Assembly (NCBI GenBank): GCA_025062325.1
Contig: JANXAL010000073.1
Coordinates: 1 to 37,169 of the forward strand
Length of the DNA: 37,169 bases
Source: Roseiflexus sp.
GTDB taxonomy: Bacteria; Chloroflexota; Chloroflexia; Chloroflexales; Roseiflexaceae
Reading direction: 5' to 3'
Within the stretch, counting starts at the first letter, position 1, and each line of letters begins with the position of its first letter. The notes under the pieces are model-generated. The model saw nothing but the letters and a program-made list of their open reading frames with translations. It was not told the origin of the DNA and made no database searches. The position numbers and the translations under genes were made by a program. Below are positions 1-37,169 of the stretch, piece after piece.

Positions 1-417
1 GCCGAACGAGTGCAGTTCAACGTCGTGGTGGTGGTAGCAGAACGTCAGCCCGGCATTGGCGACCGCGGCGCCGATGTCGTTGAGGACGCGCGCCAGGGTG
101 CGGTAGTTGTCGGCGCTGCTGCGGCGCTCCGGCGGCGCCCAGGGGCAAATGAGATACGGCGCTCCCAGCGTCTGCATATCGGCGATGATCGTGTCGAGCT
201 GGCTTTCCAGCATCTCGATTGGCACATGCGCGCCGGAAACGATCAGCCCGATGGCGTCGAGTTCCTGGCGCAGTTTAGCAGCGCTTATCCCGCCGAGTCC
301 CGCCAGTTCGACTGCGTCATATCCAATCTCCTTCACCTTCCGCAGCGTGCCGACATAATCGGTCGCCGCCTGGTCGCGCAGGGTGTACATCTGGAGCGAG
401 AGCGGGTTCGTAACCAT
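1..417 (-). CDS. Sugar-phosphate isomerase/epimerase, TIM-barrel (partial, N-terminal part)
   Basis: The reading frame opens at the ATG at 417 and runs off the left edge without a stop, giving 139 codons. It begins MVTNPLSLQMYTLRDQ and continues with VKEIGYDAVELAGLGG, the usual first two strands of the xylose-isomerase-like TIM barrel (AP endonuclease 2 superfamily). Later YHHHDVELH matches the conserved YHNHD metal-site strand. An AAGG ribosome site lies about nine bases before the ATG. Members of this family isomerise or epimerise sugars or inositols using a divalent metal; the substrate cannot be told from half a protein. It could equally be a hydroxypyruvate isomerase-like protein. The long frame on the opposite strand is a shadow. 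Confidence 0.85.
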   Translation of the reverse strand, partial: MVTNPLSLQMYTLRDQAATDYVGTLRKVKEIGYDAVELAGLGGISAAKLRQELDAIGLIVSGAHVPIEMLESQLDTIIADMQTLGAPYLICPWAPPERRSSADNYRTLARVLNDIGAAVANAGLTFCYHHHDVELHSFG

Positions 418-898
418 TGCTGATACCTTTACGCTTATAATACGGCGTGCTAATTCGGGAATGTCGAGCTGCATTTCTCATAGAGCGATCAACCAGACAT
501 TGAACAATCTTGCCCACGGTGACCATCTCGCATGGCGTTGGCTTCGACAAGCTCAGCCAACGCGGGTTGAGTTTGTCGAAACCATCGCCAACCGCTCCGT
601 GAGTGCAGGCTCGATTGTCTAGGTTTTGGTTGATCTTTCGATCAGAAAGGTTGACGCAGAGACGCGAAGGCGCAACGTGTAACCATTCACTTGTCTGGCG
701 ATTTTTTTCACGCAGTGCATCTTTCCACTCGCAGCCCGTTTTGTCAAACGTGCGCAATTAAGGAATAATAGCGGATACAAGACCCTTCCAAGAAAAAAGA
801 CAAACCATCAGCAGCGACTTCATACGCAAAATCTTTGCACCTTTGTGTGCGCTTATGTAAGAAAGGTTGATGCCGGACGTGTTTGAGGAAGACCTCCT
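418..898. other. Gene-free region between divergent genes
   Basis: This 481-base stretch separates the isomerase from the flavoprotein gene. No frame in it looks like a protein. It contains the inverted repeat at 543-580 and a GACGCGAAGGCGC-type fragment near 650-675, which resembles decayed repeats elsewhere in the window (22466-22517). A possible promoter for the leftward gene is a TATTAT hexamer around 440; its -35 is weak. Confidence 0.5.
543..580. repeat. Short inverted repeat TTCGACAAGCTCA / TGAGTTTGTCGAA
   Basis: Arms 543-555 and 568-580 are complementary except for one base, with a 12-base loop. The stretch is outside any gene. It looks like a REP-type palindrome or a hairpin in a transcript; there is no T-run to make it a clear terminator. 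Confidence 0.6.
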
Positions 899-2176
899 AT
901 GCATGTGCTGATTATTGGCGCAGGTCTTGCCGGGCTGACCTGCGGACGCATTCTCGACTCGCTCGGCGTGCATGTCACGATTGTGGAAGCGAGCGACGGC
1001 ATTGGCGGGCGCGTGCGTTCTGACCATGCCGACGGGTTCACCTTTGATCGCGGATTTCAGGTGTTGTTCGAGGCATATCCGGCAGCGCGTCGTCACCTCG
1101 ATCTCGACGCGCTGCACCTGCGGCGCTTCGATCCAGGAGCGATCATCTGCCTGGCGGGGAAGCGCTTCATCCTGACCGATCCGTTCCGCGATCCAGCGGC
1201 GGCGCTCGATGCTACGCTGGCGCCGATCGTCCCGCCATTCGACAAGTTGCGAGTGTTGCTGCTCGCGCAGCGTTTGCGTCGCCAGTCGATTGACGATGTG
1301 CTGACCGGCGATGACGAAACAACCCTGGCATATCTGCGCCGATCCGGGTTCAGCGAGCAGACAATCAACCATTTCTTTCGCCCGTTCTATGGCGGGATTT
1401 TCCTGGACCGCAGCCTGCACACCAGCGCCAAGTGCTTCCGGTTCAACTTCAAGATGCTCAGCGAAGGAGCTGCGGCGCTTCCGGCGCGCGGCATGGGCGC
1501 GATTGCCGGGCAGCTCGGCAGTGCTCTGCTGGAGCGCGGCCTGATCCGGTTGAATGCCCCGGTCACCGAACTGATCACAAGTGATGGACGGGTAATCGGC
1601 GCGCGGTTGGTATCGGGAGAGGAACTGTTCGCCGATGCGGTAGTAGTGGCGACGCCAGCGCCTGAAGCGGCGCGGTTGAGCGGTTTGCCGATGCCGCAGG
1701 GCGCATTGCAAACGATTACGCTCTACTTCGGCGGCAGTCGGCCACTCTATCGCGGACGCAAGATCGTCCTAAACGCCGCCCCTGATGCGCTGGTCAACAA
1801 TGCGCAGATGATCAGTAATGTCGCGCCAGAATATGCGCCGCCGGGACGTCATCTCCTCAGCGCCACAATTCTCGGCGCCAGCGCATTGAGCGACGACGAC
1901 CTGTATCGCGCAGCGCTTGCCGATCTGCGTCGCATGTTTACCGGCGACGCCGATGCGCTGGCAGCGCTGGAGGAATATCAACCGTTACGCATCTACCGCA
2001 TTGCCTACGCACAGTTCCCGCAGGCGCCAGGCATTCATCCACTGCTGCCCGACAACCGCAGTGGACGGCCGGGGCTCTACTTTGCCGGTGAGTTTACCGA
2101 AGCCAGCAGCCTGAACGCTGCCATGATCAGCGGTGAAAAATGCGCCGCAGCGGTGATGGAGGAGCGACGGGCGTGA
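899..2176 (+). CDS. FAD-dependent amine-oxidase/desaturase-like oxidoreductase
   Basis: This is a 425-residue protein. The N-terminus MHVLIIGAGLAGLTCG is a Rossmann FAD site (GAGLAG at 7-12) followed by an acidic strand end and the GIGGRVRS signature of the protoporphyrinogen oxidase / phytoene desaturase / amine oxidase superfamily. The C-terminus GLYFAGEFTEASSLNAAMISG is the second FAD-binding stretch where such enzymes contact the flavin. These enzymes oxidise amines, porphyrinogens or polyenes; the substrate here is not visible. A GAGGA site precedes the ATG. The gene converges on the GH13-like gene with nine bases between stops. No signal peptide or membrane segment is evident, so it is probably cytosolic. 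A carotenoid-related role is possible in a phototroph but is only a guess. Confidence 0.85.
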   Translation: MHVLIIGAGLAGLTCGRILDSLGVHVTIVEASDGIGGRVRSDHADGFTFDRGFQVLFEAYPAARRHLDLDALHLRRFDPGAIICLAGKRFILTDPFRDPAAALDATLAPIVPPFDKLRVLLLAQRLRRQSIDDVLTGDDETTLAYLRRSGFSEQTINHFFRPFYGGIFLDRSLHTSAKCFRFNFKMLSEGAAALPARGMGAIAGQLGSALLERGLIRLNAPVTELITSDGRVIGARLVSGEELFADAVVVATPAPEAARLSGLPMPQGALQTITLYFGGSRPLYRGRKIVLNAAPDALVNNAQMISNVAPEYAPPGRHLLSATILGASALSDDDLYRAALADLRRMFTGDADALAALEEYQPLRIYRIAYAQFPQAPGIHPLLPDNRSGRPGLYFAGEFTEASSLNAAMISGEKCAAAVMEERRA

Positions 2177-2185
2177 CAGGGGGTC

Positions 2186-4471
2186 TCAGACGCGCCCATA
2201 CGAATTGCCCTCATTCTCGCGCAATCGCGCGTCCGGCACGCGACGAACCGCCATGTGCGCTGGTGCGTCGTTCGCAGATGCGATGTTGCTGTCCCCTTCT
2301 TGCATACGACCGCCAGCCGCGTGGAGAATCGAAACCGATGCAGGGCGCAGCGCTAGGAGGCGCGCCGCAAATGGACCCAACGCGATGGGGAACGTCGCAA
2401 GGTCAGTGCGTTGCAGCACGACGCTCGCGTTTCCGTTGATCAACGGTTCATCGAACAGATCGCGCATAAGATAGTCGCCCTCTGACAGGTCGACGCGCGG
2501 CAGTTCAAGGATCGCCTGGCGACGCATCGGACTGGCGTTGAGTAACGTGACAACGCACTCCTCCTTATGACGACGCAGCACAACAAAGATCGCCGGATCG
2601 GTGCAATGCGCGCCTTCAGGTTCAATTGATCCCCGACGCAATGCAATGCTGCGCGCACGAGCGTTAAGCAGACGCGCAATGAATTCCCGGTCGTCGCTAT
2701 TTTCCTCTTGCCCAGCGCGGATCAGTGGCACATATCCACATCCCACCATTCCGGCAAGGATCATCCGGGCGGCGCGCGAACCGCGCAGCACCTCAGCCAG
2801 TGGATTGCTCACACATGAGTGACGAGACTCAGTAAAGCAGGCGCGCAGTATTCCAGGCTCGCTGATCGCCAACGTGTCGGACAGCCACTGCTGCATGTCG
2901 GGGACGCTCAGGCGCCCGATTGCCAGTTGAGTGAACATATGGTGCGCGGCTTCATCAATGAGCAGATCTCGACAGGACGCCAGCAGTGGCCCGGCTAAGT
3001 CGGTGAGGAGCGCCGCGTCGGGGCTGCGCTGGCGCATGGCAACGTACAATTCCTCGATCAGGCGCGTCACGCCCAGGCTGCTGCTTCCGCCGACAGCCGC
3101 ACCGAGGGGCCATCCTGGCGGCACATCGCGTGCGACCAGCACGCGAAAGCCATCAATGCCAGTCTGCTCCATTAGCGCCAGCGCTTCACTGATGGCGAGC
3201 GAACGCAGACTGGCATTGCGCCAGTCGAAGTACAGGGTCTCACTCTCGCCGGAGAAGCGGATGAACTGACCTGTCTGGTCCAGACAAAACCACTCAGGAT
3301 GATCGCGAACATATGGTGAGTCGGCAGCGCACCCGGAGAGCGGGAGGTCGATCACTACCCGCATATTGCGCATATGTGCAGCATCGACGAAGGAGCGCAA
3401 CCCCTCGATGCCGCCAAGCGACTCATCCAGGACCGAGAAGGAGCGCAGGGCATACAGATCTTCAGGTTGCATCGGGGACCATTCCACTGCGTGCTGGTGC
3501 GGCGCCGCAATGTCATGCACCGGCAGGAGGCAGATCGTAGTGCAACCGAGGCGTTGGATTGCATCCAGCGCCTCAATCATGCCATCAAACCCGCCGTAGT
3601 GCAGCGGATGCGTGACGAAAATAGCAGCGTCTGCAAGCCATTCAGGCGGCGTTGGAGCAGTGGCTCGCCCGTGCGACATCACCTGGCGAATGCGTGGCAA
3701 TGCCTCGCGCCAGGGAGCGCGCTCCAGCAGCAGCATCTGTACGCCAACCGACAGCGCCACTTCGGTCCGCAACCGTTCGGCGAGCCGAATATCGTGGAGC
3801 AGCGTGACGGAAGCGCCATCGCCTTCAACACGTGGACGCGCGGGGTTGGAAGTGTCAGCATACCAGCATGCCAGCGTTTCGCCCACGATATCGTTATGCA
3901 AGGCGAGCAACCCAGGCGCGTCGGCGGGTGCAAGGGCGAATGCCAGCGTTTCGAGAGTTGTCGCGTCCGACCAGTGGCGATAGCGGAGATCGTTGCGTAG
4001 AGTGGCGATTGGCAGGCGAGGACGAATGACATTCGCTGGCGCCTCAAAGCGGCAGCGCTCCGGCGCACCGACACATGCACCGCTGATTGCCAGACGAACG
4101 CCGCAGAGCGCAAGTTCATCCTCACCAGCATTTTCCAGGCTAATGCGGCGCGTGATGAGCGATCCGATCACCCGGTAGCGATCATAGATCTTCAACGGTC
4201 CAAGACCGATGACAACCACGATTTCAACACCGCCGGGAATGTTATACAGGATATGATTGAGGTAGCGGGCAAATGAGCGTTCGGTGAGCCAGCCTGTTTC
4301 GGCAAGCGAGACGTCGATACCGGCATAAGGTGTGCCGCGCCCAATCACGTCGGGCTCGCCCGGTCGTCGCAGCGCACGCAACCCGCCATCGTCGAGGGAG
4401 AACTCCAGTTCGAGTTCCGCAAGCGTCACCGTAAATGTGTGACGAGAGGATCGCACGGTGTATGCTGTCAT
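2186..4471 (-). CDS. GH13 (alpha-amylase)-fold protein with eroded catalytic motifs
   Basis: About 761 residues. The first ~270 residues form a beta-rich domain like the N-terminal domain of glycogen-debranching enzymes. From about 275 comes an amylase-type barrel (ADAAIFVTHPLHYGGFDG, then LYALRSFSVLDESLGG, RVVIDLPLS, TGIDGFRVL) and finally a C-terminal beta domain. The fold is recognisable but the catalytic motifs are not: region I DxxxNH reads DLPLSG, region II GFRxD reads GFRVL with Leu for the nucleophile Asp, the acid/base strand reads LLTD without Glu, and region IV NHD reads RHS. Three starts are possible: TTG 4489, ATG 4480 or ATG 4471. I chose 4471 because a GAG lies about nine bases upstream. 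It follows the prenyl-synthetase-like gene closely and probably shares its transcript. Likely a binding or regulatory protein rather than a hydrolase. Confidence 0.75.
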   Translation of the reverse strand: MTAYTVRSSRHTFTVTLAELELEFSLDDGGLRALRRPGEPDVIGRGTPYAGIDVSLAETGWLTERSFARYLNHILYNIPGGVEIVVVIGLGPLKIYDRYRVIGSLITRRISLENAGEDELALCGVRLAISGACVGAPERCRFEAPANVIRPRLPIATLRNDLRYRHWSDATTLETLAFALAPADAPGLLALHNDIVGETLACWYADTSNPARPRVEGDGASVTLLHDIRLAERLRTEVALSVGVQMLLLERAPWREALPRIRQVMSHGRATAPTPPEWLADAAIFVTHPLHYGGFDGMIEALDAIQRLGCTTICLLPVHDIAAPHQHAVEWSPMQPEDLYALRSFSVLDESLGGIEGLRSFVDAAHMRNMRVVIDLPLSGCAADSPYVRDHPEWFCLDQTGQFIRFSGESETLYFDWRNASLRSLAISEALALMEQTGIDGFRVLVARDVPPGWPLGAAVGGSSSLGVTRLIEELYVAMRQRSPDAALLTDLAGPLLASCRDLLIDEAAHHMFTQLAIGRLSVPDMQQWLSDTLAISEPGILRACFTESRHSCVSNPLAEVLRGSRAARMILAGMVGCGYVPLIRAGQEENSDDREFIARLLNARARSIALRRGSIEPEGAHCTDPAIFVVLRRHKEECVVTLLNASPMRRQAILELPRVDLSEGDYLMRDLFDEPLINGNASVVLQRTDLATFPIALGPFAARLLALRPASVSILHAAGGRMQEGDSNIASANDAPAHMAVRRVPDARLRENEGNSYGRV

Positions 4472-4492
4472 AGTGAGCATCTCGATCAAGCG

Positions 4493-5452
4493 TTACATGC
4501 GAGCGACTCGCTCCGCAAGCACGGCAAGCGCATCACGAACCGCGCCTGGCGGGACGGGCGCCAGCGCCGCTGCCGCCTGCTGCGCATAATCGCGGATTCG
4601 GGCGCGCGCCTGCGGAATACCAAGGCGGCGCACCTGGTCAATGGCGGCCATTAGGCGCTGCGCATCAAGCACGGGCTGATCAACGACGGCTGCCAGGTCA
4701 GGACCTCCACCGGCATCGACTGCATAGATCAGCGGCAGGGTAATCCGACCGGCGCGCAGGTCGCGTCCTGCGCTCTGGTCATCGGTTTCATAATCGCGCA
4801 CTTCAGCAGCGATATGCACCGCCATACCTAGTGCCCTCCCGAATCGTCCGAGGGTCTCGCTCAGGGCATCGTCGCCGCCGCCGCAGACAACTCCGACGCG
4901 CGCCGCCGTTTCAAACAACGCGGCAGTCCGGCTTTCGGCAACATACTCATGCTGCGCCAGCGCCTGATCGAGCGGCGCAACTGCAGTGATCGGCGCCAAT
5001 CGACCCTCGCAGAAGGTCATGACCACGCGTGCATACATACTAATGATGCGGGCATCGGGCGCAAGCGCCATTTCGGACGCCGCCAGCGCCAGCAGATAAT
5101 CGCCCGACATCAGCGCCACGTCGCCGTTCCAGCGCTGATCGCCGGTGAATTCTCCACGGCGACGCGCCGCTTCGTTGATCAGACTGTCGTGGACGGCAGT
5201 AGCGTTGTAAATGAGCTCCGCTGCCGCTGCCGCGTGAATGACGCGGCGCGATTCATAGCGACCGAGTCGTGCTGCAAGCATCACCAGCACTGCGCGGAGA
5301 TATGGTTTTGCCATGCCACGCAGTACGGCGCGTGCAGTCTGAGCGACAATCGGTCGCCCGTTCACGCGCGCATCAATAATTTGTTCGACTTTTGCCAGGT
5401 CTCCGGCAAGATCCTCAGGGATTGGGAACAGCGTCACTGGTATCATATCCAT
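4493..5452 (-). CDS. Polyprenyl-synthetase-fold protein with altered Asp-rich motifs
   Basis: A 319-residue all-alpha protein of the trans-isoprenyl diphosphate synthase family. Family landmarks are clear: AVHDSLINEAARRRG at 87-100, the GDYLLA helix, FGRALGMAV, and DLRAGRITLPLIYA at 231-244. Active enzymes carry DDxxD twice to hold Mg-pyrophosphate. Here the first motif reads DSLIN (89-93) and the second reads AEVRD (216-220), so most of the ligand aspartates are missing. Either it is a non-catalytic relative (a partner subunit or prenyl-binding protein) or it uses an unusual site. The gene is followed within a few bases by the GH13-like gene. Alternative start ATG at 5446; neither start has a strong ribosome site. 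Confidence 0.8.
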   Translation of the reverse strand: MDMIPVTLFPIPEDLAGDLAKVEQIIDARVNGRPIVAQTARAVLRGMAKPYLRAVLVMLAARLGRYESRRVIHAAAAAELIYNATAVHDSLINEAARRRGEFTGDQRWNGDVALMSGDYLLALAASEMALAPDARIISMYARVVMTFCEGRLAPITAVAPLDQALAQHEYVAESRTAALFETAARVGVVCGGGDDALSETLGRFGRALGMAVHIAAEVRDYETDDQSAGRDLRAGRITLPLIYAVDAGGGPDLAAVVDQPVLDAQRLMAAIDQVRRLGIPQARARIRDYAQQAAAALAPVPPGAVRDALAVLAERVARM

Positions 5453-5482
5453 CGGGAGAGGCGTCCGGCGCGTTTGTCAGAA

Positions 5483-5504
5483 GCATACTCTGAACAGAGT
5501 ACGC
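5483..5504. promoter_or_regulatory. Palindrome TACTCTG-AA-CAGAGTA, candidate operator
   Basis: Perfect 7-bp arms at 5486-5492 and 5495-5501 with a two-base centre. A further GC/GC pair outside one mismatch extends it to 22 bases. It lies in the divergent region, about 30 bases upstream of the prenyl-synthetase-like start and about 210 bases upstream of hisS. The symmetry and size fit a dimeric repressor site; the protein is unknown. Confidence 0.45.
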
Positions 5505-5713
5505 TGTCAAACCGGTCAGCGATCTCTCAGCGTTTTCTCGTACGCGCAGGAAATGTGGGGAAAGGGGACCAGCGCAGCGTGCCGCGGGCGCTCTGCAATT
5601 TCTCGCAAATAACGGTGTCCGGTTGTGGTATCATGATCCGGTAAGGGTGGAGGGCTTTTTCCTCTCATTTTCCACAGCGCTCAACCACGCACCATAACCA
5701 TCAACGAGGTTCC

Positions 5714-7087
5714 ATGTCCAGCCGAGTTCAGAACATTCGAGGCATGCGCGACCACCTGCCGTCGGCTATGATCCTGCGGCAGTACATTATCAATACCCTG
5801 ACATCCGTTTTTGAGCGGTACGGTTTCGAGCCGTTACAAACGCCAATTGTCGAGTACGCCGAAACGCTCGACGGCAAAATCGGCGATGATGAAAAATTGA
5901 TCTATCGTTTCGAGGATCACGGCGGACGCAAGGTGGCGCTGCGCTACGATCAGACAGTGCCGCTGGCGCGAGTTGTGGCGCAGTATCAGGGGCAATTAGT
6001 ATTCCCGTGGCGGCGGTACGCCATTGGTCAGAGTTACCGCGGCGAACGCCCTGGTCGGGGGCGCTACCGCGAGTTGTGGCAGGCGGATATTGACATTGTC
6101 GGTTCAGCGTCGCCGGTAGCGGATGCGGAAATCCTGGCAGTGCTGACCGATGCACTGACCGCGCTCGGGTTTACCAATTTCACCACGCTGATTAGCCATC
6201 GCCAGGTCCTGGGCGGCATTGCGCGCATCTCTGGTCTTGACGACGTTGCGGCTGGCAATGTCTACCGTGCTATTGACAAGCTTGACAAGATCGGCGTTGA
6301 TGGCGTTCGCAACGAACTGGTGCGGAGCGGCGTCGCGCCTGATGCCATCGAGCGCATTCTAGCGCTGATCGACCTCCAGGGCGACGCCGATGAGGTGTTG
6401 GACGAGCTGGCACGCCGGTTGCAGGGTGACGAACGGGCGCAGCAGGCACTCGCCAATCTGCGCGCGATTGTTGGCTACGCGCGCGCCATGGGTGTTCCTG
6501 AAGAACGGCTCGTGATCGCGCCGCGCCTGGCGCGTGGGCTGTCGTACTATACCGGCGCCGTCTTCGAGTCCGTCGTGCAGAACCCGCCAATGGGGTCGCT
6601 GCTTGGCGGCGGGCGCTATGATGAGTTGATCGGCATGTTCGCCGGACGCTCGATCCCGACCGTCGGACTGGCGTTTGGCATCGAGCGATTGCACGATGTG
6701 ATGGAAGAGTTGGGGATGGGACCGACGTCACGCACGATTGCGGTGGCGCTGGTAACGCTCTTCAATCCTGAAATGGCGGTTGAGAGCCTGCGGCTGGCAC
6801 AGGAGTTGCGTCAGGCCGGGCTGATGGTCGAGACAACGCTCGATCCCTCCGAGAAACTTGGCAGGCAACTTCAGTACGCCGACCGACGCGGCATCCCGTA
6901 TGCGCTGGTGCTTGGTCCTGATGAACTGGCGCGCGGCGAAGTCGTTGTGAAGGATCTGCGCAGCGGCGAACAGCGGAGCGTGGCGCGCAGCGCCGTTGCG
7001 GGCATACTGCAGTCGGCGGCGGAGACGCAGCGCGCTCCGCGAACAACGAATGAGCAGGGAGGAATGCATGAGCGACAGACTTCTTGA
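5714..7087 (+). CDS. hisS: Histidyl-tRNA synthetase
   Basis: A 457-residue class II synthetase that charges tRNA-His with histidine using ATP in the cytosol. Motif 2 reads YRGERPGRGRYRE at 108-120 (the HisRS RxExPxxGRxRE form). The histidine-binding loop LARGLSYYTG is at 272-281, GGGRYDEL at 298-305 and motif 3 GLAFGIERL at 318-326. The anticodon-binding domain occupies about 340-440 (VALVTLFNPE.., GIPYALVLGPDEL.., VVVKDLRSGEQ). The substrate loop has Ser where many bacterial enzymes have Asp (LVRGLDYY), a variation worth noting but not alarming. It is full length. The 3' end overlaps the start of the next gene by 20 bases, so the two are probably translated together. Confidence 0.95.
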   Translation: MSSRVQNIRGMRDHLPSAMILRQYIINTLTSVFERYGFEPLQTPIVEYAETLDGKIGDDEKLIYRFEDHGGRKVALRYDQTVPLARVVAQYQGQLVFPWRRYAIGQSYRGERPGRGRYRELWQADIDIVGSASPVADAEILAVLTDALTALGFTNFTTLISHRQVLGGIARISGLDDVAAGNVYRAIDKLDKIGVDGVRNELVRSGVAPDAIERILALIDLQGDADEVLDELARRLQGDERAQQALANLRAIVGYARAMGVPEERLVIAPRLARGLSYYTGAVFESVVQNPPMGSLLGGGRYDELIGMFAGRSIPTVGLAFGIERLHDVMEELGMGPTSRTIAVALVTLFNPEMAVESLRLAQELRQAGLMVETTLDPSEKLGRQLQYADRRGIPYALVLGPDELARGEVVVKDLRSGEQRSVARSAVAGILQSAAETQRAPRTTNEQGGMHERQTS

Positions 7088-7706
7088 GACCACGGTTGGT
7101 CAGTTCCTTGATCGTCTGGCTAGCGGCGCTCCCACGCCGGGCGGCGGAAGCGTGGCAGCGCTGACTGCCGCAATGGCGGCTGGTCTCATTACAATGGTGT
7201 GCGATCTAACAATCGGCAAAAAGCAGTATGCCGAGTTCGAGGCGGAAGCCAAAGCCATCCGCGAGCGCGCTGAAGCGTACCGCGCCGAACTGCAGCGCCT
7301 AGCGCAGGCGGACATTGATGTGTTCAATCAGTTGTCGGCAGTCTACAAACTGCCGCGCACCACCGAAGCGGACGCAGCAAGCCGACGGGCTGCAATTCAG
7401 ACGGTGATGCGGCAGGCGACTGAGATTCCGCTGCGCACTGCGCGCGCCGCCGCTGCTCTCCTGCCGCTCTGCGCTCCGCTTGCCCGCTACGGGAATCGCA
7501 CGGCGGTGACCGACGTGGCCGCTGCCGCCCTTCTAATCCGTGCGGCGGTTCCGGCAGCGTTGATCAATGTCGAAAGCAATCTGACGGTGATCGAAGACCA
7601 GATCTTTGCGCGAGAGGCGCGCGCTCAGGCGGAGGATCTGCTGATTGGCCTCGATAGCGAGGTAGAGGGGGTGCTGACGCTGACGCGAACTCGTCTCAAA
7701 GGATAA
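7068..7706 (+). CDS. Formiminotransferase-cyclodeaminase family protein (cyclodeaminase/cyclohydrolase)
   Basis: 212 residues. The N-terminus ETTVGQFLDRLASGAPTPGGGSVAA is the hallmark of the FTCD_C family: formimidoyltetrahydrofolate cyclodeaminases and the FchA-type methenyltetrahydrofolate cyclohydrolases. The rest is helical and Ala-rich, as expected for that four-helix fold. I chose ATG 7068 over earlier in-frame starts because an AGGGAGG site sits at 7056-7062 and the family starts here. It overlaps the end of hisS by 20 bases. Without a formiminotransferase domain the likelier job is interconversion of one-carbon folates in the cytosol, but the reaction is inferred from the family only. 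Confidence 0.88.
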   Translation: MSDRLLETTVGQFLDRLASGAPTPGGGSVAALTAAMAAGLITMVCDLTIGKKQYAEFEAEAKAIRERAEAYRAELQRLAQADIDVFNQLSAVYKLPRTTEADAASRRAAIQTVMRQATEIPLRTARAAAALLPLCAPLARYGNRTAVTDVAAAALLIRAAVPAALINVESNLTVIEDQIFAREARAQAEDLLIGLDSEVEGVLTLTRTRLKG

Positions 7707-7779
7707 GTATGGCATTTCGACGGTCGTTTCCGGTATGTGAGCCGGTTGCAGCAAGGAACAAAACCCAAGGAGGGGGAGC

Positions 7780-8730
7780 ATGCACGACCTGATCATCGTC
7801 GGCGGCGGCGCCGCCGGCCTAGCAGCAGCGGCCTATGCCCTCGACAAACAACTCGACGTTATGGTCGTTTACGAGAACCTGGGCGGGAAAATCAATCAGA
7901 AGTTCACTATGCATGCCGACACCGATTTTCTGGTGGGGCATATTCTCGTGCACCTCGATGCGCCGGAAACGTCAGAGGAAGAGATTACGCGCCTGGGTGC
8001 AGAGACGGTGCAGGAGTTCGAGCGACAGGTGACGACGCAGCGCGGTCGCGCGTTGTTCGACCGGGTGCGTCGGGTGACGAAGGAAGGAGATACGTTTAAG
8101 GTCGAGACGGATCGGTCTGGGACGTTGCAGGCGGCGGCGGTGATCATTGCGTCAGGCGCGGTACCGAAGCAGGTGGAAGTGCCAGGACGCGAATTCATTA
8201 ACCACGGCATCGGGTATACGCCAGCAACATTTATGCGCGCGCTTGCTGGAAAAACGGCGGTGGTCATCGGCTGCACGCAGCGCGCGCTGCGCGGCGCCGC
8301 CGAACTTGTTCGCACAGCGGCGCGGGTGTATCTGGTGGCGCCGCAGTTCCCGCCTGATGACCCGATCTTCGCAATGTTGCGGAAGCGCCCGAACGTTGAG
8401 GTCCTTGAAGGGTACAGGGTGACGGAAGTGACCGGCGCCTCAACCGTTGATACTGTTGTCGTCGAGCATGACGGCAAGGTGCGTCGTCTTCCGGTGGATG
8501 CGGCGTTCGCCGACGTGGGATTAACGCCAAACTCGGCGATGGTCAAAGATTTGGTCGAAACCGATGCCGAGGGGTTCATCATTGTGGATAAGCGAAATGC
8601 CACCTCGGTGCCGGGGTTGTTCGCTGCTGGCGATGTGACGACCGTCTACGGCGAGCATACCTTGATCGCAATCGGCGAGGGTGCGCGCGCTGCGCTCGCC
8701 GCGCATGATTATTTGCTGGCGCGCGGATGA
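7780..8730 (+). CDS. Thioredoxin-reductase-like flavoprotein lacking the redox CxxC
   Basis: 316 residues with the two-domain arrangement of small pyridine-nucleotide disulfide oxidoreductases. FAD binding: DLIIVGGGAAGLAAA at 3-17 and VPGLFAAGDVTT near 277-288. The inserted NAD(P) domain starts around 155. The position of the active-site CATC of thioredoxin reductase (HGIGY-xxxx) reads TPAT at 147-150, so no dithiol is present. The second dinucleotide motif is also unusual (VVIGCTQRALRG instead of GxGxxA). It therefore cannot reduce thioredoxin in the usual way. It may be a ferredoxin/flavodoxin-NADP reductase-like enzyme or an electron carrier of unknown partner. A very strong ribosome site, AAGGAGGGGG, lies directly upstream. 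It follows the cyclodeaminase gene by 73 bases. Confidence 0.82.
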   Translation: MHDLIIVGGGAAGLAAAAYALDKQLDVMVVYENLGGKINQKFTMHADTDFLVGHILVHLDAPETSEEEITRLGAETVQEFERQVTTQRGRALFDRVRRVTKEGDTFKVETDRSGTLQAAAVIIASGAVPKQVEVPGREFINHGIGYTPATFMRALAGKTAVVIGCTQRALRGAAELVRTAARVYLVAPQFPPDDPIFAMLRKRPNVEVLEGYRVTEVTGASTVDTVVVEHDGKVRRLPVDAAFADVGLTPNSAMVKDLVETDAEGFIIVDKRNATSVPGLFAAGDVTTVYGEHTLIAIGEGARAALAAHDYLLARG

Positions 8731-8763
8731 GATGCGCTCGCGCATTCCGACGCCTCTTTTGCC

Positions 8764-9277
8764 TTGATCCCTGCATCCCCCTTCTCCCACAAAGGGAGAG
8801 GGGGATTCACGAGTGGAGAGTTGTGCAGGCACGATGGACATTTGTCGTGTCCTGACGACTTCTTTCCTCATCCCCATCTCTCAGATGTAGGCTTTTTAGG
8901 GTGTGAAGCAGGTTTGCCACATCCTGACGCCCTTGTTCCCCTTCGTCCTCCCTACCCCCTTCCTCTCAAGTGTAGGCTTTTTGGCGTGCGAAGCGGATTT
9001 GCCGCATCCTGACGCCCTTTCCCCCTCATCCCCCCAACCCCCTTCTCCCCTTGTGGGAGAAGGGGGAGTCAGGGCGTCCTGATGCCCGAAGCAGACAGTC
9101 AGCACGAGGGGATTGCCAGAAAAATCTACCCTTGTGAGCTACCTCCTTCTCCCACCCTCACAAGTGTAGCGTTTTTGGGGTGCGATGAATGTCCTCCGCA
9201 TACGGGCTTGCCGAAAAATCTACCTTTGTGAGCGTCCCCCCATTCCCTGCTCAAGTGTAGCGTTTTCTGGCAAGCCC
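8764..9277. repeat. Array of palindromic MITE-like elements (block A)
   Basis: The 3'-intergenic block between the flavoprotein and rsmA. Direct ends (CTCxCAAGTGTAGxxTTTTTGG) occur at 8879-8898, 8963-8983, 9157-9178 and 9249-9277; inverted ends at 9111-9139 and 9204-9233. A near-complete element spans 8963-9139, with the central 12-bp hairpin CCCCCTTCTCCC (9038-9049) / GGGAGAAGGGGG (9055-9066). A short, internally deleted copy spans 9157-9233. No transposase is present. The last partial copy runs into the coding end of rsmA. Confidence 0.8.
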
Positions 9278-10176
9278 ACGTCCTGCTGCTCAACGTTCAA
9301 CGCCCGATACACCGCCCCCCACTCGTCGAGCGTCACGGTTTCGGCGCGGCGCGTGGGATCGATGCCAGCGGCAGCGAGCGCTGCGAGGACCTTCTGTTTA
9401 TCGGTTTTTATTCCCATCGCAGCCATCCCGCTTGGCAGGGCATTCCCCAACTGTTTGCGCGGGTGGAGGAAGCCAGCCTTAATCAGGCGCAGCAGCGATT
9501 CCGGTTGATCGGGCGCGACAGCAGGTTGCGGGCGGATCCGCAATCGCAGGACACTCGACTCGACTTCAGGCGCCGGGAAGAAACAGGATGCTGGAACACG
9601 CGCGACAACCTCAGGTTCGGCGTAAATCTGCACGGCATGGGTCAACACACTCATATCCCCCGAATGCGCGCAGATGCGGTCAGCAACTTCACGCTGCACC
9701 AGCACGACCATCAGCGTCGGGCGCAGCCGGGCGCTAAGGAAGTGGCGCAGTGCCGCCGATGTGATGGCGTAGGGGAGGTTCGCAACGACTTTGTATGGTC
9801 GGGCGCCGGATGCTGCTTCAGGGTCGTATGCGGCAAGGATTGCCGGTGGCGGCAGGCGTAACACATCGCCCTGGATGATCGCCAGGTTCGGGAAGGTGCG
9901 GAACTCGGCGCGCAGTCGCTCCGCCAGGCGGCGGTCGAGTTCGACAGCGATCACCGCACGAGCGCGCTGCACCAGTTCCCACGTCAGCACTCCTAATCCA
10001 GGACCAATCTCAATCACAGTGTCGTCGGCAGTTAATTCGGCAGCGTTGACAATCTTCATCAGCGCAGCGCCGTCGATCAAGAAGTTCTGCCCCATGCTGC
10101 GGGAAGGACGCAGATCTAGGGCGCGAAGCGCGGCGCGAACGCGCGCGGGGGAGAGGTAGGGATTTGCAGACGTCAT
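9220..10176 (-). CDS. rsmA: 16S rRNA dimethyladenosine transferase RsmA (KsgA)
   Basis: 318 residues. The enzyme dimethylates two adjacent adenines near the 3' end of 16S rRNA during small-subunit assembly, using S-adenosylmethionine. Visible motifs: RSMGQNFLID at 26-35, SAM site VIEIGPGLGVLT at 54-65, catalytic NLPYAIT at 133-139, and the C-terminal helical domain with HPRKQLGNALP. The ATG at 10176 overlaps the stop of the upstream kinase as ATGA, which favours this start over ATG 10200. The last 18 residues (GLPENATLEQGMGGRSQR) are encoded by the intergenic repeat at 9204-9277, so the natural C-terminus has been replaced or extended by repeat DNA. Confidence 0.93.
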   Translation of the reverse strand: MTSANPYLSPARVRAALRALDLRPSRSMGQNFLIDGAALMKIVNAAELTADDTVIEIGPGLGVLTWELVQRARAVIAVELDRRLAERLRAEFRTFPNLAIIQGDVLRLPPPAILAAYDPEAASGARPYKVVANLPYAITSAALRHFLSARLRPTLMVVLVQREVADRICAHSGDMSVLTHAVQIYAEPEVVARVPASCFFPAPEVESSVLRLRIRPQPAVAPDQPESLLRLIKAGFLHPRKQLGNALPSGMAAMGIKTDKQKVLAALAAAGIDPTRRAETVTLDEWGAVYRALNVEQQDVGLPENATLEQGMGGRSQR

Positions 10177-11948
10177 TGGAGCGGCACAATCACCTTCCAC
10201 GTCGTGCCTTTGCCCGGCGTGGAGGTCACTTCGGCGACGCCACCCATGAGCGAGGCGCGTTCCTCAATGTTCAGCAAGCCAAATGAACCGCGCTGGTCGT
10301 AGCTGGCGCGCACCTTTTCGACATCGAAACCGCGTCCGTCATCTTCGATAATGGTCTCAAGCGTGGTCGGCGTCTGACGCAGGCGCACCCAGATATGTTT
10401 CGCTTTTGCGTGTTTCAGCGAATTATTGACTGCTTCCTGAATAATGTTGAACAGCGTGCCCTCGACTTTGGTATCAAGATGGGCGTCGATTCTATCGGCT
10501 TCGAGGATAATCTTCGTTGGATTGTCGCGGAAGCGCTCGAAGTACTGCTGAAGCGTTACGTCGAGCCCCTGCGTTTCAAGCGCTAGCGGGCGCAGTTCGA
10601 ACAGCATCGTGCGCACCTCATGGGTCGTGCGCTTGGCAAGTTGCCCGAGTTTGTCAAGTTCAGGCAGTACACGCTCCGGATCACGCTCGAGCAACCGCTT
10701 GATAAACTCAACATTCATCGTGATCGCCGCCAGCGCCTGCGCCGGTCCGTCGTGCAGATCACGCGCCAGTTGGTGGCGCACCTCTTCCTCTTTCGACAGA
10801 AGTTTGGTGCGTTCCTGTTGCAGGTCGTAGATCAGTTGAGCGTTCTGCAGCGCTACCAGCGCATAGGACGCAAGCGCCGCGAGTTTCTCGACTTCTTCGG
10901 GTCCAAAGGCGCGCTTATGTTCACTGGCAAAGACCATCACACCGTAAGTGTTCAGACCGAAGCGTAGCGGAAGCAGGCAGGCAGCGTGGCAGTGGTGCAG
11001 TGATGTGAACGCCATCAATTCGGGATCATTCTGAAGGTCTTCCAGCACCGCCGGATCTGATCCACGCACTGCCTGCCCAATAGCGCCATTGGCAACGGTC
11101 ACGGTGCGCTGCTGATCGTCGGGGTCCAGCCCACGTGACGCAGCGACGAACAGTTGATTGGGTTGCCCGGTGGAGAGGAGCACCATGCCGCAGGTGTAGG
11201 GCGCCAATTTCTGGCTTTCATCGAGCGCTACCTCAAGAACATTCTGATAATCGTTAGTCGTTGCCAGCGTATATGCCGCCTCGTAGAGCGCGCGCATCTG
11301 ATCGCGATAGGCGTTCGCCTCACGCAGCGCCTGAGCTGCCTTTTCTTCCGCCAGCGCCACACTCAGCCGGTTGCTGGCGCTCCAGCGTTCCGCCAGTCCG
11401 CCGGTGATCCAGGGAATGAACACAAGCGCCAGCGCACGGAGCGCTAGCCCGACATATCCGAGCGGATCAGTCGGTATTGTGCCATTGCCCGGACCAATGC
11501 GCGCTACCAGGTAGGCGCCAATGTATGCGAATGCCGTGATCAGCCCGGTGAGCAGGCTTGCCGATGAGTTCAGGCGAAACGCCGCATTGACCAGCGGCAG
11601 TAGAAACAGCGGATATAGAATCTCACGCGGATCGGGATTGAACAACGTTAGTAGCAGCAGCGTCAGGATATCGATCGCAAAACCAAACCGCAGGAGTGTT
11701 GCGACCTGGGGAATAAACACCAGGATGGTCGCTAGGGTTGTGAAGACCACGTACCCCCACATGACAACGATCATCGGGCTTTGGGCGGCAGTGGGGGACC
11801 AGAGCGACTCGCCGGAGATTAGTTGAACGATCCCGATGAGTAGGATTGTCACGCCCCAGCGCGAAAGAGTATAGAAGCGGTCGCCGCCAATCATCTGGCG
11901 TTGCAGCGAGATCTTCGGTGACAGCGGGATGTGCTCTGCTGCGTCCAT
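10173..11948 (-). CDS. Membrane sensor histidine kinase (HisKA_3/NarL type) with GAF domain
   Basis: 591 residues. About six membrane segments lie between 31 and 183, then a short coil, a GAF-like domain (roughly 220-365, including LAPYTCGMVLL and LPLRFGLNTYGVMVFA), a dimerisation/phosphoacceptor helix with RDLHDGPAQ (His399) and a HATPase_c domain (N-box IIQEAVNNSLKHA about 502-514, DDGRGFD 536-542, GSFGL 554-558). This is the DesK/NarX/DegS family that phosphorylates LuxR-type response regulators. No response regulator is adjacent. The signal is unknown; both the membrane part and GAF could sense it. Its TGA stop overlaps the rsmA start, so kinase and rRNA methylase are translationally coupled. 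Confidence 0.92.
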   Translation of the reverse strand: MDAAEHIPLSPKISLQRQMIGGDRFYTLSRWGVTILLIGIVQLISGESLWSPTAAQSPMIVVMWGYVVFTTLATILVFIPQVATLLRFGFAIDILTLLLLTLFNPDPREILYPLFLLPLVNAAFRLNSSASLLTGLITAFAYIGAYLVARIGPGNGTIPTDPLGYVGLALRALALVFIPWITGGLAERWSASNRLSVALAEEKAAQALREANAYRDQMRALYEAAYTLATTNDYQNVLEVALDESQKLAPYTCGMVLLSTGQPNQLFVAASRGLDPDDQQRTVTVANGAIGQAVRGSDPAVLEDLQNDPELMAFTSLHHCHAACLLPLRFGLNTYGVMVFASEHKRAFGPEEVEKLAALASYALVALQNAQLIYDLQQERTKLLSKEEEVRHQLARDLHDGPAQALAAITMNVEFIKRLLERDPERVLPELDKLGQLAKRTTHEVRTMLFELRPLALETQGLDVTLQQYFERFRDNPTKIILEADRIDAHLDTKVEGTLFNIIQEAVNNSLKHAKAKHIWVRLRQTPTTLETIIEDDGRGFDVEKVRASYDQRGSFGLLNIEERASLMGGVAEVTSTPGKGTTWKVIVPLQ

Positions 11949-12039
11949 GACGTGCTACTCCGCGATCGTGTCGTGAGGCGTTCACTCGATCCAAGGTATG
12001 ATGTCTGAACGCCTGATTGCTCCCATCCCCCTGCTTCCA

Positions 12040-12345
12040 CACAGAGCTGTTCTAGGGCGCCGCGGAGGTTTGCCGCGTCCCAATACCTGTATTGCTCTCA
12101 TCTCCCGGCTCCCCTCCTCGCAAGTGTAGATTTTTTGGAGGATATGAAGGTTGGCTGCGTCCTGATGCGGTTGTTGTCCTCATCCCCCGCAAGCGCAGGC
12201 TTTTAGCGTGCAAAGCAGGTTTGCCGCGTCCTGCCGCCCTTTTCCCCCTCATCCTCCCGCCCCCCTTCTCCCACACGGGGAGAAGGGGGGTTGCGCATCC
12301 TGACGCCCAAAGCGGCGCTACCTGTCCTCCAACCCTCACGCGACC
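12040..12345. repeat. Array of palindromic MITE-like elements (block B)
   Basis: Direct ends at 12117-12138 and about 12186-12208 are followed by the same polypyrimidine run and a perfect central hairpin, CCCCCTTCTCCC (12261-12272) / GGGAGAAGGGGG (12278-12289). The right half stops after CGCATCCTGACGCCC and lacks the inverted end, so this block is made of truncated copies. It fills most of the gap between the kinase gene start and the mdh stop. Confidence 0.75.
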
Positions 12346-12378
12346 GTCGTCCTGCCCCCGATGCGTCCTGCTGCTACG

Positions 12379-13374
<996 letters not shown>

Positions 13375-13518
13375 TCATTGCAACGGATTGTTGAAGCTTC
13401 GCCTGTGCATCATACTCGCTTGCGCGGCGTTTTGGGCGGACAGATGACGATGGTAGCCGTAACGTAACCAGACCTCAACAATCGTTGCACCCTGTAAACC
13501 GAAAGGAACAGGCTGCTG

Positions 13519-14463
13519 TTATGTTCGTCGGCCCGCCACGCTGGCGCGCTGACGCAACTGCTCAAGCGCCGCGTCCAGGTCGGCAGGCAACGGCGAGGTA
13601 AACTCGACCCAGGCGCCGCTCGATGGCAGCGCAAATCCCAGGCGATGCGCATGGAGAAACTGACGCGTCAGCCCGAAGGTGGCGCGCGGGCGCTTTGGAC
13701 CATAGAGCGGATCGGCGAGCAGCGGTCGGCCGCGTGAGGCAAAATGCACCCGGATCTGATGGGTGCGTCCCGTCTCTAGGCGCGCCTCAATCAACGTATA
13801 TTCCCCCAGTTCTTCCAGGACGCGCCAGTGGGTGCGCGCCGGTCTTCCGCCAGCAACCACCGCCATACGCACTCGGTCGGTCGGATGGCGTGCGATAGGT
13901 GCGTCAATCACCCCCTCGAGTTCGTTCATTCGGCCTTCAATGACCGCAAGATAGATTTTCAGCATGCGGCGGGCCTGCTGCTGCGCCTGCAACGAGCGCA
14001 GCGCACGATCGTTGCGCGCTGCAACCAGCAAACCCGACGTATCGCGATCCAGGCGGTGGACGATACCAGGACGCAGATTGCCGCTGATCGCCATTTCGGG
14101 GTAGCGCGCGATCAGCGCATTGACTAGTGTGCCGCGTTCGTGACCGGGGGCAGGATGCACGACCATACCCGCTGGCTTATCGATCACCACGACATCGTCA
14201 TCCTCATAGACGATCTGCAGCGGGAGCGTTTCGGCGACGAGACCGACGGGCTGCGGCTCAGGCAAATGTACTGTGACGATATCGCCAGCGCGCACAGGTG
14301 AACTGGGACGCGCCTGACGGTCGTTGAGGAGCACGCGAGCGTTTTCAATCAGATGGCGAGCGTAGGTGCGCGAGAGATCAGGCGCTTTGCTGGCGACGTA
14401 CCGATCCAGACGATCGCCCTCGTCAGCCGCCTCAACCACCAGTCGCAGCACTTCAACACTCAC
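13519..14463 (-). CDS. RluA/RluD-family ribosomal pseudouridine synthase
   Basis: About 314 residues from the GTG at 14463. An N-terminal S4 RNA-binding domain (GDRLDRYVASKAPDLSRTYARHLI) is followed by the RluA catalytic domain with the signature GIVHRLDRDTSGLLV, whose Asp attacks the uridine. Later RTHQIRVHFASRGRPLLADPLYG is also family-typical. It isomerises uridine to pseudouridine in rRNA; RluD-like sites in 23S rRNA are the likely target. An alternative GTG at 14547 lies four bases after the lspA stop and would add a 28-residue, Arg-rich, non-conserved leader. I prefer 14463, where GAGGCGG precedes the start and the family begins. It is downstream of and probably cotranscribed with lspA, a pairing seen in many bacteria. 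Confidence 0.9.
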   Translation of the reverse strand: MSVEVLRLVVEAADEGDRLDRYVASKAPDLSRTYARHLIENARVLLNDRQARPSSPVRAGDIVTVHLPEPQPVGLVAETLPLQIVYEDDDVVVIDKPAGMVVHPAPGHERGTLVNALIARYPEMAISGNLRPGIVHRLDRDTSGLLVAARNDRALRSLQAQQQARRMLKIYLAVIEGRMNELEGVIDAPIARHPTDRVRMAVVAGGRPARTHWRVLEELGEYTLIEARLETGRTHQIRVHFASRGRPLLADPLYGPKRPRATFGLTRQFLHAHRLGFALPSSGAWVEFTSPLPADLDAALEQLRQRASVAGRRT

Positions 14464-14550
14464 AGCCGCCTCGCTCGAACCCGAAACTAACCACACTCTC
14501 CCTGTTGCTGTTTCGGCCTTGCCGGTGCGGCGACGATGCCGCTGCACCGC

Positions 14551-15126
14551 CTACGAACCGGGTCGGCGCGGATCCTGGTTGAGGAGATCACGCAACAGCG
14601 ACTCGTCGGATGCCGCGCGACGTCGATCTCCATCACCGGTGAGCAACAGGAAGAGCGCCAGAGCAGTGACGCCGATGGTAATTGCGCTGTCGGCGACGTT
14701 AAAGATGCCGGGGAACCAGTGAACATGCACGAAGTCGATAACATAGCCGAAGCGCACTCGATCAATGATATTCCCAATTGCGCCGCCGACGATCAGACCA
14801 AGGCATGCCTGGGAGAGGAAGTTTGGTCCGGGCAAGTGGCAGCGGTAGAAATACATAGCGCCCAGGCTGATGATGATCGACGTCACCGTAAAGAAGTGTG
14901 AGAAGCCAATATCGAACATTCCGAATGCAATGCCGGTGTTATGAATCAGCGTCAGACTCAGCCAATCGCCGATCAGAGGCCGGGTCGTCCCTTCGACTGT
15001 GCCTAGCGTCTTGAGCACCCATGCCTTTGTCGCCTGATCGAAGGCGAGAATCACGGAAGCAATCGCTGCCGGTCGCAGCCAGTAGCGCTGCAGTTCGTGC
15101 CATGGAGTTGTGCGTGTGTCGGTCAA
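14551..15126 (-). CDS. lspA: Lipoprotein signal peptidase (signal peptidase II)
   Basis: 191 residues, slightly long. It cleaves signal peptides of prolipoproteins in the cytoplasmic membrane. Four membrane segments are visible. The conserved pieces are DQATKAWV (30-37), IHNTGIAFGMF (61-71), GGAIGNIIDRVRFGYVIDF (114-132) and FNVADSAI (142-149). The catalytic aspartates should be Asp131 (VIDF) and Asp146 (NVAD). The only in-frame start I see is TTG 15126, with a weak ribosome site; an ATG at 15103 is out of frame. The C-terminus has a hydrophilic tail of about 25 residues after the last membrane helix. The rluD-type gene starts just after. Confidence 0.93.
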   Translation of the reverse strand: MTDTRTTPWHELQRYWLRPAAIASVILAFDQATKAWVLKTLGTVEGTTRPLIGDWLSLTLIHNTGIAFGMFDIGFSHFFTVTSIIISLGAMYFYRCHLPGPNFLSQACLGLIVGGAIGNIIDRVRFGYVIDFVHVHWFPGIFNVADSAITIGVTALALFLLLTGDGDRRRAASDESLLRDLLNQDPRRPGS

Positions 15127-15296
15127 TGCACTTATCGCTTTCTGAGAAACGGTTAGGATTAGGAAGCGTCAGAACTTCCGCCTTCAGCCTTCATGCCTCT
15201 CGCCGAGCGCCTCTATCCTTGCGCTGTGCACTTCAGCACTGCAATCACACTCGTGGTGTTTTCCGCACAAAGCCTCTGACCTTGCGCCTTGAACAG

Positions 15297-15336
15297 ACAG
15301 CCCCTCGTGGCATCGCACGGAACCGCAAGGGGCTGT
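15297..15336 (-). terminator. Hairpin after the zinc-finger gene, probable terminator
   Basis: Arms ACAGCCCCT (15297-15305) and AGGGGCTGT (15328-15336) are perfectly complementary over nine bases. The hairpin begins 34 bases after the stop of the leftward DksA/TraR-type gene. Only a mixed TCTGTTC tail follows, so its strength as a factor-independent terminator is uncertain. Confidence 0.5.
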
Positions 15337-15369
15337 TTCACGCGCCCGTTCACAGCGTGAACCGGGAGG

Positions 15370-15735
15370 CTACCAACGCCGGGAACGTTCCCGCGCCGCC
15401 TGGCAGCGAACGCACAGCGTCGCATACGGAAGCGCCTCTAGCCGCTCGATCGGGATGGGTTCACCGCAATCGGCGCAGATCCCGTACGTTCCCTCGTCGA
15501 GGCGACGCAGCGCGGCATTGACCTGCTCTAGGAGTTCGCGCGCATTGCTGCGGAGGGCAAGGTTACGTTCGCGCGCCAGTATTTCCGTCATTTCTTCGGC
15601 GACCACATTTCCAATTCCGACGCTCTCCTCACGACTGGCGCGTTCACGCTCCAGCGCGGCGATCTCGGCGAGTAATGCGTCGCGCTCCGCTTCGAGTCGC
15701 TCTCGTTGTGCTGCGAAGATCGTCGTCGATGGCAT
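15370..15735 (-). CDS. DksA/TraR-type C4 zinc-finger protein
   Basis: 121 residues. An N-terminal coiled coil (about 8-80, rich in Glu, Arg, Ala and Leu) is followed by a four-cysteine zinc finger with Cys87, Cys90, Cys108 and Cys111 (GICADCGEPI..LCVRCQ). The family includes DksA, which enters the RNA polymerase secondary channel, and the general-stress YteA/YocK group, which this resembles in the GTYGICADCGEPIP wording. An AAAGGAGC site precedes the ATG. A good promoter lies upstream (see 15855-15864) and the leader carries an 8-bp hairpin. It is probably monocistronic. Exact target and effector are unknown. Confidence 0.88.
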   Translation of the reverse strand: MPSTTIFAAQRERLEAERDALLAEIAALERERASREESVGIGNVVAEEMTEILARERNLALRSNARELLEQVNAALRRLDEGTYGICADCGEPIPIERLEALPYATLCVRCQAARERSRRW

Positions 15736-15811
15736 CTTCGCCGCTCCTTTCTCGCCAACAACAAGACAGGCTCGGCAGCCTCCACTGCCGCACCTGCAAC
15801 CAACACCCCTC

Positions 15812-15834
15812 CATACACGCCGATAACGTGTATG
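15812..15834 (-). promoter_or_regulatory. Leader hairpin of the DksA/TraR-type gene
   Basis: CATACACG (15812-15819) and CGTGTATG (15827-15834) form a perfect 8-bp stem with loop CCGATAA. It lies between the predicted transcription start (about 15848) and the ATG at 15735. It could be an RNA hairpin or a DNA operator; the ACACG/CGTGT half-sites recall the palindromes at 17029-17114 with different spacing. Confidence 0.4.
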
Positions 15835-15854
15835 TTCCTGTTTTGCGTACCGTT

Positions 15855-15864
15855 ATTATACCAT
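15855..15864 (-). promoter_or_regulatory. Extended -10 promoter (TATGGTATAAT) for the zinc-finger gene
   Basis: Read leftward the sequence is TATGGTATAAT, a consensus TATAAT at 15860-15855 with the TGn extension. No good -35 is seen 16-18 bases upstream, as is common for extended -10 promoters. A start near 15848 would give a leader of about 112 bases to the ATG at 15735. Confidence 0.55.
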
Positions 15865-15883
15865 AGTGTGACATCATACGCGG

Positions 15884-16504
15884 TTACGCTGTGTCCACCG
15901 AGCGATAACCGCCGATGCCGCCGGGGGTGAACGTCTCGCCAAGGCTGTGCAGCAGCGCCGCTACGATGAGCAGTTCATCGCGCAATACCTCACGCAGCGC
16001 CTCTGAGCTCCGCGGTCCCCATAGATCACTCAGATCGGTCACATTCGTGCCAACGATTTGGACATACGCCAGCGACGGCTTATCGTCGATACGGTACCCC
16101 CGGCGTATTTCGACCGCGATATAGTCTTCTGGCGGGGGAAGGTCCGGCGCCACGCGACGCAGCGCCGCGCGCACGGCGCCATTGAATGCACGTATCAATT
16201 CGATGTCGGTGCGATCAAACGACCGAACATCAACAGTGTAAGTCCATGCTAGTTCGAGCGGGCCAGGCGTGATATCGCGCCCTTCCGAATACAACTGGTG
16301 CGCTGCCGTCCAGACCAGATTGACTTCAACCCACGGCGGCGACCATCCTTCGCCGATTGGTTCGGGATGCTCCGGGAAGAGTTCAGCGCGATAGGTGCGA
16401 TCCAGCGTCTCCGGCTGAATGCTCTCGATCACCGCATGCTCGTGCAGACCGGCGAACAGCCAGGCTTCTTCCAAGCCAGCCGCAAGTTCTTCGTAACTGA
16501 TCAA
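15884..16504 (-). CDS. Conserved-looking protein of unknown function
   Basis: 206 residues from TTG 16504, which is preceded by GGGGGA; no ATG is available nearby. I do not recognise the family. The composition is acidic and soluble with no signal peptide or membrane segment. It contains aromatic and charged segments such as WSPPWVEVNLVWTAAHQLY and a C-terminal helix ALREVLRDELLIVAALLHSLGE. Codon use and GC match the neighbours, so it is a real gene. It is divergent from the XRE regulator with about 186 bases between starts. It is upstream of the zinc-finger gene but separated from it by that gene's own promoter. Confidence 0.7.
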   Translation of the reverse strand: MISYEELAAGLEEAWLFAGLHEHAVIESIQPETLDRTYRAELFPEHPEPIGEGWSPPWVEVNLVWTAAHQLYSEGRDITPGPLELAWTYTVDVRSFDRTDIELIRAFNGAVRAALRRVAPDLPPPEDYIAVEIRRGYRIDDKPSLAYVQIVGTNVTDLSDLWGPRSSEALREVLRDELLIVAALLHSLGETFTPGGIGGYRSVDTA

Positions 16505-16607
16505 CGCCGTCCCCCGTGGTGTCAGGTGTCTTATCTGCTATTGTACCGCCAGGCGTTTCACACGACAAGTAGCGCTACTAATGACCGCAAATGCTGGACG
16601 TTGCGTC

Positions 16608-16637
16608 TTTTCAAACAATCCGCTGGCGTGTTACAAT
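16608..16637 (+). promoter_or_regulatory. Promoter TTTTCA-18-TACAAT for the XRE regulator
   Basis: A -35 TTTTCA at 16608-16613 and a -10 TACAAT at 16632-16637 are 18 bases apart and lie about 54 bases before the ATG at 16691. An AT-rich second TACAAA follows at once. Moderate match to the sigma-70 consensus. Confidence 0.45.
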
Positions 16638-16690
16638 ATTGATACAAATTGGTGTTTTGGTGTCGGTGTGACGCGGAGGGGAGAGATCGT

Positions 16691-17023
16691 ATGAGTGCTG
16701 AGCAGAATAAGCGTCGCCGTCGGACGACGTATATCTGGAAGCCTGAGATGATCCGCGCGTTGCGAGAACATATGGATCTGACCCAACGTGAACTTGCCGA
16801 TCTGCTGGAAGTGCGGCAACAGACCATTAGCGAGTGGGAGACTGGTTTGCATACGCCGCACCGTTCAACGCAGAAGACGTTGACGATGGTCGCAGAGCGC
16901 GCGGGTTTTCCCTATCTGCCTAAGACGTCTGAAACTCCTGCTGATAGCGATAGCTCGCAGCAGAATGGGGAGGAAACCGCAGGGCGCGTCAATGCCGATG
17001 CGGCAGATTCGAGCGGCGCTTGA
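16691..17023 (+). CDS. XRE-family helix-turn-helix regulator
   Basis: 110 residues. After a basic N-terminus (NKRRRRTTYIWKPE) comes a Cro/C1-type helix-turn-helix, MIRALREHMDLTQRELADLLEVRQQTISEWETG in parts, residues about 20-52. A short acidic, Ser-rich tail follows (DSDSSQQNGEE) that is probably disordered. I chose ATG 16691 because GGAGGGGAGAG is immediately upstream. The small size with no effector domain suggests a DNA-binding protein controlling nearby genes. Its stop codon overlaps the -35 of the promoter at 17020-17048, which points to local control of the next gene. Confidence 0.88.
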   Translation: MSAEQNKRRRRTTYIWKPEMIRALREHMDLTQRELADLLEVRQQTISEWETGLHTPHRSTQKTLTMVAERAGFPYLPKTSETPADSDSSQQNGEETAGRVNADAADSSGA

Positions 17024-17048
17024 CGTTTACACGTTTTCGTGTTAGAAT
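17020..17048 (+). promoter_or_regulatory. Consensus promoter TTGACG-17-TAGAAT with an operator in the spacer
   Basis: -35 TTGACG at 17020-17025 overlaps the stop of the XRE gene; -10 TAGAAT is at 17043-17048; the spacer is exactly 17 bases. The spacer carries the hyphenated palindrome ACACG-TTTT-CGTGT at 17029-17042, so a protein bound there would block RNA polymerase directly. Confidence 0.65.
17029..17042. promoter_or_regulatory. Palindrome ACACG-TTTT-CGTGT (operator copy 1)
   Basis: A 14-base hyphenated palindrome lying wholly inside the promoter spacer. It is the exact reverse complement of copy 2 at 17101-17114. Confidence 0.6.
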
Positions 17049-17058
17049 AATCCTAAGC

Positions 17059-17089
17059 AAGAAGGACGCCTCAATAGCGTCCTTCTTTT
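17059..17089 (+). terminator. Strong intrinsic terminator
   Basis: AAGAAGGACGC (17059-17069) pairs perfectly with GCGTCCTTCTT (17077-17087) around a 7-base loop, followed by TT. It lies after the XRE gene and could end its transcript. It also lies a few bases after the expected start of the 17020 promoter, so it would attenuate transcription of the small HTH gene at 17124. Confidence 0.85.
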
Positions 17090-17100
17090 GTACCAGTTTT

Positions 17101-17114
17101 ACACGAAAACGTGT
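17101..17114. promoter_or_regulatory. Palindrome ACACG-AAAA-CGTGT (operator copy 2)
   Basis: An exact inverted copy of 17029-17042, placed just before the GGAG ribosome site of the gene starting at 17124. The two copies can also pair with each other over 14 bases, enclosing the terminator. Confidence 0.6.
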
Positions 17115-17123
17115 GGAGTTGCC

Positions 17124-17435
17124 ATGCCGCGTCGTCTTTCTCTGCCATGCGACCGTCTCCGCGTCCTGTACGAAGAGGGCGCCACCACTACTGCGCTGGC
17201 GCGTCTGTATCGCTGCAATCCGGCCACCATTGCGCGCTATTTGCGGCAGTGCGGCGTGGTTTTGCGTAGCGGGCGCTTTACCGCCAAACCATTCGACGAA
17301 GCGCTCTTCCGTCGTCTGTACCTTGAGGAACGCCTGCCACTCGCTCGCATCGCCGCTGCGCTGAATGTCTCGGTCAGCACTGTCGGAAATTGGCGGCGGC
17401 GGCTGGGCATTCCGCCGCGCAGGCGTCGGGCATGA
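17124..17435 (+). CDS. Small protein with two tandem helix-turn-helix units
   Basis: 103 residues, ATG 17124 with GGAG six bases upstream. The protein is almost entirely two similar HTH units: residues about 8-47 (LRVLYEEGATTTALARLY.. ATIARYLRQCGVVLRS) and about 55-97 (FRRLYLEERLPLARIAAAL.. STVGNWRRRLGIPPRR). Each has the resolvase/Hin-like pattern of a first helix, an xALARxY turn and a recognition helix ending in LRxxG. It is very basic at the C-terminus. No catalytic or ligand domain is seen. It should bind DNA, perhaps the flanking ACACG palindromes. It is convergent with the membrane protein gene to its right. I know no named family for this exact arrangement. Confidence 0.78.
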   Translation: MPRRLSLPCDRLRVLYEEGATTTALARLYRCNPATIARYLRQCGVVLRSGRFTAKPFDEALFRRLYLEERLPLARIAAALNVSVSTVGNWRRRLGIPPRRRRA

Positions 17436-17466
17436 GTCCCCCGTGGCGAAGCGCCGCGCCCGACTC
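17434..17466. terminator. Hairpin between convergent genes
   Basis: Outer arms GAGTC (17434-17438) / GACTC (17462-17466) and inner arms GGCG (17445-17448) / CGCC (17452-17455) form a branched hairpin starting at the stop codon of the HTH gene, followed by TTGCTGG..TTCTTC. It is a moderate candidate for a terminator in the + direction. Confidence 0.4.
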
Positions 17467-17473
17467 TTGCTGG

Positions 17474-18865
17474 TCATTCTTCTGGGTATGGGATAATATA
17501 TGCGCCCGTGCAGCGCTCGTCTGTCTGCGCATCGTCAAGGAATGCGTGGACAACGTAATTGGGGAAGCGCACTTGGTTAAGGGTCGGAAACGCGTTGCGG
17601 AACACATAGGCGTGATGCAGGTGATCCGGCAACCCGGTCACGCATGCCGTCGCGCCTAACGGAACATCCGCCAGAGCATCGTCCAGCCAAACGATAGCGC
17701 GTTTCATCTCGTCACCTGCCTGGCGCCACCAGAACGCCCGGTACGATGCGACTCCCGCATGCGTCCCGATCAGCAGGATCAGCGCCGCAACGCACCACAG
17801 ACGTCGCCGGTCAGCCGCCTTCCAGATCGTTCCCCAGAGCACCGCAATCAGCCAGGCGGTCCCGATCGTCGCCATAAACGCTGTGCGACCGGTGGCGGTC
17901 AGGACGACCGGGTACAATGCGATGACGCTCCACGACGCGGCGAACAGCAGGATGCGCGTCTGGCGCCGGGGGATGGTCCTGTGCGACGTGCGAAACAACC
18001 ATCCCATGATGCCCAGCGCGAACGCTGCAGCGGACAGCGTGGCGAGCGGCAGCGCCGGTTGCTGTTGCCATAGCGGGAGGGATGTCAGGTAGCCATAGTT
18101 GTCTGGCAGGGCGAACAGCCCGACTGCCAGATAATATGCAAGGTTAATGGCTATTCTGAAAGGATCGATGTCAACGGGGTAAGGCGAACCGATCCAGAAG
18201 CGAAAGGCGATGAACACGCCCTGGATCGCCAGCAGCGGCGCGACCGGCGTGAGGCGTCGGAGGCGTTCGCGGCGCGTCTGCTCGCTAGTGTCGAGCAGAT
18301 CATAGACAGCGAGCGCAACCGGCAGGAAAATAGCGGTTTCTTTCGCGCCAATCGCAAACAGGTAGCACACGATAGTCAATGCGTAATGGATGCCCGGCGA
18401 TGAGGAAGCGCGGAACGCCAGATAACTCCGCAGACCAAGGAGAACAAACACCCCTGCCAGCAGTTCGTTCGACGCCGAGATCCACAGCACCGGCTCGGCG
18501 TGCGCTCCGTGAACGCCAAAGAGAGCGGCAGCCAGCGCGCCGATGTCAGTACGCCGCGTCAACGCGCCGATGATGTCGGCAACCAGCACGGCGACTGCCA
18601 GATAGAGCACGAAGGCGACAATGTGATACCCGAGCGCCTCGAAGCCGAAGAATTGGGCGCAGGCGCCGACGAAGAGGTCGAATGCTGGACGGTACCAACC
18701 GCCGTGTGGGGCAGTGAGCAGCATAGGCAGATCCCGGATCGACAGATCCAGGTTGCGCTGGATCACTGCCCAATCGTCAGCCAGAGGCGCATTGGTAAAG
18801 CCTGGAAGATAGATGGAAGAGGCCGCAAGGGATGCGAATGTGAACAGGAGCAGGCGATGGATCAT
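17474..18865 (-). CDS. Polytopic membrane protein, GT-C glycosyltransferase-like
   Basis: 463 residues with roughly ten hydrophobic segments. The N-terminal helix is followed at once by an extracytoplasmic loop with PLADDWAVI (Asp30, Asp31), the placing of the acidic motif in GT-C glycosyltransferases that use lipid-linked sugars. HGGWYRPAFDL and the ALFGVHGAHAEPVLWISASNELLA segment resemble the bacterial TMTC/ArnT-like mannosyltransferase group. The C-terminal part after about 400 is a soluble domain. I chose ATG 18865, which has AGGA upstream and does not overlap the neighbouring gene. Probable role: glycosylation of a protein or lipid at the cell surface; substrate unknown. It lies 16 bases after the small membrane protein gene, with which it is probably cotranscribed. 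Confidence 0.75.
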   Translation of the reverse strand: MIHRLLLFTFASLAASSIYLPGFTNAPLADDWAVIQRNLDLSIRDLPMLLTAPHGGWYRPAFDLFVGACAQFFGFEALGYHIVAFVLYLAVAVLVADIIGALTRRTDIGALAAALFGVHGAHAEPVLWISASNELLAGVFVLLGLRSYLAFRASSSPGIHYALTIVCYLFAIGAKETAIFLPVALAVYDLLDTSEQTRRERLRRLTPVAPLLAIQGVFIAFRFWIGSPYPVDIDPFRIAINLAYYLAVGLFALPDNYGYLTSLPLWQQQPALPLATLSAAAFALGIMGWLFRTSHRTIPRRQTRILLFAASWSVIALYPVVLTATGRTAFMATIGTAWLIAVLWGTIWKAADRRRLWCVAALILLIGTHAGVASYRAFWWRQAGDEMKRAIVWLDDALADVPLGATACVTGLPDHLHHAYVFRNAFPTLNQVRFPNYVVHAFLDDAQTDERCTGAYIIPYPEE

Positions 18866-18881
18866 GCCACGTCCTGTGCGG

Positions 18882-19310
18882 CTATGCCCTGCGCGCCAGA
18901 ACATTCAGGACGCCGAGAAACACGACTGCCGCCACGACGTGGAAAACAATCAGGATTAGATAATCTGTTCCAGTCCCTCCCATAGGCATCGCCGATGGGT
19001 TGGCGGCTCCCGCCAGGTTGGGAATGAGTGACACAAAGAACGCAATGACGCCGATGATATTGTAGGTTCGGAGCGGATTGGCGGCGACGCGATTGACCAC
19101 TGCTAGCACGCCGACGCCGATCAGCGTGAACAGCAGCGTGAAGGTAATGATTGGTCCGAACGTGAATGGCATGAAATCAGGCGACAGCGGCACAATCGCG
19201 CCGAGGATCAGACGGGCGATAACATTCGCCACAACCGCCGCCGCTACCGCTGCACCGCCTGCTTTGAGCAGCGTTGCATTCGAAAGACGGGCATGTGCGA
19301 TCACGGACAT
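18882..19310 (-). CDS. Small four-helix membrane protein (DUF6069-like)
   Basis: 142 residues with four membrane helices at about 16-38, 52-75, 84-103 and 115-138. The wording PLSPDFMPFTFGPIITFT and FFVSLIPNLAGA fits a family of small actinobacterial and Chloroflexi membrane proteins that I recall as DUF6069; this assignment is from memory. No catalytic residues stand out. Function unknown. It is the first gene of a leftward pair with the GT-C-like protein and could be a helper, but the pairing alone does not show it. Confidence 0.7.
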   Translation of the reverse strand: MSVIAHARLSNATLLKAGGAAVAAAVVANVIARLILGAIVPLSPDFMPFTFGPIITFTLLFTLIGVGVLAVVNRVAANPLRTYNIIGVIAFFVSLIPNLAGAANPSAMPMGGTGTDYLILIVFHVVAAVVFLGVLNVLARRA

Positions 19311-19746
19311 ACTGCAGGCTCCCCAGTAATCTCAATACAGATGAACAGAATGCGAACTAAAGTCGTCTACCCGCCCATTATAGCAGACTCTGGTCGCGGT
19401 CTCAGTCTAGCTCCAACACCTCAATACGTTTCCCTAGAGGCGTGGGATTGCAGTTGAAGGCAGAAAGTTGAACGTCCCTGGCGCCTGATAGGGACGCGGA
19501 TTCGCACTGTGGTCGTGGGCGCGATTCGGCGTGAGGGGGACACAGATTCACACGGATACGACGGATGTTTACGGATTCGGTTTATGGCGGAGAGCGATCA
19601 ATCATTCGTCCCAATCCGTGGGCGTCTATGCGCTCCCACGTCTGCACGACCTCCTCCGCCGCGCGTGTTGTGATTGCCCCGCTGTATCATGTATGGTATG
19701 ATGACGCAGAGCGGCATGCGGTGCACATACTTCTAGGAGGACGGTC
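19311..19746. other. Gene-free region between divergent genes
   Basis: 436 bases with no convincing gene. Around 19535-19580 the sequence GGGGGACACAGATTCACACGGATACGACGGAT looks like a decayed dispersed repeat that I associate with intergenic DNA in this group. The right end holds the promoter of the aldehyde dehydrogenase gene. Nothing else was recognised. Confidence 0.5.
19674..19702 (+). promoter_or_regulatory. Promoter TTGCCC-17-TATGAT for the aldehyde dehydrogenase gene
   Basis: -35 TTGCCC at 19674-19679 and -10 TATGAT at 19697-19702 with a 17-base spacer. An inverted repeat ATCAT-GTATGGT-ATGAT (about 19687-19703) covers the -10, which could be an operator. Confidence 0.5.
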
Positions 19747-21291
19747 ATGGACGACCACACCAATGACGATCTCCCATGCTATGGATTGTATATCAATGGA
19801 AACTGGGTTGATGCTGAAGGCGGCCTGATGCCGGTCAACGAACCGGCGCTGGGGCGGACAATGGCGTACGTGGCGCGCGGTTCGGCGGCCGACGTGGATC
19901 GCGCGGTGGCGGCAGCGCGTGAAGCGTTTGACCACGGTCCCTGGCCCCACACCCCCGGTCATGAACGCGCCCGCATCCTCAATGCCATCGCTGATCTGAT
20001 CGAGGAGCACACTGCCGAATTCGCCGAACTCGAATCGCGTAATCTCGGCGCGCCGTTGCGCAAGACCACCTTTGTCGATGTTCCCTGGTCGGTTGAGCAC
20101 CTGCGCGTGTTCGCCGAACTAGCGACGATCCATCCGTATGAGGCGCTGCCGTGGACGGACGTGCCATCGGTGAGCTGGAACTTCGTCTGGCGTGAGCCAA
20201 TCGGCGTGTGCGGGCAGATTGTGCCATGGAACTATCCGCTTCTGATGACCATCTGGAAGATTGCGCCCGCGCTGGCGGCAGGGAATACTATCGTGCTCAA
20301 ACCGGCGTCCTACACGCCGCTGACAGCTCTGATGCTGACGCGGTTGATCCACGAAGCCGGGTTGCTGCCGCGCGGCGTACTGAACGTCGTGACTGGACCG
20401 GGAGCGGAGGTTGGCGACGCACTGGCGCGGCATCCTGGCGTGGACAAGATATCATTCACCGGATCGACCGAAACCGGGCGCCACATTATGCGGCTGGCGA
20501 GCGACACGATCAAGCGTCTGACCCTTGAACTCGGCGGCAAGTCGCCAAGCATCGTGCTGCCTGATGCCGATCTCGAACTTGCCACCGACGGCGTGCTGTT
20601 CGGGGTGTTCTTTAACGGCGGGCAGAGTTGCGAGGCGGGAACGCGCTGTCTGGTGCCGGAAAGTTTGCACGACGAGTTCCTCGAGCGTCTGGTGACCCGC
20701 GCCCGCTCGCTGCGGATCGGCGATCCGCTCGATCTGGAGACCGACCTGGGTCCGCTCGTCTCTGAAGCGCAGTGCCGGGTTGTCGAGGAGTATATCGAAG
20801 TCGGCAAGCAAGAGGGAGCGCGTCTGGTGACCGGCGGCAAACGAGTGCGTGTCCCGGGTTTCGAACGCGGTCCGTTCATTGAACCGACAATCTTTACCGG
20901 AGTTCAGAACGGCACGCGCCTGGCGCAGGAAGAGATCTTCGGTCCGGTGCTGGCAGTCATTCCGTACCGCACGGTGACGGAGGCGATTGAACTGGCGAAC
21001 GCCAGCCGCTACGGCCTTGGCGCCGCCGTCTGGTCGCGCGATTTACAGGGCGCGATTGAGGTCGCCAAACGCATCCGCACCGGCACCGTCTGGATCAATG
21101 ACCACCACATCATTCTGCCGCGCGCGCCGTTCGGCGGCTATAAGCAAAGCGGCATCGGGCGCGAACACGGCATCTATGGCTTGTTGGCGTACACCGAGGT
21201 GAAGCATATCCACGTCGATCTCATGCAAAAGCGCGCCGGTCGCGTCTGGTGGGACGTGCTCATTCCGCAGCGCGAGGAGAGCGGGAGTTAA
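19747..21291 (+). CDS. NAD(P)-dependent aldehyde dehydrogenase
   Basis: 514 residues, full length for the ALDH superfamily. It oxidises an aldehyde to the acid. Catalytic Cys295 is in GGQSCEAGTR, the general base Glu261 in LELGGKSP, the oxyanion Asn162 in PWNYP, and the coenzyme site in FTGSTETG (247-254). EEIFGPVLAVIPY and the C-terminal FGGYKQSGIGREHG are also typical of the betaine-aldehyde/generic aldehyde subfamily. A strong AGGAGG site precedes the ATG. Substrate cannot be read from sequence. It stands alone with its own promoter and terminator. Confidence 0.95.
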   Translation: MDDHTNDDLPCYGLYINGNWVDAEGGLMPVNEPALGRTMAYVARGSAADVDRAVAAAREAFDHGPWPHTPGHERARILNAIADLIEEHTAEFAELESRNLGAPLRKTTFVDVPWSVEHLRVFAELATIHPYEALPWTDVPSVSWNFVWREPIGVCGQIVPWNYPLLMTIWKIAPALAAGNTIVLKPASYTPLTALMLTRLIHEAGLLPRGVLNVVTGPGAEVGDALARHPGVDKISFTGSTETGRHIMRLASDTIKRLTLELGGKSPSIVLPDADLELATDGVLFGVFFNGGQSCEAGTRCLVPESLHDEFLERLVTRARSLRIGDPLDLETDLGPLVSEAQCRVVEEYIEVGKQEGARLVTGGKRVRVPGFERGPFIEPTIFTGVQNGTRLAQEEIFGPVLAVIPYRTVTEAIELANASRYGLGAAVWSRDLQGAIEVAKRIRTGTVWINDHHIILPRAPFGGYKQSGIGREHGIYGLLAYTEVKHIHVDLMQKRAGRVWWDVLIPQREESGS

Positions 21292-21320
21292 GGATTAGAG
21301 GGTTATTTTCTGGGGCGCTT

Positions 21321-21356
21321 GAGGCGGAAAGGTTTCGCGCCTCGACGCCTCTTTTC
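21321..21356 (+). terminator. Terminator after the aldehyde dehydrogenase gene
   Basis: GAGGCG (21321-21326) can pair with CGCCTC at 21338-21343 or 21346-21351; the second choice is followed directly by TTTTCTTGTTTG. It starts 30 bases after the stop codon. Confidence 0.6.
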
Positions 21357-21624
21357 TTGTTTGTTGACGCAGTTCTTCTCTGGACTTCCGCAGGATGCGA
21401 GCGAATGGCGTCAATGCGTGAGACAGTCGAATAATTTGTCATTCGCTCATTTGCTGCCGCATTCGTTGACCTTTTCGCATATCAACGCCATTCTCCTCAC
21501 CCTCTACCAGACAACGCATGCGTGCGCGCGCCTGCGCTCGCCTTCCGACGACGCTCGCTCCCGGGGTACAGTCGTTGCACAGCAACCACTGGACACCGGG
21601 AGTGTGAAAAACTATTGCATACTA

Positions 21625-21654
21625 TTGACAAAACCTTTGCATTCATGGTAATCT
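21625..21654 (+). promoter_or_regulatory. Promoter TTGACA-18-TAATCT ahead of tetR
   Basis: Perfect -35 TTGACA at 21625-21630; -10 TAATCT at 21649-21654 after an 18-base spacer. A second -10-like TACAAT at 21679-21684 lies just past the first palindrome. The first CCGTTCGGT palindrome sits around the expected transcription start. Confidence 0.6.
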
Positions 21655-21661
21655 ATTTCTG

Positions 21662-21671
21662 ACCGTTCGGT
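21662..21671. promoter_or_regulatory. Palindrome ACCGTTCGGT (probable TetR operator, copy 1)
   Basis: A hyphenated palindrome ACCG-TT-CGGT placed at the expected start of the tetR transcript. The same core recurs at 21711-21720. The A/CCGxxCGG form resembles sites bound by TetR-family dimers. Confidence 0.55.
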
Positions 21672-21710
21672 AGAGTGGTACAATGAGGAGTGGAAAGGAG
21701 TGCGCACAAT

Positions 21711-21720
21711 TCCGTTCGGT
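21711..21720. promoter_or_regulatory. Palindrome TCCGTTCGGT (probable TetR operator, copy 2)
   Basis: Second copy of the CCGTTCGG core, 49 bases after the first and 24 bases before the tetR ATG. Two identical sites in a 60-base leader favour autoregulation of the operon. Confidence 0.55.
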
Positions 21721-21743
21721 GTGAAGAGCGCAGTTGATGATCC

Positions 21744-22367
21744 ATGCAAGATGTCATCGATGAACCAGCATATGGTCCCACTGCAGCGCGGATTCTGACG
21801 ACAGCGACCCGGCTATTCATGCAGCGCGGTTACAGTGCGGTGTCAATCAACGACATTGTGCAAGCTGCCGATGTGACCAAGCCGACGCTGTACTACCACT
21901 TTACCGATAAGGAAGAGCTGTTTGTGCTGGTTGCGATCCATATGCTGGCAGCAATGCACGCAATGATGCGGCGCGCAATCGCTGATCAGCCCGACACGCG
22001 CGGTCGTCTGGTTGCGCTGGCGCAGGTGCTGCTCCACGAGCCAAACAGCGATACGCGCATGATGCGGCATCAGGCGCGAGAGCACCTGAGTCCAGAACGT
22101 CAGCGTCGTCTGGCTGAGGCGTTCAAACGCTACATGGTCGACCCGCTGCGCGATGTGATGCAACAGGGGCTCGACAGCGGCGAACTGGCAGGGCATAGCG
22201 CCGATGATCTGGCAATGCTGTTCCTCGGACTGATGGAAGGGTTCCAGCGCCAGACAGCGCCGCCGGTTGAACCTGAGCATAGCGACGTGTATCGGGCCAT
22301 CTCGACTGACCGTTTCTCTGCCGATACGCTGGTCGATCTCTTCCTCTACGGCGCTGCCGCACGCTAG
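21744..22367 (+). CDS. TetR/AcrR-family transcriptional repressor
   Basis: 207 residues. The N-terminal DNA-binding domain is clear: AARILTTATRLFMQRGYSAV (14-33), then ININDIVQ-type and KPTLYYHFTDKEEL (46-59), the recognition helix signature of the family. The rest is the helical ligand-binding domain, which varies with the effector. It is the first gene of an apparent operon with a membrane-fusion protein, ABC ATPase and permease, so it most likely represses efflux until a compound binds. Paired CCGTTCGGT palindromes upstream are the probable operators. A hairpin at 22466-22517 separates it from the transport genes. Confidence 0.93.
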   Translation: MQDVIDEPAYGPTAARILTTATRLFMQRGYSAVSINDIVQAADVTKPTLYYHFTDKEELFVLVAIHMLAAMHAMMRRAIADQPDTRGRLVALAQVLLHEPNSDTRMMRHQAREHLSPERQRRLAEAFKRYMVDPLRDVMQQGLDSGELAGHSADDLAMLFLGLMEGFQRQTAPPVEPEHSDVYRAISTDRFSADTLVDLFLYGAAAR

Positions 22368-22465
22368 ACTGGCTGCTACCGGAATATTGTTCCGAGTTGC
22401 CTTCCTGCAATTTCTGCGGGAGGGTAGGATGCTTGTTGTTGAAAAAGCTTCTCGAGAGGGCTGCG

Positions 22466-22517
22466 AAGACGCAAGGGTGCGTCTGTGCGACAGCAAAACT
22501 TCGCACCTTCGCGTCTT
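22466..22517 (+). terminator. Hairpin with T-rich tail between tetR and the efflux genes
   Basis: AAGACGCAAGGGTGCG (22466-22481) pairs imperfectly with CGCACCTTCGCGTCTT (22502-22517), followed by TCTTTCTTTCTAAC. It could act as a partial terminator or attenuator that lowers expression of the downstream transporter. The same GACGCGAAGG-type sequence appears near 650-675, so it may instead be a dispersed repeat. Confidence 0.45.
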
Positions 22518-22557
22518 TCTTTCTAACTGAGACATAAGGCGAAAGGAGAAGAGATCT

Positions 22558-24321
22558 GTGACTTCTGTTCCACAGGCGAAACCTGGTGTACGTCTTCCCC
22601 GTCCTTCTCTGCCGGTGATCATCGCTGCAGTGTTAGTTGTCGCTGTAATCGCTACCCTTGTTGTGCCACGGTTGGCGGGCGGCAGCGTCGATCCGCTTCG
22701 CGGCGGCACGCCGGTTGCCGTCACCCGTGAGACGCTCATTGCTGGCATCAGCGCCACCGGGCGCATCGAGCCGCGTCAGGAAGCGGCGCTTGGTTTCACC
22801 ATTCCCGGTCGAGTCGCCGATGTCCTGGTCGCTGAGGGCGATCTGGTGCAGGCTGGCGCCCCACTGATCCGCCTCGACAGCCGCGAGGCGGAAGCGCAGG
22901 TCGCATCAGCGCGCGCAGCGCTGGCTCAGGCGGAAGCTGACCTGCAGCAGTTGCAGGAGGGCGCAACGCCCGAAGAGATCGCTCAAGCGCGGGCGCAGGT
23001 CGAAGCTGCACGCGGCGCACTGGCGCAGACTGCTGGCAGTGTAACTGAAGCTGACATCGCTGCTGCGCGCGCTCGCGTCGAGGAGGCGCGTGCACGCCTG
23101 AACGCGCTTCAAGGAGCGCCGAATAACGATCAGTTGACAGCAGCGCGCGCGGCGCTCATCGAGGCGCAAGCGGCGCTTGAGCGGCAACGCAGCGCCCTGG
23201 CTGCCGCCAAACTCGATGCAGAACGCCAGGTATTCGAGCGCGCCAACCGTTTGCGCGATGCCCAGACCGCCTTCGCTGCAGCACGCGATAATCTGGCGCG
23301 CGTTGAAGCGGACGGCAAGGATCCACTGACCGGCGCGCCGCTCACCGAGGCGGGCAAGCGCGCCTATGCCGATGCGTTCGCGCAGGCGGAGCGCGCTCTG
23401 CAGGACGCAGAAATGGCGCTCAATCAGGCGCGTATCGCCTATGAGACAGCGCGCCAGAATGAGATTAGCGGTCTGGCGGAAGCCGAGGCGCGCGTAGCGA
23501 CCGCACAGGCGAACCTCGATGCTCTACTCAACCCCAACCCTGACCGGATTGCTGCCGCGCGCGCCGCGCTGGCGCAGGCGGAAGCCGACCTTGCCAGACT
23601 GCTTGGCGAGCAACGTCGGGGTGCGCTGGCGGCGCAACGGGCGAATCTCGCCGCTGCGGAAGCCAACTTGGCACGCCTGACCGCCGATCCGCGCGCAACT
23701 GACCTCGCACGTGCGCAGGCGCGGGTGGAGCAGGCGAAGGCGCAGCTCGAGCTGGCGCAGATCCGGCTGGACGATACGACCCTGAAAGCGCCATTCACCG
23801 GCGTGGTGGCGCGTATCAATGTAGCGCCTGGTGAACAGGTCGGTCAGAACCCCGTGCTGACGCTAATCGATATCAGTCGTTTCAATGTGACGGTAACAGT
23901 CGATGAAGTTGACGTGGCGCGCGTCGCACCCGGTCAGGAAGTCGAGGTCCTGATCGAAGCTCTCGGTCCGCCGCCGCTGATAGGTCGCGTGCAGCGCATC
24001 TCGCCGCAGGCGACGAACGAACGCAACGTTACTGCGTATGAGGTGGAACTCGAAGTGACTCCCGGCGAACGTCCGGTGCGCTCTGGGATGACAGCGAGCG
24101 CCACGATTATCACGGCGAAGCGCGAGAATGCGCTTAGCGTTCCGGTTCAGGCGATCCGCGAAGAGAATGGCGTGACGGTTGTGGATGTGGTCGTCGCCAA
24201 TAACGGGCGCACCACGCTGGTTGCGCAGCCGGTCGAGGTTGGCATCCGTGCCGGCGACCGGGTCGAGATCGTGAGCGGATTGCAGGAAGGGCAACAGGTC
24301 CTGTTGCCCGGCGGTCGATGA
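22558..24321 (+). CDS. HlyD/MacA-type membrane-fusion (periplasmic adaptor-like) protein
   Basis: 587 residues, long for the family. One N-terminal membrane helix (19-38), then the first lipoyl half (GFTIPGRVADVLVAEGDLVQAGAPLIRLD), a very long Ala/Gln/Glu-rich coiled coil (about 110-395, with AQARAQVEAARGAL-like heptads), the second lipoyl half (DTTLKAPFTGVVARINVAPGEQV), and beta-barrel and membrane-proximal domains to the end. Start GTG 22558 has AAAGGAGAAG upstream. It links an ABC pump to the outside. It is followed by the ATPase 39 bases later. A DNA-encoded coiled coil this long normally spans to an outer-membrane channel, which this type of organism is not expected to have. Confidence 0.93.
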   Translation: MTSVPQAKPGVRLPRPSLPVIIAAVLVVAVIATLVVPRLAGGSVDPLRGGTPVAVTRETLIAGISATGRIEPRQEAALGFTIPGRVADVLVAEGDLVQAGAPLIRLDSREAEAQVASARAALAQAEADLQQLQEGATPEEIAQARAQVEAARGALAQTAGSVTEADIAAARARVEEARARLNALQGAPNNDQLTAARAALIEAQAALERQRSALAAAKLDAERQVFERANRLRDAQTAFAAARDNLARVEADGKDPLTGAPLTEAGKRAYADAFAQAERALQDAEMALNQARIAYETARQNEISGLAEAEARVATAQANLDALLNPNPDRIAAARAALAQAEADLARLLGEQRRGALAAQRANLAAAEANLARLTADPRATDLARAQARVEQAKAQLELAQIRLDDTTLKAPFTGVVARINVAPGEQVGQNPVLTLIDISRFNVTVTVDEVDVARVAPGQEVEVLIEALGPPPLIGRVQRISPQATNERNVTAYEVELEVTPGERPVRSGMTASATIITAKRENALSVPVQAIREENGVTVVDVVVANNGRTTLVAQPVEVGIRAGDRVEIVSGLQEGQQVLLPGGR

Positions 24322-24360
24322 TTGCCAGCCTCTCGCGATCCGCTTCCAGGAAGGAGATAG

Positions 24361-25200
24361 ATGACCATGTACCCTGAAACAGAATATATCACTCCAGCCG
24401 AAGCGATTGACTACGTGACTGAACCGGTGGTGCGCATCGAGCATGTGACGAAGGAATTCGTCACTGGCGGCGTCCGCTTCCGCGCTCTCGATGACGTATC
24501 CCTCGAAATCCATCGCGGCGAGATGGTCGCCATTATGGGTCCGTCAGGTAGCGGCAAGAGCACCCTGATGACCATCCTGGGCCTGCTCGATGTACCAACC
24601 TCTGGTTCCTACTGGCTCGACGGGCAGGATGTCAGCAAACTGGATCGCGTGCAACAGGCGCGGGTGCGCAACCAGAAGCTGGGGTTCGTCTTTCAGAACT
24701 TCAACCTGCTGCCGCGGTTAACAGCCTTGAAAAACGTGGAACTGCCGCTCGTCTACGGGCGCGTCGGCGCGCGCGAACGCGAAGAGCGCGCTCGTCGGGC
24801 GCTGGAGGCGGTGGGGTTGGGAGCGAAACTGCACAACCGTCCCAATGAGCTGTCCGGCGGTCAGAAACAGCGCGTCGCTATCGCCCGTGCGCTGGTCGGC
24901 AACCCGGCGCTCGTACTTGCCGATGAACCGACTGGCGCGCTCGACACGCGCACCGGCGCGGAGATCATGGCGCTCTTCCGGCAGTTGAACCGCGAGCAAG
25001 GCATCACGATCGTCATCGTCACACACGACCCAGAGATCGGCAAGCAGATGGATCGGGTGATTGGGCTGCGTGACGGGCGGATCACTGAGAACATTCTGCA
25101 GGAATATTACCACATCGCTCTTCCGGCAGAAGAACTGGAACTGCCAGTGCGCGAAAAGGAACCGGTTGCAGTTCCGGTAATCAGAACAGAACAGGAGTAA
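24361..25200 (+). CDS. MacB/LolD-type ABC transporter ATP-binding protein
   Basis: 279 residues. Walker A GPSGSGKST at 60-68, Q-loop FQNFNLLPRL (111-120), signature LSGGQ at 164-168, Walker B LVLADEPTGALD at 184-195 and switch His222 in VTHD. The wording matches the lipoprotein/macrolide exporter ATPases that work with FtsX-like permeases. The N-terminal 20 residues and C-terminal 40 residues are extra. GGAAGGAG precedes the ATG. It powers the permease encoded six bases downstream. Confidence 0.96.
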   Translation: MTMYPETEYITPAEAIDYVTEPVVRIEHVTKEFVTGGVRFRALDDVSLEIHRGEMVAIMGPSGSGKSTLMTILGLLDVPTSGSYWLDGQDVSKLDRVQQARVRNQKLGFVFQNFNLLPRLTALKNVELPLVYGRVGAREREERARRALEAVGLGAKLHNRPNELSGGQKQRVAIARALVGNPALVLADEPTGALDTRTGAEIMALFRQLNREQGITIVIVTHDPEIGKQMDRVIGLRDGRITENILQEYYHIALPAEELELPVREKEPVAVPVIRTEQE

Positions 25201-25206
25201 GCGTCC

Positions 25207-26451
25207 GTGCTCAAAGAACTTACGCTCATGGCGATCGACAGTCTGCGCGCGAACATGTTTCGTTCGCTGCTGACAATGCTGGGCATTATCATCGGCTCCG
25301 CCACGCTCGTCGCCGTTCTGTCGCTTGGCAATGCGTTGCAAAGCCAAGTCTTCGAGCGCTTCGTCGATCTGGGCACCCGCCGGATCGCTGTGCTCCCTGG
25401 CGACCCGCAAGCGCGTGGCGCGCGCGATGTCCCCGGCTATGGTCTGTTGTCGATCCAGGACTACCGCGCGCTGGAGCAACTGGTGGCGCGCCACCCGGAT
25501 GTCTTTCGCACTATTGTGCCGGAAGTTTCTCTCCGCGTTCCAGTGCGTTTCGGCAGCTCCGTCGCCAACCCTACGGTTGTCGGCACGACGAAGGACTATC
25601 AGCTTGTGCAGACAGTGCCGGTGCAGTATGGTCGGTTCCTAACCGACGAAGACGAACGACAAGCGGCGCGGGTTGCTGTGCTCGGCGCACTGGTTGCTGA
25701 GGACCTCTTCGGCAAAGAGAATGTGAAAGATGCTGTTGGAAAGACTATCGAAGTCAACGGGCAACCGCTCCAGGTTGTTGGAGTACTGCGGCAACTTGGG
25801 GGACCATTTTCATCCGACCAGCGCATTCTGGTGCCGGTCAGCACGGCGCGGCTACGGATCGCTGGCAACCAGGATCTCCCTGGTCGCGGGTTGCAGATGA
25901 GCAGTATTCTGCTCAGTTTGCAGAGCGAGCGGTTGGTCGAGCGCGGCGAGGCGCTGGTGACTGCGACGCTGCGCGCCAGCCGCAATGTGCCTGACGGCGC
26001 CGTTGACGATTTTCGCCTGAACCTGCCAACACAGGCGCTCAACGTGCTGGCAGGAATCAACGGCGCCATCACTGGGTTTATCGCGCTAGTGGCAGGCATC
26101 AGCCTGGTGGTTGGCGGCATTGGCATTATGAACATCATGCTGGTAGCGGTCACCGAGCGCACCCGTGAAATCGGCGTGCGCAAAGCGCTTGGCGCTACCG
26201 ATGGCGATGTGCTGAGTCAGTTTGTGCTGGAAGCGGTTGTCATTAGCTTGGCAGGCAGCCTGATCGGCGTCACTGCCGCAATTGGACTGGTAGCGCTCAT
26301 CGGCGTGGCTGCCGGGCTGACTGTATCGATCTCGTGGATTGCCGTCGTCCTGGCGCTGGCATTCGCGTGCGCCATCGGCGTCATCTTCGGATACTACCCG
26401 GCGCGGCGCGCTGCTCTGCTTCTGCCAATCGAGGCGTTGCGGTATGAGTGA
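25207..26451 (+). CDS. MacB/FtsX-type ABC transporter permease
   Basis: 414 residues. An N-terminal membrane helix (RSLLTMLGIIIGSATLVAVLSLG, about 18-40) is followed by a large extracytoplasmic MacB_PCD domain (about 45-275) and three C-terminal helices with the FtsX signature (GGIGIMNIMLVAVTERTREIGVRKALGA near 300-327). Start GTG 25207, with AGGAG overlapping the end of the ATPase gene. The mechanotransmission-type topology fits export or extraction of a lipid, peptide or drug, in line with the TetR regulator. It is the last gene of the operon. Confidence 0.95.
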   Translation: MLKELTLMAIDSLRANMFRSLLTMLGIIIGSATLVAVLSLGNALQSQVFERFVDLGTRRIAVLPGDPQARGARDVPGYGLLSIQDYRALEQLVARHPDVFRTIVPEVSLRVPVRFGSSVANPTVVGTTKDYQLVQTVPVQYGRFLTDEDERQAARVAVLGALVAEDLFGKENVKDAVGKTIEVNGQPLQVVGVLRQLGGPFSSDQRILVPVSTARLRIAGNQDLPGRGLQMSSILLSLQSERLVERGEALVTATLRASRNVPDGAVDDFRLNLPTQALNVLAGINGAITGFIALVAGISLVVGGIGIMNIMLVAVTERTREIGVRKALGATDGDVLSQFVLEAVVISLAGSLIGVTAAIGLVALIGVAAGLTVSISWIAVVLALAFACAIGVIFGYYPARRAALLLPIEALRYE

Positions 26452-26500
26452 GGCGAGAGGCAAGAGCGGCGAGGGGCGAGAGGCAAGAGGCGAGAGAGCT

Positions 26501-26530
26501 GCAGATAGGAAGGTTGCAGATAGGAAGGTT
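26501..26530. repeat. Tandem 15-bp duplication
   Basis: GCAGATAGGAAGGTT occurs twice head to tail (26501-26515, 26516-26530) just after purine-rich GAGGCGAGAGGCAAGAG low-complexity DNA (26452-26500). No coding role is seen. Confidence 0.7.
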
Positions 26531-26699
26531 GCAGGTTGAACGAAGGTTCGGTGAGGTCTCAGAACGTGATCTGGAGGCTTTTGGAGCATTATTCCTCTGG
26601 AATGAATGAATCGCGCGAGCGGCGTGCAAGCCAGCCTTAAGGTCTACGCCATTGCACGTGTGGCGCATATGTAAGAGTGTCCTCTGCTCTCAAGGGCGG

Positions 26700-27250
26700 A
26701 GTAGGTGCGAGGGTCGTTTTCGGCGTCCTGACGCCTGTTTTCCCTTCATCTCCCCGCTCACAAGCGTAGCGTTTTTGGAGTGCAATCGATGTTCTCCGCG
26801 CCCTGACGCTCTTTTCCCCTCATCCCCCCTACCCCCTTCTCCCTCTCAAGTGTAGGCTTTTTGGGGGCCAAAGCAGGTTTGCCGCATCCTGACGCTCTTT
26901 TCCCCTCATCCCCCCGACCCCCTTCTCCCACAAGGGGAGAAGGGGGAGTTGGGGCGTCCTGTCGCCTGAAACGGGCAATGCAATGTGAGGGCTTGCCAAA
27001 AAACCTACACTTGTGAGCTGCTCCCACCCCCCTGCGCCCCCCGCATGCGGGGGTTGGGGGGAGAAGGGGGAGTTTACGCATCCTGACGCTCAAAACGGGC
27101 GATGCAACGGAAGGGCTTGCCCAAAAAATCTACCCTCGTGAGCCTGCGCTCCCCGCGTGCGGGGTGGAGAATAGGGAGCTGGGGCGTCCTGTTGCTTGAA
27201 ACGGGCGATGGAATGGAAGGGCTTGTTGAAAAAATCTACACTTGTGAGGT
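26700..27250. repeat. Array of palindromic MITE-like elements (block C)
   Basis: Fills most of the gap after the permease. Direct ends at about 26755-26780 and 26843-26865; inverted ends at 26988-27018, 27111-27143 and 27217-27249. A near-complete 176-bp element spans 26843-27018 with central hairpin CCCCCTTCTCCC (26918-26929) / GGGAGAAGGGGG (26935-26946). The following copies are half elements in the same inverted orientation, which suggests repeated unequal exchange or nested insertion. Confidence 0.8.
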
Positions 27251-27371
27251 GCGGGATGAAGGGATTGCTGCCACCTGCTTCCTTCCCACTCCCGACCTTC
27301 TCGGCTTTTACCTTTTCACCTGCAACATTCGCTGTGGAACGTTCAATACGTCATCTCCCCGCGTTCAACGT

Positions 27372-27899
27372 TCAACTTTCTACTGCCATGTGTGGACGAA
27401 ACGCCAGCGACCAGCGCCAGCCATGTTCGGTGCGGACTCCGTGCCAGATGCCAGCCGTTGGCGTGTGATTCCCGTAGTCGTAGCGATGTCCGCTCAGATC
27501 GATGCGATCGTTGGTTGTATGCTGCAGTGCGGCGAGAATGCAACTGCCGTGGGTGACGAGCGCCACACGCCGGAATGGTGTATCGTCGAGCTGTGTGAGA
27601 AGATTGACAATGCGGGCGCGCACCTCCAGGTGCGTTTCTCCAGGCGCCATTTCGCGCAATGTCTCAATCAGGGTCGGTTCCAATCCGATCAGTTGCCCGA
27701 TGGTTACAGCCGTTGCGCGGGCGCGAGTAAACGGCGACGAGAGCAACTGTTCAATGCCGCGCTCGCGTAGCCAGTGCCCCGCTTGCACTGCCTCCTCTTC
27801 GCCGCGCAGCGTCAACGGCGGCCCCGGCATCACAGTGTAGGGCAGGCCTGTTGTGCGATCTGGTTCAGCATGTCGGATCAAAAACAGTTCAGTCAACAT
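27372..27899 (-). CDS. Histidine phosphatase family protein (phosphoglycerate-mutase-like)
   Basis: 175 residues from ATG 27899. The phosphohistidine motif LFLIRHAEP (6-14), LSSPFTRARATA and VALVTHGS, with the second catalytic His, define the RHG phosphatase/mutase family. Members hydrolyse phosphomonoesters (alpha-ribazole phosphate, sugar or nucleotide phosphates) or shift phosphates; the substrate is not evident. An in-frame ATG at 27908 is also possible. A TACAAT -10-like hexamer lies seven bases before ATG 27899 and no ribosome site is visible, so the message may be leaderless. It is flanked by repeat blocks on both sides, and any longer upstream extension is repeat DNA. Confidence 0.88.
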   Translation of the reverse strand: MLTELFLIRHAEPDRTTGLPYTVMPGPPLTLRGEEEAVQAGHWLRERGIEQLLSSPFTRARATAVTIGQLIGLEPTLIETLREMAPGETHLEVRARIVNLLTQLDDTPFRRVALVTHGSCILAALQHTTNDRIDLSGHRYDYGNHTPTAGIWHGVRTEHGWRWSLAFRPHMAVES

Positions 27900-28019
27900 A
27901 CTGAACATTGTATCAGATTGTGGTAGACTTTCGTGGTGAAAGGCGAGAGGCGAGAGGCGAAAGGGGCTGATAAAAGGGGACTTTTCCAACACGCCCTCGT
28001 GCTGCATCGCCTGTTTGAG

Positions 28020-28400
28020 GCATTAGGACGCCCCACCTCTCCCTTCTCCTCTTCTCGCAAGCGTAGAGTTTTTAGCAAGCCCTTATGCTGCATCGCCCGT
28101 TTGGAGCATTGGAAAGCGCACACTCCCCCTTCTCCCACACGTAAACGCTGGCATTGCGCCGGTGTGGAAAGAGAGTTGGAAAGCACACACTCCCCCTTCT
28201 CCTACAAGGGAAAAGGGGGAAGAGGAATGAGAGGGAAAAAGGGCGTCAGGACGCGACAAACATCCATCGCACCTCAAAAACGCTACACTTGAGAGCTTCT
28301 CCCCTTTGGTGGAAAGGGGCGGGGGGATGAGGGGAACAAGGGCGTCGAGATGCGGCAAACCCGCTTCGCACCCTAAAAGCCTCCACTTGAGAGGGCGAAA
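28020..28400. repeat. Array of palindromic MITE-like elements (block D)
   Basis: A direct end at 28053-28083 (CTCGCAAGCGTAGAGTTTTTAGCAAGCCC) and inverted ends at about 28270-28296 and 28367-28395, with an imperfect central hairpin near 28190-28215. The element is more diverged than those in blocks A and C. Confidence 0.7.
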
Positions 28401-28548
28401 GGGGGAAGGTTGCAGCTTACAATGTGGAAGATCGCATGTTCAGGGAGCGATATTGCGCCATAGCCTCTCTGCCGGGCATCGTAACGTTTTTACGATGGGC
28501 AAGAGGAAAACAGCGAGCGCGAGCGACGCACATCCAGACATTTGTTTC

Positions 28549-28681
28549 CATTCGCTGATTCGCTGAAGCACTCGCTTATTCGCCAACGCATTCTCTTATT
28601 CGCCGACACATTCGCTTATTCGTTGACGCGTTCGTTGACCCATTCGTTGATTCGCTGACCACATTCGCTTATTCGCCGACA
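28549..28681. repeat. 20-bp tandem repeat (minisatellite) before the patatin gene
   Basis: Units of CATTCGCTTATTCGCCGACA run in strict 20-base register at 28549, 28569, 28589 and 28609, then a shortened unit at 28629, another at 28641 and a perfect one at 28662-28681. Unit differences are scattered. The array ends 22 bases before the patatin ATG, so it lies in the leader or promoter. Two degenerate units also occur at 21440-21479. Confidence 0.8.
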
Positions 28682-28703
28682 GCAGAGCGGCAAGGGGCGA
28701 TAC

Positions 28704-31058
28704 ATGACTCACGACGGCGATCCAATCTACACCGACGCCGACTTCATCAGAGATGATCTGCAGCGCTGCGACCTGGTGATGAAAGGCGGCATCGCCAGCG
28801 GCGTGGTGTACCCGCCAGCAATTATCGAACTTGCGACGCGCTATCAGTTCGTCAACATCGGCGGCACGTCAGCGGGCGCGATTGCGGCTGCTGCTGCGGC
28901 GGCGGCAGAATACGGGCGCACCATCCCATACGCTGGCTACCGTAGCGGTTTTCAGCGACTCGACCGGCTGCGCGCTTGGCTCGGCGCGAATGAAGGCAAT
29001 TTGGCAGGATTGTTCCAGCCGTCCCCCAACCTGAAGCCGTTATTCCACACGCTGCTCGATCTGGTGATCGCCTCAAAAACGGCGCTGCCGCCAAAACGCG
29101 CGTCTGCACGTCAACAATTGCCATCTGCGGTTCGCATTCCTGTTGCAGCGCTCCAGTTCGTCGGACGCGCACTTTCTCTCTTCCTCCGCACCGCCCGATT
29201 GCTGATGCGGTACAACACAGCGGTGACACTGGGGGTCGGAGTTGCAGCGGCGCTGATTATTGCAGCGATCTGGACCCTCCTGTCCCTCCTGAGCGACACC
29301 CCGGTGCAACCGTTGATCAGTGTCGGGCGAGTGGCGCTGTCGATTCTGGTCGGTCTGATCATCGGCGTGCTGGCGGGCGCAGTGCATCTTGTGTGGATTG
29401 CTGTCGCGGAACTGCCACGCAGTCTGTTTGGATTGTGCAGCGGTCATGCAGCAGGCGCAATCCCAGAGGGATGGCCGCCGACTCTAGGAGATACTGAAGG
29501 GCGCGGCAGGCCGCCTGCGCTGACTGACTGGCTCCATGCGGCGATCAATGGGCTAGCGGGGCGCGCTGCGGATCAACCGCCGCTCACGTTCGGCGAACTG
29601 GCGCATACGCCGGATGGTCGCAGGATTTCACTCCGCATGATGACCAGCAATCTGAGCGAACATATGCCATATGTGCTACCCAAAGACATGGGGCGCTTCC
29701 TCTTTGATCCGACCGAATTCGCGCGCCTGTTTCCGGAGATTGTCGTCGAACACATGCGCGCGCGCAGCGCAGGCGCAGCATATCAGGTGAAGGACGAACG
29801 CGGCGTAGTGCGAACACTGCTCCCTCTACCCGCCTGGCGCGATCTCCCTGTGGTCTTTGGTGTGCGTCTGAGCCTGAGCTTTCCAATTCTGATTGCCGCT
29901 GTCCCGCTCTACACGATCAGCGTCGCCGGGCAACGCGACGCGAGCGCCGGACGAACGCTGCGCGCAGAGCATCTTCAGCGCCATCTGTTCAGTGATGGCG
30001 GGATTGCCAGCAATTTTCCAATCCACTTTTTCGACCGCTGGTTGCCGACCCACCCGACCTTTGGCATCAATCTGGTGCAACTGTCCGCCGACGAGATCGA
30101 CGATGAGCAGTTCCTTCAGACGTTGCTGGCGGATGATGGAACGGAAACGTCAGCCGAGGCGCCGAAGCCCGGCGTGATCGTCAAACAGGCATATCTGGGG
30201 CGCGCCAACTTTCGCGCCGCGGCGCCTGAGCCGCCTCCGCCTTTCCGCGCCGCAGCGCCGTTCAGCAATCCGCAAGAGGAAGTCTATCTGCCGCCGGCTG
30301 GACCGAGCGAAGATTACATCGAGTGGAGGGCGATTACCAGTCTCCCGGCGTTCTTCTGGTCGATCTTCGGCACGGCGCAGAACTACCGCGATGCAGCCCA
30401 GGCGCGGCTGCCGGGGTACAACGAGCGGGTGGTGCGGGTGCGGTTGCGACCGGAAGAAGGCGGCCTCAACCTGCGTATGCCGCCCCGCATTGTCGCCGCG
30501 ATCATGCGCAAAGGGCGGCTTGCCGGGCGCGCATTGCTGCCGCAGGAACCCGAGGCGGCTGGCAGGAGACGCGGCGGCTTCCGTTTTGACGATCATCGCT
30601 GGGTGCGCCTGGTGACGCTTCTCTCGGAGATCGATCAGCAACTCCGCGACATGCGCGCTGCCTACGATGATGTTCAGGCGGACTATCCGTCGTTTTTGCG
30701 CGACGCGCTGACGAACGACAAGCTGCCGGTTTGCCCGCCGTATTACCTCGGCAACCCCGAAGAACGGGCGCTCTTTGCGCGACGCATCGAGGCGCTGATT
30801 GCGCTCTATACGCTGTGGAGCGATCTCGATGAGGCGACAACCGCGCGCCTCAATACGATCCTGTTGCGCATGAACAAACGGACGCTCCAGGACCTGGCGC
30901 GCCTGCTCGATCAACCCGATGACCAGGAGGCGTTGAGCGGCCTGCAGCACTGGCTCAGCGCCATGCACGCCGAGAAGGTGCGTGCTGCAAAAGCGGCAGA
31001 ACGCGAGCCATCGCCAGTCGAAGATATGATGGACCTGCGGGTGATGCCGACGATTTGA
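28704..31058 (+). CDS. Patatin-like phospholipase with internal membrane hairpin
   Basis: 784 residues. Patatin-type acyl hydrolase: oxyanion loop GGIASGVVYPPA (28-39), nucleophile elbow GGTSAGAI with Ser56 (GxSxG), and catalytic Asp431 in FSDGGIASNFP. Unlike plain patatins, about 240 residues sit between the elbow and the rest, including two strong membrane segments (about 172-197 and 207-236). The Asp comes some 375 residues after the Ser. The C-terminal 270 residues are soluble, helical and unrecognised. It is therefore expected to act on lipids from a membrane-bound position. AAGGGGCG precedes the ATG. It is convergent with the RNase H gene. Biological role unknown; I see no defence-system partners. 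Confidence 0.88.
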   Translation: MTHDGDPIYTDADFIRDDLQRCDLVMKGGIASGVVYPPAIIELATRYQFVNIGGTSAGAIAAAAAAAAEYGRTIPYAGYRSGFQRLDRLRAWLGANEGNLAGLFQPSPNLKPLFHTLLDLVIASKTALPPKRASARQQLPSAVRIPVAALQFVGRALSLFLRTARLLMRYNTAVTLGVGVAAALIIAAIWTLLSLLSDTPVQPLISVGRVALSILVGLIIGVLAGAVHLVWIAVAELPRSLFGLCSGHAAGAIPEGWPPTLGDTEGRGRPPALTDWLHAAINGLAGRAADQPPLTFGELAHTPDGRRISLRMMTSNLSEHMPYVLPKDMGRFLFDPTEFARLFPEIVVEHMRARSAGAAYQVKDERGVVRTLLPLPAWRDLPVVFGVRLSLSFPILIAAVPLYTISVAGQRDASAGRTLRAEHLQRHLFSDGGIASNFPIHFFDRWLPTHPTFGINLVQLSADEIDDEQFLQTLLADDGTETSAEAPKPGVIVKQAYLGRANFRAAAPEPPPPFRAAAPFSNPQEEVYLPPAGPSEDYIEWRAITSLPAFFWSIFGTAQNYRDAAQARLPGYNERVVRVRLRPEEGGLNLRMPPRIVAAIMRKGRLAGRALLPQEPEAAGRRRGGFRFDDHRWVRLVTLLSEIDQQLRDMRAAYDDVQADYPSFLRDALTNDKLPVCPPYYLGNPEERALFARRIEALIALYTLWSDLDEATTARLNTILLRMNKRTLQDLARLLDQPDDQEALSGLQHWLSAMHAEKVRAAKAAEREPSPVEDMMDLRVMPTI

Positions 31059-31074
31059 GCGGCGCCCCCGCTCA
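31056..31074. terminator. Hairpin carrying both convergent stop codons
   Basis: TGAGCGG (31056-31062) and CCGCTCA (31068-31074) are perfect 7-bp arms around CGCCC. The first arm begins with the patatin stop TGA and the second ends with the RNase H stop read leftward. No T-run follows, so it is a weak or factor-assisted terminator at best. Confidence 0.45.
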
Positions 31075-31737
31075 GACGGCGCCGGAGTCCTGGCTATCTC
31101 CGGCGTCCAGCGCCGCGAGCGCCTCGACCGGCATGCCCCAATTCGTGACCGTTGCTCGTTCTTCCTCTGGAGACGTGCATTTTTTCCAGCGCGCGCCGGA
31201 GACTCCGTGAATCCGCCCGCGACATTCTTCCCATGTGGCATGACGCGCCAGTTCGCCTCGCACCAGGCTCAGGTAGGAGATGCGTCGGCGTGCAGGCGCG
31301 CCGGACAACGTTTCTACACGACCATCGGCATACGCCTGGGCAAGCAGATTGGCGCGTTCGTTCCACGGATCGCCGCTGTGCCCGCGCACATAGTTCCATG
31401 TCACGCGCTGCCCGGCGAGTGCATCGAGTTCCTCCCAGAGGTCGCGGTGCTCAACCGGCGCGTCATCAGCAGTCAGCCAGTTGCGCTGTTTCCACAGCGG
31501 CAGCCAGCGGGTCGCACCGTTCAACAGATAGGCGCTATCGGTTGTCAGGCGCACCGGCGTGTCAGGGGGAACACGGCGCAGCGCCTCGACCGCTGCGCGC
31601 AGTTCCATCCGATTGTTGGTTGTCTGCTCTTCGGCGCCGCCGATTTCGATCACGTCGCCATTGCGAACAATGATCGCCGCCCATCCGCCGGGTCCGGGAT
31701 TGCCGCGGCAGGCGCCGTCGGTATAGATGTCGACCAT
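31072..31737 (-). CDS. Ribonuclease HI with a C-terminal hybrid-binding (viroplasmin-like) domain
   Basis: 221 residues. The RNase H fold opens VDIYTDGACRGNPGPGGW (Asp7), with Glu45 in NNRMELRAA and Asp67 in LTTDSAYLL, the three core metal ligands. GHSGDPWNERAN carries the conserved His120; the fourth acidic position (Asp134 in E. coli) reads Asn130. After a short linker, residues about 144-185 (YLSLVRGELARHATWEECRGRIHG..GARWKKCTSPEE) match the hybrid-binding domain that most bacterial and eukaryotic RNases H1 carry at the N-terminus. Here it is at the C-terminus. It degrades RNA in RNA-DNA hybrids. ATG 31737 has GGGAG upstream; an earlier in-frame start would add non-conserved residues. Confidence 0.9.
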   Translation of the reverse strand: MVDIYTDGACRGNPGPGGWAAIIVRNGDVIEIGGAEEQTTNNRMELRAAVEALRRVPPDTPVRLTTDSAYLLNGATRWLPLWKQRNWLTADDAPVEHRDLWEELDALAGQRVTWNYVRGHSGDPWNERANLLAQAYADGRVETLSGAPARRRISYLSLVRGELARHATWEECRGRIHGVSGARWKKCTSPEEERATVTNWGMPVEALAALDAGDSQDSGAV

Positions 31738-31823
31738 AACCACTCCCGTGCCGCTGGCATAACGAAGGTATAATACCACTGCTTTCGACAATTTGACTGA
31801 CTCGCCGGTGTGACAAGACCAGG

Positions 31824-34800
31824 ATGCCGGATGTTCATCGCTCCAATCCCTTGTTTGAACTCAAGCTCTTCGGCGCGCCTCGTCTGCTGCTCGACCGACG
31901 CGAGGTTCCGTTTCGACGCCGTCAACCCCTTGCCATTATGGCCGTGCTGGCGCTCAGTGAGCGACCGGTCACCCGTGATGAACTGACGTATCTCTTGTGG
32001 CCAGACTCACCGCGGGCAGTGGGGCGGCAGCGTTTACGTCGTTCGCTTTCACAATTGCGGCAGTCGGTCGAACCATGGGCAGATAGGTTGCTGACCGGCG
32101 TCGGAGCGGGCAGTCATCTGCTGCGTTTTGACCCGAATGTATGTCACGTCGATGTTCGCACATTTCTGCATTTGTCAGGGCAGGCGCGTGAACTGCCGGA
32201 CCCTGACGGACTACGTGCCGCTGAACAGGCGACCCGTCTCTACGCAGGACCTTTGCTGAGCGGGCTGGAACTCGATGCATCGCCGGAATTCGAGCAGTGG
32301 CTGCTCCAGCAGCGTGAGCGTTTCGAGCGCATTCAACTCGATATGTGGCGTCGCATCGTCGATGGGTATACAGATATCGGAGACTTTGCCCGCGCAATGA
32401 CTGCCGTCGAACGTGCGCTGTCAATGGACGCCCTCTCCGAAGAATTGCACCGCAAAGCGATGTGGCTCTATGCAAAGACAGGACGGCGCGGCGATGCCAT
32501 TCGGCAGTTTGCTCACTGCGCCTCGCTCCTGGAACATGAACTGGGGATCGAGCCGGATGCCGACACCGCAGCGCTGTACCGGGCGATTCTCGATGACCGC
32601 GTTGATGACGCCCGATCACTGGCATTCAAGGCGCGTCTCGCTCAATCGCCGTTGCCTGTTGCGCTCCCAGCCGCGCGCCATCCTCCGGCACTCCTGCGCC
32701 TGTCCGATCACACAGCTCTGTGTGATGACCTGGTCGCAGCCATGCATCAGGCATTAACCGGCGCAACGCAGGTCGTCTGCATTCAGGGACTGGCCGGCGC
32801 TGGCAAGAGTCGGCTCGTGCGCGAGGCGCTGGAACGTATTCGCCAGACCATGCCGGATGTCCTGGTCTGGTTCGCCAGTGCGCGTAAAACTGGGCATGCA
32901 GTCCCGTTCGGCCTGATGGCTGATCTGTTTGACGCCGCGCTTCGTGAGCGTCTGAGTCGTCCTCGTGCTCAGGCTGGAAGCGTCGCGCTTCAAATCGACC
33001 TGTGGATGACCGAGGCGGTGCGCCTACTGCCAGAATTGCGCGCCGTCTTCCCGCATTTGCCGCCACTTCAGCCGCAAAGCGACAACGAGTCCGTCCAGCA
33101 CCAGTTGGCGCGCCAGCGGTTGTTGCAGGCATTGCCGCGCGCGCTGCGCGCCCTGAAAGGCGATGATCCGACAGTCATCGTGCTGGAAGACCTGGATCAG
33201 GCCGATTCGCTGTCGATCAAGGCGGCTGGCTGGCTGGTGAACGCGCTGCCAGATACGCATGTGGCGCTGACGATCACCTGTCGCACCAGAGACGGCGCGC
33301 TGGACAGGATGCTGGAAGATTTGCGCACACGCGACTTAGTACGAACGTGGACCCTCGATGCTTTCGATCAGGCAATGGTTCTGCGACTGGCGGAGGACGC
33401 CGGTCTGCCGGCAACGCTGGCGGAGGAAGTCTGGCGCCGGACGCATGGAGCGCCGCTGGCGACCCGTGAGCTGCTGTACGCTGCTGCCCTTTCCGCCGGA
33501 TCTGCTGGAGAGTCGCACATTCCGTCTTCGCTGCACGAGGCGCTCCTGTCGCATCTCCACTCGCTCGACTCGATCACGCGCCAGGTTCTAGAAGCCGTAG
33601 CGGTGCTGACATGCGGCAGCGCACAGTGGATTCACCACATCAGCGGACGTACCGTAGAAGAAGTAGAGTGCGCCTGCGAACGTCTGATCAACCACGACTG
33701 GCTCACGCCGGTTGGCACATGGTATGCCATTGCTCATCCAGAAGTGCATACGCTTGTACTGGAAAGCCTGAGTCCAGCGCGCCGTCAGCGGTTGCACCGC
33801 CAGGCAGCCGCGCTGCTGCGCCAGCACAATGCCGATCCCGCTCGAATTGCATATCACCTGGAAGCCGCCGATCAGCCGGATGAAGCAGCGGAGATGTGGC
33901 TTCAAGCAGCCCGCCGCGCGCGATCACTCTATGCCCATGATGCGGCGCTGGTCGCCATTCAGCACGGTTTGCGTCTGGCGCGCGATCGGCAGATGCAGTT
34001 CGACCTGCTGAGTGAACAGGAGTCGATCCTGCACGACCACGGATTGCGCGCTGAGCAGGCGACCGTCCTGGCGGCGCTGGATCGCCTTGTTGACCAGTCG
34101 CCCGATCATCCCGAATGGCGCGCCGAAATCTATCGCAAACGCGGACGATATGCGCTGGCGCGCAATGCGTGGGAAGAAGCGCTGGAGGCATTGCAACGGG
34201 CGGCAACGCTCACTTTGCACAATGACGGCGAGATCCTGTGTCTCCTTGCTCGTGCGCTGATGCATGCGCAGCGATGGGATGAAGCCAGCGACGTCGTGCA
34301 GCGCGCCCTATCGCTGGCGCAACAGCGGAACGACCGTGATGCGCTGGTGCGCGGCTGGCTGACGTGCGCAGATGTTGAACAGGGGCGTGAACGCTACGAT
34401 GCTGCTGAACACGCGCTGAAACAGGCCGTCCACGCGGCAGGGCGTGCGTCGCCAATGTTGCCGCATCTGATGCTGGCGCTGGGCAACCTGACCGCAGTAC
34501 GCAACGATTTTGACAGTGCGCTGATGTATGCTCAGGAGGCGCAGCGGTTGTTTGCGCAGCGCGGTCTGCCCGACAGCGAGGCGTCTGCCAGCGTTCTGAT
34601 GGCGCGGATGCTCGCGCGTCTGGGTCGTCTGGACGAAGCGCTGGCAGCGTATCAGTCTGCATATGCTGGCTATGCCGCCCTTGACCTGCGGCAGGGGATG
34701 GCTGCCAGCCGCGTGAATATGAGCGTCCTGGCGCTGCGCGTGGGGGAATTCGAGCAGGGCATCAGTATGGCGCAGGATGCCTATCATCTATTCCGATCTA

Positions 34801-35396
34801 TCAATGATGCGCGCGGTCTGTGTGTGGCAGCCAGCAACATCGGCGCAGCTCTGGTCTGGATGGGACGCGGCGCCGAAGCCGAGATCTGGCTGCGCGAATC
34901 ATACGAGCGCGCTACGGCGCTCAATTTGTCTGCGCAGCAGGCGGCGGCGCTGGCAAACCTGGGAGCCGCTGTGCTGCAACAGGGGCGCGCTGCCGAGGCG
35001 CGGCCGTTGATGGAACAGGGGCTGGCGCTGCGCGAGGCGCAGGGGCATGTTGATGTGAGCATTGACCGCGCATTCCTGGCGATTGCCTGTCTGCATCTGG
35101 GCGATATTGACGCCGCGGACGCCCACAGTGCGCGCGCTCTGGACGACCTGAAGCGCGTACCGCAGGTCGAAAATCCGCAGCAGGTGTGGTTTGCCCGGGC
35201 ACAAATCCTCCGTGCCCAGGGACGGCTAGACGAAGCCAGAGATGCCCTGGCATCCGCCCTTGACTGTCTGCACCGCGCTGAACAACAACTGCCGTCACCC
35301 CAGCGTGAGCGTTTCCTCGTCGCGTTCGCCTTCAACCGCGCGATCCTCCGGGCAGCCGCCGAAGACCTCTGGCCCGACCCGCCAATGCTTGCCTGA
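31824..35396 (+). CDS. SARP-type regulator with AAA ATPase and TPR domains
   Basis: 1190 residues. Winged-helix DNA-binding domain (about 10-105, FELKLFGAPRLLLDRREVPF then LTYLLWPDSP and LRRSLSQLR), bacterial transcriptional activation domain (BTAD, about 108-255), AAA_16-type ATPase with Walker A GLAGAGKS at 322-329 and Walker B VIVLEDLDQAD at 451-461, then some 500 residues of TPR-like helical pairs to the C-terminus. The layout is that of the AfsR/SARP group of large ATP-dependent activators that respond to unknown signals through the TPRs. An AGG directly abuts the ATG, so the start is less certain. Target genes are unknown; the secreted protein downstream is a candidate only by position. 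It is divergent from the RNase H gene. Confidence 0.92.
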   Translation: MPDVHRSNPLFELKLFGAPRLLLDRREVPFRRRQPLAIMAVLALSERPVTRDELTYLLWPDSPRAVGRQRLRRSLSQLRQSVEPWADRLLTGVGAGSHLLRFDPNVCHVDVRTFLHLSGQARELPDPDGLRAAEQATRLYAGPLLSGLELDASPEFEQWLLQQRERFERIQLDMWRRIVDGYTDIGDFARAMTAVERALSMDALSEELHRKAMWLYAKTGRRGDAIRQFAHCASLLEHELGIEPDADTAALYRAILDDRVDDARSLAFKARLAQSPLPVALPAARHPPALLRLSDHTALCDDLVAAMHQALTGATQVVCIQGLAGAGKSRLVREALERIRQTMPDVLVWFASARKTGHAVPFGLMADLFDAALRERLSRPRAQAGSVALQIDLWMTEAVRLLPELRAVFPHLPPLQPQSDNESVQHQLARQRLLQALPRALRALKGDDPTVIVLEDLDQADSLSIKAAGWLVNALPDTHVALTITCRTRDGALDRMLEDLRTRDLVRTWTLDAFDQAMVLRLAEDAGLPATLAEEVWRRTHGAPLATRELLYAAALSAGSAGESHIPSSLHEALLSHLHSLDSITRQVLEAVAVLTCGSAQWIHHISGRTVEEVECACERLINHDWLTPVGTWYAIAHPEVHTLVLESLSPARRQRLHRQAAALLRQHNADPARIAYHLEAADQPDEAAEMWLQAARRARSLYAHDAALVAIQHGLRLARDRQMQFDLLSEQESILHDHGLRAEQATVLAALDRLVDQSPDHPEWRAEIYRKRGRYALARNAWEEALEALQRAATLTLHNDGEILCLLARALMHAQRWDEASDVVQRALSLAQQRNDRDALVRGWLTCADVEQGRERYDAAEHALKQAVHAAGRASPMLPHLMLALGNLTAVRNDFDSALMYAQEAQRLFAQRGLPDSEASASVLMARMLARLGRLDEALAAYQSAYAGYAALDLRQGMAASRVNMSVLALRVGEFEQGISMAQDAYHLFRSINDARGLCVAASNIGAALVWMGRGAEAEIWLRESYERATALNLSAQQAAALANLGAAVLQQGRAAEARPLMEQGLALREAQGHVDVSIDRAFLAIACLHLGDIDAADAHSARALDDLKRVPQVENPQQVWFARAQILRAQGRLDEARDALASALDCLHRAEQQLPSPQRERFLVAFAFNRAILRAAAEDLWPDPPMLA

Positions 35397-35461
35397 TGGC
35401 GTCATTACGCAGCGAGACACAGGGAGCCGTTGCACTGCAATAGCTTTTCCCGTGCGCATTG

Positions 35462-35511
35462 ACGACAGCGCTGTAGCGATGCAATGGCGTTCTCATACGA
35501 CACGCTGTCGT
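35462..35511. promoter_or_regulatory. Inverted repeat between the regulator and the secreted-protein gene
   Basis: ACGACAGCG (35462-35470) and CGCTGTCGT (35503-35511) are perfectly complementary nine-base arms with a 32-base loop. It could end the regulator transcript or be a binding site for the next gene; there is no T-run. A direct repeat ATGTAGACGC lies nearby at about 35535-35555. Confidence 0.4.
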
Positions 35512-35635
35512 AATGATGCTCCGCCGCCGCTCCGATGTAGACGCTATGTAGACGCCTGACGGGTACGATGCATGCTGCCCGGCGTGCGCATTGCCGGGTA
35601 ATCTTCGGCGCCATCATCACGCGACTGGAGGATCT

Positions 35636-37169
35636 ATGTCTGTCGGTGCATTTCGTAGGCTTCTTCGCATCCTGGCGCTGACGACGACCATTCTCGTTCT
35701 CTGCGGCGTCCCAACTGCCCGTTCGGCGCCGACTTCCTTCGTGACAGCAAACAACATTGTGTTGCAGCAGGGACAGACATTGCCGGTCTTTCAGCTAACT
35801 GCGCCTAGCGTCACCGGCGCCACGACGCAGGCCCTTGCGCAACGTTTGAGCGGCATCGGCGACCGATCAGCAGTTCAGGACGAGTATCTGGGTCGGATCC
35901 GATTCACCGTCCCCAATACCGACACCCGGTCGCTCCTGACCCGCTACAGTGCTAGCGGCGGCTTTTACGCCTTCAATCTCAACGATCTGGGGCGGGAAAC
36001 GCCGCGCGGACCGATTGATCGTAATCAAGCCGCACGTCTTGCCTGCAGGTTCCTAATCGATAATGGATTTATGGATTCTAATGGCTATCTGTTGCGCGAG
36101 ACACAGCAGGAACAAGGGATCATAACGCTAGATCCGCAGAAATGCGGCCGACCGCCGGATTACAGAACACGCCTGATCAAGGCTGCGTCGATCTCTGCCA
36201 GCGCTCCAGAGGCAGCGGCAACGGAGCAGGTTGTCGGCGTGGTCGTTGAGGTGCCAATGGCGATTCCGTTGCCGCCGGGATCGGCTTCCAGCGCACTTCC
36301 CCTTGGCGGACCGGGCGGGCATCTCTCGCTCATGTTCACCGCAACTGCGCCTGACAACGGCTTCAGCCTCGATGACGCCGTTCCGGGGTTGACCGCAGTC
36401 GCCATGCCGTTCTTCAGCCGTGAACTGACGCGCATACGTGATGTGCCTATTCAGGATCCAAATGCATTGCGGGATCAGGTGCGCCAGCAGGTGCGCGCAG
36501 CATATCCTGATGCCAGCAGCATTAGTGTGCCCGATCCCAGTCTCGTTTACTATGTCTCTGATGCCGTAGTCGAGCAGCGCGTCCTGGAACCGGTGCTTGA
36601 ATTCAACGGCATCGAAGTGACCATCGGCGGTGAGACCTTCGTCCTGCGCAGCATTACCCTGCCGCTGCTCAAAAGCGGATCGGGCGGATTCGGTCCGTCG
36701 GTGCGGATTATCGCGCCGTCCAGCGGTTCACGCTTTGCGCCTGGCTCAAATGTCACGCTGCGCGGCGAAGTGCGCGACGGCGCAGCACCCTACCGTGTCG
36801 AGTGGCTCAACGGCGAGGGTGATACAATCCAGGCAACGATCCTCAACAGCCCTGGCGAAGTAGCGGTGACGACGAACAGCCTTCCTGCTGAGAACCGGGA
36901 CGGGATGCCCGGACCGACGACGGTGACGCTGCGCGTGACTGACAATCAGGGAGCTGTTCGCCAGGATCGGATCACGCTCATCCCTTTCAACACGCTCTTC
37001 CTTCCGTTGATTACGCGCAGCGGAACAAGCGCAGCAGTCCACTCCGCCAGCGAGCGCATCGCGGAAGTTCCAGCGGCGCCACAATCGACGGAATATAGTT
37101 TTGGCGTCGTATGGGTCTCTGACTATCCCGCAGGCATCTCTGACTTGCCCGGCGTTATCCCGGATGTCA
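35636..37169 (+). CDS. Secreted multidomain protein (partial, runs off right edge)
   Basis: The frame opens at ATG 35636, preceded by GGAGG, and stays open for 511 codons to the window edge. The N-terminus (RRLLRILALTTTILVLCGVPTARSA) is a signal peptide with cleavage near residue 31. The next 320 residues are unrecognised, rich in beta-type sequence. About 360-460 reads like an Ig/PKD-like domain (PSVRIIAPSSGSRFAPGSNVTLRGEV.. PYRVEWLNGEGD). LFLPLITR near 475 resembles the FLPLV/I segment I often associate with secreted Chloroflexi proteins. The last part (YSFGVVWVSDYPAGISDLPG) may begin a DUF6345-like domain, from memory only. Function unknown. Confidence 0.75.
   Translation, partial: MSVGAFRRLLRILALTTTILVLCGVPTARSAPTSFVTANNIVLQQGQTLPVFQLTAPSVTGATTQALAQRLSGIGDRSAVQDEYLGRIRFTVPNTDTRSLLTRYSASGGFYAFNLNDLGRETPRGPIDRNQAARLACRFLIDNGFMDSNGYLLRETQQEQGIITLDPQKCGRPPDYRTRLIKAASISASAPEAAATEQVVGVVVEVPMAIPLPPGSASSALPLGGPGGHLSLMFTATAPDNGFSLDDAVPGLTAVAMPFFSRELTRIRDVPIQDPNALRDQVRQQVRAAYPDASSISVPDPSLVYYVSDAVVEQRVLEPVLEFNGIEVTIGGETFVLRSITLPLLKSGSGGFGPSVRIIAPSSGSRFAPGSNVTLRGEVRDGAAPYRVEWLNGEGDTIQATILNSPGEVAVTTNSLPAENRDGMPGPTTVTLRVTDNQGAVRQDRITLIPFNTLFLPLITRSGTSAAVHSASERIAEVPAAPQSTEYSFGVVWVSDYPAGISDLPGVIPDV

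Follow-up and report, generated by a model that had tools for sequence, protein, structure and literature searches.

IS-derived MITEs such as MITEAba12, Nezha and NEMIS are short and non-coding, share their ends with a full insertion sequence (IS), are flanked by target duplications and occur in high copy number at polymorphic sites. Among the IS themselves, members of the IS4 family (IS231, IS4, IS10 and others; PMC2266710) have a single ORF with a characteristic DDE spacing and a Y(2)R(3)E(6)K motif; Table 1 of that 2008 paper gives terminal bases CT and 9-bp duplications for IS10, CAT and 10–12 bp for IS231, and -AATR and 10–13 bp for IS4. Another group of IS (IS1397, ISKpn1, IS621, ISPpu9/10, ISRm22) enters repeated extragenic palindromes (REPs) at a fixed position, and for ISRm22, which belongs to the IS4 family, 9 of 9 copies lie in REPs (PMC1525189). 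GTAG-tagged palindromes have been reported for Chloroflexi (PMC3733652).

Here we analyse a palindromic repeat in a 37,169-nucleotide stretch of Roseiflexus sp. DNA (contig JANXAL010000073.1 of assembly GCA_025062325.1; hereafter the window). We conclude that this 176-bp repeat is very probably a MITE with the ends of a 1.36-kb IS4-family IS, moved in trans and nesting in its own copies.

Results

Anatomy of the element in the window

The full copy that starts at 8963 opens with CTCTCAAGTGTAGGCTTTTTGG and closes with the inverted form of this motif at 9138 (Table 1). The initial annotation had extended it to 9139, with a length of about 177 bp; its start stands, but the true length is 176 bp, as the right target duplication already begins with base 9139, outside the element. 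The second copy, previously given as 26843–27018 and 176 bp, is real but was measured as one base shorter. A description of the whole element as an imperfect palindrome holds for the outer ~22 bp at each end and for the 12-bp stem of the central hairpin, but not for the stretches between, which are weakly palindromic by self-alignment of the consensus. The hairpin spans 29 bases, is perfect in both full copies and recurs at 12261–12289, just as first noted. The earlier estimate of about 16 ends in four blocks agrees with our count of 16 (8878–9269, 12117–12207, 26757–27248 and 28054–28393); a 17th match to the end pattern, at 15244, is spurious. Copy lengths are mostly 174–178 bp with a mode of 176 bp and are not multiples of three, as in a short non-coding unit of uniform length. 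The window had been said to contain no transposase, and none was found among the 18 main ORFs, a subset of all ORFs, that were scanned with Pfam, where the matches were to ordinary household families or absent.

Table 1. Element copies, fragments and target duplications in the window
Position	Strand	Feature	Remark
8878–8962	+	Left half of an older copy	Split by the 8963 element
8952–8962		Left target-site duplication CTACCCCCTTC	Within hairpin arm of the older copy; 10/11 identical to 9139–9149
8963–9138	+	Complete 176-bp MITE	Inverted ends 8963–8984 and 9117–9138
9038–9066		Central hairpin CCCCCTTCTCCC-cttgt-GGGAGAAGGGGG	Apex inverted relative to most copies
9139–9149		Right target-site duplication CTACCTCCTTC	
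9157–9232	+	Short element, 76 bp	Internally deleted; two inverted ends
9248–9269	+	Single element end, alone	
11975–12362		Block of element fragments	Interval 41–75 bp in G003, G004 and G005; without element ends in G001 and G002
12117–12138	+	Element end, fragment	
12186–12315	+	Element fragment	Left half plus hairpin 12261–12289
26757–26842	+	Left half of an older copy	Abuts the next element
26843–27017	+	Complete MITE, 175 bp	Flanks match at 5/11 only; duplication not clear
26918–26946		Central hairpin of the second full copy	
27056–27142	−	Right half unit	Inverted end 27121–27142
27162–27248	−	Right half unit	Inverted end 27227–27248
28054–28295		Element of 242 bp with inverted ends	Target duplication CTTCTCCTCTT / CTTCTCCCCTT, 10/11
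28307–28393	−	Half unit	Inverted end 28372–28393

Several features accompany these copies. About 5 of 58 aligned copies carry an inverted hairpin apex (CCCCTTGTGGG rather than the usual CCCACAAGGGG), for example at 9038–9066 in the window, L143:12848 and L202:11292, as if the apex had flipped between its inverted arms. A variant with an extended hairpin (CTCCCACCCCCCTGCGCCCCCCGCATGCGGGGGTTGGGGGGAG) is found at 27018–27072 and at several other loci, such as to the right of L143:6668 and L196:7606. Purine-rich short repeats (GGCGAGAGGCAAGAG, GGAAGGTTGCAGATA) adjoin the MITE blocks at 26452–26534 and 27932–27967, and degenerate tandem repeats of ~20 bp (CATTCGCTTATTCGCCGAC) occupy 28549–28680, a short way upstream of the gene for a patatin-like phospholipase at 28704.

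Abundance and spread

With up to two mismatches allowed, the end motif matches 503 times (261 + 242) in the 4.73-Mb draft genome that contains the window (G000), compared with no match for the reversed pattern, which bears out the family as a real one. The five sister species have 135, 45, 27, 22 and 6 matches, which shows a large amplification in the G000 lineage, and the motif is present in 16 of the 34 genera of Chloroflexales. Among the sister species, G001 is represented by a complete genome, presumably that of Roseiflexus sp. RS-1. Statistics were drawn from 1.107 Mb of G000, taken piecewise and partly chosen for containing copies (189 of the 503 ends), so that per-genome rates are rough: profile matches cover 3.5% of the bases in the 1.10 Mb sampled, and a rough estimate for G000 is ~190 full copies. 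The open-access literature on Roseiflexus or Chloroflexi MITEs yielded no description of this family.

Target duplications and polymorphic sites

Flanks of 11 bp are at least 80% identical in 41% of 71 full end pairs, versus 2.6% when the right flanks are shuffled, and the other flank lengths tested in the range 3–16 bp give 0–9%. Duplications identical at 11/11 positions include GGCAACATCCC, GAAGGGGGCAG and ATGCGGGGGTT. The lack of a good duplication in 59% of end pairs would fit age and nesting. Between species, G001 and G002 share one ancestral site (L035/L038) with the duplication ATCGCCGCTTC, and for an insertion in G004 the uninterrupted site is present in G003. The fragment block beginning at 11975 in the window is likewise replaced by a short interval in three relatives and free of element ends in two (Table 1). 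These comparisons indicate that the MITE transposed in the past and that its sites are polymorphic between species.

The duplications also bear on an origin as palindromes of the REP/BIME type, which a RAYT (Y1 tyrosine transposase) would have spread. Such palindromes would likewise be intergenic, occur in high copy number and form half-unit arrays; one Y1_Tnp gene is present in G000, and the GTAG-tagged palindromes known from Chloroflexi can be counted for the same reading. However, clean 11-bp target duplications are not a RAYT product, and the sole Y1_Tnp gene has another palindrome (GCCAGGGGCTTTAGCCCCTGGC) at its flanks, not the MITE ends. Moreover, the MITE unit measures 176 bp and its inverted ends are long, compared with a REP palindrome of 20–40 bp carrying a GTAG/CGTC tag at its foot, and the GTAG of the MITE lies inside the 22-bp end, not at the hairpin foot. 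We consider spread by a RAYT extremely improbable. The RAYT-like Y1_Tnp gene of locus L031 (G000 C75:31057–34395, at ~1492–1920), which is flanked by copies of the palindrome TAGCCAGGGGCTTTAGCCCCTGGC, represents, together with that palindrome, a REP-type system of its own within G000.

Site polymorphism is equally relevant to the idea that the elements are kept for a function of their RNA or DNA structure, as a terminator, small RNA, or nucleoid or gyrase site. The hairpin is strong, the consensus DNA folds better than its shuffles (z = −5.1), and hairpin and C-rich core are the best-conserved part of the element (0.89 versus 0.74–0.78 for the arms). Yet the stems carry no compensatory changes (88.4% of cells paired versus 88.3% in shuffles), the element sites are empty in relatives, Rfam returned no match for the element, no T run follows the hairpin, and a terminator scan gave terminator-like sites near chance. 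The initial annotation had regarded an RNA role as likelier if sites were fixed in all relatives and the RNA structure conserved; instead, sites vary and the arms lack compensatory change, which argues against that role, and we regard a structural function as improbable. The conserved core may equally be the outcome of mechanism or recent spread; its recognition as a target, pairing of the ends by the transposase and gene conversion are further candidates. The elements may have a local side effect on neighbouring genes.

An IS4-family insertion sequence with the same ends

Inverted end pairs 1.3–1.4 kb apart flank an IS4-family transposase gene, whose product matches PF01609 above its cut-off and NCBIfam IS4_2 with E-values down to 4e-28; the best score with the NCBIfam IS4 model, 98.5 bits, is below the curated cut-off of 152. 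The 1.36-kb copy in G000 (contig C83, L107:2119–3480) has the ends CTCTCAGGTGTAGGGTTTTTGC / CTCTCAGGTGTAGGTTTTTTTG, which are identical to the MITE ends at 17–19 of 22 positions (19/22 for the left end), and lies inside an older MITE, flanked by a perfect 11-bp duplication, CATCCCCCCTC. Its transposase, 51–53% identical to the query, is frameshifted, and this copy is a fossil. A second, degenerate copy is located on contig C41 of G000, relatives of the IS in G001, G002 and G005 are also decayed, and none of the six genus genomes, one complete and five drafts, yielded an intact cognate transposase. Since only broken transposases were found in the genus, activity has presumably ceased or become rare.

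In Oscillochloris (L114), Chloroploca (L115) and Viridilinea (L116), the frame is complete and encodes the DDE residues and the Y(2)R(3)E(6)K motif; intact IS of the first two genera are bordered by ends of this kind, one of which was also seen in Viridilinea. In the L114 transposase, D117, D180 and E284 fit D(60–110)D(100–150)E, and Y277, R280, E284 and K291 fit Y(2)R(3)E(6)K, while the L057 and L118 copies each miss one catalytic residue. More distant relatives in Calothrix (L218) and Armatimonadota (L219, L221) end in a similar way (CT...GTAGGTTT) and are flanked by perfect duplications of 11 bp. A duplication of this length was thus seen at L107, L218, L219 and L221; several other IS copies are without a clear one. 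The ends of the L057 IS (G022) match, but no duplication flanks it, and the L114 IS (G008) has inverted, not direct, flanking repeats, so neither was counted as evidence for 11 bp. In an Oscillochloris draft genome (L057:644–1189), the IS interrupts a gene whose start resembles an HTH and protein-kinase protein. A sequence search of solved structures gave no match.

The resemblance between MITE and IS is confined to the ~22-bp ends and a subterminal motif of weak similarity; their interiors are unlike, which gives no support to an origin of the MITE as a simple internal deletion of this IS. Judged by its ends and duplication, the IS4-family IS is well identified as the putative cognate partner.

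Nested insertion and mosaic halves

For the 27 insertions whose duplication matches at 9 or more of 11 positions, the pre-insertion flanks were rebuilt and compared with the MITE consensus. By a strict spanning rule the rebuilt target is an older MITE in 17 of 27 cases (binomial P about 8e-10), compared with 49 of 400 random non-coding positions (12%; the coding mask is crude); the 22 of 27 obtained with a looser rule than this control (P about 4e-16) are to be read with that difference in mind. All nested insertions with a mappable position fall at consensus 69–96, that is, in the C-rich arm and hairpin. The MITE family is thus its own preferred target. Newer copies cut older ones, which explains half units and arrays such as 8878–8962 beside 8963.

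Pairwise identities of the left and right arms are uncorrelated (r = 0.06), as against 0.48 and 0.37 within the arms, each of which is consistent in itself; halves have thus been exchanged between copies. The conserved core is the likely crossover point for this exchange, by a route that would be recombination.

A second insertion sequence at the hairpin apex

G001 contains eight copies of another IS4-family element (1380–1444 bp, ends TTGAAAGGGGGGGGATT, transposase identity 32–37%), the reading frames of which are open. All eight sit exactly at the apex of a MITE hairpin, with an 11-bp duplication of CCCCGTGTGGG, CCCACACGGGG or a near form, and the apex is the only landing site of this element in G001. 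Being intact, multicopy and also associated with 11-bp duplications, this clade might itself be thought to mobilise the MITE. Its ends, however, are unrelated to the MITE ends, which makes the MITE its target and not its relative, and we consider mobilisation by this clade highly improbable. A more tentative idea, to which we give somewhat less than even weight, is that the hairpin is a true landing pad: IS4-family transposases would recognise its palindrome as their target, and this would keep it well conserved. If so, the family would breed its own safe insertion sites and feed a second, independent IS that depends wholly on the hairpin.

Discussion

Our results support the MITE reading of the initial annotation through shared ends, 11-bp target duplications at full copies, the presence in the same genome of a transposase with these ends, albeit in a broken 1.36-kb IS4-family IS, and relatives in which the 11975–12362 block is missing or devoid of element ends. 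Three findings go beyond it: the half units arise by nested self-insertion, halves are mosaic, and a second IS lands in the hairpin. Taken together, the sequences argue that these repeats are a true MITE family and that its partner is an IS4-family IS.

For the MITE with its IS4-family partner, we propose the following multistep mechanism, in which (i) the non-coding MITE carries the IS ends (CTCTCAAGTGTAG..TTTTTGG); (ii) an IS4-type transposase acting in trans would cut the MITE at these ends and join it to a staggered break, giving rise to 11-bp direct repeats; (iii) the transposase would prefer C-rich or hairpin DNA, the richest supply of which is the centre of older MITE copies; (iv) new copies would split old ones, leaving arrays of ~86-bp half units; and (v) the repeated C-rich and hairpin segments would let adjacent halves recombine into mosaic elements. 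Apparent at the sequence level are the ends, the 11-bp duplications and, within G000 itself, a cognate IS whose duplication is equally long; so are the biased choice of targets, the mosaic make-up of the halves and the presence or absence of elements between species. From these observations we infer both the mobilisation in trans by an IS4-type transposase and the recombination route to mosaics.

According to this mechanism, an abundant palindromic repeat of Roseiflexus and its relatives would be tied to a specific transposase family and duplication length, and nested insertion would account for the puzzling half-unit arrays. The system would represent a clean natural case of transposons that carry and multiply their own target site, and the apex insertions, eight out of eight, open the way to a direct test of how an IS4-family transposase recognises its target.

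For every single trait there is a precedent; their combination was not found described in the open-access literature searched. The Roseiflexus element has the traits of IS-derived MITEs listed above, but differs from MITEAba12, Nezha and NEMIS in having an IS4-family partner with 11-bp duplications, in the use of its hairpin as the main target for new copies and in the shuffling of halves between copies. The partner resembles the IS4 family in its DDE spacing, Y(2)R(3)E(6)K motif and single ORF, and its 11-bp target duplication, about one helix turn, is also as in that family. In contrast, its CT start and 11 bp together fit no subgroup row in Table 1 of PMC2266710, and the partner and its relatives in Calothrix and Armatimonadota possibly form an IS4 subgroup that this table does not list. 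Like the REP-targeting IS, the apex element always inserts at one and the same point of a repeated extragenic palindrome. Unlike in those systems, the palindrome is here the centre of a MITE, the cognate IS of that MITE belongs to the same transposase family as the invader, and the duplication spans the hairpin apex in all eight copies.
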